64,000 bases of DNA from Loigolactobacillus iwatensis (lineage in GTDB: Bacteria > Bacillota > Bacilli > Lactobacillales > Lactobacillaceae). The stretch lies in assembly GCF_003950295.1 (NCBI RefSeq), contig NZ_RHNP01000006.1, positions 1 to 64,000 of the forward strand, read 5' to 3'. The notes below the pieces were generated by a model. The model was not told where the DNA came from, made no database searches, and saw nothing but the letters and a program-made list of their open reading frames with translations. The position numbers and the translations under genes are program-made. This document shows positions 1 through 64,000 of this stretch, piece by piece (position 1 is the stretch's first letter; every line of letters starts with the position of its first letter).

Positions 1-75
1 GCTCGACGTTTAAGCCAGCATCAAATTCTAATTCAAACGAAAAAGCACAGTTCAATCCCCTTGACTAATCGTAGG

Positions 76-107
76 AAAGAGGTCAGGACAAAAATCCTGG
101 CCTCTTT
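76..107. terminator. Bidirectional terminator-like hairpin
   Basis: GAGGTCAGGA and TCCTGGCCTC form a 10-bp stem around a short A-rich loop, with A and T runs outside. It lies 46 bp past the stop of the minus-strand GRE gene and could serve both that gene and one entering from the left edge. The stem resembles the right half of the R2 repeats. I could not assign the first ~60 bases to a gene. Confidence 0.6.
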
Positions 108-152
108 ACTATTTGATTAACGCACGGTTACGTTTTTTAGACACCTTAATTT

Positions 153-2602
153 TTACAAGGACTGTTCAGTTCGTTCAATAATGTCGTCTTGAGTTTCCTT
201 TGATAAACCAACGAAGAAGGCTGAGTAGCCGGCAACCCGGACAATTAAGTCGCGGTGCTTTTCAGGCTGCTTTTGGGCGGCAACTAGGGTATCCCGGGAA
301 ACAATGTTGTACTGAACGTGATAACCGTGCAATCGATTGAAGTAGGCTCGCAGCAGCGAAACTAATTTTTGACAATTAGCCGTACTCCGCAGAATTTGCG
401 GCGACATTTTTTGGTTAAGCAACACGCCACCAGTGATATCCTCCGTCTGCAGTTTAGAAACTGATTTGAAAACGGCGGTTGGGCCTTCCGTATCCATTGA
501 GTGTTCAGGTGAACAACCCTCAGCCAATGGTGTTCGAGCGTAGCGGCCATCTGGCGTCGCAAGTGTGCTGTGACCTTGGCCCACGTTGGCCGAAATCGAT
601 GAGGTGCCGGCGTAACGCAAACCGCCAATTGGTCCTCGTCCAAAACGGGTATTGTGGTACTTAGCGATTTCATCAATGTAAGGTTGGTAGGCGGCAACGA
701 TTAATTGATCAACGTAGTCATCGTCATTGCCGTATTTTGGTGCGTCGGTTAATAACAGTTGGCGCACCTTTTCACCAGCTTCACCGGCAAAATTCGTTTG
801 TAGTGCGTGCCATAATTCTGCGGGGGTTAATTTATGTTCTTCGAAAACTAATTTTTTGATGGCGGCGAGGGAATCGGCTAAATTAGCGATCCCAACTTGA
901 AGGCCACTAATGAAATCATAAATGGCGCCACCTTCTTTAATCGTTTTGCCACGACCGATACAATCATCAGTCAAAGTGGAACACAGAATGTCGGGGTAAC
1001 CTTGTTCTAAGGCTAAGTCGCAACTATTTTCGATGATCACACTTTGGCGGGTCATTTCACGTAAGGCCTTATCCCATCCCAAGCCTTACTAAGTTGTTCA
1101 TAGGAAGTCATTTCAGTAAATTTACCGTAATCAGGCAACAGCCGCTTTTTAGATTCAGGATCAACACCACCGTTCATCACGATTAGCAAGGTGCGGGGGA
1201 AGTTGATGAAGCTCATGCCAGTGCAACGGTAACCCCATTTTCCAGGAACGGCGGTCTCGACACAGCCAATAGCACTGTAATTATAGGCGTCTTCTTTTTT
1301 AACCCCCCGGCGAATAAATGAAGGGATGATGACTTCGTCGTTGTTAAAGGCCGGCATGCCAAGGCCTTGTTTGATGACGGCGACACTTTCCAGCATAAAC
1401 TCGTTGCTGAGACCCTTATGGTAGCGAACAGTTAAGTTAGGCTGGGGTAAATGAGCCTGGGAAATTGCCCGCAGGATTAGGTAAGACGTGGGATTGACGG
1501 CATCTTTACCATCAGGCGTTTGACCGCCAATCGTGATATTTTGGTAAAGGGGACTCCCAGCGGAAAATTGGGTGTGGTTCCACGAACGTGCCTTGTTGAT
1601 GGTCAACGTTTTGAGACAAAGGTTGGTCAGCAATTCAGTTGCGTGCTCTTTATCAATAATCCCGGCCCGTAAATCTTTTTCGTAAAATGGATCTAGATAT
1701 TGGTCGAGGCGGCCATAAGAAACGGAATGACCGTTAGATTCAATTTGTAAGACTAAGTGAACTAACCAAACGGCTTGCAAGGCTTCATGAAAGCTCGTTG
1801 CCGGTTCGTAGGGCACCTTCGTTAAAATACGCGCCATTTCAAGTAATTCGGCCTGCCGTTTTTTATCGTTGGTTTCTTGGGCCTTCGTTCGCGCAAGTTC
1901 CGCGTAACGTTGGGCAAAATCTTTAACGGCCTGAATAGTTTTCAGACTTGCCTGGTAGAAGTACAACTTTTTTTGTTGCTCAATATCAGTTAAATCTAAT
2001 TGGTCTAACTGGGCCTGAACACGTTCTTCGTACCATTTTAGGCCCTTATTAATTACGTTTTTATAGTCAACGGCGATGTGGCCGTCACCAGAAGTGATAT
2101 TGCCGTCAGCGCCGATAACACCGAGATCATAGAAAAGCCGACTTTGCGGTGGGAAGGCAGCGTACCCGCGATCCTCTAAAGTATTGTTTTTCCAGAAAGG
2201 TGCGATCTCCTTGAGTTCTTGCTTTGTCTTATCAGTAATATAGAAAACATCGCCGGGCCGTTTCTCAAAGCTATCTAGCTCGTCAATTACCCAATTCATG
2301 GAATATTCCGGAAAAATAGGCGCCCAACGATTTTTCCGCGCCTGATTGCCAGCTAGTAGCGTATCGTCTTCAATGTAAAGGGTCATGTTTTTTAAAATAT
2401 TTTCCAATGTGTAAGCACGCAATAAATCAACTTGTTCGTGCTGGTGTTCCTTATAAGCCTGAGTCGTCAAAATGGCACGTTCGGCATCAATGTAAGGCTT
2501 CGCATCAATAATTGTTTCCCGATAATGAGCCATTCTAGGGGTTAAACGACCAAAGTGGCTGGTTTGTTCTTCTGTGTGCTTCTGGGTTTTTAATGTTTGC
2601 AT
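153..2602 (-). pseudogene. Glycyl radical enzyme (PflD/YbiW-like), frameshifted
   Basis: Two overlapping frames (1052-2602 and 153-1082) together make one GRE of about 814 residues, close to E. coli YbiW (about 810). The N-terminal part carries the thiyl-radical motif in YSAIGCVET; the C-terminal part carries the glycyl-radical motif RVAGYSAFF. The frame breaks at 1071-1080, where ATCCC is present twice in tandem. Removing one unit restores AWDKALRE across the junction, so the lesion is a 5-bp duplication. As read, translation stops after the active-site Cys and lacks the radical Gly. The start at 2602 follows a GGAGG-type SD. Neighbours (activase, FSA-like aldolase, DeoR and SorC regulators) match the E. 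coli ybiW/pflD contexts. From memory, unverified: this clade has been linked to ring opening of 1,5-anhydroglucitol-6-phosphate to a 1-deoxyketose phosphate that an FSA could cleave. Canonical pyruvate formate-lyase is unlikely, because that enzyme has adjacent Cys-Cys rather than GCVE. Confidence 0.9.
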
Positions 2603-2607
2603 GCTTG

Positions 2608-2715
2608 CTCCTCCTAAGTTTTATGGTCTATTTTGCGTCACCGCAAAATCCTATCGACGGAGGATGTCCATTCTCCTAACGCGAACACCGCGTACTCGAA
2701 GCATGGCCCTCCTAA
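2608..2715 (-). promoter_or_regulatory. Structured leader RNA with 17-codon uORF, upstream of GRE
   Basis: On the minus strand an SD (AGGAGG) is followed by ATG at 2704 and a 17-codon ORF ending TAG at 2651: MLRVRGVRVRRMDILRR. Within it lie a perfect 5-bp hairpin (ACGCG/CGCGT, 2679-2693) and the core AGGAGAATGG. A perfect hairpin ATTTTGCG/CGCAAAAT (2630-2649) and then AGACC follow, just before the GRE ribosome binding site. The arrangement matches the three tandem units at 62.55-62.86 kb base for base in spacing, with paired compensatory changes in both stems. Whether it acts as a leader peptide, a ligand-sensing RNA or both cannot be told from sequence. Confidence 0.7.
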
Positions 2716-2796
2716 GTAAAATTATAAATATATCAAACGAAGCCTAAAATTGTTTCTTACGAAGATAAGCATAGCATGAATTGCCCACAAAGCAAT

Positions 2797-2826
2797 AAAA
2801 AAGCGTCCTTTTTAGAAGGACGTTTA
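2797..2826 (-). terminator. Terminator of the DeoR-family gene
   Basis: Read on the minus strand, AAACGTCCTT pairs with AAGGACGCTT and is followed by six T. It lies just past the DeoR-family stop codon. It probably separates that gene from a GRE promoter around 2740-2800, where TTGCTT and TATGCT are spaced by 16 on the minus strand. Confidence 0.75.
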
Positions 2827-2831
2827 AAAAC

Positions 2832-2843
2832 GCACATTTGTGC
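2832..2843. promoter_or_regulatory. Palindromic operator, probable SorC site 1
   Basis: GCACATTTGTGC followed by AATTATA. The same palindrome and AATT tail recur at 5521-5534 and 6526-6537, each upstream of a minus-strand transcription unit of this locus. This copy is at the end of the DeoR-family gene, upstream of the GRE gene. The form is like known SorC/LsrR-type operators. Confidence 0.6.
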
Positions 2844-2845
2844 AA

Positions 2846-3595
2846 TTATATTTTTTCAACGTTAATTTGCTGTTGTTCTAGGAGCGTCGTTGTTGCGTCG
2901 GATAGCTGGTTGTCCGTAATCACGCGATTAACCTCATCTAAGCTAAACTGCCTAATTAGGCTGGGGCCGCTAAATTTACTTGAATCAGTTAAAATAATTA
3001 GTTGCTCCGCGTTAGCCGCCATAGCCTGAACAGTGTCCGTGCGCATAATATCGTTACCAAAGAATCCTTGTTTAGGATCAAAACCGTCAGTACCAATGAA
3101 TAACTTTGCGACGTGAAAGTCAGCTAGAGCCTTCTTTGTCAGCGGTCCCACCACCACTTGGGAATTAGCTTGGTATTTACCGCCCAGTAGAAAAATATCG
3201 AGGTTAGCAAACTTTTCAACGTAATTGGCAATGAAGTAAGAAATGGTTACGATTGTAACGTGTTTAGCTTGTCTTCCCAACTCCTCGGCCAAAAGGGCGC
3301 AGGTTGAGCCTGACTCGATCATGATGGTTTCGTTATCTTGAACTAAGTTAGCGGCCTTTACCGCAATTTGGCGTTTTATATCGTAGTTTTGCGCTAGACG
3401 GTAATTTAAATCATCTGGATTGTTGATGATGGCAAAGCCGTGTTTGCGCTGTAACAGACCATGCTGTTCGAGTAAAGTGAGATCTTTGCGCACCGTTACT
3501 TTTGAAACGTTTAGTAATTGCGCCAACTCACTAACATCGATTTTTTTGCGCTGGTTGACAATTTCTAAAAGTTGTTCTGTTCTTTTAACTGGCAT
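2846..3595 (-). CDS. DeoR-family sugar-phosphate-responsive repressor
   Basis: 249 residues, the normal length for DeoR/GlpR regulators. An N-terminal winged helix (about residues 16-50, with VSKVTVRKDL as recognition helix) precedes a DeoRC sensor domain. That domain carries IESGST, LLGGKY, GTDGFD and ILTDSSKF, motifs of the phosphosugar-binding isomerase-like fold. ATG at 3595 is preferred over an upstream in-frame start because AGGAGGTGG stands six bases before it. It lies between the GRE gene and the divergent activase gene and so is a likely local regulator. The effector is unknown; a phosphorylated sugar is the family norm. A terminator follows directly. Confidence 0.88.
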   Translation of the reverse strand: MPVKRTEQLLEIVNQRKKIDVSELAQLLNVSKVTVRKDLTLLEQHGLLQRKHGFAIINNPDDLNYRLAQNYDIKRQIAVKAANLVQDNETIMIESGSTCALLAEELGRQAKHVTIVTISYFIANYVEKFANLDIFLLGGKYQANSQVVVGPLTKKALADFHVAKLFIGTDGFDPKQGFFGNDIMRTDTVQAMAANAEQLIILTDSSKFSGPSLIRQFSLDEVNRVITDNQLSDATTTLLEQQQINVEKI

Positions 3596-3795
3596 AAGCC
3601 ACCTCCTGTAGATTGTTAGATCCATTTAAAATTATTTTTATTAGCGTATTTTTTAAAGGTGAACAGAATCCAGCCGTTTTTTTAACACCTTTTCATTTTA
3701 TCAGTTTCAATTTTTTTAACAACTTGTTAATTTCAAAAGAAACTAAAAATATTTACGAACGTAACTATTTGTGCTACGTTAAAGGAGAAATAACT

Positions 3796-3819
3796 ATGGG
3801 GGTGATCGGATGCAATTAG
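3796..3819 (+). CDS. Seven-codon minicistron overlapping the activase start
   Basis: A strong SD (AAAGGAG) stands before ATG at 3796, which opens MGVIGCN and stops at 3819. This frame differs from the activase frame, whose ATG lies inside it at 3810. Termination within a few codons of the activase start would allow translational coupling. It may also be that 3796 is not used and GGGGGTG serves as SD for 3810. No function is proposed for the peptide. Confidence 0.35.
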   Translation: MGVIGCN

Positions 3820-4628
3820 TTAGTGCAACTTCAACCAAATCTAAGACCGAGTTACAGGGGCTAATTTTTAACATTCAAAAATTCAGTTTAAATGATGGCC
3901 CTGGAATTCGGACGGTTGTCTTTTTCAAGGGCTGTCCGCTTCGTTGTCAGTGGTGTGCGAATCCCGAATCGCAATCTGGCCGGCAAGAATTGATGTATGA
4001 CGAACAAAAAGGCGAGCAGACAACAGTTGGGGAATATAAAACGGTGGCTGAAGTGATGGCGGTGATCAAGCAAGATCAAGTCTTTTACGATGAATCTGGT
4101 GGTGGGGTCACGTTTTCTGGTGGCGAAGTGCTTTTTCAGGCACCGTTTGCGATTGAGTTGGCTAAAGCAATCAAGGCCGCCGGAATTAATTTGGCCTGTG
4201 AAACGACAGGCTACGCGGCACCGCGGGTTTTTCAAGAATTTATGCAGTACATTGATTTCATGTATTTTGATTGCAAACAGTGGGACACACAGCTGCATAA
4301 GGCCGGAACGGGTGGCGGAAATGAATTAATTTTGCGCAATTTAGAAGCGGCCATTCAAAAGAAACAGCAGTTAATGGTTCGTATTCCGGTGATTGCCGGC
4401 TTCAACTATACGCTAAACGACGCCCGCCACTTTGGCCAGTTGTTTAATCGAATTGGCATAACGGCAGTTGAACTATTACCTTTCCACCAATTCGGCCTAA
4501 AAAAGTACCAGGACCTGGGCCGAGAGTACGAACTGAAGCAAGTGAAACAATTACAAACGGACGACTTACTAGAATATAAGGCCACGCTAGAAAGTTTTGG
4601 CGTTGACACACAAATTAATGGGTGGTAA
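3810..4628 (+). CDS. Glycyl radical enzyme activase (radical SAM)
   Basis: 272 residues. The radical-SAM cluster motif is CPLRCQWC (CX3CX2C) at about residues 42-49, after the typical N-terminus LIFNIQKFSLNDGPGIRT. VTFSGGEVLFQ is the SAM-binding GGE motif. It should install the glycyl radical on the partner GRE using SAM and a [4Fe-4S] cluster. The ferredoxin-like insert with two extra clusters, usual in activases of non-PFL GREs, is absent: after ANPESQSG the chain goes straight to helix TVAEVMAVI. It is divergent from the DeoR-family gene and from the GRE gene beyond it. The gene is intact although the GRE gene is not. Start 3810 is the most likely, with GGGGTG as SD; see the overlapping minicistron. 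Confidence 0.9.
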   Translation: MQLVSATSTKSKTELQGLIFNIQKFSLNDGPGIRTVVFFKGCPLRCQWCANPESQSGRQELMYDEQKGEQTTVGEYKTVAEVMAVIKQDQVFYDESGGGVTFSGGEVLFQAPFAIELAKAIKAAGINLACETTGYAAPRVFQEFMQYIDFMYFDCKQWDTQLHKAGTGGGNELILRNLEAAIQKKQQLMVRIPVIAGFNYTLNDARHFGQLFNRIGITAVELLPFHQFGLKKYQDLGREYELKQVKQLQTDDLLEYKATLESFGVDTQINGW

Positions 4629-4630
4629 AT

Positions 4631-4676
4631 AAAAACAGCCTAGTGCCCGCTTACTGCGCGGTATTAGGCTGTTTTT
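4631..4676. terminator. Bidirectional terminator
   Basis: AAAAACAGCCTA and TAGGCTGTTTTT form a long stem between convergent genes (activase and aldolase), with A and T runs on both sides. Confidence 0.85.
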
Positions 4677-4695
4677 ATGCTTTCAAATCATTTTA

Positions 4696-5376
4696 TTACA
4701 GCGAACTAATCGTTGTTTTTTTGCCGTAAACACTTTCCCAGTCGTTAGTGAAGTCAGTTACGGCTTGGCCAATCGCTGGGGCTGTTAGAGCCGTTTCCAA
4801 AATGTCAGTTCCCATCGTTGCAGCTTGGGCACCCATTTCAAAGGCTGAGTTAACTTGTTGGACGGTGTGGAAGCTGGCGGCAAGAATCTTAGTGGCCGCG
4901 TGATCACGCTGGATGGCGAGGGCCAATTCACTGATGACTTCATCGGCGTTAATGTTCATATTGACCATCCGGTTATAGTAGGGCGCCAAGTAGTCGGCAC
5001 CAGCAGCGATGGCAAGATAACCTTGAAACTTGGTGTAAATCGCTGTTGCCGTAATGTGGACGCCTTCACTTTTAAGCTGTTTGATTGCGGCCAGACCAGC
5101 CTCGTTCGTTGGGACTTTGATGTAGACTTGGTCGTCAACTTCCCGCAAAATAGTGTGTGCGTCTTCAATCATTTCAGCAGTTGATTGACCAACAACTTGA
5201 ATGTGAAAGGTAGCTTTCGGGCCGATGATACTGCGAACCTGGCGCATATGTTTAAAGAAGTCAACTTTGCCTTCTTTTTTAACGATAGAAGGATTTGACG
5301 TGACGCCGCTTATTGGTAAAATAGCGCTATATTTTTTTATGTCAGCTAAATGAATCGTATCTAGTAAAAATTCCAT
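4696..5376 (-). CDS. Fructose-6-phosphate aldolase / transaldolase-like (FSA/TalC)
   Basis: 226 residues, the size of FsaA/TalC-type small transaldolases. It begins MEFLLDT; the Schiff-base Lys is in YIKVPTNEAG (about residue 85), and SGVTSNPS and ATAIYT are family motifs. FSA enzymes cleave fructose-6-phosphate to dihydroxyacetone and glyceraldehyde-3-phosphate and are known to prefer hydroxyacetone as donor. In E. coli both fsaA and fsaB sit beside GRE/activase pairs, the same partnership as here. An operator palindrome at 5521 lies in its upstream region. The SD is complementary to the TCC run just upstream of 5376. True substrate in this organism is inferred, not shown. Confidence 0.87.
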   Translation of the reverse strand: MEFLLDTIHLADIKKYSAILPISGVTSNPSIVKKEGKVDFFKHMRQVRSIIGPKATFHIQVVGQSTAEMIEDAHTILREVDDQVYIKVPTNEAGLAAIKQLKSEGVHITATAIYTKFQGYLAIAAGADYLAPYYNRMVNMNINADEVISELALAIQRDHAATKILAASFHTVQQVNSAFEMGAQAATMGTDILETALTAPAIGQAVTDFTNDWESVYGKKTTISSL

Positions 5377-5520
5377 GGAAGAACACCTCGCCTTTATTTT
5401 TTTAACACCTTAAATGTAGCATGAGTTAAAGTGCCTGAAAATAAATTACCACCGGCAAATTTTAAAAGTGGGTGGTAATTGCTTAACCATGGGCTTCTTA
5501 AAAAGCGTTTGCTAGCTTAG

Positions 5521-5534
5521 TGCACATATGTGCA
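5521..5534. promoter_or_regulatory. Palindromic operator, probable SorC site 2
   Basis: TGCACATATGTGCA followed by ATTG, between the SorC-family gene and the aldolase gene, in the aldolase upstream region. Same palindrome as at 2832 and 6526. Confidence 0.6.
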
Positions 5535-5557
5535 ATTGCAGGTGACCTGTGCCATTA

Positions 5558-6505
5558 CTACTGAGCATCCATAATCTGTTTGGCCGTTTCTTCATCAGTG
5601 ATTAAAGTGTTGAGAAGTCCCATTTTAAGGGTGGCCGTGATCGAAGGAACCTTGGTTAGCGAGCGGGCAACACCGACTGTGTTGGGAACGCGCTGCAACT
5701 GTGGTAATGGAATGGCGATGGTACGGTCAGAGAGATCACCGTTTAGAATTTTACCGTGGCGATCAAAAAAAGTGCAGCAGCAATCACCAATCGCTTCTCG
5801 TTCTTTGAGTAACTGGCGATCTTGGTCAGTTAACAAATCACGCCAGCGACTTGATTTTGAGCTAAGGGGGCCACCAATGCCAACGAAAGCAATGTCCAGC
5901 TGCTGCCAACGACGTTTAATCTCACGAAAATATTTTGCGCCAATGATACCATCGCGAATAAGTTTGGATTCTTGAACGGCCGCTGCGTCAACGAAGAGAC
6001 TATGACCACCAAATTGCCGGGCGGCATCAAAAACAATGCCGTTAACGTGGTACTGAGAATTGCTTGGGCTGGGGCCGCCAACTAACGGCACAAATGTTGC
6101 ATCTGTTTGTGTTGGGTGTTGTAACTGGCCAACCATCCCGGCCAGAACAAGTCCCCAGGCAAAGCCAACGGTAGCATGAGGTTTAATAATTTGTTTCAAA
6201 TAGAGGGCGGCCACTTTTGATAAGGCGGCGTTTTTCTGCTGATTATTAGCAACGCGATCAGTTGGCACAATAATGGCATTTTTTAATTTAAACCGTTGTT
6301 TGAGCTTTTCTTCCAAATTAAATAATTGCGGGTTGAAATCTTCAATTTGAATGGTCACAATGTGCTGCTGGCGGGCCTGTTGGAGCATACGACTAATGGT
6401 AGTGCGGTAAATGTTCAACTCCGTCGCAATTTGGCTTTGCGTTCGGCCCTGAATGTAGTAAAGATAAGCGACTTTCGCTAAAAGGTGGCGCCGATTATCG
6501 TCCAT
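5558..6505 (-). CDS. SorC-family transcriptional regulator
   Basis: 315 residues from the ATG at 6505. That start has AAAGGAG nine bases upstream and is preferred over a start 18 codons earlier that would be untranslated leader. An N-terminal helix-turn-helix (GRTQSQIATELNIYRTTISRML, residues about 19-40, written here only to mark its ends) is followed by the SorC/DeoR-type sugar-binding domain, with FVPLVGGPS, DAAAVQES, VGIGGP and RVPNTVGVA. Such regulators bind phosphorylated sugars and often autoregulate; a palindrome lies 21 bp upstream of its own start and two more lie upstream of the aldolase and GRE genes. It is therefore the best candidate for master regulator of the locus. Confidence 0.87.
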   Translation of the reverse strand: MDDNRRHLLAKVAYLYYIQGRTQSQIATELNIYRTTISRMLQQARQQHIVTIQIEDFNPQLFNLEEKLKQRFKLKNAIIVPTDRVANNQQKNAALSKVAALYLKQIIKPHATVGFAWGLVLAGMVGQLQHPTQTDATFVPLVGGPSPSNSQYHVNGIVFDAARQFGGHSLFVDAAAVQESKLIRDGIIGAKYFREIKRRWQQLDIAFVGIGGPLSSKSSRWRDLLTDQDRQLLKEREAIGDCCCTFFDRHGKILNGDLSDRTIAIPLPQLQRVPNTVGVARSLTKVPSITATLKMGLLNTLITDEETAKQIMDAQ

Positions 6506-6525
6506 GCTGAAAGACTCCTTTTTAG

Positions 6526-6537
6526 GCACATTTGTGC
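6526..6537. promoter_or_regulatory. Palindromic operator, probable SorC site 3 (autoregulation)
   Basis: GCACATTTGTGC followed by AATTATT, immediately upstream of the SorC-family ribosome binding site. A repressor bound here would block its own gene. The 6538-6800 stretch beyond holds no gene I can support; it has a small hairpin, TGCCAC/GTGGCA, around 6727-6751. Confidence 0.6.
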
Positions 6538-6808
6538 AATTATTAATTTTACCGGCCAATTGTAGCTGCTAGCCTTAATATAGCAGGATTGGAGGCACTG
6601 GGCCAGTGTATTCTAAAATTAGCGTGCGGCGATGGCTTTTAAATCGGTTTGAACTAGGGTGTTTAAAAAAGGCTTATGAAAATTTCTTTTATGTGGTAGG
6701 ATAGAATCCGTTGCTAAAAAAGCAAGAATGCCACTATTTTGACTGGTGGCACTTCCTTTAAGGCTGAATGTTGCGAATAGAATTTAATCAGAGCGCGTAT
6801 AATTGATC

Positions 6809-6841
6809 AGCGCAAAACTCACAAGGGTTTTGCGCTTTTTT
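6809..6841 (+). terminator. Terminator in the leader of the DUF2798 gene
   Basis: AGCGCAAAACTC and GGGTTTTGCGCT form a 12-bp stem followed by T6. It ends only 31 bp before the start codon at 6872. It may be the end of a small transcript or an attenuator for the next gene. I see no recognisable antiterminator partner. Confidence 0.65.
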
Positions 6842-6871
6842 GCGTTCAAAAATAGAAATGGAGCGATTTTA

Positions 6872-7351
6872 ATGGATTTTTATATGCGGATGCCGCGTAA
6901 TGGAAAAGAATTTGCGTTGTTTATGGCGATTGTTTCGCTGGTTTCGGTTAACATTATTGCACCACTGATCACTTGCTTTGAAGTTGGTTTTCACCTGCGA
7001 ACGTGGGCGCTGGCGTTGAGTGTGCTGCCATTTATCTGGTTGAGTGTCATTGCGCTTGTACTGTTGACGTATAAGCCGGCAGCACTATTAACTAAGAAAA
7101 TTATTGCGAAGGATGATAGTTTTAACGCGCACATCATTGTTAACATTCTGTGCACGGTTTTGATGATGTCAGTCGTTTTAACCGTGGTGGGCACGTGGAT
7201 TGGCAATCAGCAAATCAGTTTAGACCCAATCACGCACTTCTTCTACAAATGGCCCCGTAATTTTGCGATTTCATTTGCCGTTGAATTGTTAGTCGCACAA
7301 CCGATTGCACGTTTTGTCATGCTAAAATTACACCAAATTAAGGGGAAATAG
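6872..7351 (+). CDS. DUF2798 family membrane protein
   Basis: 159 residues from ATG 6872 (SD TGGAG eight to ten bases upstream); a longer in-frame start would run through the terminator hairpin and is rejected. Four hydrophobic helices are arranged as two pairs. The first pair is introduced by MPRNGKEF and the second by a similar WPRNFAISF near residue 127, the internal repeat typical of DUF2798. Function of the family is unknown. The gene stands alone. Confidence 0.75.
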   Translation: MDFYMRMPRNGKEFALFMAIVSLVSVNIIAPLITCFEVGFHLRTWALALSVLPFIWLSVIALVLLTYKPAALLTKKIIAKDDSFNAHIIVNILCTVLMMSVVLTVVGTWIGNQQISLDPITHFFYKWPRNFAISFAVELLVAQPIARFVMLKLHQIKGK

Positions 7352-7633
7352 TTGATTGTGATTAGCGCCAATAGGGTCGATTAGTATTTCACATTAGAGC
7401 GGGAACTGCTTGGTTACGCGTGATAATGAAGTATAGTTTTATTCACCATGTTAGAACTGGCAAGATGGTGAGATTATGGGTGGCTCATTTTGGGGGATTT
7501 CCGCATAAGTCCTGATTATTTCGCGATGTCACCAAATATTGCGGAAGTGATAATCAAGACAAGCATCATTTTGCCTAACAGAAATAGCTACGTAAATTCT
7601 TGATGAATTAAAAGTACTGAGCTATACTATGGG

Positions 7634-7726
7634 TATCAAAAGAACCAACACGCGGCCACGTGTTGGTTCGCTGTAATCGTATTGCAGTAATATAATGATT
7701 TGACTAGCCTTATGCTAGTCTTTTTT
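7634..7726 (+). ncRNA. Candidate antisense RNA of type I toxin locus, copy A
   Basis: A strong promoter, TTGATG (7600-7605), 17-bp spacer, TATACT (7623-7628), drives a short transcript. It has a near-perfect hairpin GAACCAACAC/GTGTTGGTTC (7642-7669) and ends at terminator GACTAGC/GCTAGTC plus T6 (7702-7726). The terminator overlaps the 3' end of the convergent toxin ORF, the layout of Fst/par-type type I systems in which both RNAs share a terminator. Confidence 0.6.
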
Positions 7727-7801
7727 GTTGTCCTGCAGGATTTCGAGAATCGCTTTTACGATCCCCAATCCCGCCAAGACAACTTGGAGCACAGTTAACA
7801 T
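7715..7801 (-). CDS. Small hydrophobic peptide, type I toxin-like, copy A
   Basis: 28 codons, MLTVLQVVLAGLGIVKAI then a charged tail ending NKKD. One membrane-spanning helix plus a Lys/Asp tail is the form of Fst/TxpA-like toxins. A minus-strand TATACT at 7906-7911 could be its -10 box, giving a leader of about 100 nt. A second ATG frame with a better SD overlaps it but encodes a hydrophilic product. Copy B at 8178-8270 keeps the hydrophobic frame with conservative changes, which supports it as the real product. Confidence 0.6.
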   Translation of the reverse strand: MLTVLQVVLAGLGIVKAILEILQDNKKD

Positions 7802-8101
7802 GTCCAAGGCCTTTCATTATAGTCCGTTTATTCACGGGCATCACTCCTTCAGTTCGATTTATAGTCGAAAGGAAGCTTCCGCACCGCAAAAACGATTACT
7901 AAGCAAGTATAGCATGGGTTGAAAGTTTAAAGAAGGCCGCTAAATTGGCGATTTTCTTACTTTTTTAAAAGTTAATTGTTAATCGATTTAGTGTTAATTT
8001 CTTTAATGTATTTTTGAAAAAAGTAAGGCAAAAACAATGCTTCATTTTTTATTAGTTACGCAAATTCTTGATGAATTAAAAGTACTGAGCTATACTATGA
8101 G

Positions 8102-8195
8102 TATCAAAAGAACCAACACGTGGCCACGTGTTGGTTCGCTGTAATCGTATTGCAGTCTATCATGTGATTAGATCAGCTTAATGCTGGTCTTTTTT
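8102..8195 (+). ncRNA. Candidate antisense RNA of type I toxin locus, copy B
   Basis: Promoter TTGATG (8068-8073), 17 bp, TATACT (8091-8096). Perfect 10-bp hairpin GAACCAACAC/GTGTTGGTTC (8110-8137). Terminator GATCAGC/GCTGGTC plus T6 (8171-8195) overlaps the end of toxin copy B. It is nearly identical to copy A from the promoter through the hairpin. Confidence 0.6.
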
Positions 8196-8270
8196 ATTGT
8201 CCCGCAGGATTTCGAGAATCATTTTTACGATCCCCAATCCCGCCAGGACAACTTGGAGCACGTTTAACAT
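8178..8270 (-). CDS. Small hydrophobic peptide, type I toxin-like, copy B
   Basis: 30 codons, beginning MLNVLQVVLAGLGIVKMI and ending NKKDQH. It differs from copy A at a few residues (T/N, A/M, Q/R) and is two residues longer. Upstream on the minus strand, a strong hairpin (AAAAAATAGCC/GCTATTTT, 8295-8338) could cap or sequester its mRNA leader. No canonical SD is evident, which is common for toxins of this kind. Confidence 0.6.
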   Translation of the reverse strand: MLNVLQVVLAGLGIVKMILEILRDNKKDQH

Positions 8271-8485
8271 GTCCAAGGCCTTTCATTTATTCATAAAATA
8301 GCTTTGCGACCAAATCAGTCACCGCAAGGCTATTTTTTGTCCTTAGCGCCGATAAAATCGACTTTTACTGGCAATTTTTAAATATTTTAACCACGTGAAG
8401 ATAAATTATGAAAGTCCAGCCTAATAATATTGTTGCGTCCCACCACCGTGCTATACTGAAGGAAAATGGAGGAGTGAGCTGGCCA

Positions 8486-10285
8486 ATGAAACATACTTGG
8501 AAATTAGTAGCAACATTGGTGGTTGGCGCCATGGCACTAGTGCTAGCGTTTGGTCTGCAACAACCAATGGCCGCACAAGTGTTGGTGACCGTTGCGGGTT
8601 CTTTAGTCGCGCTATCAATGTTTTTTGAAATGATTAAGACGTTGCGTTCGGGAAAATACGGCGTTGATTTACTGGCAATCATGGCGATTGTTGCGACGCT
8701 TGCCGTTGGTGAATATTGGGCAAGTTTGATGGTTTTAGTAATGCTGACCGGCGGGGATTCTTTAGAAGATTACGCCACCCGCAAAGCAGGTCAAGAATTA
8801 AAATCGTTACTGGATAATTCACCGCAAAATGCACATTTAGTTAATGCCGACCGTTTAGAAGATATTGCGGTTGAAAAAATTGCGGTGGGTGATCAATTAC
8901 TGGTTAAACCCGGCGAACTAGTGCCAGTGGATAGTAAAATTATTAAGGGTAATTCAACCTTTGACGAGTCTTCCTTAACTGGTGAATCACGGCCACTTGA
9001 AAAGTTAGTTGGCAGTGAATTGATGTCCGGATCCGTCAATGGCGCTTCAGCCGTGACAATCGAGGCGCTCAGTACGGCGGCGGATAGCCAATACCAAGCA
9101 ATTGTTCAGTTAGTAAAAGAGTCGGCCAATCAGCCGGCCAATTTTGTGCGCATGGCTGATCGTTATGCCGTGCCATTCACGGCAATTGCGATTATCATTG
9201 CCGTTGTTGCGTGGCTGATTTCCGGTGATCCGGTTCGTTTGGCTGAGGTTTTAGTAGTGGCATCACCGTGCCCATTAATTTTGGCCGCACCAATTTCCTT
9301 AGTTGCCGGGATGAGCCGAGCAAGTAAAAACGGCGTCATTGTTAAAACGGGAACCACAATTGAAAAGCTGGCCAGTGCAAAGACAATTGCCTTCGATAAA
9401 ACAGGAACCTTAACCAAGGGCCAACTGACCGTAAATGAGGTTAAACCAATTGAACCATGGCAAACTCAGGAATTACTACACTTTGCGGCCAGCGCCGAGC
9501 AGCGTTCGGGTCACGTTTTGGCGCGCTCCCTAGTTGCTTACGCTGGTGCTGATGGCCTAAGCGAGGTTAGCCAACTCAGCGAAGTGACCGGGCAGGGCAT
9601 TGAGGCCATAATTGATGATCAAGTTGTTAAAGTTGGTAAATTAGCGTTTGTGACGCAGCAGGCGGTTCAAGCCGTCGAGCAAACGGCCGTCTACGTCAGT
9701 ATCGGGGGAAAGTATGCAGGCTACATCAGCTTTTTGGATCAACTTCGACCAGAGGCTGCCGCAACCATTCAAAAATTACGCCATTTTGGACTAAAACATA
9801 TCATGATGCTAACTGGCGATCAGGCCACGATTGCTAAGACCATTGCGGCCAAATTAGATCTGGATGAAGTTCACGGCAATTTGTTGCCGAAGGACAAAAT
9901 CAGTTTGCTCCAGGCGGTTGATCAAAACGAACGGCCGACAATTATGGTTGGCGATGGGGTTAACGACGCACCATCCCTGACGACGGCGGATGTCGGCATC
10001 GCAATGGGTGCACATGGCGCCACGGCAGCCAGTGAGTCGGCAGATGTGGTTATTTTGAAAGACGACCTAGGCCGGGTGGCGAGCGCCGTTATGATCAGTC
10101 AAGAGACCATGCAGATAGCCCGTAACGATGTTTTAGCGGGGATTGTCGTTCTCGTTATTTTAATGTTGATTGCCGCTACCGGCGTTATTCCGGCGTTAGT
10201 TGGTGCAATGTTTCAAGAAGTCGTTGATATGATGACTATTTTGTTAGCATTACGGGCTAGAAAAGGGCTGCGCCGTAAAAAATAA
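8486..10285 (+). CDS. P1B-type heavy-metal-translocating ATPase
   Basis: 599 residues from ATG 8486, chosen because GGAGGAG lies upstream; the longer in-frame start has no SD. It has the phosphorylation motif DKTGTLTKG, the TGES actuator loop (SLTGESRPL), the hinge GDGVNDAPSL and the membrane metal motif SPCPL. There is no N-terminal metal-binding domain. Membrane helices precede the actuator, flank SPC and close the protein. The last helices carry FQEVVDMM instead of the HEGGT of classical cobalt (P1B-4) pumps, so the exported ion cannot be named with confidence. It ends at a shared terminator with the ArsR/CDF pair. Confidence 0.88.
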   Translation: MKHTWKLVATLVVGAMALVLAFGLQQPMAAQVLVTVAGSLVALSMFFEMIKTLRSGKYGVDLLAIMAIVATLAVGEYWASLMVLVMLTGGDSLEDYATRKAGQELKSLLDNSPQNAHLVNADRLEDIAVEKIAVGDQLLVKPGELVPVDSKIIKGNSTFDESSLTGESRPLEKLVGSELMSGSVNGASAVTIEALSTAADSQYQAIVQLVKESANQPANFVRMADRYAVPFTAIAIIIAVVAWLISGDPVRLAEVLVVASPCPLILAAPISLVAGMSRASKNGVIVKTGTTIEKLASAKTIAFDKTGTLTKGQLTVNEVKPIEPWQTQELLHFAASAEQRSGHVLARSLVAYAGADGLSEVSQLSEVTGQGIEAIIDDQVVKVGKLAFVTQQAVQAVEQTAVYVSIGGKYAGYISFLDQLRPEAAATIQKLRHFGLKHIMMLTGDQATIAKTIAAKLDLDEVHGNLLPKDKISLLQAVDQNERPTIMVGDGVNDAPSLTTADVGIAMGAHGATAASESADVVILKDDLGRVASAVMISQETMQIARNDVLAGIVVLVILMLIAATGVIPALVGAMFQEVVDMMTILLALRARKGLRRKK

Positions 10286-10375
10286 CGCGTGGTTGAAATA
10301 AACCCTCAAGCTTGGATATAAGGGTTTCGTCTCTGCAAAAAAAACGTTAGGATACGGCAGTATTACGCAAAAAAG

Positions 10376-10423
10376 GGTGCTAACCAGCAAGTTCTAGTGA
10401 CTTGTTGTGGTTAGCACCTTTTC
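10376..10423. terminator. Bidirectional terminator
   Basis: GGTGCTAACC and GGTTAGCACC with inner paired bases, between convergent metal genes; T run on the plus strand and A run on the other side. Confidence 0.8.
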
Positions 10424-10439
10424 TTATCCAATTGCGGTT

Positions 10440-11060
10440 TTAACGATTACGGCCGGCCTGAAATGATTCCCAGCCCTCGCTCGCAATGAAATAGACTAGC
10501 ACGAGCGCTGCTACCGAGTCGGCCCACCACCAGTTGACTAGTGCAGTGAGAATGGCGCCAACCAGGACGGTTCCGGCCATATAAGCGCAAGTGACGTTAC
10601 ACATACCATCTTCGGCTAAGGCTGCCGAGCTCAAGGCCTTACCTAATGATCGTTTTCTTCTGGCCAAAAATGGCATTAGAATGACGGAAGCAACTGCGAT
10701 GGCCATGCCGGAAATGCTAGTGTCGGCGGCTTGATGCGTTGCTAGATTGGCGACTGAAACGCCGGTAACGTAAACGGCCAATAATAAAAGAATGATGCCA
10801 ACAATTAGCGAAGAGCGCCGTTCCGCTGCTTCAATGACGTCGGTTGCTGCGCCACTGGCTTCCTTACGCAACCGCCAAATTAAGGTGCTGCCTGAGATGA
10901 TTTCTAGAAAACTATCTAGGCCAAAAGCGATCAGTAGAATTGATCCAGCCTTAATACCAGAAGAGAGACCGACCAAGAATTCAAAGACCATCCAGCCAGT
11001 TGAAAAATATTCAGTCTGAAGGCTGCGGTGTAATGTTGTTGTACTAGAGTTACTTGCCAT
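10440..11060 (-). CDS. Cation-efflux (CDF-like) membrane protein
   Basis: 206 residues with about five to six membrane helices. FGLDSFLE in an early helix and [11 protein letters not shown] in a late one correspond to the metal-binding acidic helices of the CDF fold, though the usual His of HxxxD is not seen at either position. [12 protein letters not shown] carries two Cys. It lacks the C-terminal cytoplasmic domain of classical CDF proteins, as small CDF-like members do. Its start overlaps the end of the ArsR gene by 11 bp, so the two are translationally coupled. Zn, Co or Cd export is a guess from context. Confidence 0.75.
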
Positions 11061-11391
11061 GTTTTGCTCCCCTCATCACGTGATCAGCGTGTTCAATCAT
11101 TTCGTTGATGACGTCCAAAATATGCGGATCGTCCAAGTGATAGTAATTTTGTTTGCCAATTCGCTGGGCACTGACTAGTTGGTGTTGCCGCAACAAGGCT
11201 AATTGGTGGGAGACAACGGATTGTTCCAGCGCCAGTAAATCGCTTAATTCGCTCACACTGAGTTCTTGTTGCTCCAAAACGTAGAGAATTTGCAGTCGAC
11301 TAGGATTACTGAGCAATTTAAAAATTCGCTTTGATTCGGCCAAATGCTGTTCGTCAATTAACTTTAATGTGTTTCTATCTGCATCAACCAT
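11050..11391 (-). CDS. ArsR/SmtB-family metal sensor (alpha5 site)
   Basis: 113 residues from the ATG at 11391, eight bases after AAGGAGG; an earlier ATG would include the SD in the coding region and is rejected. The winged helix spans about residues 20-90, with [13 protein letters not shown] as recognition helix. The last helix carries D-x-H-(10 residues)-H-x-x-H (DPH then HADH), the alpha5 metal site of CzrA/SmtB-type Zn or Co sensors. It should repress itself and the coupled CDF-like gene. A partial inverted repeat ATGTT/AACAT lies at 11410-11425, just upstream. Confidence 0.88.
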
Positions 11392-11496
11392 CCATGTTGC
11401 CTCCTTCATATGTTGACTTTAACATTTGAAACTAATGGTGTAAAGCAAAATTATTAGACTAATCGTTTGCTGGAATGTGTTGATAGGTGTAGGCCA

Positions 11497-11533
11497 CAAA
11501 AAAACAGCAGTTAATCAATTAGATTTTACTGCC
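11497..11533 (-). terminator. Terminator overlapping the immunity-like stop codon
   Basis: On the minus strand GGCAGT pairs with ACTGCT, followed by GTTTTTTT. The 5' arm is inside the last codons of the gene. Confidence 0.55.
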
Positions 11534-11827
11534 GTTATTGATGAAGGCCTGATATGTACGGTCATAACGCGCAAACAGCTCCACTAATTCATTCTGCGGC
11601 GTAATTTTGCGAATTTTGTTTTGCGGATAATTTTTCTTGTAAAGTATTAGCAGTTTAGCAGTAATTGTTTGTGCCAGCTGATTTAATTCGGTTGAAAGCC
11701 GATTCTGATTCAGAATTGTATCAATTGCGTTAAATTCTGTCGAAAAATCAAACTCGGCGTCACCACTCATAAGCGACTGGTAAAGTGTATATAATTTGGA
11801 GCGCAGTGTTTCGTCTTGATTATCCAT
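11519..11827 (-). CDS. Bacteriocin-immunity-like small helical protein
   Basis: 102 residues, predicted almost wholly helical, without membrane segments or signal peptide, lysine-rich in the third helix (ILYKKNYPQNKIRK). Size and four-helix pattern resemble the enterocin-A-type immunity proteins. There is no bacteriocin gene nearby, so it would be an orphan immunity gene. The match is by overall shape rather than by diagnostic residues. Confidence 0.45.
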   Translation of the reverse strand: MDNQDETLRSKLYTLYQSLMSGDAEFDFSTEFNAIDTILNQNRLSTELNQLAQTITAKLLILYKKNYPQNKIRKITPQNELVELFARYDRTYQAFINNGSKI

Positions 11828-12277
11828 AAATCCTCCAGGTATTTTTAATGTGGGTTGCAGGTCAATGATTAGGCCTCAACCGAAAGTTTTCACATTCCAG
11901 TATAACGTAGTTAAGTATTTTTGGTGGATATTTCATCTAGTAGCGAGGAAAACAAATAGTTAGGTCGGAAAAATATTTTGCGACTATTCCCTAATAAATG
12001 CGCAAATCAATCGCTAGCCCAGAGTGCAGATTGCATTTCAATTCATTTTAAAACAAGCAGCATTGCTAGCGAGGCCAGTAATGAGTGGCGCCGTAACTTC
12101 CTCTTGCAGTGCTGAATAATTTAAAATAAACGAGCTCGCGATACCTGCCAAGTTAAACAGTGCAACATTTTGGTTTGTATTTTAAAAAGGAAACTGTTAA
12201 TATTGTTAGGCAGCTAACGAATTGTGAAGCGTATTTTATGAAATAGATCCTGAAAACTGAGTAGGTGCCAGTTTCCT

Positions 12278-12372
12278 GGGCACAGGCTTCGTGCTAGGAG
12301 AATGGTTATACTAGCGCAGTAAATGGGAAGACAACAAAATTCGCTGTCCTTAACAGCAGGGGTTGTTACTGA
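12278..12372 (+). promoter_or_regulatory. Structured leader RNA upstream of MarR-MFS operon
   Basis: The 587-base gap before the MarR gene holds a member of the leader family also seen at 2608-2715 and 62551-62855. P1 is GCAC/GTGC (12280-12283 with 12291-12294), in the same 18-nt frame as in the other copies, followed at once by AGGAGAATGG (12296-12305). P2 is TTAT/GTAA (12306-12322). A longer third stem-loop contains CAAC/GTTG and GCTGT/ACAGC (12332-12365), then GACCATCC, which could pair with the core ATGGT. No 17-codon ORF is present here. The remaining gap (11828-12277) is AT-rich with no gene I can support. Confidence 0.6.
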
Positions 12373-12414
12373 CCATCCACAAAATTAATTCTAAGACTGA
12401 GGAGGTGTTAAACA

Positions 12415-12831
12415 TTGGAAGATTTTGGTCGCTTACTTAAAATTTCGGCAAATCAAATGGGACGGCGGTTCGATCAATTTGCGCGGCAGTATGAATTGAC
12501 GGGAACACAAATGGCAATTATTGATTATTTAAATCAGCATAAGGACAAAGAAATTTTGCAGCGGGATGTTGAGCGTGAATTCAATATTCAACGATCGACT
12601 GCGACGGTTTTATTGCAACGGATGGAAAAACGGAATTTTATTCGCCGAAAGGCCAGTGTTGATGATGCGCGGCAAAAAAGTGTTCAACTTACGCAACATG
12701 CGAAAGAATTGGAGAAGATTATTGCCAGTTATATGCGCGAGCAGCAGGAACAGCTTGAGGCCGAATTTTCAACTAGCGAGCTTGAACTTTTAAGCCGATT
12801 ACTTAAAAATTTGGTTCGGTTTGAAAACTAA
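12415..12831 (+). CDS. MarR-family transcriptional regulator
   Basis: 138 residues from a TTG start, with GAGGAGGTG nine bases upstream. It has the MarR winged helix: LTGTQMAIIDYL helix, recognition helix NIQRSTATVLLQRME, and a wing with RRKASVDDARQKSVQLT (the conserved DxRxK/V type). The C-terminal helices are for dimerisation. It is followed after 122 bp by an MFS exporter it probably controls. Ligand unknown. Confidence 0.88.
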   Translation: MEDFGRLLKISANQMGRRFDQFARQYELTGTQMAIIDYLNQHKDKEILQRDVEREFNIQRSTATVLLQRMEKRNFIRRKASVDDARQKSVQLTQHAKELEKIIASYMREQQEQLEAEFSTSELELLSRLLKNLVRFEN

Positions 12832-12845
12832 GTAAGGAAAAAAGT

Positions 12846-12924
12846 GTTACGTTGACCACAAAATTAGTTTTTGCGGCCAAGGTCATGCTTGGAAAATTAG
12901 TTTTCCCACACGGCTTAACGTAAC
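12846..12924. promoter_or_regulatory. Inverted repeat between MarR and MFS genes
   Basis: GTTACGTT (12846-12853) and AACGTAAC (12917-12924) flank a segment with two direct copies of AAAATTAGTTTT (about 12861 and 12892). It could be a MarR-family operator pair or a stem-loop controlling the second gene. Confidence 0.4.
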
Positions 12925-12953
12925 GTGAATTAGAAAGAAAGAGGCAGTTTAAA

Positions 12954-14342
12954 TTGAATACAAAGATTTCAAAAAAAGTTATTGGTGCCATTGTTGCGGC
13001 GGGGATTATGTCATTTTGCGGTGTGGTCGTTGAAACGGCCATGAACATTACATTCCCAACCTTAATGGCGGAGTTTCACGTTACAACGGCCACGGTTCAA
13101 TGGATGACCACGATTTATCTATTAGTGGTTGCCATTATCGTGCCGTTATCGGCCATTTTAAAACGGCGCTTTAAAACTAAATCATTGTTTGTCGTCGCAA
13201 ATCTACTATTTATCTTAGGTGTCGTATTAGATGCCTTTGCGCCATCCTTTTCAATGCTTTTAATTGGGCGAATGATCCAAGGTGTTGGAACGGGGATTGC
13301 GTTACCGTTAATGTTTAACATTATTTTAGAACAAGTTCCGCTACCTAAAATTGGGATGATGATGGGGATTGGAACGCTGATTACAGCAGTTGCTCCCGCA
13401 GTTGGTCCAACGTTTGGCGGTGTGGTCGTTTCAACAATTGGCTGGCGTTATATTTTTATTTTCTTGCTGCCAATTCTTGTTATTTCGCTAATCATTGGCC
13501 TAGTTTCGATTCAGCAAAAGAGCGAATTACGCAAAACTAGCTTTGATTTTATCAGCCTTTTGTGGATTATGCTGACCTTCATCGGTTTAATCATCGGCTT
13601 TAGTAATATGGGTAACGGACATTTTCTTAGCCAAGCCGTTTTAGTGCCAATTATTCTCGGCCTAATTGGTCTTGTATTACTGGTTCACCGCTCATTGAAT
13701 ATTAAAACGCCAATTATTAATTTGGCTGTTTTAAAGAACGGCAAGTTTGCCGGACACGTACTGAGTTTCTTTGCGCTCCAGCTGATCTCGTTAGGTTTAT
13801 CGTTTATTTTGCCAAACTATATCCAGTTAGTAAACGGAACCCCAGCCTCAATTGCAGGCTTGATTGTCTTACCCGGTGCCATTTTAGGAGCCATTTTTGC
13901 CCCATTTGGTGGCCGAATTTTAGATACAATTGGACCAAAGAAACCACTGATGACTGGCTCAATGCTGGGCCTACTCGCCTTAATTCTGTTCGTTATTTTT
14001 GGATTACACTTAAATAACGTCATGATTGGTGCCTTTTACTTGATTTTCATGGCCTGTGTTGGCCTGTCATTTGGTAACATTATGACAAATGGTCTTAAAT
14101 ATTTACCAAAACAGGTAAAATCAGACGGTAACGCTATCTTGACCACTTTACAGCAATTTGCTGGTGCAACTGGAACATCGTTAGTTGCCGCAATTATTGC
14201 CCAAGGACAGGCCAAAGTTGGTGTGAGTAAGGCGGTGGGAACCGCCCAAGGATCAGAACACGCCTTCATCTTCCTGTTAGTACTAGGCTTGATTGAGGCC
14301 GCTTCCTTGGTTAAAGTTGTTTTGTTGGCTAAAGAGGATTAA
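12954..14342 (+). CDS. MFS drug:H+ antiporter (DHA2/EmrB-like)
   Basis: 462 residues, 14 predicted membrane helices, so DHA2 family rather than 12-helix DHA1. QWMTTIYLLVVAIIVPLSAIL is motif D1-like; GRMIQGVGTG and PAVGPTFGG are the A and C antiporter motifs. It begins with TTG after AGAGGCAG, a moderate SD. It should export hydrophobic compounds using the proton gradient. Likely co-regulated with the upstream MarR gene and the leader RNA. Substrates are unknown. Confidence 0.87.
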   Translation: MNTKISKKVIGAIVAAGIMSFCGVVVETAMNITFPTLMAEFHVTTATVQWMTTIYLLVVAIIVPLSAILKRRFKTKSLFVVANLLFILGVVLDAFAPSFSMLLIGRMIQGVGTGIALPLMFNIILEQVPLPKIGMMMGIGTLITAVAPAVGPTFGGVVVSTIGWRYIFIFLLPILVISLIIGLVSIQQKSELRKTSFDFISLLWIMLTFIGLIIGFSNMGNGHFLSQAVLVPIILGLIGLVLLVHRSLNIKTPIINLAVLKNGKFAGHVLSFFALQLISLGLSFILPNYIQLVNGTPASIAGLIVLPGAILGAIFAPFGGRILDTIGPKKPLMTGSMLGLLALILFVIFGLHLNNVMIGAFYLIFMACVGLSFGNIMTNGLKYLPKQVKSDGNAILTTLQQFAGATGTSLVAAIIAQGQAKVGVSKAVGTAQGSEHAFIFLLVLGLIEAASLVKVVLLAKED

Positions 14343-14345
14343 AGA

Positions 14346-14457
14346 GTGTTTGAAAAAGCGGTTAGATTATGGAGTATAGCCTAGCTAGGCGAAAAGAGTC
14401 GCGCAGCGGATCGTTCGACTAGCGTAGCTATACGCAATAATCTGCTTTTTCAAACAC
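14346..14457. repeat. R1 palindromic repeat, short unit
   Basis: About 112 bp imperfect palindrome with arms GTGTTTGAAAAAGC and GCTTTTTCAAACAC. Inner arms are roughly TAGATTATGGAGTATAGCC against CTATACGCAATAATCTGC, and the tip holds GCGCAGCGGATCGTTCG. It starts 4 bp after the MFS stop codon. Confidence 0.7.
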
Positions 14458-14460
14458 GTT

Positions 14461-14792
14461 TCAGAAGAGAGGGAAAAGCGATTAGATTATGGCGTATAGC
14501 CTACTACTCCGCAATGAAGGAGGAATATTACTAGCTTCGCTTACGATGTCGATCGGACTAGGATGAACCGAAGTCCGAATCGCAGCAAAGAACACTAATA
14601 TTCCTTGATGCTTCGAACGTTGACCATTCTTGTGGCGAAAACGAGGGAGCACAGTTATAAAGTCAATAACTGTGTTTCCTCGACTAAGCCCGTCTCAGTC
14701 ACCGCAAGAAACATGGCAGCTAGGCGAAAAGAGTCGCGCAGCGGATCGTTCGACTAGCGTAGCTATACGCAGGAATCTGCTTTTTCAAACAC
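14461..14792. repeat. R1 palindromic repeat, long modular unit
   Basis: About 330 bp, directly after the short unit. It has the R1 ends and inner modules, plus nested hairpins: a stem with CACAGTTAT/ATAACTGTG (around 14650-14680), a CGGACT/AGTCCG stem (around 14550-14575), and AATATT-bearing arms. The same modules recur at 18669-19327 and 59470-59728. No ORF or transposase. Promoter and terminator elements follow before the ABC operon. Confidence 0.65.
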
Positions 14793-14892
14793 GTTTCCAC
14801 TAAATTAGTCAGGAAAGTACTAATAAAAGTATTTTCCCAACGAGCACTACTATCAGTGAAGTATTTTTTACACGCAAAAACTAAATAAATTA

Positions 14893-14953
14893 AAAAAAGT
14901 CAGGCTCAAATGGAATTAATCCCCAGGGATATCCATTTGGTCTGGCTTTTTTT
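14893..14953. terminator. Terminator-like hairpin
   Basis: AAAAAGTCAG and CAAATGG arms pair with CCATTTG and CTGGCTTTTTTT; A run before and T7 after. It separates the repeat region from the ABC exporter promoter. Confidence 0.75.
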
Positions 14954-15020
14954 GTCATTTTTTGGTCAGGCTGCGCTTTATTTTATAGTCAAATAGTGCC
15001 GCAAAAATAAAAATAGTGTA

Positions 15021-15064
15021 TTGACTACATAGTCATTGACTTGTTGGTCAAACCAGAATATACT
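15021..15064 (+). promoter_or_regulatory. Promoter with overlapping TetR-type operators
   Basis: -35 TTGACT (15036-15041), 17-bp spacer, -10 TATACT (15059-15064). Two adjacent palindromes, TGACTACATAGTCA (15022-15035) and TTGAC-N6-GTCAA (15036-15051), cover the -35 box. The TetR gene that ends the operon probably binds here and autoregulates. Confidence 0.7.
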
Positions 15065-15193
15065 CGTGCGGTAAGTTAAAGCAAGGCCTTTTGTTAGCGT
15101 AAATATGATCGGTTGGGTTAACGAATTGGCCAACACAAATAGAATTTTATGGTTGTACAAAATAAGCGTTAGAAAACTTAGGAGGAACCTAAA

Positions 15194-16114
15194 ATGGCAA
15201 ATACAGTTTTAGAAATTCGGCATCTACAAAAAAAGTTTGGTAAATTTCAGGCGTTGCAGGATATTACTTTTGATGTGAAAGAAGGGGAAGTCTTTGGCTT
15301 TATCGGCCCGAATGGTGCTGGTAAATCAACGACGATTCGCGTCTTACTGGGTATTTTGCGCGGAACTGGTGGGCAGGCGACCATTTTTGGCCAGGATGTT
15401 TGGCGCGATTCGGTTAAAATTCACGCTCGCTTGGCGTACGTGCCTGGAGATGTCTATTTGTGGCCTAATCTAAGTGGTGGCGAAATTATTGATTTGTTCC
15501 TCAAATTAAATCAACAAAAGCACACGGCCAAAACTGACGCCCTAATTAAACAATTTGAGTTAGATCCAACCAAAAAGGCCCGAACTTATTCAAAAGGGAA
15601 TCGGCAGAAAGTGGCTTTGATTGCGGTCTTTTCAACCAATGCCGACTTTTATATTTTTGACGAGCCGACTAGTGGATTGGATCCGCTAATGGAAGAAATT
15701 TTTCAGCAGAATGTATTAGCCCTGAAGAAACAGGGCAAGAGCATCCTACTTTCTAGCCATATTCTTTCGGAAGTTGAGCGGATGTGTGATCGAATTGGCA
15801 TTATTCGTGAGGGTAAAATTATTGAAACGGGAACACTTGATGAAATGCGGCACCTAACGCGAACAGTCATAACCGTTAAAACTAAGGAGGATCTAGCTGA
15901 TTTTGCCCAATTACCAGGCATTCATAATTTTAAAATTGACGAGCGAACGACTAATAAGGTTAGTTTCGCCGTTGATTCAGAAAGTATTGGTGCAATTATG
16001 ACGGCGTTGGCGCCACGGCAAATTGTTAGTTTACAGAGCACGCCGCCTACATTGGAAGACCTATTTTTACGTTATTATAACCACGATCAGGAGGTGAGTG
16101 ATCATGCGAAATAG
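15194..16114 (+). CDS. ABC exporter ATPase subunit
   Basis: 306 residues. Walker A GPNGAGKST (about residues 40-48), a degenerate signature YSKGNRQKVAL, Walker B FYIFDEPTSGLDP, and the switch His in LLSSHILSEVE. A C-terminal extension of about 80 residues follows the nucleotide-binding domain, as in antibiotic-export ATPases. It ends 11 bp inside the permease gene, indicating coupling. ATG follows AGGAGGA. Together with the next gene it resembles the TnrB2/TnrB3 polyketide-type exporters. Confidence 0.9.
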   Translation: MANTVLEIRHLQKKFGKFQALQDITFDVKEGEVFGFIGPNGAGKSTTIRVLLGILRGTGGQATIFGQDVWRDSVKIHARLAYVPGDVYLWPNLSGGEIIDLFLKLNQQKHTAKTDALIKQFELDPTKKARTYSKGNRQKVALIAVFSTNADFYIFDEPTSGLDPLMEEIFQQNVLALKKQGKSILLSSHILSEVERMCDRIGIIREGKIIETGTLDEMRHLTRTVITVKTKEDLADFAQLPGIHNFKIDERTTNKVSFAVDSESIGAIMTALAPRQIVSLQSTPPTLEDLFLRYYNHDQEVSDHAK

Positions 16115-17723
16115 CCAAGTTAGCCAGAGTGGTTATTTAACGCGCTTTTACTTGCGCCGGGATTGGTTACCGATTGGGCTTTGGCTTTTAGGAATCGTTG
16201 GTCTGATGGGTGCCGCTGCGGGCAAATTTGATGGTATTTACGGAACTCAAAGTGCCTTGGCATCAATTGTGACGACTTTGAAGAGCCCGGCAATGGTGTC
16301 CTTATTTGGCCCGTTTATTGCCAAACCACCTTACACACCAGCGGCCGTTTATGCGGCGGAAATGATGGTCTTCATGGGCCTGATAGTCGCAATGATGTCG
16401 ATTTACTTTGCCGTGCGCAACACGCGTACTGAGGAGGACAACGGTATTTTGGAATTGGTCCGGGCCCACGCAGTTGGCAAACAAAGTCCGTTGATTGCGG
16501 CAACTTTGGAATTGTTAATCATTAATTTAATGGTTGGTGTTTTGTCAGCCTTAGCACTTCAAGGGGCTGGTATGACGGGCTCTGACATTACCGGAGATTG
16601 GCTTTTTGGCCTTGGTCTGGCGGCCTTTGGTTTCATGTTTGGAACTTTTTCATTGTTAATGTCCCAGTTGGCCAGTAATAGTCGCGGGGCTACCAGCCTG
16701 AGTTACTTGGTTCTGGGCGTTTTGTATATTGCGCGGATGCTAACCGATGTCCAAAATACGGATAACACCTGGTGGACCGTGTACGGTTGGATTGAAAAAT
16801 TAGCTATTTATGGTAAAAATAATTGGTTACCGATTGTGTTGATGCTTCTTTTAGCAGTGCTTGTTTTAGGGGTTACTTTTTTTGCTAGCGCTAAACGTGA
16901 CGTCACGGCTGGTTTATTGCCTAATCGACCTGGTCGACAACGAGCCTCTCGTCTATTAGCTGGACCATTTAGTTTGGTTTTTCGTTTGGAACGAACCAGT
17001 TTGATTATTTGGCTGATTGGGCTATTTGTGTTGGGCGTTAGTTATGGGTCGATCTTTGGGACGGTTGGCGATTTGATGAAAGCAAATCCAGTGATGGCTA
17101 AAGTATTAGGAACTGCAGCGGTTAATGTGGCCAACCGGACGGTAATTCTGAATTTCGCGGCTACACTGGCAATTATTTTTGCGGTGGTGGGCTCAATTCC
17201 AGCGATGATTACGCTTTTGAAACTCAATAGTGATGAACGTAAAGGTTGGCTGGAACAGATTCACGCCAAGCAGGTTTCCCGGGCTCGTTTGTACAGTAGT
17301 TACGTTGCCGTGGCGTTAATCAACGGCATAATGGCGCTATTTTTAGGCGTTCTGGGCATGGCGATTTCAGGTACGGCCAGCATGACGCACCCACTCACCA
17401 TTACACGAATTTTACGTGCCTTTGTGGGCTATTTACCTGCAGTACTCGTTGTTCTTGGAATTACGGCCGTGTTGGTCGGGCTGTTACCACGGCTACAAGC
17501 ACTCAGTTGGGTAGTTCCAATCTACGGCGTCTTTTCCCTATATTTAGGGGGCCTGTTTGATTTACCAAAATGGGCCAAGCAGTTAACTCCTTACGGCTGG
17601 GTTAACCGGGTGCCTTTAAGTGAAATTCAGTGGGGAACTTTCTGGTGGATGACCGGGTTAGCGGCCGTTTTATTGCTGATTGGCTATTATTGTTACGCCC
17701 ACCGCGATTTACTAGAAAATTAA
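16104..17723 (+). CDS. ABC exporter permease, polyketide-antibiotic exporter type
   Basis: 539 residues from ATG 16104, which has GGAGGTGA at good spacing; a GTG two codons earlier is also possible. About twelve hydrophobic helices are arranged as two halves of six, the second half starting near residue 300 (TSLIIWLIGLFVLG). The domain pattern matches the COG3559-type permeases that pair with a single ATPase. Probably exports an amphipathic antibiotic or lipid. The substrate is not inferable from sequence. Confidence 0.8.
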   Translation: MRNSQVSQSGYLTRFYLRRDWLPIGLWLLGIVGLMGAAAGKFDGIYGTQSALASIVTTLKSPAMVSLFGPFIAKPPYTPAAVYAAEMMVFMGLIVAMMSIYFAVRNTRTEEDNGILELVRAHAVGKQSPLIAATLELLIINLMVGVLSALALQGAGMTGSDITGDWLFGLGLAAFGFMFGTFSLLMSQLASNSRGATSLSYLVLGVLYIARMLTDVQNTDNTWWTVYGWIEKLAIYGKNNWLPIVLMLLLAVLVLGVTFFASAKRDVTAGLLPNRPGRQRASRLLAGPFSLVFRLERTSLIIWLIGLFVLGVSYGSIFGTVGDLMKANPVMAKVLGTAAVNVANRTVILNFAATLAIIFAVVGSIPAMITLLKLNSDERKGWLEQIHAKQVSRARLYSSYVAVALINGIMALFLGVLGMAISGTASMTHPLTITRILRAFVGYLPAVLVVLGITAVLVGLLPRLQALSWVVPIYGVFSLYLGGLFDLPKWAKQLTPYGWVNRVPLSEIQWGTFWWMTGLAAVLLLIGYYCYAHRDLLEN

Positions 17724-17842
17724 AACGAGTAAAATAAGAATAGTTTAGCGAGTTTGAAAAGGCCTTTAAACGGTCTTATCTAAAATTTGAATTTGCACGA
17801 TTCTGCTGACACTTTAAACAACAAATAAAAGGTGAGAAATTA

Positions 17843-18490
17843 ATGACGCAAACAAAGGAAGCCATTCCGAAAGATCCGGCCAAAATTCAACGAATTATGG
17901 AAAGCGCACTGCATATTTTTGCCCAAAAAGGTTATCGTGGCGCCAAAACAGAAAGTATTGCTCGCGTGGCCGAAGTATCAAAGGGTATCGTCTTTCGTTA
18001 TTACGGGAATAAGGCGCAACTTTATTTGGCAACTTTAGAATTTGCGCTTAAACGCGTGATGGCTGCGGCTGATTATAGCGTTTGGACTAGCGCGGTTGAT
18101 CTGACGGACATGGTGGTTAAGGCCACACGTTACAAGATTCAGCTGCAACTGCAGTTTCCCGATGAATTTGAGCTTTCCATGAGTGCTTATGCCCCCAGTG
18201 ATGATTTGCCCGCCGCACTGAAGACTAAGATTGCGAAAATGTACACGCAAAAAACCAGTGACGCAATCGATATGTTACTAGAGCCTGTTTTAAAACGATT
18301 GAACCTGCGCCCAGGAATTACGATTGAAGACATTCAGCACATGATGGACATGGTGGTTACCGCTATTGGCCAAGAATCCAGCGCCTTCATGAAAAAGCAC
18401 CCCCACGCGACCATTGCCGAGTTTGATGAGATCATTGATCACGCCAAACGTTATTTAGATATCCTCCAAAATGGATTTATTGCGAAATAA
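17843..18490 (+). CDS. TetR-family regulator of the ABC exporter
   Basis: 215 residues. HTH at about residues 18-60: ALHIFAQKGYRGAKTESIA, then VSKGIVFRYYGNKAQLY, which is the canonical TetR recognition segment. The C-terminal ligand domain is of the TetR_C type seen beside ABC drug exporters. It is 119 bp after the permease in the same direction and probably binds the paired palindromes at 15022-15051. SD AAAGGTGAG. Confidence 0.87.
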   Translation: MTQTKEAIPKDPAKIQRIMESALHIFAQKGYRGAKTESIARVAEVSKGIVFRYYGNKAQLYLATLEFALKRVMAAADYSVWTSAVDLTDMVVKATRYKIQLQLQFPDEFELSMSAYAPSDDLPAALKTKIAKMYTQKTSDAIDMLLEPVLKRLNLRPGITIEDIQHMMDMVVTAIGQESSAFMKKHPHATIAEFDEIIDHAKRYLDILQNGFIAK

Positions 18491-18546
18491 GGGGTTCCTC
18501 CTGTTGATTGACCGAATCACGATAATTGTGACCTAAAAATGAAAAT

Positions 18547-18590
18547 AAAATCCCCACTATTGGAATTGGTCCAGTAGTGGGGATTTTATT
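18547..18590 (+). terminator. Terminator after TetR gene
   Basis: AAAATCCCCACTA pairs with TAGTGGGGATTTT, an uninterrupted 13-bp stem, followed by ATTTT. Confidence 0.85.
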
Positions 18591-18668
18591 TTGGTTGGCC
18601 AAGCGATCGTTAAACCAAGGTGCCTTTTGCCTTAGTTGAATGGACAACGTATGTAGCATCAAAGGATA

Positions 18669-19327
18669 TTAACATTCTTTGCTAATATCCTTCCTCTATC
18701 GCGGAGTAGTAGGTTATACGCCATAATCTGAACGCTTTTTCCTCTTTTCTGAAACGTGTTAAAAAAGGCAGATTATTGCGTATAGCTACGCTAGTCGAAC
18801 GATCCGCTGCGCGTCTCTTTTCGTCTAGCTGCCATGTTTCTTGCGGTGACCGAGACGAACTTAGTCGCGGAAACACAGTTATGGACTTTATAACTGTGCT
18901 CCCTAGTTTTTGCCACAAGAATGGACAACGTTCGTAGCATCAAAGAATATTAGCGTTCTTCGCTGCGATTCGGACTTTGGTTCATTCTAGTCCGATCGAC
19001 ATCGTAAGCGAAGCTAGTAATATTCCTCCTTCATTGCGAAGTAGTAGGCTATATTCCATAATCTGAACGCCTTTTTCCTCTCTTCTGAAACGTGTTTGAA
19101 AAAGCAGATTATTGCGTATAGCTACGCCAGTCGAACGATTCGCTGCGCGACTCTTATCGCCTAGCTAGGCTATACTCCATAATCTAACCGCTTTTTCCCT
19201 CTCTTTTCTGAAACGTGTTAAAAAAGGCAGATTATTGCGTATAGCTACGCTAGTCGAACGATCCGCTGCGCGTCTCTTTTCGTCTAGCTAGGCTATACTC
19301 CATAATCTGAACGCCTTTTTTAACACT
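18669..19327. repeat. R1 repeat array, about 660 bp
   Basis: At least four R1 units in succession. The ends ACGTGTT/AAAAAGGCAG, the TATAGCTACGC arms, the GATCCGCTGCGCG tip, the CACAGTTATGG/ATAACTGTG hairpin and the CGGACTTTGG/CTAGTCCG hairpin are recognisable, in the opposite orientation to the 14.46 kb unit. It fills the gap between the TetR gene and the antiporter locus and holds no ORF. The last unit abuts the stop codon at 19335. Confidence 0.7.
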
Positions 19328-19334
19328 CTCTAAT

Positions 19335-19664
19335 TTAATTAATAAAAGTATTCCGATTATGAATGTAGGCCATTTCATCAAAGACCAGGTGCTGTTGTAA
19401 TTGTTCGGCCAATTCAGTTGATAGCCGACCAGAAGTCATTGCTTGTTGAAAAAATTCGTATTCCGCGTGAAAAACTTGGAGAAAAAGTCCGTACATGACG
19501 TTGTTTGAGGGTGCCGGTAAATTCATTCGCCGGTGCCGCTCACGGTAAAATCGTTGGACAACGTGTAATTCCTGAGCGAGATTCTTATGCTTAAATTCTT
19601 CCAGAGCTGTCATGGCCGCTGTAAAACCAGCTTCCTCAAGGGGACGAATATCTTCGTGGTGCAT
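19335..19664 (-). pseudogene. C-terminal tail of the CPA1 antiporter, beyond an in-frame stop
   Basis: 109 codons in exactly the same frame as the antiporter gene upstream. Between them is a single TAA (19677-19679) followed by AAAGCTTTTGAA and then ATG 19664. The sequence is helical and charged and ends DEMAYIHN, like the cytoplasmic tails of NhaP-type antiporters. No SD precedes its ATG, so it is most likely an untranslated or readthrough remnant rather than a separate gene. Confidence 0.7.
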
Positions 19665-19676
19665 TTCAAAAGCTTT

Positions 19677-21326
19677 TTACCAGTAAAGCTGTTCTGAAAT
19701 CAGTGGTGAAGTAAAAAACATATTTTCACCGACCCGTAATTCACGGCGTCTGGCGGTTTGAATACCAAAACGAATTCGTAGAAAAATATTTTTCAAGAGA
19801 TTACTGGAAACCGTGAATAGACTCAGATCCAAAAAGCGTTTGTAATAATAACTTTCCGCAGACGTAATTTTACCTGCTTTGCGTAACTTGGCGATGGCTT
19901 CATGTTCAGCAGCGTTAGCGACTAGCAAAATTCGCCGTTCTTGGCGGGGGTGGCGTAAGTGATTTTGGGTAAGCTGTTGACTAATGGTATCAATAACAAT
20001 CGAGGCTTCCGCGGGATGTTCTTGATTGTTACGAATGGCCTTAATACCGGCAATAATCATTTCGCGGGTCCACCATTTCAGGTCATTGGTTTCGGTTGAC
20101 GCGGTTCCTTTTACAATCTTGGGTAATAAAATTGTGGACAGCAGCAGGCTAAGCAAAATAACAACGGTGGCAATAAAAATTAACGAAGAACGTGCCGCAA
20201 ACGGTTGGCCGTGGATACGTTCAGGTAGTAAAAAGGCCAGTGACAGTGAGATTGTGCCACTAATACCACTGAACGCCATCAGCCAACTGTCCCGCCAGCG
20301 GTGTTTGCTGGAAATGTGCATCCAAACTAAGTAACGGGTCCACAGTAAACGCAGGCCAAATTTTATCACGTAAAGTACGACCCCGGCCAGAATAAGTAAC
20401 CAGATTAAGCCTGGTTGGCCGGCTAAGATTTGTGCGATCACCGTTGGCAGGGAAACGCCGAGTAATACAAAAACAATGCCGGATAAAAGTCCGGTAATCA
20501 TTTCCCAAACATTGGCACGAACAAGTTGCACGCGACTGGAAGTTAAGCGAAGTTTGTCCTGTTCTGATCCTTGAACTAGGCCGGCCGCAACAACTGCCAG
20601 GATTCCAGAAAAGTGTAGCTGTTGGGCGACAAAATAAATTAAAAACGGCATGATTAAATCCAGTGTCACTATAATTAGAGGCGTATCGTCAGCCAAACTG
20701 ATTAACGAGCGAAAAATTGAGCGCGTTACTAAACCAATAATGACACCAATGACGAGACCGCCAATAAATTCGGCGGCAAAAGTGGTTAAGGCCGTTCTAA
20801 ATGAAAAAGCACCAGTCGTGAAGGCCACTAATGAAAGGTCAAAAATAACAATACCCGAAGCATCGTTAAACAAGGATTCATTTTTTAGAATAGTCAGCGG
20901 TATTTTAAAATCAGGATTCTCCGGTGCTAAAGCACTAACGGCCGCCGCGTCAGTAGGCGTAACAATCGCACCTAAGGCAAACGCCAGCGTTAGGGGGATG
21001 AAGCTAAACAAGCCATGAAGTACCGGGCCAACAATTAGCACGGTGACAACAACCAGCATAATGGCCAACGAGAAAATATTAATGGCGCCGCGACCAATCC
21101 AATACCGTGAAGCAGATTGCGCCTCGTCGTAAAGTAATGGCGCGATGACTAGCAAAATAAAGAGACTAGGGTCGAAAGTGAAATTTCGAAATATGGGAAA
21201 AATAGCGAGCACAATTCCCAGACCAATTAAATAAATTGGAAGTGGCACTTTGGCAAAATGGCGAAAGATAATATTGGCCACAATTACCGCTAATAAAAGC
21301 GATAAAATGAAGAAAAGTGTAGACAT
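19677..21326 (-). CDS. Na+/H+ antiporter, CPA1/NhaP type, tail lost to a stop codon
   Basis: 549 residues including a complete membrane domain with about 12 helices. TPTDAAAV and NESLFNDASGIV are the ion-binding motifs of CPA1 antiporters. The cytoplasmic part after residue about 420 is cut at EQLYW by TAA; the missing 110 residues follow in frame. Without the stop the protein would be about 660 residues, usual for this family in lactobacilli. Transport may persist, since the membrane part is intact, but regulation by the tail would be lost. Start ATG has AAGGAGGG upstream. Confidence 0.85.
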   Translation of the reverse strand: MSTLFFILSLLLAVIVANIIFRHFAKVPLPIYLIGLGIVLAIFPIFRNFTFDPSLFILLVIAPLLYDEAQSASRYWIGRGAINIFSLAIMLVVVTVLIVGPVLHGLFSFIPLTLAFALGAIVTPTDAAAVSALAPENPDFKIPLTILKNESLFNDASGIVIFDLSLVAFTTGAFSFRTALTTFAAEFIGGLVIGVIIGLVTRSIFRSLISLADDTPLIIVTLDLIMPFLIYFVAQQLHFSGILAVVAAGLVQGSEQDKLRLTSSRVQLVRANVWEMITGLLSGIVFVLLGVSLPTVIAQILAGQPGLIWLLILAGVVLYVIKFGLRLLWTRYLVWMHISSKHRWRDSWLMAFSGISGTISLSLAFLLPERIHGQPFAARSSLIFIATVVILLSLLLSTILLPKIVKGTASTETNDLKWWTREMIIAGIKAIRNNQEHPAEASIVIDTISQQLTQNHLRHPRQERRILLVANAAEHEAIAKLRKAGKITSAESYYYKRFLDLSLFTVSSNLLKNIFLRIRFGIQTARRRELRVGENMFFTSPLISEQLYW

Positions 21327-21429
21327 GAGTAGGCCCTCCTTCTGAAAATGAATAATCTTTAAGTCGCATTTTACCAGTACTTACGCAGGTCTGGGTAGTG
21401 TTTAGAAAATACTTTTATTAGAATTTACT

Positions 21430-21727
21430 AGATTGATTTGGTTTATCCTAGTTCGATCGACAACGTCAGAAATCCTCAGAAGCTGGGCGCTTTTTCCTCT
21501 CTTCTGAAACGTGTTTGAAAAAGCAGCTTCTTCCGGTTGCCATGTTTCAACTTGGCGGTTTTTTGCCTTAGTTGAATGGACAACGTATGAAACATCAAGA
21601 TTATTAGCGGTTGTAGCTAATAATCCTCAATTGCGGAATAGTAGCTACAACCGCCAAATCATCTGTTTCACAGATAATTCGTCAGTTTAGGCTAATCCTC
21701 AGAAGCTAAACGCTTTTTCAAACACTC
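21430..21727. repeat. R1-type repeat, variant modules
   Basis: Begins near a TCGATCGAC module and contains CTCTTCTGAAACGTGTTTGAAAAAGCAG. It then has new modules: GCCATGTTTCAACTTGGCGG, ATTATTAGCGGTTGTAGCTAATAAT (a hairpin), TAGCTACAACCGCC, and the closing CGCTTTTTCAAACAC. The same variant modules occur at 59470-59728. It ends at the stop codon of the FtsX-type permease. No gene in this gap. Confidence 0.65.
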
Positions 21728-24381
21728 TAATCATTTGCCTTCAGTGCCGCGAGCATATCGATATGTTTTAAATTAAAGTGGGTGGCAATGAGGACGATTG
21801 CCGAAAAGACGAAGGTCATTAGGCCAGCAATCACGTAACTAGAACCGTGAATAATTAATGGAAAGACGATCGTATCGGAGGACGCCAATTTTAGAATTGC
21901 CCACGTTAAAGCATTGCCGACTCCAAAACCAAATAGCGTGCCAAATAGGGTTAGAATAATGTTTTCTCGGACAATGTACATTGTCACTTCATTGTCAAAG
22001 AAACCGAGAACCTTAATTGTGGAAAGTTCGCGCATTCGTTCGGAAATGTTGATGTTGGTTAAATTGTATAGGACAACGAAGACCAGGGTGCCAGATAAAA
22101 CGATAAAGATGAGGACGACTGAATTAAGGCTGGCCGTTGTCTTATTTTGTTGTGCAATTTGGCTTTTAACTGAAGTTGTGCGGATCACTGATTGCACCTT
22201 GTGTAAATTCTTGGTCAATTGTTCCAGTGAGTGATCGTTGGTTTTAACCAAGTAAGTGTTGGCCGGACTGCTCGTTGCAGCGACTTGTTTGTAATATTTG
22301 GCCGTCATGTAAACGTTGTGGCCGATGTAGTTGGCGCCAATTTGACTGACGCGTAGGCGAACGAACTTACCGTTAGCCAGCTGCATGGTCAAATGATCGC
22401 CAGGATTAATATGGTAGAGTTCCGCCAGATGCTGGCTGATCACGGCGCCCTGATTTGTTAGATCAACCGGCGCTTTTCCGGCGGGTTTAAGCGTCACGTA
22501 CTGGGCAAACTTTTTCGCGTTGCTGGTTACGAATAAACTGGCGTTTTGATCAGTTGTACTGGCTTTTTTGAACGTGACTTGTTTACTGAAAACAGGCAAA
22601 GTATGTTTAACGGCATTACTTTTTTTCAGTACCGTTTGGGCCGCATTTGGGTGCGCGGCGTTGGTTTTTGCGTTTAGCGTCACCACCAAATCGTAATGCA
22701 TGATCTCGCTAAATTGTTTCTCCACCGGCGCAGAAATTGAGTCCTTGAGCCCAAAGCCAGCCAACATTAGGCCGGTACAGCCGGCAATTCCCAAAATGGT
22801 TAGAATCATTCGCGATTTATAGCGAAATAGATTTCGGTAAGTAATTTTTTGGTTAAAACTAAAGCGGGACCAAAGTGGTGTAATTCGTTCAAGCAAAATA
22901 CGTTTGCCAACCTTTGGCGCCTTAGCAACTAAGAGTTCAGCCGGCTTCTCCCGTAAATCACGTAAAAGCGTTCCTAATGAAGACCCCAGTGTTGCAATTA
23001 AGGCCGCAATGGTGGCAAGAATGATTGGTGTAAAGTAAAAATGCAGCGGATAATCCGTGAAAATATAACGCGCCTTTAAAATTGTAAAGACGACAACGGG
23101 TAATAATTTAGCACCAATGAGGACACCTAAAACAACACCGGTGAAGGCGGCCAAAAAGGCGTAAAGAATGTATTTCACCGCAATCTCACTGTTGCGGTAA
23201 CCCAGGGCTTTAAGCGTGCCGATCTCCTTTCGCTTTTCTTCAACCATGCGTGTCATTGAAGTGAAGGTAATCAGAATTGCAATGAAGAAAAAGAAAACTG
23301 GGAAAATATTAGCGATCGCGTCAATTCGGTCCGCCAAGCTTTGAAATTCAGCGAAACCAGGATTGGTTTGGCGATCATTTAAAAGGTAAGTTGGTTTTGC
23401 CAAGTTGGTGTTTTTAGTTTTGGCTGCCGTTAATTTCTGTTTAGCAGCGGTTAATTGTTTTTGCTGCCCAGCCAGGGTGGCTTGTTGGGCCTGTAATTGC
23501 TGCCCAGCAGTAGACTGCCGTTGGTTAGCGCTGGTTAAGGCTGCCAGTTGCTGCTTTAATTGCGTGTTAGCGGCAGTTAATCTCGTTTGTTGGTTTTGGA
23601 GTTTTTGTTCATTTTTAGCGATGTTGGAGTTGGCCATCGCTTGCAGCTCAACCTTTCGCGATTGAGCGCGGTTAGCAAAAAGGGGCCGTAACTGATCCAT
23701 TTTTTTGTTTAATTTTGTTTGGTAAGCAGTGGAAAAAGCGTTCATTTTATCTAGATCGCTAAAACGCACGGACATAAGTGAATAAGCCTGAGTTTTGAAG
23801 GCAGATTTAGGTAAATAGGCAAACCCATCAATTTGGCCGTCGCCGATGGTGGTAACGCCACGCTCGTCGTTATCAATGTAAAGTGGTGACTGGACGAAGC
23901 CAACGACCTGATAGCTTTGCCGTTTTAATTGTTGGTTATTAATTTTGAGTGTGCTACCGAGCTTTAACTTTTTACTAGCCAATTTTTGATCAACGACAAT
24001 TTCCGAAGATTTCTTTGGCAAACGGCCTTTGGTTGGCGTCAGGCGATTCTGTTTTTGACCCAGTGAATAAACTTGAATGTCCTTTTGGTTTGCCTTGTCT
24101 AAGTAAGGAAAACTATAGCCTAATTCGACATGGGCGTGCTTCAGTTGTTTAACGAGTGCGCGATCCTTTTGGGTTAGACCACCAGTCGAAATAATCTGTA
24201 AGTCGGATAACTGTTTTTGTTGAATAAATTGATTGCCCGTTGCTTCAAGATCCGGGCCGATAGATTTAATGCCAACAAAAAGTAAAACACCCATCAAAAT
24301 AATGAGAATGATCGAAATAAAGCGACCTAGTGACGCCTTAATGTCGCGAAAAGATGATTTGAGGTAAACGTTATTTTTCAT
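21727..24381 (-). CDS. FtsX/MacB-type ABC permease with extracytoplasmic coiled coil
   Basis: 884 residues. An N-terminal helix (residues about 18-38) is followed by a large outside domain with a Gln/Ala-rich coiled coil at about 250-320. A first FtsX block of three helices (about 355-480) includes EEKRKEIGTLKALGYR. A second anchor at about 530, a second outside domain, and a final FtsX block end the protein, with ISERMRELSTIKVLGFFDNEV. This ten-helix duplicated form works with one ATPase, which is encoded 10 bp upstream. Likely exports or extracts peptides or lipids at the envelope. SD AGGTG before ATG. Confidence 0.85.
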   Translation of the reverse strand: MKNNVYLKSSFRDIKASLGRFISIILIILMGVLLFVGIKSIGPDLEATGNQFIQQKQLSDLQIISTGGLTQKDRALVKQLKHAHVELGYSFPYLDKANQKDIQVYSLGQKQNRLTPTKGRLPKKSSEIVVDQKLASKKLKLGSTLKINNQQLKRQSYQVVGFVQSPLYIDNDERGVTTIGDGQIDGFAYLPKSAFKTQAYSLMSVRFSDLDKMNAFSTAYQTKLNKKMDQLRPLFANRAQSRKVELQAMANSNIAKNEQKLQNQQTRLTAANTQLKQQLAALTSANQRQSTAGQQLQAQQATLAGQQKQLTAAKQKLTAAKTKNTNLAKPTYLLNDRQTNPGFAEFQSLADRIDAIANIFPVFFFFIAILITFTSMTRMVEEKRKEIGTLKALGYRNSEIAVKYILYAFLAAFTGVVLGVLIGAKLLPVVVFTILKARYIFTDYPLHFYFTPIILATIAALIATLGSSLGTLLRDLREKPAELLVAKAPKVGKRILLERITPLWSRFSFNQKITYRNLFRYKSRMILTILGIAGCTGLMLAGFGLKDSISAPVEKQFSEIMHYDLVVTLNAKTNAAHPNAAQTVLKKSNAVKHTLPVFSKQVTFKKASTTDQNASLFVTSNAKKFAQYVTLKPAGKAPVDLTNQGAVISQHLAELYHINPGDHLTMQLANGKFVRLRVSQIGANYIGHNVYMTAKYYKQVAATSSPANTYLVKTNDHSLEQLTKNLHKVQSVIRTTSVKSQIAQQNKTTASLNSVVLIFIVLSGTLVFVVLYNLTNINISERMRELSTIKVLGFFDNEVTMYIVRENIILTLFGTLFGFGVGNALTWAILKLASSDTIVFPLIIHGSSYVIAGLMTFVFSAIVLIATHFNLKHIDMLAALKAND

Positions 24382-24391
24382 TTAATAACAC

Positions 24392-25096
24392 CTACCATTC
24401 AAGCTGACTAACAGGTAGCGGGTTTTCGTTAATCCGAATTGATTTAACCTTGGCGTCATTGATCTGAATCACGCGATCGGCAATTTGCGCAATCGCCGAA
24501 TTATGCGTAATGATGATCGTTGTTTTATTCAACTGCTTACTGGCGTTTTCCAATAATTGGAGGACTTGTTTACCAGTTTCAAAATCCAGCGCGCCGGTTG
24601 GTTCATCGCAGAGTAGCAGCTTAGGATTCTTGGCCAGTGCCCGAGCAATCGCCACGCGCTGCTGCTCGCCACCTGATAGTTGTGCTGGAAAATTCACTTG
24701 CTGGCGCTCAAGGCCCACTTGTTTGAGTACATCTTCGGCCGGCAAGGCATCAGTAGCGACAGCAGTTGCCAGTTCGACGTTCTCTTTGGCGGTTAAATTT
24801 GGCACTAAGTTATAGAACTGAAAAATAAAACCAACGTCAGTTCTACGGTAGGCCGTCAATGAATGCTGATCGTATTTGGCAATATCCTGCTGGTTGATAA
24901 TGATTTGACCAGAAGTCGGCGAGTCCATCCCACCTAGAATATTGAGCAAGGTAGTTTTTCCAGCGCCACTAGGACCAAGGATCACAACGAGTTCGCCTTC
25001 ATTAACTGTAAAGTTGATATCATTATTGGCTAAGACAGTGGTGGTACCAGTCTGGAACGCCTTAGTTGCGTGTTTTATTTCAATAAAATTTGTCAT
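24392..25096 (-). CDS. ABC transporter ATPase, MacB/LolD-like
   Basis: 234 residues. Walker A GPSGAGKTT, Q-loop FQFYNLVP, signature LSGGEQQRVAIARAL, Walker B LLCDEPTGALD and the switch His in IIITHNSAIA are all present. The PTSGQI and EPTGALDF features are typical of the MacB/LolD ATPase group. It is first gene of a two-gene operon with the large permease. SD AGGAGG. The 25097-25300 stretch upstream holds no gene. Confidence 0.92.
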   Translation of the reverse strand: MTNFIEIKHATKAFQTGTTTVLANNDINFTVNEGELVVILGPSGAGKTTLLNILGGMDSPTSGQIIINQQDIAKYDQHSLTAYRRTDVGFIFQFYNLVPNLTAKENVELATAVATDALPAEDVLKQVGLERQQVNFPAQLSGGEQQRVAIARALAKNPKLLLCDEPTGALDFETGKQVLQLLENASKQLNKTTIIITHNSAIAQIADRVIQINDAKVKSIRINENPLPVSQLEW

Positions 25097-25343
25097 TTAG
25101 AAACCTCCTGCTTAGTACTTTAAGTCTACTTTAAAAGGACACGTGATAAAAGGCTTACATCATTATTGCTGACGTCTGTGAGTGAGAAATAGTTAATCGA
25201 GTAGTAAAGGATAATTAAATTTATGCTTTATGCTTTGCGTATTCACAAAAGAGCAACGTTTAACGCTATAATATCATTTTTAAACATAAAATAATCACAA
25301 AATTGGCATTGATATAAAGCGCTTTTATTACTATACTAATTAT

Positions 25344-25421
25344 GTTAAGTAACAACAAAAATAGCTTAGTGATATACCTTAAAGAAAAGCTAACTTCATT
25401 CAAGGTTGGCCTTTTTTTAGT
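25344..25421 (+). ncRNA. Candidate orphan small RNA
   Basis: A near-consensus promoter, TTGATA (25309-25314), 17-bp spacer, TATACT (25332-25337), is followed after about 45 nt by a terminator-like stem, GCTAACTT/AAGGTTGGC, and T7. There is no ORF with an SD in between. Promoter geometry is the same as for the antisense RNAs at 7.6 and 8.1 kb, but I found no toxin-like ORF on the opposite strand. Confidence 0.4.
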
Positions 25422-25451
25422 GACCAGATTTTCACGCCGATTAATTTGGTA

Positions 25452-25531
25452 GGGAGTGGAACAAAAGTCGGTTTTGGGCTTACGTTCTAGAGTAATGTTC
25501 GGTAAGCGGCTAGGATTTTTGTTCCACTCTC
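25452..25531. repeat. R2 palindromic repeat
   Basis: GAGTGGAACAAAA and TTTTTGTTCCACTC form outer arms around TTACGTTCTAGAGTAATGTTCGG. R2 copies also occur at 42980-43066, 48666-48738 and, in part, 38733-38819. Confidence 0.65.
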
Positions 25532-25624
25532 TGGCAGTAAATTTTTAGTGATGAAATACTGGTATAAAGGGTGTTCCGTGATTATTCTAAAACGAAACAC
25601 AGGGTTATTTAAGGAGACGATAAC

Positions 25625-25981
25625 GTGCCAAAAAAACCAGAAGTAGCAGACGTTACTGATTATATTAATAAAGCAGTACCACAGGCGCAACCACTATTGG
25701 GTCAACTGCGAACCATTGTAAAGACTGATTTACCGACCGCCGAAGAAAAAATTAGTTGGGGCCAGCCTTTCTATCTACTCGGGAAAAAACGGGTTAGTTT
25801 TGCCGCCTATAAGGCCCACGTTAGTTTTACAAGCGCAGATGACCTGCCAGAGGCCATTCGCCAAAAGGCCGAGCACACTGGGTACACAACTGGGCAAAAG
25901 CGCATTAATATTACTTTTTCCCAGCCAGTACCAACGGATCTAATTCACGAGTTATTGGAAAACATCCTAAAAGATAGTTAG
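25625..25981 (+). CDS. DUF1801 / YdhG-like protein
   Basis: 118 residues from a GTG start with AAGGAGACG upstream. ISWGQPFYLLGKKRVSFAAYKAHVSF is the core of the family (quoted ends only: ISWGQPFY to HVSF). It is a small cytoplasmic alpha/beta protein. The family is widespread in Firmicutes without an established role; some relatives are called iron-chaperone-like. Stand-alone gene. Confidence 0.75.
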   Translation: MPKKPEVADVTDYINKAVPQAQPLLGQLRTIVKTDLPTAEEKISWGQPFYLLGKKRVSFAAYKAHVSFTSADDLPEAIRQKAEHTGYTTGQKRINITFSQPVPTDLIHELLENILKDS

Positions 25982-26300
25982 ATTCTTTTTAGATGAAAGA
26001 GTATAGGGGTCTGCTTTTCCAATCACTGCCTACGTTAAAAGTGAACCGGAAGTATTAATAGTAGTTATTGGTTTGCCAATACCCGAACGTTGAAATTTAG
26101 ATTTTTTAATCAGTACTTAACGTGGTAAACTAAGAAAAGGGAATTAGGCACCAATGAAGTGGTCGTCAAAACAGGCATTATTGGAGAGCGTTCGCTTGAA
26201 GATGAGCGTTTTGATTGGATGCGGACTACCCAATAATTTAATCGATACGGAATTTTTGGTGTGGTATATCCGAAAATTCCATCATAAAGGAGATAACATC
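25982..26300. other. Intergenic region without recognised gene
   Basis: 319 bases between the DUF1801 and EF-P genes. A long in-frame extension of EF-P from 26154 exists but has neither SD nor similarity to EF-P, so I treat this as promoter and leader of efp. Confidence 0.6.
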
Positions 26301-26867
26301 ATGATTGAAGCAATTAACCTTAGAGCTGGTATGACTTTTGAGAAAGATGGTAAGTTAATCAAAGTACTAGAAAGTAACCACCATAAGCCCGGCAAAGGTA
26401 ATACAGTGATGCAGATGCGGTTATATGATATTCGTTCTGGTTCAACTGTTCAAACAACAATGCGCCCAGAAGAAAAAGTTGAAAAGGCCGTTCTTGAAAC
26501 TAAGGATGCCCAGTACTTATACTTGCAGGATGATTCGGCAGTGTTCATGGATCTTGAAACCTACGAACAATATGAAATCCCAACTGAAAGTATTTCGGCA
26601 GAAATGAAATTCTTGCTTGAAGGAATGCAAGTTAAAATTGATTTTTACGAACAAGAAGTTATTGGTGTGACGTTACCAACTACTGTTCAGTTGAAAGTTG
26701 CGGAAACGCAGCCTTCCATTAAGGGCGCTACAGCCACTGGCTCCGGCAAACCCGCAACGATGGAAACAGGCCTAGTTGTCAACGTGCCAGCTTTCATTCA
26801 AGTAGGCGAAACCCTTGATATTAATACGCAAAAGGGCGGCGCTTATCTGAAACGTTCAGGTAAATAA
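26301..26867 (+). CDS. efp: Translation elongation factor P
   Basis: 188 residues, normal EF-P length, from ATG 26301 with AAGGAGATA upstream. N-terminal KOW-like domain with the exposed loop HHKPGKGN (Lys about 35, the position modified in other EF-Ps), then two OB domains; the last ends [17 protein letters not shown], with the conserved EF-P signature spread over its final part. It relieves ribosome stalling at polyproline. I see no modification gene in the window. Monocistronic, with a terminator after it. Confidence 0.96.
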
Positions 26868-26923
26868 GCGAATAAGAAGTGGCGCAAGTGATTTTTCACA
26901 ACCCGCCAATTTAAATAGTAAGG

Positions 26924-26951
26924 GAGATCGGCCTAGTGTCGGTCTTTTTTT
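26924..26951 (+). terminator. Terminator of efp
   Basis: GATCG and CGGTC short stem, followed by T7. Confidence 0.6.
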
Positions 26952-27115
26952 GTGGTTAAATTTTATTTTAGGCGCACTTTCTTCCAAAACTGTTTCAGCT
27001 GGAAAATAATTCCATTTGGAAGGGCTTTTTTACTGCTATTCTGATATATATTTACGGGACTTATTATGCTAATCTTAATCTATTATAAATTTAAAATGAA
27101 TAGTGGGTTTTCTAA

Positions 27116-28189
27116 ATGTATTCAGCGCAGTCACGGTACACCATTTGTGCGATTTGTGCGCTTGTTGGTTTATTTTATAGTATTACGTTACTGACGGCGC
27201 CACTTCGATCACTTGGTGCGCAAACAATTCAGACGGTCCGGGTTTCACAAAATTATGTTGGCCGCGTGACCGGGTATCAGGGATACCTGCGGGATCACCG
27301 AATGGTTCTGGTGGATAAGAAAACTTACCGCCAAATTCAGTCGTCACCAAATGGGGTGACTAAGCCGGTTTATCGGCGAACGGATGACGGGCAACTAGTT
27401 CTGAAAAATCAGCGTTTTGATCCATTTTGGCTTGTTATCTTTGCCGTGAGCTTGTTTTTGGCTTTTGGAACGTTCATTCGTCTTTTTTACCATCGCCGAA
27501 TAAAAAGGGCGACTAGTACAGAACAAAGACAAGGTTACCGGACTAGGTTGGATCAGATTCGAAATGGCCTATTTATTGGCCTAGTTAGTGCTTTAGGATT
27601 TTTCGGTTATCTAAATTACCTGCAACCAATTGTTTACGATGCGCAGCAAGCAAATAATGGCTTAAGTGTGCCGGCCAAAATTGTTCAGCGGCGGCAGATC
27701 GTTTATGGTCGCTCGGCCAGCCGCCCTGACACTACTGATTTATTAACCATTCAGTTTAAAAATAAAAATGGCCTGACCCAAGAAGTTGTTAGAAAAGTGG
27801 CCGTGAATGTTTACCAGCGTAAGGCGACCACTGTTCGGGTTACGCCGTATGCTAATGGGTCTGGTGGAATTCGTTTGCCAGAGTTTGGAACGTTATCGCC
27901 ATTAGTTGGGGCCAATTTGGACTTTGTGTTTGTACTTGGCACCTTACTTATTTTACTTAGCTGGCCTTTATTCATTAGTCGTTTGCTTCAAGTACCTAAA
28001 GGGCGGCGGGGTAAAACCTATTTAGTGGGCCTTTTATTATTAATATTAGTGTTGTTAGGGAGTTCCGTGATTTACGGTGAACTGACGTTACTTGCCCCCT
28101 ATAAGGGCAAAGCAGCTTTAGGTGTCGCTGGAACAACGGTTGATATTTTTATTCCGCCAGTGTTTCCTAATAATAATTTATTTAGGTGA
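27116..28189 (+). CDS. Uncharacterised membrane protein, 357 aa
   Basis: Not recognised. A helix at about 10-30 is followed by an extracytoplasmic stretch of about 70 residues. Helices near 105-125 and 152-172, a second outside region of about 90 residues rich in Arg, Gln and Val, and two final helices (about 268-288 and 300-322) complete it. A short tail ends in VFPNNNLFR. The two outside segments flanked by helix pairs suggest an internal duplication. The start has only a weak SD (GTGGG). It is the first of three unrecognised membrane-protein genes in the same direction. Confidence 0.6.
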   Translation: MYSAQSRYTICAICALVGLFYSITLLTAPLRSLGAQTIQTVRVSQNYVGRVTGYQGYLRDHRMVLVDKKTYRQIQSSPNGVTKPVYRRTDDGQLVLKNQRFDPFWLVIFAVSLFLAFGTFIRLFYHRRIKRATSTEQRQGYRTRLDQIRNGLFIGLVSALGFFGYLNYLQPIVYDAQQANNGLSVPAKIVQRRQIVYGRSASRPDTTDLLTIQFKNKNGLTQEVVRKVAVNVYQRKATTVRVTPYANGSGGIRLPEFGTLSPLVGANLDFVFVLGTLLILLSWPLFISRLLQVPKGRRGKTYLVGLLLLILVLLGSSVIYGELTLLAPYKGKAALGVAGTTVDIFIPPVFPNNNLFR

Positions 28190-28341
28190 AAAAACTAGGC
28201 ATATTTTAAAGAGCGTTCAGATTACCGTGTTTTTCAAGCACGTTTAGGTAAAAAAATAGGGAAGAATTACCCGACGTGCTTTAATTCGTTATTACGGGTC
28301 AAGTGGTTGAAACAATAGCAAGGGAGAATGGGGGGAAGATA

Positions 28342-29151
28342 ATGAAAGAAAATGAATTTTCAACGGATTGGCCAACTTTACGGACTGAACTGACAACGGT
28401 TCTGCCAGAGCGGCACGTGTTAAAGCGTGCACTAGATACGGAGACTATTCTGGGCGATCTTGTGACGGTGATTGTGTGGCTAGGGGTACTGGCCTGGTTA
28501 GCGATTATATTGTTTGAAGGCTTACTTTTCAGTAGCGGATCGGGCAGTCTTACGGACTATTTTAAAGTGCTCTACTTCATTGCAACCCAGTTTGTAGTTA
28601 AACCAATCCCACTTATTTGGGAGGTTGCACTAATCGTAAAAATTGGTCTTAGTTTTCGGCAAGCACTTGTGCGTCGCCGATTATTGACTAAATTTCAGGA
28701 CGTTCCGGCCACACTGCAAGTCGGGGTCGCCTATTCGATTAATGCCGAAAATGCGGTTATTATTCAGCAAACAAACCTGGGCCACTCCTTTGAACGAGTG
28801 TTAAATACCTTGTCAAAAGAGCAACAACAGCAGTGGGAGAAAATTACGCAGCAGCGGGTTAAGGATAGTCTTGGCGACTATAAAGCAACCGGTTATGATA
28901 CTGCCGCAATTAAAAAATTTATTCAGACTAATTTTACGGAGGAATTCGTTTTTGTGGCCGTTTTATTGCAGCGCCACGGAAAGCCTTTTTACTGGACCGT
29001 TCGGCAAACGACCAACGATATCGTACTGTACTTTAAAACGGGCAAACGAATTAACTACGTCTTACATAACTTTGACGCCAGTGGTGCTAAAAGAAAAGGT
29101 GTGGCAACGACAATGCTGCAGCGCTTGTTTAGAAATAAACGGCGCGTTTAG
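28342..29151 (+). CDS. Uncharacterised protein with two membrane helices, 269 aa
   Basis: Start ATG 28342 chosen because a G-rich SD (GGGGGGAAG) lies just upstream; an earlier in-frame start has none. Helices at about 45-70 and 85-110 are followed by a cytoplasmic alpha/beta domain of about 150 residues with alternating strands (AENAVIIQQT, FVFVAVLLQRHG, DIVLYFKTGK). The layout resembles YcxB-like proteins, but I cannot place it in a family. Just upstream, around 28209-28247, is a fragment of R1 ends. Confidence 0.55.
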   Translation: MKENEFSTDWPTLRTELTTVLPERHVLKRALDTETILGDLVTVIVWLGVLAWLAIILFEGLLFSSGSGSLTDYFKVLYFIATQFVVKPIPLIWEVALIVKIGLSFRQALVRRRLLTKFQDVPATLQVGVAYSINAENAVIIQQTNLGHSFERVLNTLSKEQQQQWEKITQQRVKDSLGDYKATGYDTAAIKKFIQTNFTEEFVFVAVLLQRHGKPFYWTVRQTTNDIVLYFKTGKRINYVLHNFDASGAKRKGVATTMLQRLFRNKRRV

Positions 29152-29195
29152 TGGAGGTTGGAGAAATATTTTTGCCAGCGGCCTAGGCGTAAATG

Positions 29196-29267
29196 GGTTT
29201 GAAAAAGCGACCTCTTGTTGTAGCTAATCCTCGATTGGGGAATAAAATTTAAACACTTTTTCAAACC
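29196..29267. repeat. R1 repeat, minimal unit
   Basis: GGTTTGAAAAAGCG ... CACTTTTTCAAACC with the inner modules TTGTTGTAGCTAATCCTC and ATTGGGGAATA that also occur in the 21.4 kb and 59.5 kb units. Confidence 0.6.
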
Positions 29268-29301
29268 TGCTCCAGTCTAATCGCGGAAGGGACGAATACC
29301 G

Positions 29302-30234
29302 ATGCCGAAAAAATTAACAACCGCCGCAGTCTTATTCGGGCTAACTTTTCTGATGGTACGGGAAACGGCGGACTTTTACCTAATGAATGGCAGTTATTTT
29401 TGGTTTGCCATTTTAACCGTGGGACTTTATTTAATTCCTTTTGGTATTCCTTTTATCCACGTCGCGTTACCTTTTATGGCCGCCAAACACCGTAAGTGGG
29501 TGGTAATAGTATTACTCATAATCAGTGTATTGCACGGCATCGCAATTTTGCAGTATACCTTGCCCTATACTTATACCGATGAAGGTGGCGTAGGCAAGGC
29601 AACGGTGAATCAGGCTTTTCGTTGGATTGGCGTCACCAGCGCAGGGATATTGACGTTGATTGATGCACTTTATTTGGGGCGTGATTGGCGGCCTAGCTTA
29701 CGGCCAACAGTGGTACTAGATAGTTCGGCGGCTACGGTGAATAAGACTGGACATCTGAACAAACCTTTTTGGAAGAAAGTTAATCAATTTTTTGGCAACC
29801 GTCGAATTAGGCAGGTTAAGCGCAGCCCGAAAGCAGTTAAGCGTTACCTAATCGGGATCAATTGTGGTCTCCCCTTTCTTTTACTAATTGCTGGGGAGCT
29901 TATCATTCACTTCACCTTTAATGGCGGCGGATATTCGCTGGAAATCTTGTGGCCGTTGATCAACGGGCTACTTAATTTATTAATCCAGGTCATTGCTTAT
30001 TTGCTATTTTTGCCGCAATTACGGGGTCTAAAAATAAATCAGCAATTAGCCACTATTTTTAGCACGGCACTGCTATTATTTATCCTAGGTTGGAGCTTAT
30101 GGTTGTTGGCCGCTAAGTTCTCGCTTGCCACAGGCTTTTGGGGCGCCAGCTTAATGCTGTTAGTCATAATCATGCCACCGTATATTGTGCTGCCATTGAT
30201 ATCAGGCCGGGCAGTTAAAGGGATGGTAAAATAA
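29302..30234 (+). CDS. Uncharacterised polytopic membrane protein, 310 aa
   Basis: Not recognised. About seven to eight helices: four in the first 130 residues, a basic cytoplasmic loop (about 150-180, KKVNQFFGNRRIRQVKR), then four more. The SD GGAAGGGA precedes ATG 29302. It follows two other membrane-protein genes and may share a function with them. No residues suggest an enzyme or a known transporter family. Confidence 0.55.
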   Translation: MPKKLTTAAVLFGLTFLMVRETADFYLMNGSYFWFAILTVGLYLIPFGIPFIHVALPFMAAKHRKWVVIVLLIISVLHGIAILQYTLPYTYTDEGGVGKATVNQAFRWIGVTSAGILTLIDALYLGRDWRPSLRPTVVLDSSAATVNKTGHLNKPFWKKVNQFFGNRRIRQVKRSPKAVKRYLIGINCGLPFLLLIAGELIIHFTFNGGGYSLEILWPLINGLLNLLIQVIAYLLFLPQLRGLKINQQLATIFSTALLLFILGWSLWLLAAKFSLATGFWGASLMLLVIIMPPYIVLPLISGRAVKGMVK

Positions 30235-30423
30235 AAATGATTTTTTACTCATGGCAGGTTGATTTGACATTTTGTGATTTACCCATTGTTTAAGTAGGCG
30301 CACTTTAGCAGAACATTTTTTCAACTAAAAGGGAAAGTGACTAGTTCTCGTGAAATTAATAAATTTTAGAATTAGCGTGAACTTAGTTGCTTAATAAGTT
30401 TAAAGTGGTTTATGAAATAATTC

Positions 30424-30477
30424 AAAAAGGTACTGCCATCCGACCCGAAATGGGTTCGCCGGCAATACCTTTTTTTG
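30424..30477 (+). terminator. Terminator in the gap before mleR
   Basis: AAAAAGGTACTGCC pairs with GGCAATACCTTTTTTT with an inner ACCC/GGGT stem. The rest of the 30235-30624 gap is AT-rich and shows nothing else. Confidence 0.75.
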
Positions 30478-30624
30478 AGTTTTAGCAAATTTCTGAATGA
30501 ACAATTGAATTTATTTTTTAATTATATGAAAACAAGCACTTTACGTTGAACTTTTCACGCAACTATTTTCAAGCGCGCACCAAGTTAAATAGGATAGCAA
30601 AAATTCATGCTGACTTATTCGCCA

Positions 30625-31509
30625 TCAACTGTTCTCCGGGCCACTCAAGATTTCAATGACGCGCTGTTTTTCCGGCGTCAGTACTTGGTTGGCGCGGTAG
30701 GCAACGTAAATATTAAAGTGGGGTTGATCGGCATCGGCCAAAGTAATAGCCAGCAAATCATCATTTTTATGTATTGCCGTTTGTGCCAAAAAGCCTAGGC
30801 CGACACCTTGTTGAACCATATTCTTGATTAAATTGATGTCGCCGGTGTGGTAGACAATCTCTGGGCTCGTTTGGCTGGCCTTTGCGAGACGGGCGAAGGC
30901 TTGCGGGTGCACGAAACCAGAGGCCAACATAATAAAAGGTTCCCGGGCAACATCTTTAAAGTAAATTGGCGTTTGCTCGGCCCAATGAGAATTACCCGGA
31001 GCAATAATTTCAAAAGGTTGGCGGGCCAATAGTTTGGCGGTAATTCCCGGGTGATCAATGGGATCGATGCTTCCAAGTAGGGCAATATCGATGTCGCCAC
31101 GCTTTAATTTTTCCAGTAAATCTGCCGAGCCACCTTCCGTTGTGGTGATGCTCGTCAGTAAGTTGGCGGCCGCCAAAGCCGGTGTAAATTGGGGGAAATA
31201 ATTAATGCCAATAATGGGTGGCAAACCAAAGCGAATCTTAGTTGGCTGGATCGCGGCCAGATCTTGTTTAGTTTGCGCTAATTCATTCAAAATAACGGCA
31301 ATGTGGTTCGCAAAAATGTGTCCCGCCGCAGTTAGCGCAATTGAATGGTGGGACTGATCACGAATGACTAGCTGTTGATTGGTCTGACTTTCTAGGCGCT
31401 TAATGGCAAGTGTAATTGTCGGCTGCGTGACCTGAAATTTTTTGGCCACTAGGGTGAAATTGCGCTGTTGGGCCAACGCTGCAAAGTATTCTAAATCCCG
31501 CGTATTCAT
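30625..31509 (-). CDS. mleR: LysR-family regulator, MleR-like
   Basis: 294 residues. N-terminal LysR winged helix (MNTRDLEYFAALAQQRNFTLVAKKF..., residues 1-60, with VTQPTITLAIKRLE as recognition helix) and a periplasmic-binding-like effector domain from about 90. It is divergent from the malolactic enzyme gene with 193 bp between starts, the classical arrangement of mleR, whose effector is L-malate. AT-rich inverted motifs with GATAATC and GACTATC in the spacer may be its binding sites. SD GAGAGGAAGAG. Confidence 0.85.
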   Translation of the reverse strand: MNTRDLEYFAALAQQRNFTLVAKKFQVTQPTITLAIKRLESQTNQQLVIRDQSHHSIALTAAGHIFANHIAVILNELAQTKQDLAAIQPTKIRFGLPPIIGINYFPQFTPALAAANLLTSITTTEGGSADLLEKLKRGDIDIALLGSIDPIDHPGITAKLLARQPFEIIAPGNSHWAEQTPIYFKDVAREPFIMLASGFVHPQAFARLAKASQTSPEIVYHTGDINLIKNMVQQGVGLGFLAQTAIHKNDDLLAITLADADQPHFNIYVAYRANQVLTPEKQRVIEILSGPENS

Positions 31510-31702
31510 AGATCTCTTCCTCTCATATTAATATAGTTTATCACAGCTAGGCCAGTTGACTATCTTTTTTGCTGGGCGTTAAGCTACTGATGTCAGTTAA
31601 ATTTGATCAAGATAAATGTGCTTGAAAAGATAATCAATTTTTAAGCTAGTCGATCTTTTGAAGTATGAAATAGCGAAATTAAAATTGAAAGGAAGTTTCA
31701 AT

Positions 31703-33343
31703 ATGAAATTAGCAGCACAGCAGATTTTAAATGATCCTTTTTTAAATAAGGGAACGGCTTTTACTAGTGAGGAGCGGCAGCAGCTTGGGCTTATTGGTTT
31801 GTTGCCACCAACAGTTCAAACGTTGGACCAGCAAGTGGCCCAGACCTATGCGCAGTACCAGGCCAAACCATCGGCACTAGAGAAACGACTTTTCTTAATG
31901 AGTATTTTTAACGAAAACCGCGTTCTTTTCTATAAATTATTTTCCCAACACGTTGCGGAATTTATGCCAGTTGTTTACGATCCGACAATCGCCGACACAA
32001 TTGAACATTACAGTGAGTTATTCGTTGATCCCCAAAACGCTGCCTTTTTATCCATTGATGATCCAGCCAGTATGGCAACAACTTTGAAGAATGCTGCTGG
32101 TGGCCGCCACATTCGTTTAGTTGTTGTGACTGATGCTGAAGGAATTCTTGGCATTGGTGATTGGGGGACACAAGGGGTTGATATTGCCGTGGGTAAATTA
32201 ATGGTTTACACGGCTGCAGCGGGAATTGATCCTAGTGAAGTTATGCCAGTGGTCCTCGATACCGGAACAAATCGCCAGCAATTGTTGGATGATCCACAAT
32301 ATTTAGGTAATCACCACGCACGAATTCGTGGCGCGCGTTACGACCAATTTGTTGATCAATTTGTACAAACTGTGACTGAACTTTTCCCTGATCTTTACCT
32401 TCATTTCGAGGATTTTGGTCGGATTAATGCCGCTAAAATTTTGAATAAGTATAAAAATCAAATGACAACTTTTAATGATGATATTCAGGGAACTGGAATC
32501 ATTGTGTTGGCTGGTTTATTAGGTGCTTTAAATATTTCTAAGCAAAAAATGACGGATCAAATTTACGTCAGTTTTGGCGCGGGAACTGCTGGTGCAGGGA
32601 TCACGCAACGCATTTTCGAAGAATTCGTTCAGCAAGGTCTAAGTGAAGAAGAGGCCCGGAAACATTTTTATTTAGTTGATAAACAGGGGTTACTTTTTGC
32701 TGATGATCCAACATTAACGCCGGAACAAAAGCCATTTGCTCGGTCAAAGGCGGAGTTTGCGCATCCTGAACAGTTAACAACTTTAGAGGCGGTTGTTAAA
32801 GCAGTTCACCCAACAATTTTAGTTGGAACGTCGACCCAGCCAGGAACCTTTACTGAAGCAGTTATTAAGGAAATGGCTGCCCACACACCACGGCCAATTA
32901 TTTTCCCACTATCTAATCCAACCAAATTGGCTGAGGCCAAGGCAGCAGATTTGATCAACTGGACGGACGGTAAGGCATTGGTCGCTACCGGCATTCCGGC
33001 GGCACCAGTTGATTATCAAGGCGTAACCTACGCCATTGGGCAGGCCAACAATGCGTTGGTTTATCCTGGCTTAGGATTAGGCACATTGGCGGCCCACGCG
33101 AAAGTGTTAAACGACCAAATGATTTCGGCCGCGGCCCATTCCTTAGGCGGTATCGTTGATCCAGAACAGCCTGGTGCGGCAGTTTTGCCACCAGTCACGA
33201 AGTTAAACCAGTTTTCACAAACGGTTGCCGAGGCTGTGGCGCAAAGTGCGGTTGATCAAGGTATTACTAAAGAGAAGATCGAAAATGTCCGTCAGGCTGT
33301 TTTAGCTGAGAAATGGGAACCAAAATATACGGCATTAAATTAA
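31703..33343 (+). CDS. mleA: Malolactic enzyme
   Basis: 546 residues from ATG 31703 with AAAGGAAG upstream; a longer frame lacks SD. It has the malic-enzyme fold: N-terminal [12 protein letters not shown], the catalytic stretch [39 protein letters not shown] (metal ligands) and the NAD-binding [10 protein letters not shown]. Overall it follows the malolactic rather than plain malic enzyme pattern. It converts L-malate to L-lactate and CO2 with NAD+ and Mn2+, deacidifying the medium and generating proton motive force with the transporter. Forms mleA-mleP downstream of divergent mleR. Confidence 0.95.
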
Positions 33344-33353
33344 CGGTATGACA

Positions 33354-33440
33354 GTGTTCTGAAGGATGGCTTCTTTCACTAAACCTATTTCGATCTGCGA
33401 GCCAGCTCGTCATTGTGGAAATTCAGTACCTTTAGAACAC
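33354..33440 (+). promoter_or_regulatory. Inverted repeat between mleA and mleP
   Basis: GTGTTCTGAAGG (33354-33365) pairs imperfectly with CCTTTAGAACAC (33429-33440). The stem encloses about 60 nt and has no T run. It could stabilise the mleA 3' end or set the mleA/mleP ratio. Confidence 0.4.
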
Positions 33441-33471
33441 GCCGTTTGAAAAGAGAAAGGGGCATAAACTT

Positions 33472-34434
33472 GTGACTGCATTTTTAACTTCGCTAAGTAG
33501 CGTTGGGGAAATTATTTTGGTCATTGCATTAGGGTATTATCTGCGGCGAACCAAAAAATTTGATGACCATTTTAAGGGGAGCATTTCATTCTTAATTATG
33601 AATGTTGCTTTACCGGCTTCAATTTTTGTTTCAGTATTAAATAATTTGACGCGTAGCAAGCTGGCAAGCCTGTCAGGTGGGTTAGTTTACGTTCTAATTA
33701 GTTTTGTGTCGGGCTACATTATTGCCTGGTTATTAACCAAGGTTTTACACGTGCGCAAGGGTCGGCGGGGGACGTTTATTAATATGTTCGTCAACGCCAA
33801 TACGATTTTCATTGGCTTGCCATTGAACCTGGCATTGTTTGGCCAAGTTAGTATCTCGTATTTTCTGATTTACTACGTGATGAACACAATCTCGACCTGG
33901 GCAGTGGGTGTTTTCTTCATTTCCAATGATGATCCAACCCGTGATAAAGCTGAGAAACAAGCCTTTAATTGGAAAAAATTGTTACCAGCACCACTGATTG
34001 GTTTTATCGTTGCCTTAATTTGGTTATTGTTAGGACTACCATTACCAACGTTTGCCAGCAACACGTTATCCATGGTTGGTGGCATCGTGACGCCAATGTC
34101 TTTGATCTACATTGGGATTGTCTTGGCGGACGCCGGGTTGAAATCAATTCATTTTGACCGTGATACGATTTGGGCGTTAGTGGGTCGCTTCATTGTTGCT
34201 CCGGCAATTATGATCGGCATTATGCTGATCTTTAAACACGGCGGCACGAATATTCCCAACCTGGAACAAAATACGTTGATTATTCAATCAGCAACACCAG
34301 GCCTGGCCGTTTTACCAATCTTAGTTGGCCAGTCCCACGGTGATGTTGAGTACGCCACGAATGTTGTGACGACAAGTACCGTTTTATTCGTGATTGTGGT
34401 ACCAATTTTGATGGAGATTTTAACTTTTATTTAA
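33472..34434 (+). CDS. mleP: Malate permease, auxin efflux carrier (AEC) family
   Basis: 320 residues, about ten membrane helices in two inverted five-helix halves, with conserved Asn/Pro positions in each half (MNVALPASIFVSVL; FVNANTIFIGLPL; ATPGLAVLPILVG). AEC-family MleP proteins import malate and release lactate in malolactic bacteria. A GTG start follows AAAGGGG. Position directly after mleA supports the assignment. Confidence 0.85.
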   Translation: MTAFLTSLSSVGEIILVIALGYYLRRTKKFDDHFKGSISFLIMNVALPASIFVSVLNNLTRSKLASLSGGLVYVLISFVSGYIIAWLLTKVLHVRKGRRGTFINMFVNANTIFIGLPLNLALFGQVSISYFLIYYVMNTISTWAVGVFFISNDDPTRDKAEKQAFNWKKLLPAPLIGFIVALIWLLLGLPLPTFASNTLSMVGGIVTPMSLIYIGIVLADAGLKSIHFDRDTIWALVGRFIVAPAIMIGIMLIFKHGGTNIPNLEQNTLIIQSATPGLAVLPILVGQSHGDVEYATNVVTTSTVLFVIVVPILMEILTFI

Positions 34435-34472
34435 AAAAGTGATTAGATTCTACGGCGTAATTGAGAATTGTA

Positions 34473-34511
34473 AAAACAGAATTCCTATTTCTAAGGGAAT
34501 TCTGTTTTTTT
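34473..34511 (+). terminator. Terminator of the mle operon
   Basis: AAAACAGAATTCC and GGAATTCTGTTTTTTT form a 13-bp stem with T7. Confidence 0.85.
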
Positions 34512-34702
34512 GTGTAAATAATTATCTTACTGCGGTGATTGTGTTCAATAGCGAGTTAATAATGCCGGATTAATTAAATAAGTCACATATTTTTAGTTAC
34601 TGACCTAAACTGCAATCCAATTTTAATGGTCAACCAATGTATTTCTTATCTTACTATCAATTTTACAAATGATTTGCGATAATCTGAAGTGGAGGTTATT
34701 TA

Positions 34703-35833
34703 ATGAAAAATTTTGTGAAAAGACGTTGGGTTGTAGGCGCCATTGTTATTGGGCTAGTGGTGGTGATCGGCGGTATTGGGATTGCTCGCGCACACCACCA
34801 ACGCCAAAGTGCCAAGAAAGTGTACCAAACTTACACAGTTAAGGTGGACAGTGCTTTATTGTTAAAAGGGAAGGTTGCGGCCAAAAACACCGTTGACGTT
34901 CAACCTGGAGTTAGTAGTACGGGAACTTTAACGCAGGTGAACGTTAAGAACGGTGAACACGTTGATCCAGGCAGCGTCTTAATGACGTTCCATGATGATC
35001 AAGTTCAAAGTCAAATTGATGATGCCGAACAAACAAAGGAGAAAACGGCGTTAGCAATTCAGAATGATAATCAGGCTGTTACGGCGCTCCAAAAGCAGCC
35101 GACTACAACTGCTGATGCGGGTTCGATTGACGACGAAACTGATCAAGGAGTTGCGGCGGACAGTGTTCAGCAGGCTAAAAATCAATTGGCTAGTGATCAA
35201 CTAGCATTACGACAAACTAATACGAGTCTGGCCAATTTGCAGGGTAAAGTCGATCCAGTTGTGACTGCCAAAATCGCGGGAACCGTGGTTCTGGATGATA
35301 GTGCAACTGATAAGACAGGCACACCTAGTATGCAAATTATCAGTGATGGCCAAATTATTGATGGTCAAGTCACTGAATATGATTACGCCAAATTACGGCC
35401 TCGCATGCGGGTGACTGTGTTGCCAGTCAGCAGCAATCAGCGTTTGGGCGGTAATATTGTTACCATTGACCAGACACCACAATCTGCGGCTAATCAGACG
35501 GCTACCAGTAGTGGTCAAACGGCCGAAAATGAAGCGGCAACCTATCAATTTAAGGTTAAAATGGCCAAGCAACTCACGAATGGCTTTAACGTTCAGATTC
35601 GAGTTCCGCAAACAACGATTCATCTACCAGCAACCAGTTTAATAACCAAAGCCGGCCGGCACTATGTCTACGTTGTGCGCAAACATAAGGTTTACAAAAC
35701 AGAAGTGACTGTGAAAAAAGTTGCAGGTTACTGGCAATTAATGTCTGGCGTCGCTCCAAAGACAGTTTTAATCGCTAATACTGCCAAGCACCAACTTAAA
35801 TCCGGACAAGAGGTGGCCACCCATGCTGATTGA
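34703..35833 (+). CDS. MacA-like membrane fusion protein
   Basis: 376 residues. N-terminal anchor helix (about 10-28), a lipoyl/barrel half (VQPGVSSTGTLTQVNVKNGEHVDPGSVL), a Gln-rich alpha-hairpin (about 95-180), the second lipoyl half (AKIAGTVVLDDS) and a beta-barrel region ending in a TVLIANTAKHQLKSG stretch. In Gram-positives such proteins work with MacB-type permeases without an outer-membrane partner. It overlaps the ATPase gene by 11 bp. SD GGAGGT. First gene of a four-gene operon. Confidence 0.87.
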   Translation: MKNFVKRRWVVGAIVIGLVVVIGGIGIARAHHQRQSAKKVYQTYTVKVDSALLLKGKVAAKNTVDVQPGVSSTGTLTQVNVKNGEHVDPGSVLMTFHDDQVQSQIDDAEQTKEKTALAIQNDNQAVTALQKQPTTTADAGSIDDETDQGVAADSVQQAKNQLASDQLALRQTNTSLANLQGKVDPVVTAKIAGTVVLDDSATDKTGTPSMQIISDGQIIDGQVTEYDYAKLRPRMRVTVLPVSSNQRLGGNIVTIDQTPQSAANQTATSSGQTAENEAATYQFKVKMAKQLTNGFNVQIRVPQTTIHLPATSLITKAGRHYVYVVRKHKVYKTEVTVKKVAGYWQLMSGVAPKTVLIANTAKHQLKSGQEVATHAD

Positions 35834-36521
35834 GCTTACGGCGGTCAATAAATATTACCAGAATGGTGAAAATAGATTTCAAGTGCTACAAGACATTAAT
35901 TTAAAGATTGCGGCCGGTGAGTTTCTAACGATTATGGGACCATCAGGCGCCGGCAAAACTTCCTTGATTAACCTTATTGGCTTTATTGATCGGAGCTATT
36001 TGGGGAGCTACAAGTTTAATGGCCAATCCTACCAAACGGCCAGTGACAGTGCTTTAGCGCACATTCGGAATCAAAGTGTTGGTTTTGTTTTTCAAAATTT
36101 TAAATTGATTGGCAACAACACTATTTTAGAAAATGTTGAATTACCGCTACTTTACGGTGGAATGACGAAGAAAAAAGCGAGACCGATTGTTGAACGAGCA
36201 TTGGAACGAGTAGGACTGCCTAACAGTAGTCAAAAAATTCCCAATGAGCTTTCAGGCGGGCAGCAGCAACGGGTAGCGATTGCCCGGGCGTTGGTTCACC
36301 AGCCAAAGTTTATTATTGCCGATGAGCCAACTGGCGCGTTGGATTCTAAAACCTCTAGCGAAATCATGCAGATCTTTAAAGAACTTAATCAGACTGAACA
36401 GACCACGATTGTGTTGGTGACCCATGATCCACAGGTATCCCAGTATGGTGAGCGCCTAATTAAGCTGTTGGACGGTGCAATCATTGCTGATGAGGAGGTG
36501 AAGCACCATGCGCTTCTCTGA
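35823..36521 (+). CDS. ABC ATPase, MacB-type
   Basis: 232 residues with Walker A GPSGAGKTS, Q-loop VFQNFKLIGN, signature LSGGQQQRVAIARAL, Walker B FIIADEPTGALDS and switch His in VLVTHDPQV. SD AGAGGTGG lies inside the end of the MacA-like gene, and its own end overlaps the permease start by 14 bp, so all three are coupled. Confidence 0.92.
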   Translation: MLIELTAVNKYYQNGENRFQVLQDINLKIAAGEFLTIMGPSGAGKTSLINLIGFIDRSYLGSYKFNGQSYQTASDSALAHIRNQSVGFVFQNFKLIGNNTILENVELPLLYGGMTKKKARPIVERALERVGLPNSSQKIPNELSGGQQQRVAIARALVHQPKFIIADEPTGALDSKTSSEIMQIFKELNQTEQTTIVLVTHDPQVSQYGERLIKLLDGAIIADEEVKHHALL

Positions 36522-37722
36522 AATTTGGTCGACGGCATTACGTTCGATTTTAAAAAATAAGCGCCGCAGTATTCTGACAATGTTGGGAATTATTATTGGG
36601 ATTGCTTCAGTTGTCACAATTTTGGCCATTGGCGATGGTTTTTCCAACTGGGTTACCAAGAGCATTACCAATAATAAGGCGGGCAAGGTGGAGACACAGA
36701 TTGTGTATTCACCTAACGAAACTGCTAATAGTAGCGCCGATTCATACAACGATCGGGATCTGATGTTGGTCCGGCAAGTTACTGGCATCGCTAAGGTCCG
36801 CCAAACCAGCGAAGACTCAGACTATAATCAAATTGCTTTACCCGTTAAAACTAAAAATAAAAATGTCCTCATTCACTATACCAGTCATGCCAGTAGTCCC
36901 GTGATTGCCGGACGGCGGCTAACGACAACCGATAACGCGATTGGTAATCAAGTGGCGGTGATTGATGCTAGTCTGGCCAAGAGCCTTTACGGAGGGGCTA
37001 CTAACGCATTACACCACGGGGTTCCAATCGACAATCAATTGTACGAGATTGTGGGTGTCCGTTCGGCCGTTTCCAGCAGCGTTAATTTTTCCGATGCCGT
37101 AAACGGAACGGTGCCAGCCAACATTACGATTCCGAAAAAGGTTCACCAAAAATTTACCCAGAATACCGCAAGTGGCGATTTATTAGTTCTATCCCTACGC
37201 AAAGGTGCCAAGGCGAGTACGGTTAACCGCCGCGTGATTAATGTGTTGAAGGCCCAGGGGAGTATGCGTAATCAAGGGGAATACCAGAGTGCCGATCCAG
37301 CCGCTGAGGCGGACACTTTTGGTAAAATTCTAAGTGTGATTACTTACTTTATCACTGCCGTTGCGGGAATCTCACTTTTTATTGCTGGAATTGGTGTCAT
37401 GAATATGATGTATATTTCGGTGGCCGAGCGAACGACGGAGATTGGTATTCGCCGGGCAATGGGTGCACGGCAGCACGACATTCGCTTGCAATTTTTACTA
37501 GAAAGCGCCACGTTAACTATTTTTGGCGGACTGATTGGCTATGGTCTAGGGGTTTTATTGGCGGTAGCGATCAGTGCACTGCCAATGATGCCGTTTCAGG
37601 CCAGTTTTAGTTTTGGCGCTTTCGCGTTGGCCTTTGGCGTTTCAACGGCAGTTGGGCTGATCTTTGGCGTGATGCCGGCTAACGCAGCTGCGCGCAAGGA
37701 TTTGATTGAAATTATTCGTTAA
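36508..37722 (+). CDS. MacB-type ABC permease (FtsX)
   Basis: 404 residues, the standard MacB permease length without the fused ATPase. Helix 1 (about 20-45, SILTMLGIIIGIASVVTILAI), a periplasmic-type MacB_PCD domain (about 50-275), then three helices with the FtsX signature ISVAERTTEIGIRRAMGA. Works with the two upstream products in a mechanotransmission-type exporter, probably for peptides or drugs. SD GAGGAGGTG. Confidence 0.9.
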   Translation: MRFSEIWSTALRSILKNKRRSILTMLGIIIGIASVVTILAIGDGFSNWVTKSITNNKAGKVETQIVYSPNETANSSADSYNDRDLMLVRQVTGIAKVRQTSEDSDYNQIALPVKTKNKNVLIHYTSHASSPVIAGRRLTTTDNAIGNQVAVIDASLAKSLYGGATNALHHGVPIDNQLYEIVGVRSAVSSSVNFSDAVNGTVPANITIPKKVHQKFTQNTASGDLLVLSLRKGAKASTVNRRVINVLKAQGSMRNQGEYQSADPAAEADTFGKILSVITYFITAVAGISLFIAGIGVMNMMYISVAERTTEIGIRRAMGARQHDIRLQFLLESATLTIFGGLIGYGLGVLLAVAISALPMMPFQASFSFGAFALAFGVSTAVGLIFGVMPANAAARKDLIEIIR

Positions 37723-37738
37723 TTTGGAGGAGTTAATT

Positions 37739-38281
37739 ATGAAAAAATGGGTTAAATCTGTTAGTGTGCGGGATACGCGCATGTGGGTGGTGCTGTATTT
37801 TATTGCAGCTAGCGTTGCGGCAGTTTTCACCGCCTTTATTTATCCACCAAAGGCATTGGCGGCAGCGGGTACACCAATGCTGGTTCACTGGATTAGTTTC
37901 GGTGGGGCCTTTATCGGAGTCGTCACGGGCCTTTTTATTGGCGTTTACGTTAATTATTTTATTTACCTTGTTTTACGCAGTATTTTAAATCAAGATGCAG
38001 CGGATAAAACATTAGTGAAACGTAGTCTCTATTTGGCAACCTGTATTAGTACCGTGGTTAGTAGCTTATTGAGTCTACTATTGATGGTTATTATTGGTGG
38101 CGAGCCCAACCAGATTGTTAACTTTTTAATGGCCGTCGTCGGTTCGGCTGTGCTCGCTTATTTGATTTATAATTTCTTTACTTATTTAGTTAAGCAGGTC
38201 AAATTGGCCCGTTGGTATTCCGGAATTCTATTTATTATTTACCTATTGCCAACGTTGATTGGACTTTTACTGAAAAAATAG
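37739..38281 (+). CDS. Uncharacterised membrane protein of the MacAB-like operon
   Basis: 180 residues from ATG 37739 (SD GGAGGAG); an upstream in-frame start overlaps the permease and is rejected. About five helices with a short basic N-terminus (MKKWVKSVSVRD). The arrangement of helices is loosely like Yip1-type proteins, but no diagnostic residues are present. It is 16 bp after the permease stop, so it is the last gene of the operon and may be a self-protection or assembly factor. Confidence 0.6.
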   Translation: MKKWVKSVSVRDTRMWVVLYFIAASVAAVFTAFIYPPKALAAAGTPMLVHWISFGGAFIGVVTGLFIGVYVNYFIYLVLRSILNQDAADKTLVKRSLYLATCISTVVSSLLSLLLMVIIGGEPNQIVNFLMAVVGSAVLAYLIYNFFTYLVKQVKLARWYSGILFIIYLLPTLIGLLLKK

Positions 38282-38431
38282 GTTGAAGGCCGTAGTAGCG
38301 TTTGGAAAGCTTGTCGTTGGTCTTTCTTCGACTAAGTTGATGTCAACGTACCTAAAAATGTAGTTTTTCAAATACTTTCTAAATTGTTAATAGTTAAGGA
38401 GTCAGTTAAATAATCCAAAGGGGGAGTAACT

Positions 38432-38716
38432 ATGCCAATTACTGATAATGCCGCTTTAAAAACGGCCTTGAAAGCAAAACGGGCAACACTTGCTGTTTCG
38501 CGAGGGTACCTCAACCAAGTTGGGAATGTGGTTGCTGATGACGCGTGGGTTGAAATTGGATTTCAGAGTTCAGCCAATTTAATTCAACTAGTTAATTTTT
38601 GGATGATGAGTCATTTTTCGGTTACTTGGGAAAAAGAGTACTTGTTAAGGCGGCTAAACTACCGCTATAAAGCGGTTAAAAAGTCGGCGACGGAGGTTAC
38701 TTTTATTCGGCAGTAG
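38432..38716 (+). CDS. Small hypothetical protein, 94 aa
   Basis: Not recognised. Preceded by GGGGGAG at good spacing. Soluble; an N-terminal basic helix (LKTALKAKRATLAV) precedes a mixed region with conserved-looking WVEIGF and a basic C-terminus (YLLRRLNYRYKAVKK). It stands alone; an R2 half-repeat terminator follows. Confidence 0.6.
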   Translation: MPITDNAALKTALKAKRATLAVSRGYLNQVGNVVADDAWVEIGFQSSANLIQLVNFWMMSHFSVTWEKEYLLRRLNYRYKAVKKSATEVTFIRQ

Positions 38717-38774
38717 CAGTAGTTGTTAGATACGTGAACCAAATTTTTGGCGCACGTTCTAGAGTAACGTTTGG

Positions 38775-38819
38775 AAACAATAAGCGGCCAGGACAAAAGT
38801 CCTAGTCGCTTATTGTTTT
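38775..38819 (+). terminator. Terminator formed by an R2 half repeat
   Basis: AAACAATAAGCG and CGCTTATTGTTTT flank GCCAGGACAAAAGTCCTAG. The TTCTAGAGTAACGTTTGG just upstream is the R2 centre, so the terminator is the right half of an R2 unit (repeat from about 38733). Confidence 0.75.
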
Positions 38820-38853
38820 GCTATTTTGTAAATTATTTTTACACCAATAAAGC

Positions 38854-39855
38854 CTATAGATGTAAAAGTCGTTCGGCGTTACCATGAGCAATTAATTCCT
38901 TAGTTTGTGTAGGTAAGTTGCCTTCAGTCAAGAAGGTTTGACTGTTGGCGGGATGTTTGTAGGGGTAATCAATTGAATAGAGTAAGTGTTCAGGACCCAT
39001 TTCATCTAAAATGAATTTTAATTGGGGGTCAAATAACATCCCACTTGGGGTTAGGTAAACGTTGTTACGGTAGTAAGTTGAAAATGACTCCTTTAAACCA
39101 GAATAATCATCGAGTTCGTCATCTAGCCGTTCCAGGAACATTGGTACCATTTCACCCCAGTGACCAGAAATCAGTTTTAAGTTTGGTAGTTTATCAAAAA
39201 TACCAGAAACGATCATCCGAATGACTTGAATTCCAACGTCCATGTGCCAGCCATAGCCAGCGGACGAAAGGATACCATTGACTGTATCGGACCAGTTAGG
39301 GCTCTTAAAATAGTGATCGTTGATTTCGCTAGGAATAAAAGAAGGGTGCATGTAAATTGGGACATCTAGATCACTGGCCATTTTAAAAATTGGAAAGAAA
39401 AATGGATCGTCAAAAAATTTACCTTGGTAATTACCCTTTAATAAGGCCCCTTTAAAATTCAGTTGTTCAACAGCGCGTTTTAATTCCTGGGCGGCGGCAA
39501 TTGGATCACCAACTGGCAGGACGGTAAATGCTGCAAAACGATTAGGTTGTTTTTGGATTTCTTTGGCTAATTTATCGTTGGCTTCTTTACAGAGGTCAAT
39601 CGCAATTTCTGGTGCCAAATTTTGAGGAGAAGAATTGCCGTAAGAGAGGACCTGCATGGCAATTCCATTTTGATCCATGAAGTCTAACCGGGCTCCGGTA
39701 ATGCTCTGCATCGTCTCCGCTGTCGGCAAGGAGGTCTTCATGTACTCTAGCATTCCCGATGAAAGCGGTGGAAGTGCGCCTTTACCGGTCACTTGATTGA
39801 TTTTTTTGGTAATTAATTCTGATTCAAAGTGTTCTTCAACTGTAATAATTTTCAT
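38854..39855 (-). CDS. Amidohydrolase-2 family decarboxylase/hydrolase
   Basis: 333 residues from ATG 39855 (AAAGGAG upstream); a start 13 codons earlier is not supported. Beginning MKIITVEEHFE corresponds to the EEH motif of the 2,6-dihydroxybenzoate (gamma-resorcylate) decarboxylase group. Later metal/active-site motifs are YMHPSF, SGHWGE and YSIDYPYKHP. The likely reaction is non-oxidative decarboxylation of a hydroxybenzoate or related acid on a metal centre. It is divergent from a TetR gene that probably controls it. Exact substrate unknown. Confidence 0.8.
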   Translation of the reverse strand: MKIITVEEHFESELITKKINQVTGKGALPPLSSGMLEYMKTSLPTAETMQSITGARLDFMDQNGIAMQVLSYGNSSPQNLAPEIAIDLCKEANDKLAKEIQKQPNRFAAFTVLPVGDPIAAAQELKRAVEQLNFKGALLKGNYQGKFFDDPFFFPIFKMASDLDVPIYMHPSFIPSEINDHYFKSPNWSDTVNGILSSAGYGWHMDVGIQVIRMIVSGIFDKLPNLKLISGHWGEMVPMFLERLDDELDDYSGLKESFSTYYRNNVYLTPSGMLFDPQLKFILDEMGPEHLLYSIDYPYKHPANSQTFLTEGNLPTQTKELIAHGNAERLLHL

Positions 39856-40042
39856 TAGTAAAACTCCTTTCAAATTAAAACGCCTAGTTAGCATTTTATT
39901 GAAGCACCTAGTAAGATAGAGAGTGTTTTAAAAACAGATTTAGAAAAAATGCAGGGAAAATAACCTTGCCCTGAACGCTTTTTCAAAGGTTCTAGGTTAT
40001 GGCCCCATTATAGTAAGGACTAAAATAAAGTGAAAGGAAAAT

Positions 40043-40630
40043 GTGAGACAGATAGCACATAAAGTCTCATACACGAACATGGCTAAAAATTATCTAGTTG
40101 AACAACCAAAAATCGATCGCCGGGCTAACAATACGCAGATTAAACTCTATCAAGCCTTAAAAAAATACTATTTCGAAGGAATTCCTTTTAAAAAAATCCA
40201 GGTTAAGCAATTGTGTCAAACGGCTGCGGTTTCGCGGGCCACTTTTTACCGCCACCACCAGAATATTCAAGATATCTTCACCATTCAATTGTTAATTATG
40301 ATTACGCAATTTGAAAAGAAAATTGATGAGCTGCAGGTGTTAAATTATGAAACTGGTAGTAATGTTGTTGTGAACACGATTTACGCTAATTTAGATTTGT
40401 TGCAATTAATGCAGTGGAGTGGAACTGAGAAAAGTGGTCAAAAAATTGTGTCTGGGGCAATTATTCGGATTTTGATCTTACGCGAATTTGATGATGTTAA
40501 CCGTAATTTTATTGCTGATTATCTGGGTGCAGCAATTCTCAAGTTCGCTTTTCAAATTAGTCAGGCCCAGGAAAAATTACCCAAAGAGCAGGCGTTAAAG
40601 TTATACCGACTATTAGTGCCGAAAGTTTAA
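40043..40630 (+). CDS. TetR-family regulator, divergent from amidohydrolase
   Basis: 195 residues if the GTG at 40043 is used (SD AAAGGA close upstream); ATG 40079 is the alternative and would leave the HTH intact. HTH at about 35-70 with FKKIQVKQLCQTAAVSRATFYRHH (ends FKKI to YRHH), the recognition part being VSRATFYRHH. The C-terminal domain is of the TetR_C_7-like form found in DhaS-type regulators. Likely represses the amidohydrolase gene. Confidence 0.8.
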   Translation: MRQIAHKVSYTNMAKNYLVEQPKIDRRANNTQIKLYQALKKYYFEGIPFKKIQVKQLCQTAAVSRATFYRHHQNIQDIFTIQLLIMITQFEKKIDELQVLNYETGSNVVVNTIYANLDLLQLMQWSGTEKSGQKIVSGAIIRILILREFDDVNRNFIADYLGAAILKFAFQISQAQEKLPKEQALKLYRLLVPKV

Positions 40631-40682
40631 ATTACGAGAAGGTCGCTAGTGTCAGGGGAGAATGAATTATTTTTGACAAATT

Positions 40683-40734
40683 AAAAACGTGTTTGCTAAG
40701 ACAAGCGAAAGTTGCCTTAGCAAACACGTTTTTT
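40683..40734. terminator. Bidirectional terminator
   Basis: AAAAACGTGTTTGCTAAG and CTTAGCAAACACGTTTTTT, an 18-bp perfect stem, between convergent genes. The ACGTGTTTG end resembles an R1 end. Confidence 0.85.
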
Positions 40735-40752
40735 CATTAATTTGATTTTGAA

Positions 40753-42066
40753 TTAGTCGTGCTGTGGTTCGTCGTTTTTACCGTGGTTAAGTAAAATATT
40801 TAGGACTAAAGCCGCAGTACTCCCAACGACCATACCATTGCTTAGAATTGTCTGGATGGTTTCTGGTAAATGTTGGAATAAAGCTGGTTGGGTGGTAACA
40901 CCTAAGCCTAGGCCAATTGAAATTGCCATGATCAGCAAATTATCCGTTGTCATCGGAACTTTTGCTAACATTTTAATTCCTTCAGAGCCAACCATGCCGA
41001 ACATGACTAACATTGAACCACCTAAAACCGAGGTTGGAATCAAAGTTGCGATTGCCCCAAATTTAGGAATCAGACCAATGATGAGCAGCATGACGGCAGA
41101 ATAGTAAATTGGTCGTAATTTTTTAATGCCGGATAGTTGAACGATCCCAACGTTTTGTGAGAAAGTTGAGTAAGGGAAGGTGTTGAATAATCCACCTAAA
41201 ATAGCAGCAATCCCTTCGGAACGGTAACCACGTTTCAGATCGTCTTTAGTTAATTCACGTTTAGTGATGTCGGCTAAAGCAAAATAAACGCCAGTGGATT
41301 CAATCATACAGGCAACTGCTGCCAGTAACATGGTTAAAATTGAGGACCACTCGAATTTAGGTGCTGCGAAGTAAAATAAGTGCGGTATTTGAACCCAATG
41401 AGCCTGGCCAACGGTTGCAAAATTAAGTTGGCCGGCTAACATTGCTAATAAAGTACCAGCCACGATCCCAACGAGGACGGAAACTCGTTTTAAGAAACCA
41501 CGGCCGTAAATATTGATGAGAATTGTAATAAGTGCTGTTGTAAAACCGAGGATCAAGTTAATTGGTGCACCAAAACTTTTGGCGGTTGAATCGCCGCCGC
41601 CTAAATTTTGAAAGGCAACGGGAATTAAAGTGAAGCCAATCAGGGTGATTAGGGAGCCAGTAACGACTGGCGGAAAAAAGCGCCGTAAATTGGCAAACAA
41701 ACCACTAATCAGAAAAATAAAAATACCAGCTGAAATGATACCACCGTACATGTAGGCCCAGCCGAGGTGATTACCAACGTTGATCATTGGTGTCAGGTAC
41801 TCAACGGCAGAACCGAGAACTACTGGTAGCGCAATCCCCGTCCAGGGTGTCCGTCTAATTTGAAGTAGTGTCGCAATGCCACACATGAAAATGTCGGTTG
41901 AAACAAGGTAGGTCATTTGCGCTGGTGAAAAGTGCAATGCCGCGCCCACTAACAACGGAATTAGAATGTCGCCTGCGTACATGGCAAGTAAATGTTGTAA
42001 GCCCAATAAAATCGTTTTTGGAACCGAAAGCTCAGGTTGATCCAAATTAGCGTTGTGGTTATCCAT
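40753..42066 (-). CDS. NCS2 xanthine/uracil permease
   Basis: 437 residues from ATG 42066 with GGAGGTAAC upstream. About 14 helices of the NCS2 fold. GIALPVVLGSAVEYL and the core motif FSQNVGIVQLSGI (the QNVG of xanthine permeases) are present, and the substrate-contacting Glu appears in ACMIESTGVYFALAD. This points to a PbuX-like xanthine:H+ symporter rather than a uracil carrier. I find no purine riboswitch upstream. Confidence 0.85.
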   Translation of the reverse strand: MDNHNANLDQPELSVPKTILLGLQHLLAMYAGDILIPLLVGAALHFSPAQMTYLVSTDIFMCGIATLLQIRRTPWTGIALPVVLGSAVEYLTPMINVGNHLGWAYMYGGIISAGIFIFLISGLFANLRRFFPPVVTGSLITLIGFTLIPVAFQNLGGGDSTAKSFGAPINLILGFTTALITILINIYGRGFLKRVSVLVGIVAGTLLAMLAGQLNFATVGQAHWVQIPHLFYFAAPKFEWSSILTMLLAAVACMIESTGVYFALADITKRELTKDDLKRGYRSEGIAAILGGLFNTFPYSTFSQNVGIVQLSGIKKLRPIYYSAVMLLIIGLIPKFGAIATLIPTSVLGGSMLVMFGMVGSEGIKMLAKVPMTTDNLLIMAISIGLGLGVTTQPALFQHLPETIQTILSNGMVVGSTAALVLNILLNHGKNDEPQHD

Positions 42067-42373
42067 TGTTACCTCCAAAGTTCGTTATTTAAGGAATAAA
42101 TAGATTATAGCACAATATTTAAACTGTTTTTACTAATTTATTCGAATTATAACCTGATATTATCAAGATTTAGTTCGTCATCTTATTGATAGATTGCTGT
42201 GGCCAATAATTTGGCCCAACGCTGGCGGTCTGGATGGTATAATTTTCTCCTTTTTGCGTGGGCGGAAAGAACGTAATATACGCCTTTTGCCACCTGTATA
42301 CGTAGTGGTAGAAATAGGCTCACGTTATATTTTAGGTTTAAATAATTAAAAATTTGAAAGTGAAGTGATAAGT
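42067..42373. other. Intergenic region, divergent promoters only
   Basis: AT-rich, 307 bases. I see no gene, aptamer-like fold or repeat. It should hold the promoters of the permease and the YiiX-like gene. Confidence 0.5.
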
Positions 42374-42925
42374 ATGTTAAAAAGTGCCGATCTCCTATTG
42401 ATCCAAAGTCGACCGGACAAGTTTGCCACGGCAATTGTTGACAGTACTAAGGATAACGCCGACAGTTCGGCTTATGATCACGTTGCCTTAGTTGAAGTTA
42501 CTCCCACTCATAAAATTTTTGTGCTCCATACTTTGCCCGCAACTGGTAGTATTCGTGAGGCCTACGCGGAGTTTCAAAAACGGCACTACACTAAAATTGA
42601 TTTGTACCGGGCTAAACAACCGATTAATGCCAAGCCAATTATTGAACAGGCCAAAAAATTACTCAACCAACCTTATAACGCGAGCTATGTACCAACTGCA
42701 GCCGGTTATTATTGTGCTGATTTTATTTACTATGCGTTTAAAGAACAACAGCTTTTTAAATTAGAACCAATGAATTTTATGGATCAGGAACGGCAGGCCA
42801 TTTTACCATTTTGGCGTGATTACTACACACAGTTGGGCTGCCCGATACCGAGTGGTGAATTAGGGTTAAATCCAAACGCAATGCTGCGCCAAAATGTGCT
42901 TACTAAACTGGCAACATTGCGTTAA
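42374..42925 (+). CDS. YiiX/YebB-like NlpC/P60-superfamily hydrolase
   Basis: 183 residues from ATG 42374; a GTG three codons earlier is possible. YDHVALVE contains the catalytic His and YYCADFIYYAF the catalytic Cys, in the permuted His-before-Cys order of YiiX-type papain-like enzymes. No signal peptide, so it probably acts in the cytoplasm, on a peptide, lipid-amide or other amide substrate. The family is poorly characterised. Confidence 0.78.
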   Translation: MLKSADLLLIQSRPDKFATAIVDSTKDNADSSAYDHVALVEVTPTHKIFVLHTLPATGSIREAYAEFQKRHYTKIDLYRAKQPINAKPIIEQAKKLLNQPYNASYVPTAAGYYCADFIYYAFKEQQLFKLEPMNFMDQERQAILPFWRDYYTQLGCPIPSGELGLNPNAMLRQNVLTKLATLR

Positions 42926-42979
42926 GTTGGCTGGCCTAGTAAGCACATTTACAAAGTGTTCAGGCCACTTCCGAAAATA

Positions 42980-43066
42980 CTGGGAGTGGGACAAAAGTCG
43001 CTTTTGGCGTACGTTCTAGAGTAATGTTCGGAAACAATAAGAGGCTAGGACTTTTGTCCCAGCCTC
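42980..43066. repeat. R2 palindromic repeat, full unit
   Basis: GGGAGTGGGACAAAAGTC and GACTTTTGTCCCAGCCTC enclose TTTTGGCGTACGTTCTAGAGTAATGTTCGGAAACAATAAG (centre, ends given). It lies between convergent genes and may work as a terminator for both. Confidence 0.7.
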
Positions 43067-43110
43067 GAGTGTAGAAATTAAGGCCCTTTTTTAATCCTGT
43101 TTGGCTTTAC

Positions 43111-43884
43111 TTATTTATTTTTGAGTAATGGTTTTAGTCTTTGGGCCAATTCTGGGTGTTCTTGAAATAATTTTTGCCGTTGAAGGGGGTCTTTAAGCAA
43201 CTGCTGTAGCTGATCAAATTCGGATTTGTTCTGCTGTGCAGGGTAAAATAATTCGCTGGTTTTTCTTTCGCTGAAAAGCTGCCAGTATGCCTTCGCTATT
43301 TCAGCCGGTTGTGTTTCTGTGGTCAAGCCAACAAGCCCTTGAAGAGTCACTAAACTAACAAAGACATGTTCGGCGGTCATTTGCTGGTGTAGGGTCAGTA
43401 CATAACTACGTAATGCCGCCTTGGTGAGTGACAAAGTTGCCGCAAACTTTGTAGGTCGAATTGCTGCGCCACCACCTGTAAAAATAATGGTACGTTTTTT
43501 TGTTGGGTCAGAGTGGTTTAGAAACGATCGAGCTACTTGAATTGCGCCTAAAACATTTAGTTGGAATATTTGCTGGATGGTTTCAATTGAAGAACTTAGT
43601 GGGTTATCTAGCTGTGTATTGCCAACGTTAAAAATAAGGTTGGTGCCGTTTTCGTTTCTGTTCTGGATGGCCTGAAATAAACCTTCAATTTGATCAAGCT
43701 GGGCTATATCAGCAGCAAAATAGTCACTGGCTATTTTAGACGAAGTGAGTTTGGCCTGTGCTTGAATTAACTTCTTTTGATTTCTAGCAACTAGAATTAA
43801 TTTGTGGCCTTGCACGCCAAATTGTTGGGCGATTGCTAGGCCCAGTCCTTGATCAGCACCGATGATAATTGTCGTTTCTTGCAC
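43111..43884 (-). CDS. Short-chain dehydrogenase-like protein, catalytic Tyr missing
   Basis: 257 residues from a GTG start at 43884, directly after AAGGAGGAAATTCACA; upstream in-frame codons would include the SD. Rossmann motif GADQGLGLAIA. The usual YxxxK is replaced: the Lys is in SLTKAALRSY but four residues before it is Leu, and the catalytic Ser stretch reads GGGAAIRP. It may bind NAD(P) without classical dehydrogenase chemistry, or belong to an atypical SDR group. Next to a second NAD(P)-binding protein in the same direction. Confidence 0.75.
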   Translation of the reverse strand: MQETTIIIGADQGLGLAIAQQFGVQGHKLILVARNQKKLIQAQAKLTSSKIASDYFAADIAQLDQIEGLFQAIQNRNENGTNLIFNVGNTQLDNPLSSSIETIQQIFQLNVLGAIQVARSFLNHSDPTKKRTIIFTGGGAAIRPTKFAATLSLTKAALRSYVLTLHQQMTAEHVFVSLVTLQGLVGLTTETQPAEIAKAYWQLFSERKTSELFYPAQQNKSEFDQLQQLLKDPLQRQKLFQEHPELAQRLKPLLKNK

Positions 43885-44001
43885 TGTGAATTTCCTCCTT
43901 GTTTTAACGTTTGTTTGCAGCAATAAATTTTGCCTAATTTTAAAATGGTCCTATTTATCGATGACGCTTAGAATGGGTTAAAAAACACTGTTCTTTGCGG
44001 C

Positions 44002-44589
44002 CTAAAGAGTTTGGGGAACGAGCTGTTGGGCAACTACTTTTACTGGTAGTGGTCGCATTTTAGGGCTAAATATGCCGACAATATAGAGCAGTGCAACCAA
44101 CGGCCAAACACGTTTGCGCTTAGCATCATAAACTAAACTAGGACTAACAATTTTGATTGAACGGCCACTTTCTTGTAATAGTTGACTGGCCTTTTGTTTT
44201 GCATTAATGAAATCTTTACTGCCAATGGCCGCACTCACGAAGCTACCGCGATTAACTTGATAAGCACCCATAATTCTAAGCATCATTTGGGCTGGTAAAA
44301 TATTTAATTGTGCCATCTCGGCGGGCGTTTTTGCTGCAAGGCCACCAATCAAATTAATAAGATAGTCAATTTTGGCTGGTAGTAAGGTCTGGATTTTTTT
44401 GTAATCAGTAATGTCGCCGGCTTGCCAAGTAATTTTTGACTCCCACTGGTGCAACGCCGGAATTAGATTTTGGGGCCGACCATGCCGGGTGATACTAGTA
44501 ATTTGTGAATTAGGAAACCGATTAAACCACTGTTGGCAGACATTTTGGCCAATATAGCCACTACCACCAAGAATAACAAGTTGATACAT
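44002..44589 (-). CDS. NAD(P)H-binding protein, NDUFA9/NmrA-like atypical SDR
   Basis: 195 residues. N-terminal GGSGYIGQN is the glycine-rich NAD(P) motif, and AGDITDYKKI and NLIGGLAAKT are further Rossmann elements. It ends early after the KIVSPSLVYD motif with a hydrophobic tail (ALLYIVGIF), like compact bacterial relatives of the 39-kDa complex I subunit. Role unknown; perhaps quinone- or stress-related. It is divergent from a TetR gene. SD AAAGGAGTG. Confidence 0.75.
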   Translation of the reverse strand: MYQLVILGGSGYIGQNVCQQWFNRFPNSQITSITRHGRPQNLIPALHQWESKITWQAGDITDYKKIQTLLPAKIDYLINLIGGLAAKTPAEMAQLNILPAQMMLRIMGAYQVNRGSFVSAAIGSKDFINAKQKASQLLQESGRSIKIVSPSLVYDAKRKRVWPLVALLYIVGIFSPKMRPLPVKVVAQQLVPQTL

Positions 44590-44640
44590 TAAATCACTCC
44601 TTTATTTTTATAAAGCTACTGTAAACCGCTTTTCCAAACC

Positions 44641-44735
44641 TGATGTACTAGTGATATTGGTACTACATCGGCGAGTATTTATTTATCTCAGGGTCTTTTT
44701 CGACTACTTCTTAGTGTAGTGGCAGTAGAAAAAGT
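44641..44735. promoter_or_regulatory. Divergent control region with inverted repeats
   Basis: GATGTA/TACATC (44641-44668) and a hairpin TTTTTC-ACTAC/GTAGT-GAAAAA (44697-44734) lie between the divergent NAD(P)-binding and TetR genes. Either could be the TetR operator. Confidence 0.4.
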
Positions 44736-44802
44736 AAACAATCAGCAATAATGTCCAATTTGTTGATTGAAGAATAGACTAATTAAGTAAGGTGATGATA
44801 AT

Positions 44803-45408
44803 TTGACCCAACGAGGAACGTTTGCGTTGACGCATAAACGAATATTGGCAACTATTAGCGAATTGGCGATTAATAAGCCACTAGGATCAATTACAGTAAC
44901 CGAAGTGACACAAGCGCTGGCAATTAACCGGGGCACTTTCTATTTACATTTTTTAGATATGCCAGATGCGATCGAGGCTTTGGAAGATGAATTGATTCAG
45001 GCGTTGACCAGTGTATTACGATCGTTACCAACAAATTGGCTTGCAATTTTTAGTTACGAACAGGAGATGAGTCTATACCGCAAAATTACAACTGAAATTA
45101 GGCGCCACTTTGCAACCTATCAAGTTTTACTAAATCAAAATGGTGATTACTACTTTATTCCAAAATTACGGCAGCAGATGAAACAATACGTTGCACCAAC
45201 GCTGGTGGCGAAAAACGAAGTAGTCACTAATGTACCAAGTCCATTTTTACGAGAAATTATTATTAGTGGCCTTTTTGATATTTTGATTTTTTGGGTGAGG
45301 CAGGAACCGACCTTACAGAAAGAGCAAGTCGCGCTAATTCTTTACCAGTCACGACACCAAGCACCAGCACAGTTGGTTTTGAAAAGTATGAACGCTAAAG
45401 AAAATTAA
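44803..45408 (+). CDS. TetR-family regulator
   Basis: 201 residues from TTG (SD AAGGTGATG). The HTH at about 10-50 has GSITVTEVTQALAINRGTFYLHF as its span; AINRGTFYLHF is the recognition helix. The C-terminal domain is similar in plan to the 40.0 kb TetR protein. Likely regulates the divergent NAD(P)-binding/SDR pair. Confidence 0.82.
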   Translation: MTQRGTFALTHKRILATISELAINKPLGSITVTEVTQALAINRGTFYLHFLDMPDAIEALEDELIQALTSVLRSLPTNWLAIFSYEQEMSLYRKITTEIRRHFATYQVLLNQNGDYYFIPKLRQQMKQYVAPTLVAKNEVVTNVPSPFLREIIISGLFDILIFWVRQEPTLQKEQVALILYQSRHQAPAQLVLKSMNAKEN

Positions 45409-45424
45409 TTTACTTTTATGGTTG

Positions 45425-45444
45425 ACTTAAAGTGCACTTTAAGG
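45425..45444 (+). promoter_or_regulatory. MerR-type operator/promoter 1
   Basis: CTTAAAGTGCACTTTAAG is a perfect 18-bp palindrome, preceded by TTGA so that a -35-like TTGACT overlaps its left arm. Same half-site as at 48073-48091. Upstream of the 45.6 kb oxidoreductase gene. Confidence 0.6.
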
Positions 45445-45636
45445 TGTAAGTTACCTTATGGAAGTTACGTAAGAAGTGTTGCAAAAGACAATTAGGCGCC
45501 ACTTTGTGTTTGCGGCTTAAGGTAATGATTTACCGATAATGTGGCGACCCAGATGACAGCGACTTTTGATGTAATTTTGTTGTAGCTATTTGCATAAGCT
45601 AATTGAAGGACATCTTTTAGGAAAGGAAGTCAGGTA

Positions 45637-46272
45637 ATGCAGAAGATTTTAATTTTAGGCGCCCACGGGCAGATTGCCCAATTAGTTCGGCAGCGACTGT
45701 TGGCGGAAACTGACGCGCAGTTAACGCTTTACTTGCGTAATGCCAAACGGATGCAGGGACTTGATTCAAAACGAGAAACGTTAATCGAAGGGGACGTTAA
45801 TGATACTGCAAAGCTAACACAGGCAATGGCCAACCAAGATATCATTTACGCCAATTTAGGTGGTCAGTTTGAACCAATGGCAAAAAGTATTGTGGCAGCA
45901 ATGACTAAAACGGGCGTTAAACGCCTAATTTATGTGACTGGTTTAGGCTTGTACCATGAGGTTCCCGGTGAATTTGGTCAGTGGGTTGAAGATTCAATTG
46001 GCGCACCAATAATGGATGATACGCGCCGAGCGGCCGCAATCATTGAGCAATCTTCCTTGAACTACACCTTAATTCGGGCCGCTTACATGTCCAATGATGA
46101 TGTGATTAATTATGAATTAACCGAAAAAGGCGTACCCTTTAAAGGAACGATTATTTCGCGAAAGAGTATTGCCGACTTAATTGTTAAAATTGTGGAGCAA
46201 CCAGAAAAACATAGTTACAGCAGTCTAGGCATTGATCAACCAGGAACTGATGGTGATCGACCAATGTACTAG
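45637..46272 (+). CDS. NAD(P)-binding atypical SDR (NmrA/YwnB-like)
   Basis: 211 residues. GAHGQIAQLV is the N-terminal nucleotide-binding loop; LIEGDVND and YVTGLGLYHEVPGEFG are typical of the SDR_a5-like proteins of lactobacilli, often tied to stress responses. SD AAAGGAAG. Under the palindrome at 45425, so probably in the MerR regulon. Confidence 0.8.
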   Translation: MQKILILGAHGQIAQLVRQRLLAETDAQLTLYLRNAKRMQGLDSKRETLIEGDVNDTAKLTQAMANQDIIYANLGGQFEPMAKSIVAAMTKTGVKRLIYVTGLGLYHEVPGEFGQWVEDSIGAPIMDDTRRAAAIIEQSSLNYTLIRAAYMSNDDVINYELTEKGVPFKGTIISRKSIADLIVKIVEQPEKHSYSSLGIDQPGTDGDRPMY

Positions 46273-46467
46273 CGCAACTTAGCAATCAGATTAAACGATT
46301 AAGGCGTTCATTCAAATTATTGAATGAAGGTAATGATAAATGGGGCAGCGCATTTAAAATGGATAAAAATTTTCATAAAGGCAGTCAGGCGCAGGCCATG
46401 CCAATGTTGTTGCACAAACTGAGATAAAGCAAAGTTGAAATCGGAAAACATGCAAAGGAGTTTTTAA

Positions 46468-47211
46468 ATGACAGTTAAAAATAAGGTAGTTGTGATCACC
46501 GGGGCCTCGTCAGGAATTGGTGAAGTCACCGCAAAATTATTGGCCCAAAATGGTGCCAAGGTCGTGCTAGGATCACGGCGGGAAAATCGGCTGCAGGAGA
46601 TTGTTAAAACTATCCAGGCAGCTGGTGGCCAAGCAACTTACAGTGTGACGGATGTGACTAAACCAGAACAAGTCCAAGCTTTAGTCGATTTGGCTAAAAC
46701 TGAATTTGGAGGCATTGATGTTATTTTCAATAATGCCGGTATCATGCCGACTTCACCCATTAGTGCGCTGCATACCAAAGAATGGAACGACATGATTGAT
46801 ATTAATTTGAAGGGCGTTTTAAATGGAGTTGCGGCCGTCATGCCAGATTTCACCAAACAAAAATCGGGGCAAATCATCACGACTTCTTCAGTTGCGGGAA
46901 TTAAAAGTTTTCCTGGGGCTGGTGTTTATGGCGCAACCAAGTTTGCCGTCCGTAATCTAATGGAAGTAATTCGAACTGAAAGTGCTAGTGAGGGAACCAA
47001 TATTCGAACGGTGAGCCTTTATCCCGCAGCAATTAACACGGAATTGTTGCATACCATTACTGACAAGACTGCCAAGAAAGACATGGACCAATTCTATCAG
47101 GCGGTGGGGATTGATCCGATTGCGATTGCCCGTGTGGTTAACTTTGCAATTGATCAACCAGAGGAAGTTAATGTAAACGAATTTACAATTTACCCAACGA
47201 AACAGGCGTAG
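46468..47211 (+). CDS. Classical short-chain dehydrogenase/reductase
   Basis: 247 residues. Cofactor motif TGASSGIGE, NNAG motif (FNNAGIM), catalytic Ser in ITTSSVAG and Tyr/Lys in YGATKFAV, so active-site complete. The Arg after the first strand (GSRRENRL) suggests NADP(H). SD AAAGGAG. It lies in the run of MerR-linked genes. Substrate unknown. Confidence 0.9.
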   Translation: MTVKNKVVVITGASSGIGEVTAKLLAQNGAKVVLGSRRENRLQEIVKTIQAAGGQATYSVTDVTKPEQVQALVDLAKTEFGGIDVIFNNAGIMPTSPISALHTKEWNDMIDINLKGVLNGVAAVMPDFTKQKSGQIITTSSVAGIKSFPGAGVYGATKFAVRNLMEVIRTESASEGTNIRTVSLYPAAINTELLHTITDKTAKKDMDQFYQAVGIDPIAIARVVNFAIDQPEEVNVNEFTIYPTKQA

Positions 47212-47285
47212 AGTGTTAAAACGGTATTTGTATTCTGGATGTTTAAACATATTTATAGTTAAGATAAGCTAAAAGGAGTTTAGTT

Positions 47286-47705
47286 ATGACAAAAAATGAA
47301 GCAGTTAAAAATGGTGTAATTTTTCCAGTTGGTGCCAAAAATGAGGCTTTCCAAAAATATTTTATTGGCCAAAGCTATTTGCAAGGTCTAGTTAATGATC
47401 CAGCAGTTAACGTCAATGTTGGCAATGTTACTTTTGAACCTGGGTGTCGTAATAATTGGCATATTCATCACGATGGTTTCCAACTCTTGTTAGTCACTGG
47501 CGGCGAAGGCTGGTATCAAGAAGCTGGTAAGCGGGCCCGGCACTTGGTTCCTGGCGACGTTGTGGTCACTCACGATGGGGTTGAACATTGGCATGGTGCA
47601 ACGAAGGATAGTTGGTTTGAACACATTGCGATTACGGCGGGAACGCCAGAGTGGTTGGAACCAGTTTCTGATGCAGAATATAATCAATTGGAGGTTGAAA
47701 AATAA
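47286..47705 (+). CDS. Cupin-domain protein
   Basis: 139 residues forming one cupin barrel. Motif 1 is WHIHHDGFQLLLVTGGEG and motif 2 is PGDVVVTHDGVEHWHG, supplying the His/Glu-type metal ligands. The stop codon overlaps the start of the next gene (TAATG), so the two are translationally coupled. Cupin plus carboxymuconolactone-decarboxylase pairs are common in lactobacilli, with unsettled function. Confidence 0.88.
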   Translation: MTKNEAVKNGVIFPVGAKNEAFQKYFIGQSYLQGLVNDPAVNVNVGNVTFEPGCRNNWHIHHDGFQLLLVTGGEGWYQEAGKRARHLVPGDVVVTHDGVEHWHGATKDSWFEHIAITAGTPEWLEPVSDAEYNQLEVEK

Positions 47706-48025
47706 TGGCAGAAAAACAAACAGCAGGACGTGATAATTTAGGTGACTTTGCCCCACAATTTGCCGCTTTAAATGATGATGTTTTATTCGGTGAAGTTTGG
47801 AGTAAAGAAGATGCTTTATCGCTCCACGATCGTTCAATGATCACCATTGCTAGTCTTATTTCGGCTGGTGCTACCGAGCAATTAGAGGCCCATTTACGAA
47901 TTGGCAAAAAGAACGGCATTACTAAAGAAGAAATTGTTGCCGAAATCACGCATTTGGCCTTTTACGCTGGTTGGCCCAAGGCTTGGTCAGCGTTTAACCG
48001 CGCTAAAGAAATTTGGACTGATTAA
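47705..48025 (+). CDS. Carboxymuconolactone decarboxylase family protein
   Basis: 106 residues, all helical. The core ISAGATEQLEAHLRIGKKNG and LAFYAGWPKAWSAF (with the conserved H and G positions of the CMD/AhpD fold) are present, but no CxxC, so it is not an AhpD-type peroxidase reductant. Coupled to the cupin gene. Confidence 0.87.
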   Translation: MAEKQTAGRDNLGDFAPQFAALNDDVLFGEVWSKEDALSLHDRSMITIASLISAGATEQLEAHLRIGKKNGITKEEIVAEITHLAFYAGWPKAWSAFNRAKEIWTD

Positions 48026-48072
48026 TACGTTGCCCGAATAAGCGTAACTTTCTATTTTACAAGTAATGTTAT

Positions 48073-48091
48073 ACTTAAAGTAACTTTAAGT
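48073..48091 (+). promoter_or_regulatory. MerR-type operator/promoter 2
   Basis: ACTTAAAGT-A-ACTTTAAGT, nine-base arms around one base, 33 bp before the MerR gene start. It resembles the AdhR/NmlR-type sites in which the dyad lies between -35 and -10. Confidence 0.65.
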
Positions 48092-48123
48092 TGGTCGGAC
48101 AATTTTGCTAGGAGGTAATTTCA

Positions 48124-48567
48124 ATGGCAGATAATTCAGCAACGCAAGAGCAGCATTACCGAATTGGTGATTTTGCGCAATTGAGTGGGCTTTCCAGTCC
48201 AACTTTGCGCTTTTACGAAAAAGAAGGACTCATTCAGCCCCAGCGAACTGCTAACGGGTTACGTTACTATACGAAATTGGATTTAAGTTGGATCAAATTT
48301 TTGCGCCATCTGTTGGGCACCGGGATGACAATTGGTGAACTAAAACAGTACGTTGCTTGGCGTAAGGCCGGCGATCAGACGATTCCCCAGCGTTTAGAGT
48401 TACTCCAAAACGTTCAGCAGCGTTTTTTGAAGCGTTACGCTGAAATCCGGCACAACTTACAAATCCTCGATGATAAAGTTAATTGGTATGAACATAAATT
48501 GGCTGGCTCAATTAATGAACAAGAATCATTTGCGAATTATTTAGAAACGCTGGGTCACGCTGAATAA
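48124..48567 (+). CDS. MerR-family transcriptional regulator
   Basis: 147 residues. N-terminal MerR winged helix (YRIGDFAQLSGLSSPTLRFYEKEGL, ends YRIG to KEGL, residues 13-37), then a long dimerisation coiled coil. No conserved Cys for metal binding, as in the AdhR/NmlR-like aldehyde or redox sensors that lack the metal site. With two matching palindromes it likely controls itself and the genes from 45.6 kb. SD AGGAGGT. Confidence 0.87.
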   Translation: MADNSATQEQHYRIGDFAQLSGLSSPTLRFYEKEGLIQPQRTANGLRYYTKLDLSWIKFLRHLLGTGMTIGELKQYVAWRKAGDQTIPQRLELLQNVQQRFLKRYAEIRHNLQILDDKVNWYEHKLAGSINEQESFANYLETLGHAE

Positions 48568-48579
48568 GATAATGGAAGA

Positions 48580-48628
48580 AGAGTTCTGCTGTTAATTGGT
48601 GAAAATCGATTAACAGCAGAACTCTTTT
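48580..48628 (+). terminator. Terminator of the MerR gene
   Basis: AGAGTTCTGCTGTTAAT and ATTAACAGCAGAACTCTTTT form a 17-bp stem. Confidence 0.85.
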
Positions 48629-48665
48629 GTTTATGCTGAAATGAAGCAAGATCAAACGTACGTCT

Positions 48666-48738
48666 GGGAGTGGGACCAATGTCGGTTTGGTAATGATCGG
48701 AAATAGTAGGCGGCTAGGGCTTTTGTCCCAGCCGCTTT
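48666..48738. repeat. R2 palindromic repeat
   Basis: GGGAGTGGGAC left end; right end GCGGCTAGGGCTTTTGTCCCAGCCGC is itself a hairpin. The centre is shorter than in the 42.98 kb copy. Together with the MerR terminator it fills the 48568-48898 gap; the remainder is probably a promoter. Confidence 0.65.
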
Positions 48739-48898
48739 TAAATTAAAAATAGCGAGGCAAAATACTACTCTAAATTTGGCCGTTTGTCGTATAATAAAAC
48801 CGATTTCTTTTAACTACTAAAAAGTAGCGTTAACTGGTACTACGGAGTTGGTGAAGTAGAATCCTGGCGCCTTTTAAACACGCTAAGGAGGTCTTATC

Positions 48899-49246
48899 AT
48901 GTTAGATGTCATCGATTCAATTAATCGGCTAAGTTGGACGGTGGAGCACCACTACACTCATATTGAGGCACAACACCCCTTTATGCGGGCGTTTGCGGTT
49001 CAATTTGAACTTGCTTACACTGATTTTCGGGTGATTCAAATGGCGCTGCAGCTTGTTGGCGATCAGCATTCGTTATTGGTGGCTTTTACAGCGGTTTATG
49101 ATCAAGTTTATAAGTTTGATTACGAATTTGCGGCGAATGGTCCTGAGGCGTTCAAGGAGAAATATGCTGGGCAATTATCCGTTTATCAGACGGCGAAGGA
49201 TGAGTTGTTGGGTAGGTTGGAACAAATTAAGCAACTGCAAAGTTAA
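48899..49246 (+). CDS. Small hypothetical helical protein, 115 aa
   Basis: Not recognised. Strong SD (AAGGAGG). Predicted wholly helical and soluble, acidic/aromatic (VEHHYTHIEAQHPFM, DQVYKFDYEFAANGPE), with a basic C-terminal helix. It precedes an isochorismatase-like gene by 78 bp. Confidence 0.6.
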   Translation: MLDVIDSINRLSWTVEHHYTHIEAQHPFMRAFAVQFELAYTDFRVIQMALQLVGDQHSLLVAFTAVYDQVYKFDYEFAANGPEAFKEKYAGQLSVYQTAKDELLGRLEQIKQLQS

Positions 49247-49324
49247 GTTGTGTTTTGGAAATACGCGCACTAGTATTTTCTTAACTAATTTAATGTAAGT
49301 GTATTTAAAAAGGAGTTATCAATC

Positions 49325-49945
49325 ATGACTAGCGAACAGAGAAGGGATCCACTAGCAGATGAACTATTGACACCAGAAAATGCCGCCTTTTTATTAATTG
49401 ATTATCAACCCACGCAAATTAATTCAATCAATTCGATGCAACGTGCGCAATTGATTGAGAACATTATTAGTACCGTAAAAATTATTCAAGCGTACAAAAT
49501 TCCCGTTATTTTATCGACAGTCAATGTGCAAACGGGGCGAAATCAGGATACAATTCCCCGGATTAAAGACCTATTACCCGGTGTGAAATCTTATGATCGG
49601 ACAACAATTAACGCGTGGGAGGATCAAGAGCTTAACGCCGCGGTTAAAGCAACTGGCCGAAAAAAATTAATTATTGCGGCGCTTTGGACGGAGGCCTGCC
49701 TCACTTTTCCAACGTTAGATGCCTTACGCGAAGGTTACGCCGTTTTTCCGGTAGTTGATTCAGTTGGTGGAACGTCACTTGTTGCCCATGAAGCAGCGTT
49801 ACGCCGAATTGAAAATGCTGGCGCCCAGCCAACTAGTAATGCTCAACTGGCCTGTGAATTACAGCGCGATTGGAATCGGACGGCGACCACACCTCAGTTT
49901 GTGCAAGATCTGTTGGATGCAGGCATCTTTCTGAAACTAGCCTAA
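49325..49945 (+). CDS. Isochorismatase-family cysteine hydrolase
   Basis: 206 residues. The triad of the family can be seen as Asp26 (LLIDYQP), a Lys before LIIAALWTEACL, and the Cys of TEACLTFP (about residue 127). AGAQPTSNAQLACEL near the end is typical of the YcaC-like group. Hydrolyses an amide or a vinyl-ether-like bond; substrate unknown. SD AAAGGAG. Confidence 0.85.
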   Translation: MTSEQRRDPLADELLTPENAAFLLIDYQPTQINSINSMQRAQLIENIISTVKIIQAYKIPVILSTVNVQTGRNQDTIPRIKDLLPGVKSYDRTTINAWEDQELNAAVKATGRKKLIIAALWTEACLTFPTLDALREGYAVFPVVDSVGGTSLVAHEAALRRIENAGAQPTSNAQLACELQRDWNRTATTPQFVQDLLDAGIFLKLA

Positions 49946-49953
49946 GCTGTGTT

Positions 49954-50099
49954 TGGGAGTGAGACAAAAGTTGGTTTTGAGTTTACTGCGTTAACCTAGG
50001 CTAATCCAATAACCACACTATGGTTGTTGGAAGGCACGTGAATCGAGACCTTTGGCGTACGTTCTAAAGCAATGCTCGTAACCTGAACGCTTTTCCAAA
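49954..50099. repeat. R1/R2 hybrid repeat
   Basis: Starts with an R2 end (GGGAGTGAGACAAAAGTT) preceded by GTGTTT and ends with the R1 end GAACGCTTTTCCAAACAC. Inside, AACCACACTATGGTTGTT is a hairpin, and GGCGTACGTTCTAAAGCAATGCTCG is the R2 centre (ends given). No gene. Confidence 0.6.
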
Positions 50100-50124
50100 C
50101 ACCCCCTAATATGTTATGTTGATT

Positions 50125-50161
50125 AAAAGCCTGATTATCAAAGTAAATAAGCAGGCTTTTT
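50125..50161 (+). terminator. Terminator-like hairpin
   Basis: AAAAGCCTG and CAGGCTTTTT around an 18-nt loop, upstream of the 50.2 kb gene. Confidence 0.7.
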
Positions 50162-50197
50162 GGCTGTACGCAGCCGATTAACAATGGAGGTGGCAAA

Positions 50198-50527
50198 ATG
50201 TATGATCTTATTCCCATGAACATGGCCGAGGTTGCGGAAAAGTTGCAGTGGTACCAAGGCGCAGGTGAGTCTAAAAGTGAAAGCTCAGTTATTCAGGATA
50301 GTGTTTTGGCAATTAGTCAATTCCATTTAGATGAAGCGCTGGAGGGCCCCTATTGGACGGCGAAGTGGCAAGTGGCCAATTATGAAATTGCAGTTTTATC
50401 CTCTGACGAAGTTATCTGCGTGATTAAAACGCCAAGTGATACTTTTGAAGCCAATTTCCGCGATAACGCAAATAAGTTAATTGATTATTTACGACAACAG
50501 GTAACGGAGTTGGTTAAGAATCACTAA
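50198..50527 (+). CDS. Small hypothetical protein, 109 aa
   Basis: Not recognised. SD GGAGGTGG. Soluble alpha/beta: central strands WTAKWQVANYEIAVLSSDEVICVI (ends WTAK to VICVI) and a C-terminal amphipathic helix (KLIDYLRQQVTELVKNH). It lies 49 bp before a CsoR-like gene and may be cotranscribed with it. Confidence 0.55.
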   Translation: MYDLIPMNMAEVAEKLQWYQGAGESKSESSVIQDSVLAISQFHLDEALEGPYWTAKWQVANYEIAVLSSDEVICVIKTPSDTFEANFRDNANKLIDYLRQQVTELVKNH

Positions 50528-50576
50528 ACGAATTGATTAAGTTAAACTACTAAAAGTTTAAGGGGGAACGTCCAGA

Positions 50577-50813
50577 ATGAGTGATCCAAAAATTCTTAAT
50601 CGACTTAAGCGAGCAGAGGGTCAATTACGTGGTATTCAAAAAATGGTTGAACAACAGCGTGATTGCGGTGATATTATGACGCAATTAGCTGCCGTAGAAT
50701 CAAGCGTGAAACGAATTATGAATTTAGTGGTCACGGAAAATTTAACCGAAAAAATAGCCGACAAAGATGACGCCGCGCTTCAAGAGGCAATTAAATTAAT
50801 TTCGAAATTATAG
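50577..50813 (+). CDS. CsoR/FrmR-family (DUF156) regulator with incomplete ligand set
   Basis: 78 residues. LNRLKRAEGQLRGIQKMVE is the DNA-contacting alpha1 start, and RDCGDIMTQLAAVESS is the conserved alpha2 with Cys30. In copper-sensing CsoR, His and Cys follow 25 and 29 residues later; here those positions are Asn55 and Lys59. FrmR needs the first Cys and other residues, and CstR needs two Cys. The inducer is therefore unclear. No metal transporter adjoins it. Confidence 0.82.
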   Translation: MSDPKILNRLKRAEGQLRGIQKMVEQQRDCGDIMTQLAAVESSVKRIMNLVVTENLTEKIADKDDAALQEAIKLISKL

Positions 50814-50818
50814 CGAGC

Positions 50819-50856
50819 GTGTTTGAAAAAGTAGCTTCCGTGCTTTTCCAAACACG
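50819..50856. repeat. R1 repeat, minimal unit
   Basis: GTGTTTGAAAAAGTAGC ... GTGCTTTTCCAAACAC, only the outer arms. The following TTAGAGTAGCCAAAAAATACGAATAAAAGTATTTTTC is the flank that also follows R1 at 14.79 kb and 59.73 kb (ends given). Confidence 0.6.
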
Positions 50857-51077
50857 TTTACATTAGAGTAGCCAAAAAATACGAATAAAAGTATTTTTCA
50901 AATCTAACTGGATTAAAGCTAGGACTGAAACCTTATTTTATAAGTATTCCGTAACTAAATCGGCCTAGATATGCTCAGAGCTTAAATATTTTTGAGCCTA
51001 CTTTAGAAAACGATTCCATTCAAGCAGTCGGTTATGCTATGCTGATAGTACAAACCAAGATGGAATGGAGTAAGTTA

Positions 51078-51704
51078 ATGAAAAACTTTATTTTCGACGT
51101 AGATGGGACTTTGATTGATACCATTGATATGTATATTCCGGCCTTAAAGGCAACGCTGGCGGATTATGGCTACCAGCGTGACTATGCTGCCTTAACTAAT
51201 TATTTTGGAATGAACGGTTGGGAAGCATTGCCGCTTATTGGCGTTAGCGAGCAGGACCGGCAGCCAATTTACGATCAGTGGGCGAAATTATCGGCCGAAA
51301 ATACTGCCAAAATCAAATTATATCCAGAAGTGGAGCAAGTTTTGGCCAAATTGGCGGCAACGCCTGGCATTAAATTAGTGATTGCAACCTCGAAATCAAA
51401 AGAGGAATTAAGCAGTCATTTAGGTGGCAAATTTGCAATTTTAAAGTATTTTGATGCGGCCGTAACCTGTGAGGAAACCACCCGCCATAAACCCTATCCT
51501 GATCCGATTGAAAAAGGAATGGCAAAGATTGCTGCCAAGCCCGCGGAATCAATTTATATTGGCGATAGTGAATATGATGTTCAGGCTGCCCAGGCCGCAA
51601 AGGCTAAAAGTGGCGCGGCACTGTGGGGAGCTACACAACCAGAGCGTTTAGCAGCGGCGGAATATCAACTAAAACAACCTAGCGATTTATTGAAATTAAT
51701 TTAG
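51078..51704 (+). CDS. HAD-superfamily phosphatase (phosphoglycolate-phosphatase-like)
   Basis: 208 residues from ATG 51078; the SD is ATGGAG. Motif I DVDGTLID (Asp7 nucleophile), motif II VIATSKS, motif III Lys in RHKPYPDPI, motif IV YIGDSEYDVQAA. A four-helix cap lies between motifs I and II, as in Gph/PgmB-type enzymes. Could act on phosphoglycolate, a sugar phosphate or pyrophosphate; sequence alone does not tell. Confidence 0.88.
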   Translation: MKNFIFDVDGTLIDTIDMYIPALKATLADYGYQRDYAALTNYFGMNGWEALPLIGVSEQDRQPIYDQWAKLSAENTAKIKLYPEVEQVLAKLAATPGIKLVIATSKSKEELSSHLGGKFAILKYFDAAVTCEETTRHKPYPDPIEKGMAKIAAKPAESIYIGDSEYDVQAAQAAKAKSGAALWGATQPERLAAAEYQLKQPSDLLKLI

Positions 51705-51810
51705 TGATTAGATTCAGGCGTAAGGCAAGATTTAATTTTAGCCGATGCCTTTTTGTAATTGGGTCATGTTGTTTGCTTGAAATTTGATCGCAGTTATGCT
51801 GAGTAATTTT

Positions 51811-51859
51811 AAAAAGCGATGTTATGCCAAAATTTATTTTTGACATAACATCGCTTTTT
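51811..51859. terminator. Bidirectional terminator
   Basis: AAAAAGCGATGTTATG and CATAACATCGCTTTTTA form a 16-bp stem between convergent genes. Confidence 0.85.
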
Positions 51860-51877
51860 AAATCATTAACATTGAAC

Positions 51878-53047
51878 TTACTTTTGATTGTAGGCTTCTT
51901 GGAATAATTTAACGATATCGTCCTTGGTACCTTTGCGTGGATTTGAAAAAGCATTGCCATCTTTCAAGGCATTCGTCGCCATCAGTTCGAAGTCTGCTGG
52001 CTTAGCACCAATGGCCTTGATACTACTAGGAATACCAACATCCTGGGACATTTGCCGCATAGCTTTAATGGAAAGCTCAGCCGCATCACGAGTTGAAAGC
52101 CCAGTTGTGTTTTCCCCCATTGCTTTGGCTAATTCCGCAAAGCGCTCTGGACAAGCAACAATGTTGTATTTTTCAACAGTTGGGAGAAGTAGCGCGCAGC
52201 AGACACCGTGGGGCGCGTCATATTGTCCGCCTAATTGATGTGCCATTGCGTGCACGTAACCAAGGTCAGCGTTGTTGAAGGCCATACCGGCTAACATTTC
52301 TGCCTGTACCATGTCAGTTCGTGCCTTGACGTTATGCCCATTTGCGACAGCTTCACGTAAACTGCCCTCGATTAATTTAATAGCCTGTAAGCACAAACCA
52401 TCAGTAATTGCATTGTGGTTGGTTGAAACGAATGGTTCAATGGCCTGGACAAAGGCATCCATTCCAGTTGCGGCGGTCAGTGAGGCTGGCACATTCAACT
52501 GAAGCATTGGATCGTTAAATGAAACCAACGGAACATTGCGCCACGAAACGATGACAAACTTCAAATGTGTTTCCTGATTAGTGATAACACAGTGACGAGT
52601 TAATTCGGAACCAGTGCCAGCCGTTGTATTTACGGCGATCAATGGTGGTAGAGCGTTCTTCAACGTTTCAATACCAGCTAACTTGGTGATGTCATCACCG
52701 TTCGTTAAAATAATACCAGCACCTTTGCCGGTATCATGGGCCGAACCGCCACCAATTGTAATGATACTATCGCAATCATTTTCTTGAAATAGTTTCTTAG
52801 CGGCCTTAATATTGTGAATCTTTGGATTAGGCTCAACACCATCATAGATAGTGTAGTTTACGTTGGCCTTATTTAATGAATCAAGGGTCTGAACAACAGG
52901 CCCATTTTCAGCGCTTTTTAGAAACTTATCCGTTATAATTAAAGGCTTCTTCATGTTAAGCGCATTAACACGATCGCCAATTTTTGCAATAACACCAGGG
53001 CCAAAAAAGTTAACGCTTGGCATCAAAAAATCAAAGTTCTTTGCCAT
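51878..53047 (-). CDS. Iron-containing alcohol dehydrogenase (DhaT/MedH-like)
   Basis: 389 residues from ATG 53047, with GGAGG upstream; a longer frame is not supported. NAD motif GGGSAHDTGKG, TAGTGSELTRHCVI, and metal-ligand stretch MAHQLGGQYDAPHGVCCALLLP (ends MAHQLGG to LLLP) carrying two of the His ligands. It reduces an aldehyde to an alcohol or the reverse; 1,3-propanediol dehydrogenase-like enzymes use 3-hydroxypropionaldehyde. No glycerol dehydratase genes adjoin it here. Confidence 0.9.
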   Translation of the reverse strand: MAKNFDFLMPSVNFFGPGVIAKIGDRVNALNMKKPLIITDKFLKSAENGPVVQTLDSLNKANVNYTIYDGVEPNPKIHNIKAAKKLFQENDCDSIITIGGGSAHDTGKGAGIILTNGDDITKLAGIETLKNALPPLIAVNTTAGTGSELTRHCVITNQETHLKFVIVSWRNVPLVSFNDPMLQLNVPASLTAATGMDAFVQAIEPFVSTNHNAITDGLCLQAIKLIEGSLREAVANGHNVKARTDMVQAEMLAGMAFNNADLGYVHAMAHQLGGQYDAPHGVCCALLLPTVEKYNIVACPERFAELAKAMGENTTGLSTRDAAELSIKAMRQMSQDVGIPSSIKAIGAKPADFELMATNALKDGNAFSNPRKGTKDDIVKLFQEAYNQK

Positions 53048-53067
53048 TTGAATTCCTCCATGTGATT

Positions 53068-53120
53068 TATTTGACAAACTTATTGTAGCTCTTTCAAACT
53101 GTAAGTCAAGCAGTTACAGT
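53068..53120 (-). promoter_or_regulatory. Promoter of the alcohol dehydrogenase with dyad
   Basis: On the minus strand TTGACT, 16-bp spacer, TACAAT. ACTGTAA (53098-53104) and TTACAGT (53114-53120) form a dyad that overlaps the -35 box, likely a repressor or MerR-type site. Confidence 0.55.
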
Positions 53121-53700
53121 ATATAAAATTTTGCTTATTATGAAATAAATTTTGAAAAAAATAATGTTCAAAAAATGTTTTAAAAAAACTTTGGCCTAAA
53201 TTAAAAGCAGAGGCATAATAAGAGCCATAAATCAGAATATAATTAAAAAATTATGTGATGTCGCGAAGAACAACAGTTAAATCTATTTTTAGAGAGCGTG
53301 GAATTGGTGGAAAGCTCTGTAGAGATAATTGTGAAGATGGGTTTCAGACTGATGGTGGTTGGCGTAGATTATCTGGTGGCAAGTGTTACTTTGCCGGGTA
53401 TCCAATCAAAGCTTGTGTACTGGCGAGATGTACAATTGAGGGTGGTAACACAAGTGTAAAGGCTGCGTCCCTTAGTCCAAATTTGGGTTAAGCGAACGCA
53501 GTTTCTTTCTTTCTTTTGTCCTGAAAGGGGTGGCCGTTTGGTCCTATCGAGTGTGGCAGTTAATGAAAAACTATAGTTGTGAGGACAAGGCGGCCTTTCA
53601 ACTTGTCCCATTCTCGGTATAAAAATAGCAATTATCGGGAAGATTTAGTTATCCAAGATTTAATCGGCGGATTTATTAAGTTAAAAAATTTGATTATTCC
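53121..53700. other. Intergenic region with one imperfect inverted repeat
   Basis: No gene I can support. A 78-codon open frame at 53255-53491 has no SD. An imperfect inverted repeat, GAAAGGGGTGGCCG/GCGGCCTTTC (about 53523-53600), may be a degenerate repeat unit. The rest is AT-rich. Confidence 0.5.
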
Positions 53701-53702
53701 TG

Positions 53703-53740
53703 TTGACTTTAAAACAACACGTGCTATTATGAACGTGTTG
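53703..53740 (+). promoter_or_regulatory. Promoter and operator of the QorB-like/Rrf2 operon
   Basis: TTGACT (53703-53708), 16 bp, TATTAT (53725-53730). The dyad CAACACGT-N10-ACGTGTTG (53715-53740) is perfect and covers the -10 box. The Rrf2 gene that ends the operon is the likely binder. Confidence 0.65.
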
Positions 53741-53781
53741 ATAATAAAACAACAATCAAATTCTAAGGAGTGTTTATATTT

Positions 53782-54639
53782 ATGAAATATGCTATTACTG
53801 CTACAACTGGTAACTTTGGTCAGATCGCCGTTAAGGAACTTTTAAAACTTACTGATAATAGTGAGGTTATCGCAATTGCCCGGAATGTTGCTAAGGCCAA
53901 AGAATTACTACCACAAGGTGTTGAAATTCGGCAAGGTGACTATAATGATGAGGCCTCAATGGAAACTGCGCTGCAGGGTGTGGATCGCCTTCTCTTTATT
54001 TCGTCACAACCAGGTGGCGCCGTTACGCGGGCTGATCAACACAAAAATGTGGTTAAGGCATTAGCTGCTGCCCAAGTTAAATTTGTTGCCTACACAAGTT
54101 TCCCTAATGCGCAAAATTCGACTAGTGCCTTGGCCAATGACCATAAAATTACTGAGAGTGCAATTGAAGATGCTGGTGTCGCTCATTCATTTTTGCGGAA
54201 TAATTGGTATCTAGAAAACGAAGTCGGTTTCTTACAGAATGGTGCCGCCAATAAACCAGTTTCATACTGGGCGGCTGGTAAGGTTGGCTGGGCACTGGAA
54301 CGCGAATTTGCTGAAGCGGCCGTCAAAGTGTTAACATTAAGCAATCCCAAGAAGGTTTATGAACTTGCTGGTCCAGCACGTTCTTACGCAGACCTAGGGA
54401 ACGGCTTAAAACAGGCTACTGGTAATGATTTTACGGTTAAGCAAGTGTCTGCAACGGAATATCAGGCCGGCTTAGTGGCAGCAGGTTTGGATCAGAATAC
54501 CGCGGCCCTTTTCACCTCCTTTCAGGAACCAATTAATGATGGCTCATTGAGTGAGGATTCAACTGATTTAGAAACTGTTCTTGGGCATGATTTGACTGCT
54601 TTACCAAAGGCAATCAACGAAATTCTTAGTCGAAATTAG
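53782..54639 (+). CDS. QorB/NmrA-like NAD(P)H-binding reductase
   Basis: 285 residues from ATG 53782 (TAAGGAG upstream). Begins YAITATTGNFGQIAV, the nucleotide-binding strand-loop of the QorB/NmrA atypical SDRs; LLFISSQPGG and FLRNNWYLEN are family motifs. Probably an NADPH:quinone oxidoreductase. Followed 10 bp later by an Rrf2 regulator. In lactobacilli and B. subtilis similar genes pair with redox- or electrophile-sensing regulators. Confidence 0.87.
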   Translation: MKYAITATTGNFGQIAVKELLKLTDNSEVIAIARNVAKAKELLPQGVEIRQGDYNDEASMETALQGVDRLLFISSQPGGAVTRADQHKNVVKALAAAQVKFVAYTSFPNAQNSTSALANDHKITESAIEDAGVAHSFLRNNWYLENEVGFLQNGAANKPVSYWAAGKVGWALEREFAEAAVKVLTLSNPKKVYELAGPARSYADLGNGLKQATGNDFTVKQVSATEYQAGLVAAGLDQNTAALFTSFQEPINDGSLSEDSTDLETVLGHDLTALPKAINEILSRN

Positions 54640-54649
54640 GTGTAGTTTA

Positions 54650-55078
54650 ATGAAGTACTCGCACAAGTTGAGTGATGCAATTCATATTCTGGCTTATCTC
54701 ATTATTTATAAGGATGGCGATCTTTCAAGTAAAGCGATTGCCGCAAGTATTGAAGCCAATGCTAGTGTTGTCCGTAACTTAATGTCAGATTTAAGGAAAG
54801 CGGGATTAATTAATACCCAACCGGGGAGTGCCACCACGACACTTAATGTCATGCCAAACAAGATTTCTATTTTGAGCGTCTACCAGGCAATCAATATGGA
54901 TCATGATCTGTTACACATCGATCCCAAGACTAACCCACAGTGTATTGTTGGCGGGAATATTCAGGACACGCTAAATATGTACTACGCGGATATCGAAGAA
55001 TCTGCCTTTCAACGGATGAATGAAATTACGCTGCAGGACATCACTGATGATATTCTCGCGAGGCAGGCTATAAAATAA
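54650..55078 (+). CDS. Rrf2-family regulator
   Basis: 142 residues. Rrf2 winged helix: SDAIHILAYLIIYKDGDLSS, then ASIEANASVVRNLMSDL recognition segment. It has one Cys (PQCIVGG) and lacks the three-Cys cluster site of IscR/NsrR, so it resembles the YwnA/Rrf2 group without iron-sulphur. Likely autoregulates its operon through the dyad at 53715-53740. SD AGGTG. Confidence 0.86.
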   Translation: MKYSHKLSDAIHILAYLIIYKDGDLSSKAIAASIEANASVVRNLMSDLRKAGLINTQPGSATTTLNVMPNKISILSVYQAINMDHDLLHIDPKTNPQCIVGGNIQDTLNMYYADIEESAFQRMNEITLQDITDDILARQAIK

Positions 55079-55102
55079 AACTTAATTTTAAAAAAATAAC
55101 AT

Positions 55103-55147
55103 AATAAAACCCACTAAATTGAGATTTCCAATTTAGTGGGTTTTATT
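55103..55147 (+). terminator. Terminator of the Rrf2 operon
   Basis: AATAAAACCCACTAAATT and AATTTAGTGGGTTTTATT form an 18-bp perfect stem. Confidence 0.88.
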
Positions 55148-55265
55148 ATGGGTTCGGTTCTTTAAATACTTTTGAGAAATTACGGGACAGTATTGAGTGA
55201 CTTTTATTTGATGCCTGCAGGTCTAGATCTATGTGAATTGTGATTTGAGACTTTTAATTTTAGGG

Positions 55266-55395
55266 ATGAGGCTAAGGCAAAGGTTCGGACCGCTTACTAT
55301 TTCTGAACATTACTCTAAGAACAGGCGCTAAAAGTCTGGGTTCACGTACCTGACTACAGCTAATCCAATAACTGTTTTTTGTCCCAATTCCATCC
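55266..55395. repeat. R2-type repeat, reverse orientation, degenerate
   Basis: TTCTGAACATTACTCTAAGAACAGGCGC is the reverse complement of the R2 centre (ends given). The GGTTCACGTACCTGACTACAGC and AGCTAATCCAATAAC modules are shared with the 49.95 kb hybrid. GTCCCAATTCC closes it. Confidence 0.5.
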
Positions 55396-55400
55396 TTTTT

Positions 55401-56186
55401 TCACAGCAAGCCCCGCTGCCGCAACAGCCCCTGTACCGCAAGCTTAATTTCATCAGTTCGTTGTTCATCATCCACCTGCGCAATTTTGTAACCAGCAAAG
55501 TAGGGAGTAACAATGAAACGAGGGACCACCTTACAGATGATTTGATTGGCACGGTGATAAAAGAAGAGGTTGTAGCTATCAAATTTACCCTGAAAATAAC
55601 TGGTGATGATGTAGCGGGTGATGACCTGAGTGTAATCTGCTAGCCAATTGAGGGCCGAAGTAGCGTTAATGATCAAATTAAATTCAGTGGAACCCATAAT
55701 TGGTTGGGCGGAAATGTTGAGCTCAATAAATTGATTTTTAGCGATGATCGTGCCCTGAAAGTTAGTTGAATTGATTTCGGAATAGCCATCTTGTTGCTCA
55801 AGGCCAACTAACTGTAAGTGGGGGTGTCCAAGACTGCCACCGGATAGTGGACCGTGATTTTTAAAGAGTAAAATACTTTTGAATTTTTTGTTTTCTGCAG
55901 CCTTTTGCCAACAAGCAAGGGTAAAGGCAAATAGTTTATGGTTGTGTGCCTGGGAATAATTCGAAATGTCGCCGAAGTGATTGCCTGATTCAATGATGAC
56001 TGTTTGCCAGGTGTTTTCTAACGTGTGGTATTTATTTTCTAGCCAAATAATGTCATTGTCGCTGGCTAAAATATTAGTTAAGCTATTGGTATCACAAAAA
56101 GGGCAGCGATTATTAAGGTGGACGACATTTTCCGGCTTACGCTGTGAAATTTGTGAGTTAAGTTTTAAAGGCTGATTTTGTTTCAA
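55401..56186 (-). CDS. DUF4931, GalT/HIT-like protein
   Basis: 261 residues from a TTG start (SD AAGGAAG). CPFC near residue 28 is the first half of a zinc site as in GalT; GHPHLQLVGLEQQ is the HIT-type active-site motif. Resembles galactose-1-phosphate uridylyltransferase in fold but shorter. DUF4931 members are common in Firmicutes and their reaction is not known to me. Stand-alone gene. Confidence 0.78.
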   Translation of the reverse strand: MKQNQPLKLNSQISQRKPENVVHLNNRCPFCDTNSLTNILASDNDIIWLENKYHTLENTWQTVIIESGNHFGDISNYSQAHNHKLFAFTLACWQKAAENKKFKSILLFKNHGPLSGGSLGHPHLQLVGLEQQDGYSEINSTNFQGTIIAKNQFIELNISAQPIMGSTEFNLIINATSALNWLADYTQVITRYIITSYFQGKFDSYNLFFYHRANQIICKVVPRFIVTPYFAGYKIAQVDDEQRTDEIKLAVQGLLRQRGLL

Positions 56187-56438
56187 ACGTAAGACTTCCT
56201 TAAAAGTTGAACAAAGTAGTGACTAATCAAACTATATTATCGATAATCAATAGAGTCAACCTAATTATTTGGACTGTTTTAAGGTTGGTTTTAGGTTAGT
56301 AAATTAAACTGACATAGTGAATTCTAAATTAGCTAATATGACTAAATTACAAATTAAGGCCAGCCATTATTGTGTGTGATCAATGAGAAACCTAACGCCT
56401 CTAATCTGCTTTAAGTCAATTACGGAAGGTGACAATTT

Positions 56439-57299
56439 TTGAGACGAGCGCGACGACAAAGAAAGCATTTTAATATTTTACAGCTACTGCGACTGCTGAT
56501 TGTGCTGGCAGTCTGTGGTTTGATCTGGTTAGGTATTGATCATTTTGTGCACCGGCAAAAAATTACGGTGACTGCACCGGCTTTGGTAATGCGGCAAGCG
56601 CCCAATTCTAGTAAGGCAATAGTGACGGTTACTAAGAACAAGACGGTAACTTATTTACAGCAGAAAAATGGTTGGGATAAGGTGCGCTATCACGGCCGAA
56701 CTGGTTGGTTACCGACCTGGTTAATTCACAGCGATTATAATGCCACTACGGCGACTAATCGCCTGGCCGAACAAACAATCGTGATTGATCCTGGACACGG
56801 TGGCAGTGATTCCGGGGCACTGGCAACCAATGATACTGAAGAAAAAAGGTACACTTTAAAAATGGCGTTAGCGCTGAAACAACAATTAAAATCATCTTAT
56901 GCCCGGGTAATTTTAACCCGGGATAGCGATCAAACTGTTGCCCTTGCCAGTCGGCCGGCTTTAGCCAATAAACGAGGTGCAAGTCTGTTTATTAGTTTTC
57001 ATTTTGATTCAACCCCGGTAGCAAATACTGCATCAGGGTTCACGGCCTATTACTACCACGCGGCCAGTAAGCCATTTGCCAAAGCGTTATCGAAATCATT
57101 AAGTGGCCTTGGTTTGACCAACCGTGGAACGGCGTATGGAAATTTTCAAGTTATTCGTGATAGTCAAATGCCGGCCGTTTTATTGGAAATGGGCTACATT
57201 AACGATTACACAGATTATCAATATATTAGTTCAGCGACCTATCAACAACATGTTGCCCAGTTGGTTTATGAAGGATTGCAACGTTACACGGCTAACTAA
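56439..57299 (+). CDS. N-acetylmuramoyl-L-alanine amidase with SH3 domain
   Basis: 286 residues from a TTG start with GGAAGGTGA upstream. Basic N-terminus, a signal-anchor helix (about 18-37), a bacterial SH3 domain (about 45-95, ending GRTGWLPTWLI), and Amidase_3 (about 110-284). Zinc ligands and catalytic Glu appear in IDPGHGGSDSGA, EEKRYTLKMAL, SFHFDS and LLEMGYIND. It cleaves the amide between muramic acid and the stem peptide, anchored outside the membrane. Confidence 0.93.
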   Translation: MRRARRQRKHFNILQLLRLLIVLAVCGLIWLGIDHFVHRQKITVTAPALVMRQAPNSSKAIVTVTKNKTVTYLQQKNGWDKVRYHGRTGWLPTWLIHSDYNATTATNRLAEQTIVIDPGHGGSDSGALATNDTEEKRYTLKMALALKQQLKSSYARVILTRDSDQTVALASRPALANKRGASLFISFHFDSTPVANTASGFTAYYYHAASKPFAKALSKSLSGLGLTNRGTAYGNFQVIRDSQMPAVLLEMGYINDYTDYQYISSATYQQHVAQLVYEGLQRYTAN

Positions 57300-57309
57300 A
57301 TTTTTCTAT

Positions 57310-57362
57310 AAAAAACTAGCGACTATGACAAAATTTATTTTTGTTGTAGTCGCTAGTTTTAT
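57310..57362. terminator. Bidirectional terminator
   Basis: AAAAACTAGCGACTA and TAGTCGCTAGTTTT, with inner GACAAAATTTATTTTTGT pairing; between convergent genes. Confidence 0.85.
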
Positions 57363-57398
57363 TTTTGAATAGCCTCAGTAAAAATGTGCTGGAAATTC

Positions 57399-58733
57399 TT
57401 AACGATAGTGAACATGTCGGGGGAAAGTTAGCCTAAAAATACTACCTTGTGGGTGATTATCTAACACATTAATCTTGCCTCGATGTTGCGTGGTGATCCA
57501 GTTGGCGATTGATAGGCCAAGTCCGTAGCCGATCTGTTCTTTTTGGCGGGCGGAATCGACACGGTAAAAGCGATCAAAAATTTGTTTCTTGCTGTTGTCC
57601 GGAATGCCACAGCCAGTATCACTCACCTTGATTCCCCAATGATCAGTGCTAACCAGTGTTGTAAAGACGATGGTGCCCCCGGCTGGCGTGTACTTCACGG
57701 CATTATCCAACAAAATAATAATTAACTGTTTGATTAAATCGGGGTCTACCGTAATTAAAGCAGTTGCCTGAGTTTCTAAACGCAAACTTTTGTGCTGACT
57801 AGCAGCAATTTCCAAGTAGGGCGTTGTGACCTGTTCACTCAGTGTTTTTAAATCAACTTGACTGGGCCTAAGTTGGAGCACATCGGCGTCTGAGCGGGCC
57901 AACGTTAGTAATTGCTCAGTAAGGGCCTTCATTCGACTAGTTTCATTCAATGAAATGGTGATTTTTTCAGCCTCGGCAAGGATTGGTTGGTGGGGTTTGG
58001 TAAGCAGATATTCCAATTGATTTTGAATAATGGCCAAAGGTGTGCGTAATTCATGAGCTGCGTTGGCGCTGAATTCTTGTTGTTTATGCCAGGCCGTGAT
58101 AATTGGCCGCATACCAATTCGGGAAAGCCAGAACGCCAGCAAGGTTGCCAGTAGTGTGAAGATGATCATTGTGATGAGTAACGACCGAAAAATACTGTGA
58201 ATTGCCAGCGCCTCTGCGTCGGTATTGATAAGAATTAAAACGTAATGCCCAGCGTACTGACGTTGGCTACTTTTAGCGCTGACTTTAAGGAGCAACGTGC
58301 GAAACCGGCTGGCAGTTCGCTGATTAGTGTTGAAATCTAAATTAGTGACTTGGTTGAGCTGGTTCTTATTTAGTTTGACCTGATTAAAAAGCTGGTAGTT
58401 ACGGGCCCCTAAAACATCACGGTTGAGTACCTTACCAGCCGCATTAAAAACGATAATATTCGTTTGAAAGGGTGCACCGGAAATCGGTGGTCGCTGTTGG
58501 CCATTCTTTTGGCGCTGCTGTGGTTTAAGCGGGTGGCGGTTGGGTGTCCCTTTACCTAAAATTTGCTCCTTTTGAATTTGTAGTGATTGATTAACGTTTT
58601 GGTAGATTGAATGTTGAAAAAGAAAGCCAACAATTGCACCTAAAACTAAGAAAAGGAGGATAAAACTAATTAAAAAAGTACCAAATAGTTTTAGTTGCTG
58701 GCGCTTTTGAAATGAATTTTTTAGTTGTTTCAT
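57399..58733 (-). CDS. Two-component sensor histidine kinase
   Basis: 444 residues. Helix 1 at about 17-40; an extracytoplasmic domain of about 145 residues starting with a basic, Gln-rich stretch (NRHPLKPQQRQKNGQQR); helix 2 at about 185-207. H-box HELRTPLAI, N-box LLDNAVKYTPAGG, D-box DTGCGIP and GYGLGLSI are all intact, so it should be an active kinase. Its start overlaps the response regulator end by 4 bp. Signal unknown; genes across the intergenic region modify the cell surface. Confidence 0.92.
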   Translation of the reverse strand: MKQLKNSFQKRQQLKLFGTFLISFILLFLVLGAIVGFLFQHSIYQNVNQSLQIQKEQILGKGTPNRHPLKPQQRQKNGQQRPPISGAPFQTNIIVFNAAGKVLNRDVLGARNYQLFNQVKLNKNQLNQVTNLDFNTNQRTASRFRTLLLKVSAKSSQRQYAGHYVLILINTDAEALAIHSIFRSLLITMIIFTLLATLLAFWLSRIGMRPIITAWHKQQEFSANAAHELRTPLAIIQNQLEYLLTKPHQPILAEAEKITISLNETSRMKALTEQLLTLARSDADVLQLRPSQVDLKTLSEQVTTPYLEIAASQHKSLRLETQATALITVDPDLIKQLIIILLDNAVKYTPAGGTIVFTTLVSTDHWGIKVSDTGCGIPDNSKKQIFDRFYRVDSARQKEQIGYGLGLSIANWITTQHRGKINVLDNHPQGSIFRLTFPRHVHYR

Positions 58734-59413
58734 TTATTCACCTCAAATAGATAACCGACGTTTCGTAGTGTTTTGATCGATTGATCGGCGGCGACCGTTT
58801 TTAGTTTTTTTCGCAAATTACTAATGTAGACCTCGACAACGGTTAGGGCCGTTTCCGACTCAAACCCCCAAAGACGGTCAAAGATCCGTTCTTTTGTAAT
58901 AATAACGTTGGGATTTTGCGTAAAATACACCAATAAGTCAAATTCCTTACCATTTAGCTGTAAGGACTGATTTTTATAAATTACGGTTCGGCGGTTGAGA
59001 TCAATGGTGAAGTCGGCCACTTGAAGTAACGTTTCATCGCTGAGCAGACCGCTGCGCTTGAGCAGGGCCTTGATTCGGGCAATTAATTCCTCCCGGTGAA
59101 AGGGCTTTGTTAGGTAATCATCCGCGCCAAGGTTAAAGCCGCGTAATTTGTCAGTCAACGTATCCTTGGCGGTCAAAATGAGGATGGGCAATTCCAAGTG
59201 TTGCTCCGTTCGCCAATGACCTAAAACATCATAGCCATTTTCTTGGGGCAGCATTAAATCGAGAATGGCTAGATCAAAGATACCATTTTTTCCCAGTAAT
59301 TCGCCATTTTCACCATCATGGGCGATGGTCGAGCTTGCGAAAGGTGCGATCATTTCGGCGATATCGTTCGCTAGGATCGTATCATCTTCAACAATTAAAA
59401 TATTTGCTTGCAA
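58730..59413 (-). CDS. OmpR/PhoB-family response regulator
   Basis: 227 residues from a TTG start, with AGAGGTG upstream. Receiver domain with acidic pair VEDD, phosphoacceptor Asp in LAILDLML, Thr in LILTAKDT and Lys in DDYLTKPFH. The C-terminal winged helix ends with the usual TVVEVYISNLRKKL and RNVGYLFE. First gene of the regulator-kinase operon, divergent from the PMT-like gene at 60.2 kb. Confidence 0.94.
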   Translation of the reverse strand: MQANILIVEDDTILANDIAEMIAPFASSTIAHDGENGELLGKNGIFDLAILDLMLPQENGYDVLGHWRTEQHLELPILILTAKDTLTDKLRGFNLGADDYLTKPFHREELIARIKALLKRSGLLSDETLLQVADFTIDLNRRTVIYKNQSLQLNGKEFDLLVYFTQNPNVIITKERIFDRLWGFESETALTVVEVYISNLRKKLKTVAADQSIKTLRNVGYLFEVNK

Positions 59414-59469
59414 TAAGCTAGCACCTCTTTAAATTAATTTAAATAAAGTTAGACAGATTGGTCTAGGAA

Positions 59470-59728
59470 GTGTTTGAAAAAGCGTTCAGATTCTGAGGAT
59501 TACTAACGATGTCGATCGGACTAGGATAAACCGAAGTCCGAATCGCAGCCTAAACGGACGAATCACCTTTGAAAAAGATGATTTGGCCGTTGTAGCTACT
59601 ATTCCGCAATTGAGGATTATTAACCAAAAACGTTAATAATCTTGATGCTTCATCCGTTGTCCATTCAACCACGGCAAAAACCGCCAAGTTGAAACATGGC
59701 AACCGCAGGAATCTGCTTTTTCAAACAC
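59470..59728. repeat. R1 repeat, long modular unit
   Basis: Complete R1 ends (GTGTTTGAAAAAGCG / CTGCTTTTTCAAACAC) around the CGGACTAGG/GAAGTCCG hairpin and a second hairpin (AAAAAGATGATTTGGCCG side). The GTTGTAGCTACTATTCCGC, ATTATTAAC/GTTAATAAT and GCCAAGTTGAAACATGGC modules follow. It combines modules of the 14.46 kb and 21.43 kb units. Confidence 0.7.
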
Positions 59729-59930
59729 GTTTACGCTAAATTGGCCAAGTGATTACTTTAAACGTATTTTTCAGACACGGTCCAGATTGCGTAATAAATA
59801 CGCAAATAGGTCTAAAAATGTGAGCCGTCAATTACTATTTAAAATACGTGCCAATCAATGATTAGTCAAACCCTTATCAGTTTTAAGCTTCATTTATGGT
59901 TGATCCACTAAGCTAAAAGAGTGTTTAAAA

Positions 59931-60047
59931 AGCAATTAAGTACTATTCCAAAATTGAAGACTAGGTGAGCTTGAACAGATTTCAAGTCCAAGTCGCGGCC
60001 TACTTTACCAATGATTTGTTTCAAGAGGTGAAGTCTTTTCCAAACAC
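59931..60047. repeat. R1 repeat, diverged unit
   Basis: GTGTTTAAAAAGC ... CTTTTCCAAACAC with a hairpin around TGAACAGATTTCAAGTCC. With the unit at 59470 it fills most of the 806-base gap 59414-60219. No gene apart from a possible short ORF at 60147. Confidence 0.5.
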
Positions 60048-60146
60048 GCGCTAGATTAATTAGGAAAACATAAATCAAAAATATTTTTGGGGTAGCAACT
60101 AAACCCTGTATTCATATTGGAGGTGGCACTTATCAAACGATTGGCA

Positions 60147-60230
60147 ATGATCGACCATTATTTACGGCCGCTAAAGCAGGTTCAATTTAAATTAAGTGAC
60201 TGGAGCAGGTGGTTAACTGATGCAAACTAA
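60147..60230 (+). CDS. Possible 27-codon leader peptide overlapping the PMT-like gene
   Basis: MIDHYLRPLKQVQFKLSDWS and seven more codons, ending TAA 8 bases past the next start codon. A strong GGAGGTGG at 60119-60126 has no ATG, GTG or TTG at normal spacing (ATC at 60132 is in frame; TTG at 60141 and ATG at 60147 lie further away). It may be translated and coupled to the next gene, or chance. Confidence 0.3.
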   Translation: MIDHYLRPLKQVQFKLSDWSRWLTDAN

Positions 60231-62490
60231 ACAGAAGAAAAGATTTTTTAATGCAAAATTTGATCCTTTTCTAATTTTAATTTTATTAGTTGCACTATTT
60301 TTATACGGTTGGCAGATCTGGAAGGCTGGTTCGGCCAATGATTTCTACACGGCTGCAATTACGAGTATGACGCAGAGTTGGAAGAATTTTTGGTACGCAA
60401 GTTTTGATCCGGCAGGGTATATTACCGTTGATAAGCCGCCAGTCGCGTTGTGGTTTATGGCAATTAGCGCAAAGATTTTTGATGTTCATGGCTGGAGTGT
60501 TGTGTTGCCGTCCGTTTTGTTCGGGGTTGGGTCAGTTTATCTACTTTATCGACTAGTGACACCAACGTTTGGCCGAGTTGCTGGCCGTTTCACCGCACTC
60601 ATCATGACGGTAACGCCGATTGTGGTGGCCGATTCACGAACAAATAACATGGATGCAACCTTGGTATTTTTCCTATTGTTGGCGTTTAGTTTTTTAGTTA
60701 AAGCAACTAAGATGGGGGAAAAGCGCTGGCTCTTTGTCAGTTTTGCCCTAATCGGCGTCGCCTTTAACGTAAAAATGCTGCAAGCCTTCATGGTATTGCC
60801 AGCAATGTACGTCTTTTACTGGCTGGCAGCCAAAATTAAATGGCCCAAAAAACTTCTTAATTTATCGGTTGCTACCGTTGTTCTAGCCATTTTTACGTTA
60901 GCTTGGCCGTTATCGGTTGATTTGACTTCGGCCCAAAATCGTCCTTATGAAGGTGGTTCAGAACACAATTCAGTTCTAGAACTGGCCTTTGGCTACAACG
61001 GTAGTCAACGTTTGTTAGGCCAAACAACTGGTACTGGCGGTACTTTTCCTGGAATGAGTGGCAGTAAAGAAAAAACAAACGCACCAAAAAAGGCGATTAA
61101 AGAAGTAAAAGTGACAACTGGTAGTAAAACACAAACGACACCAACTGGGACTAAGCCTAAAGTGCCTAGTGGTCAGCAAAGTGGTAAGACCGGGGGACCA
61201 GGTGCTGCTGGGAATGCTACCGGTGGTAAAACTGGCCAAGGTGGTGGCACAGCCGGTGCAGGTGGCGGTGCTTTTGATATTGGTACAGCAGGGATTACTC
61301 GAGTTTTCCAAAAATCATTAGGTCGGCAGGTTAGCTGGTTATTGCCACTTGCTTTAATTGGTGTTATCAGCAGCTTTAGCTATTTTGCTGATCCTAAGCG
61401 CCGTTGGTACCAATTAAGCCAAGCACAAAAAGAGCTGATTCTCTGGTTGGGTTGGCTAGTACCAGTCTTCGGTTTCTTCTCAGTGGCTAGTTTCTTCCAC
61501 CCATATTACATGATTATGTTAGCACCACCAATTGCGACTTTGGCCGGGATTGGCCTGACAACTTTGTGGGCGGATGCCAAACAAGAAAAACGACTGTGGC
61601 GAACTGCGTTATTGCCCATTGCCATTGCCGTTACTGCTCTTTTGCAAGCGTGGTACGTGGCCGATTATTACCTTTGGCTAAGTTGGTTAATTATCGCATT
61701 AGCTGTCTTTAGCATCATTATTATCATTAGTCATAGTCGCGGGTTAGCTAGGCCAGCATTTATTCTGGCCATTTGTACGATCATGCTGGCACCAACTTGG
61801 TGGTCCTTAACGCCAACGATTGCGGCCGAGTCAGCGGGTATTCCAACGGCCGGCCCTGATTTGTTAACTAGTGATCAGCAAGCCAACGGTGGTGTTGGTT
61901 CCGGGACGGTTAATAAAAAACTATTGGCCTATTTAGAGAAAAATCAAGGTCAGGCAAAGTACCTCTTTGCCACAAGTGATTCTGGAACTGCGGCGCCGTA
62001 CATTATTAAAACTGGTAAGGCCGTAATGGCGATGGGTGGTTTTAATGGCACCGACCCGGCAATTACATTGAAACAATTTAAAAAGTTAGTTAAAAACGGC
62101 CAGCTGAAGTATTATTACTCATCTGGTAAGAGTGGTAACACGGCCATTGTTAACTGGATTAAAAAGCACGCTAAAAAGGTTGCCACAAGCAAATATGGTG
62201 GCACAACTGGTACTGGCCAACAGACTACGGAAATGAATAACGTTACAAAAGGGCCAACGAATACCAAGTCAATGCAGGGCCAACCTACTGGGGTAAAACC
62301 AACTAGTAAACCAACGAGTTCCGGCGGTGCCAATATTGCCGGACCGCAAGGCGTACCAACTAGTAATGGTAGTTCTGCTAAAGCGACTACTAAGACGGCC
62401 AAAATGCCAACGGGCGGAACTAAAACGCAGGCAATGCAACCTGGTGGTCAAAGTTCAGGGACTTTGTACGATTTAAGTGATATTTACTAG
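60220..62490 (+). CDS. GT39/ArnT-like membrane glycosyltransferase (YkcB-like)
   Basis: 756 residues. A first group of about eight helices has the family stretch ASFDPAGYITVDKPPVALWF and ADSRTNNMDA. An extracytoplasmic low-complexity segment rich in Gly, Thr and Lys follows (about 275-365), then four more helices and a soluble C-terminal domain ending in a second Gly/Thr/Lys-rich tail. Transfers a sugar from a polyprenyl-phosphate donor to a surface polymer or protein. The GtrB-like gene downstream probably makes that donor, as in B. subtilis ykcB-ykcC. Start has GGAG-N2-GGTGG. Confidence 0.87.
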   Translation: MQTKQKKRFFNAKFDPFLILILLVALFLYGWQIWKAGSANDFYTAAITSMTQSWKNFWYASFDPAGYITVDKPPVALWFMAISAKIFDVHGWSVVLPSVLFGVGSVYLLYRLVTPTFGRVAGRFTALIMTVTPIVVADSRTNNMDATLVFFLLLAFSFLVKATKMGEKRWLFVSFALIGVAFNVKMLQAFMVLPAMYVFYWLAAKIKWPKKLLNLSVATVVLAIFTLAWPLSVDLTSAQNRPYEGGSEHNSVLELAFGYNGSQRLLGQTTGTGGTFPGMSGSKEKTNAPKKAIKEVKVTTGSKTQTTPTGTKPKVPSGQQSGKTGGPGAAGNATGGKTGQGGGTAGAGGGAFDIGTAGITRVFQKSLGRQVSWLLPLALIGVISSFSYFADPKRRWYQLSQAQKELILWLGWLVPVFGFFSVASFFHPYYMIMLAPPIATLAGIGLTTLWADAKQEKRLWRTALLPIAIAVTALLQAWYVADYYLWLSWLIIALAVFSIIIIISHSRGLARPAFILAICTIMLAPTWWSLTPTIAAESAGIPTAGPDLLTSDQQANGGVGSGTVNKKLLAYLEKNQGQAKYLFATSDSGTAAPYIIKTGKAVMAMGGFNGTDPAITLKQFKKLVKNGQLKYYYSSGKSGNTAIVNWIKKHAKKVATSKYGGTTGTGQQTTEMNNVTKGPTNTKSMQGQPTGVKPTSKPTSSGGANIAGPQGVPTSNGSSAKATTKTAKMPTGGTKTQAMQPGGQSSGTLYDLSDIY

Positions 62491-62550
62491 ATCGTGTTTC
62501 AAATGATATTAAAATTACGCGGTAAGTTTTGGCGAATAGATCAGATTATT

Positions 62551-62855
62551 AATGAGGACCATGTTTCGAGTGTGCGCAATGAGCACTAGGAGAATGGCTA
62601 TCCGCCGCAGATAGGATTTTACGTTTTTTCGTAAGATAGACCTTATTATTAAGGAGGACCATGTTTCGAGTGTGCGCAATGAGCACTAGGAGAATGGCTA
62701 TCCGCCGCAGATAGGATTTTACGTTTTTTCGTAAAATAGACCTTGTTATTAAGGAGGGCCATGTTTCGAGTGTGCGCAGTGAGCACTAGGAGAATGGATA
62801 TCCGCCGCAGATGAGATTTTACGTTTTGTACGTAAAATAGACCTTATTATTAAGG
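62551..62855 (+). promoter_or_regulatory. Three tandem 100-bp leader units with 17-codon uORFs
   Basis: Start codons stand at 62561, 62661 and 62761, an exact 100-bp period. Copies 1 and 2 encode MFRVCAMSTRRMAIRRR, copy 3 MFRVCAVSTRRMDIRRR; each has 17 codons, but copy 3 stops with TGA rather than TAG. Copies 2 and 3 follow AAGGAGG, while copy 1 has the weaker TGAGG. Each unit has P1 (GTGC/GCAC within an 18-nt frame), core AGGAGAATGG, P2 (CTATC/GATAG, weakened in copy 3), P3 (ATTTTACG/CGTAAAAT), AGACCTT and a CCTTA/TAAGG hairpin that can mask the next SD. The last SD belongs to the GtrB-like gene at 62866. Same element as at 2608-2715. Confidence 0.75.
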
Positions 62856-62865
62856 AGGAAGCAGC

Positions 62866-63843
62866 ATGATTGGAACGCAAACACCGAAAATTTCTATTGT
62901 TTTACCAGTTTATAATGAAGAAGCTGGCATTTTGGCAACTATTGCGGCGCTGGAACAATTTATTTCTAATCAGGATGAAGCGTACGAAATGATTTTCGTG
63001 GATGATGGTTCAGTTGATGCCAGCGCACAGTTGATTAAGCAAGCGCGCCTGAACGATGACGCGATTCGGTTAGTTCAATTTTCGCGAAATTTTGGTCATC
63101 AATTAGCGATTACGGCAGGAATTCGCTACGCAACTGGGGATGCTGTTGTGGTGATGGACGCCGATCTTCAGGATCCACCGGAAGTAATTCCAGCGATGAT
63201 TAAGTGTTGGCGCGCCGGTAATCAAGTTGTTTACGGTCAGCGTCTCGGCCGCGATGGCGAGACTTGGTTTAAAAAATTGACGGCCAAACTTTTTTATCGG
63301 GTGTTAAAACGGGCGACACCGCTTGACATTCCCCTTGATACTGGTGATTTTCGGCTAATGGATCGCCGAGTGGTGACAGTTTTGGCCAAATTGGATGAGC
63401 CGGAACCCTTTGTTCGGGGCCTAGTTTCCTGGGTTGGTTTCAAGCAAACGGCGGTTACTTATGAGCGGCATGAACGAATTGCAGGTCAATCGAAATATCC
63501 ACTGAATAAAATGTTCAGTTTGGCAATTGATGGTTTAACGTCCTTTTCGGGACTGCCATTACAATTTTCCGTTTGGGCAGGTGCTGGTTTATTTTTGCTG
63601 AGTGTTGTTGCCTTTATTCGCATAGTCATCGGCGCCACTACTGGTGGAAGTGATTTATTGTTGGCCACGTTACTGTTAACAACCAGCCTAATTTTGTTCA
63701 GCATTGGTCTTGTGAGCACGTACCTTTACCGGATATTTGTCTCTTCACGCAAGCGGCCCTTGTACGTTGTCGCTGAAACAACTGGTTTTCGCCAGGTGAA
63801 GCATTATCCAAATTATACCGAATCCAGTCAAAAGTGGGGTTAA
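62866..63843 (+). CDS. GtrB/YkcC-like polyprenyl-phosphate glycosyltransferase (GT2)
   Basis: 325 residues. GT2 catalytic domain: SIVLPVYNEEAG, FVDDGSVD, DADLQDPPEVIPAM and the DTGDFRLMD stretch, then two C-terminal helices (about 235-257 and 265-290). GtrB-type enzymes load a sugar from UDP- or GDP-donor onto undecaprenyl phosphate. It lies after the PMT-like gene, with which it should form a two-step surface glycosylation system. Start ATG 62866 has AAGGAGGA from the last leader unit. Confidence 0.92.
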   Translation: MIGTQTPKISIVLPVYNEEAGILATIAALEQFISNQDEAYEMIFVDDGSVDASAQLIKQARLNDDAIRLVQFSRNFGHQLAITAGIRYATGDAVVVMDADLQDPPEVIPAMIKCWRAGNQVVYGQRLGRDGETWFKKLTAKLFYRVLKRATPLDIPLDTGDFRLMDRRVVTVLAKLDEPEPFVRGLVSWVGFKQTAVTYERHERIAGQSKYPLNKMFSLAIDGLTSFSGLPLQFSVWAGAGLFLLSVVAFIRIVIGATTGGSDLLLATLLLTTSLILFSIGLVSTYLYRIFVSSRKRPLYVVAETTGFRQVKHYPNYTESSQKWG

Positions 63844-64000
63844 GTAGAAAAGTGTAGTTAATTTTAGTCTGCTTTATTTGATCGCCATCAGGCCAGTGGG
63901 ATTTTTGCTAAGTGAATGTGCGAAAAAAAGAAAAAAGTTCACTCATTAACACTAAAACTAGTTTAAAATTAATTGCAATGGTAGTTTTATGTTTGAAAAA
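63844..64000. other. Window end, no gene recognised
   Basis: AT-rich sequence. The final TGTTTGAAAAA looks like the start of another R1 unit cut by the window edge. Confidence 0.45.

Follow-up and report, generated by a model that had tools for sequence, protein, structure and literature searches.

What kind of element precedes the glycyl radical enzyme (GRE) gene of Loigolactobacillus iwatensis, given that related copies stand before unrelated genes nearby? In the window, by which we mean the whole 64,000-nt stretch analysed, a first-pass annotation had proposed a leader RNA class in five copies on three operons. The window holds exactly five AGGAGAATGG sites, all where that annotation had placed them: 2668-2677 (-) in the GRE copy, 12296-12305 in the MarR copy, and 62588-62597, 62688-62697 and 62788-62797 in the gtrB copies. 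The adjacent genes had also been named correctly, with Pfam/NCBIfam identifying a PFL-like glycyl radical enzyme, MarR with an LmrB/EmrB-like MFS pump, and a family-2 glycosyltransferase; gene names outside the window rest on translated starts. The GRE gene is split into two overlapping ORFs, at window 153-1082 (-) and 1052-2602 (-); in reading order, the first covers PFL-like positions 3-490 and the second covers positions 489-647 and the Gly_radical domain. The split could reflect a frameshift, an error in the sequencing or decay of the gene.

The 18 nt 5' of AGGAGAATGG read GTACGCGGTGTTCGCGTT in the GRE copy, GGGCACAGGCTTCGTGCT in the MarR copy and GTGTGCGCAATGAGCACT in gtrB copies 1-2, with gtrB copy 3 differing by one loop base. 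The pairs proposed there (3-17, 4-16, 5-15 and 6-14) are borne out along with their compensatory changes, being A-T/C-G/G-C/C-G in the GRE copy, G-C/C-G/A-T/C-G in the MarR copy and G-C/T-A/G-C/C-G in the gtrB copies. These pairs belong to a previously uncatalogued repeat of ~100 nt, much larger than the element first described. Each unit consists, in order, of GCCATGTTTC, a hairpin (P1) with CCA and UGG at its base and a 5' bulge, GAATGG N CATC, an anti-Shine-Dalgarno (anti-SD), a second hairpin (P2) and a tail. The first pass had not noticed that the 3' end of the unit is itself the Shine-Dalgarno (SD) of the gene, nor that a matching anti-SD lies within the unit. The three gtrB copies form a single tandem array with a period of 100 nt, the MarR copy is a divergent, weak and longer relative, and a search with R1, a covariance model of 21 copies, revealed two further, less similar units that had gone unseen. 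Together with scores from R1 and from the full-length model R3, the features in the window are as follows.

2610..2707 (-): GRE-gene unit with P1, anti-SD, P2 and SD tail; R1 101.6 bits, E=3.8e-25; R3 84.6 bits
2668..2706 (-): P1 hairpin of the GRE unit, CCAUG...AGGAGAAUGG; RNAalifold, four pairs changed on both sides; covariation
2659..2663 (-): anti-SD of the GRE unit, CCUCC; guide/tail covariation and folds
2630..2649 (-): P2 hairpin of the GRE unit, AUUUUGCG...CGCAAAAU; fold and covariance-model helix 4
2610..2615 (-): tail of the GRE unit, AGGAGG, the SD of the GRE gene (ATG 2602-2600); sequence
2708..2713 (-): AGGAGG upstream of the GRE unit, alternative anti-SD partner; MFE fold
62558..62657 (+): gtrB unit 1 of 3, tandem; R1 93.8 bits
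62658..62757 (+): gtrB unit 2 of 3, tandem; R1 98.4 bits
62758..62858 (+): gtrB unit 3 of 3, tandem; R1 98.6 bits; the ORF at 62866 has as its SD the unit's tail AGGAGG (62853-62858)
12261..12346 (+): divergent marR unit with the same P1 type and a longer 3' part; R1 23.8 bits, E=7.5e-4; the leader has AGGAGG at about 12400-12405, before a TTG start at 12415
59613..59706 (-): related unit of the MITE-embedded type (GCGGTTGCCATGTTTCAACTTGGCG...); R1 27.3 bits, E=8e-5
21533..21627 (+): related unit of the MITE-embedded type; R1 24.9 bits, E=4e-4

How far the family extends was assessed at several levels. The window's genome contains the string AGGAGAATGGA 23 times and its reversed control not at all, and R1 returns 66 matches there at E<=0.01, about 30 of them above 50 bits. 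Relatives compared within the genus were L. bifermentans, L. backii, L. jiayinensis, L. zhaoyuanensis, L. binensis and L. coryniformis, and R1 matched all eight Loigolactobacillus genomes searched. The restriction to this genus that R1 suggested was overturned by R2, a P1 model built from diverse units, and by R3: among 301 Lactobacillaceae, the family is found outside Loigolactobacillus in 9 genomes by R2 and in 10 by R3, in four other genera, and Pediococcus parvulus is among these carriers. The covarying homologues beyond near-identical repeats on which the first-pass annotation had staked its claim are present in 8/8 Loigolactobacillus and 10 other genomes, and outside the near-identical repeats single positions show up to four standard pair types. 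The patchy occurrence beyond Loigolactobacillus fits horizontal spread. A blastn search with one unit as query found no plasmid- or phage-borne units, and an exact match in a viral contig (L191), like hits in Streptomyces, Paenibacillus and other distant taxa, looks like chance because P2 and the tail are missing.

The evidence for P1 as a conserved structure comes from 91 cores outside the own-species class, in which position 11-34 is A-T in 34, T-A in 25 and C-G in 22. The four variable lower-stem pairs are 88% paired in these cores versus 50% after permutation (maximum 57%), and sliding the register by one lowers pairing to 41-45% from 93% in the true register. For 25 diverse cores covariation scored 0.317 versus 0.127 when shuffled, and the observed score was reached in 0/500 shuffles, which leave relatedness among units in place. 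Descent alone would hardly yield four standard pair types at one position (13-32), or doublets such as U-A to G-C at 8-37. Rfam 15 covariance models placed no family in the window at gathering score, and scanning a two-unit locus at permissive settings yielded a single chance match (E=6.4). The proposal of a conserved RNA structure outside the known riboswitch and attenuator classes thus holds to the extent that a covarying structure, placed before translation starts, matches no Rfam 15 family. Nor did searches of the openly licensed literature find the repeat family described, although an earlier description in a subscription journal is possible. A second element of ~110 nt (CCAGTAGCAGTCC...GCGCTAGTG) is inserted inside some units, always between GAATG and G, as in the GRE and thrB leaders of L. 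backii (L199, L200) and on contig C27 of the window's genome.

Two types of tail distinguish the units. SD-type tails, which end in AGGAGG or a variant and serve as the SD of the next unit or of a gene, are found in the window's genome, L. backii, L. bifermentans and Pediococcus; TAG-type tails end in GTGAAGTAGA, do not carry an SD, and are found in the other species, often just 5' of the gene's SD or within MITE-like repeats. For SD-type units the anti-SD covaries with the SD, as is expected of an SD-sequestering leader. In L. bifermentans the anti-SD and the unit's own tail change together, from CATCCTCC/AGGAGG to CAACCAGC/AGCTGGT, CAGCCAGC/AGCTGGC, CATCCACC/AGGTGG and CATCCTTC/AGAAGG. Taken as a helix (P3), anti-SD and tail are 91% paired, and two of the positions have changed on both sides. 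Where the SD to the left of a unit differs from its tail, 18/19 units pair better with their own tail (for example, -11 vs -2 kcal/mol), and when tails were permuted among units the observed mean energy of -7.29 was reached in 0/300 permutations (mean -6.44, sd 0.19). Other genera show P3 changes at single loci, such as CCTTTTG/CAAAAGG (L272) and TTCGTTTT/AAAACGAA before a nagB-like start (L275), and because 19/1000 permutations over 16 units were as good as the observed guide/tail pairing, support for P3 in these genera is moderate. P3 is weak where TCATCCG or TCCGCCG faces AGGAGG, in the cvpA units with TCCAATG, and in the Pediococcus guaB leaders, and guide/tail covariation is not significant among TAG-type units (mean -4.6 vs permuted -4.8).

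The SD-type tails are also positioned to be used: an ORF start lies 4-10 nt 3' of the SD in 50/62 terminal SD-type units, and 4 of the 12 that lack such a start are at loci too short to score. This placement could simply show which insertions are tolerated. At five loci in L. bifermentans (L100, L168, L169, L177 and L188), SD-type units are followed by no gene and by a shared AAAATCGGCCGGGTGCGGTGCGC, apparently another repeat family.

Folding of the GRE leader gives two arrangements. Without the upstream SD, P1, P2 and P3 all form and the gene's AGGAGG is paired (-33.5 kcal/mol; z -2.8, with 0/200 shuffles as good); once the upstream AGGAGG is added to the fold, it becomes the partner of the anti-SD, leaving the SD of the gene about half free (-35.8). 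Compared with shuffles, single units have MFE energies that are only moderately better (z -1.8 to -2.8). An upstream SD would also suit a leader-peptide attenuator, in which an Arg-rich peptide (MLRVRGVRVRRMDILRR and a stop in the GRE copy) would begin at the ATG in CCATGTTTC, and its translation would open the anti-SD; the upstream SD is a good one, and the in-frame ORF ends just 3' of the anti-SD in 47/99 SD-type units. However, the stop precedes the anti-SD in 26/99, the peptide is altered wherever stem pairs undergo compensatory change, the Pediococcus units read GCCAGT and so lack the ATG, and inner units can carry the non-SD tail AGCTGG. As the reading frame is not conserved among SD-type and Pediococcus units, we regard such an attenuator as improbable.

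The genes downstream bear on whether the structure senses a metabolite. In the window's genome the units precede uvrB, ksgA, thrB, argD, cvpA, dhaL, a HAD phosphatase gene, MFS pumps, GRE and gtrB, several of which are internal to operons, and across the carriers nagB, luxS and guaB are added to this list; no common pathway is visible among them. A riboswitch class would be in keeping with the residues that are conserved in the UGGACAUC linker and at the P1 base, but tandem copy number differs between close relatives, and we rejected a metabolite riboswitch, to which we give hardly any credence, because uvrB, ksgA, thrB, argD, cvpA, dhaL, gtrB, GRE, MFS, nagB, luxS and guaB have nothing in common.

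Comparison of orthologous sites suggests that the units move. Sister species mostly have empty sites, with no unit in the ksgA, argD, thrB, dhaL, MFS and HAD intergenic regions. At uvrB, one subfamily is present in the window's genome and L. backii, another in L. zhaoyuanensis, a degenerate remnant in L. coryniformis and no unit in four species. Array lengths differ between the window's genome and L. backii, at 3 vs 1 (MFS), 2 vs 1 (ksgA) and 3 vs 5 (gtrB). In P. parvulus, a TAG-type unit in reverse orientation interrupts another unit 5' of a guaB-like start: GGATGTCC is followed by the insert, GCCATG...GTGGAGTAG, and then by TTCCTCGC, where the intact tandem neighbour reads GGATGTCCTTCCTCGC, a filled/empty pair that shows a clean insertion with no target-site duplication. 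The flanking repeats of 10-20 nt that might be taken for such duplications proved to be 3' tails of the unit itself that have been homogenised in arrays, and their upstream copies are degraded units. A similar guaB-like start is preceded by units in three species of the genus of P. parvulus (L265, L278 and L290), and certain positions may thus be ancient and conserved. Elsewhere (L264 and L267, in genomes G086 and G200), the unit lies inside a sequence of 197-198 bp that is itself repeated 3-5 times in tandem. The window's genome and L. backii also have dozens of copies of MITE-like mosaic repeats (L080-L087, L236-L255, L141 and L135), which end in GTGTTTGAAAAAGC / GCTTTTTCAAACAC, contain hairpin modules that are exchangeable, and are found both with and without the unit. 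Because units also lie between cistrons and inside MITE-like repeats, and their orthologous sites can be empty, a conventional leader class of five copies on three operons gives way to a high-copy dispersed repeat that is often tandem.

Such behaviour raises the possibility of a purely selfish dispersed repeat of the MITE, BOX or REP kind, whose structure, probably a single-stranded DNA hairpin, serves transposition, and whose match to an SD does no more than render insertion harmless, with no regulatory role. High copy number, presence within other repeats, empty sites, the reverse-oriented insertion of one unit into another and the lack of a common function downstream all agree with this, as does the GTAG at the end of TAG-type tails beside a hairpin, which is the layout of GTAG REPs; guide/end pairing of the kind seen in IS200/IS605-like elements could, moreover, mimic the anti-SD/tail covariation. 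Against it, the anti-SD follows the unit's own tail, including in the per-locus changes in other genera, and a hairpin needed for transposition alone would require no pairing to the gene's SD. We consider a purely selfish repeat a credible but minority reading. A separate reading, REP elements moved by a RAYT or an IS200/IS605-type Y1 transposase, would explain the GTAG or GGAG directly 5' of a bulged palindrome and the insertion without target-site duplication. Y1_Tnp is mostly absent among the 18 carriers, however, being missing from the window's genome and 5/7 other Loigolactobacillus (6/8) and from 8/10 other carriers, and the Y1_Tnp genes of G003 (intact) and G006:C119 have no unit-like sequence within ~700-1100 nt on either side, which makes this mover very unlikely.

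The reading we favour, and judge somewhat probable from the sequence comparisons, is that the repeat is a dispersed, mobile, tandem-amplifying element of ~100 nt, BOX-like in its behaviour, that would act in RNA as a portable SD-sequestering translational control element. The comparisons establish pairing potential and covariation, and from these we infer every functional step that follows. In the mRNA, the anti-SD would pair with the tail SD as P3 and lower initiation at the gene. Where an upstream SD is present, as in the GRE leader and in arrays, the anti-SD could switch partner and free the gene's SD, and a ribosome or protein occupying the upstream SD or P1 would set translation of the gene; the GRE folds suggest that the anti-SD chooses between two SDs, with an occupied upstream SD closing the gene. 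The element would spread by insertion beside translation starts without target-site duplication, followed by tandem duplication. A bolder extension, which we offer as speculative and rather doubtful, is a self-spreading translational switch that inserts by SDs and evolves an anti-SD for the local SD; its arrays would chain n anti-SDs among n+1 SDs, such that at least one SD is always free, and ribosome or protein occupancy upstream would determine where the free SD lies and thereby whether the gene is translated. If the favoured reading is right, dozens of unrelated genes across a genus have received one SD-controlling structure from a single repeat family, with independent arrivals at uvrB in different species. 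This would amount to an experiment, replicated in nature, on the capture of translation initiation by a mobile element that does not kill the gene. For annotators of food and beer-spoilage lactic-acid bacteria, it is a new and easily searched RNA/repeat family.

Several known systems share parts of this description. In translational riboswitches, ribosomal-protein leaders and RNA thermometers the SD is sequestered by an upstream anti-SD, as in the unit, but those structures precede genes of one pathway, whereas the unit is dispersed and often tandem. The MITEs with GTGTTTGAAAAAGC...GCTTTTTCAAACAC terminal inverted repeats in the same genomes carry one related unit as a module; the unit, by contrast, also occurs alone and in arrays without these ends, and shows in itself no terminal inverted repeats with target-site duplication. 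The GTAG REP/RAYT systems are alike in having a bulged palindrome right after GTAG (here in TAG-type units) or GGAG (in SD-type units), a high copy number and mosaic association with other repeats (PMC3733652, PMC2817692), but the unit is ~100 nt long with a second hairpin, its tails act as SDs, and most carriers have no RAYT; the text of these two papers names neither Firmicutes nor lactobacilli. The closest described behaviour is that of the BOX elements of Streptococcus pneumoniae, boxA-boxB(n)-boxC modular repeats (PMC3049150), a likeness of behaviour only, as a sequence relation to the units was neither sought nor seen. BOX elements are small interspersed Firmicutes repeats with predicted RNA stem-loops that lie 5' of many unrelated genes, have tandem modules whose number varies between strains, and have reported effects on expression (PMC3049150); the present repeat likewise has many copies, mostly intergenic, with unrelated neighbours and a tandem number that varies between relatives. 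Unlike BOX, the unit described here has no terminal inverted repeats, is self-contained, and ends in a Shine-Dalgarno with which its own anti-Shine-Dalgarno covaries.
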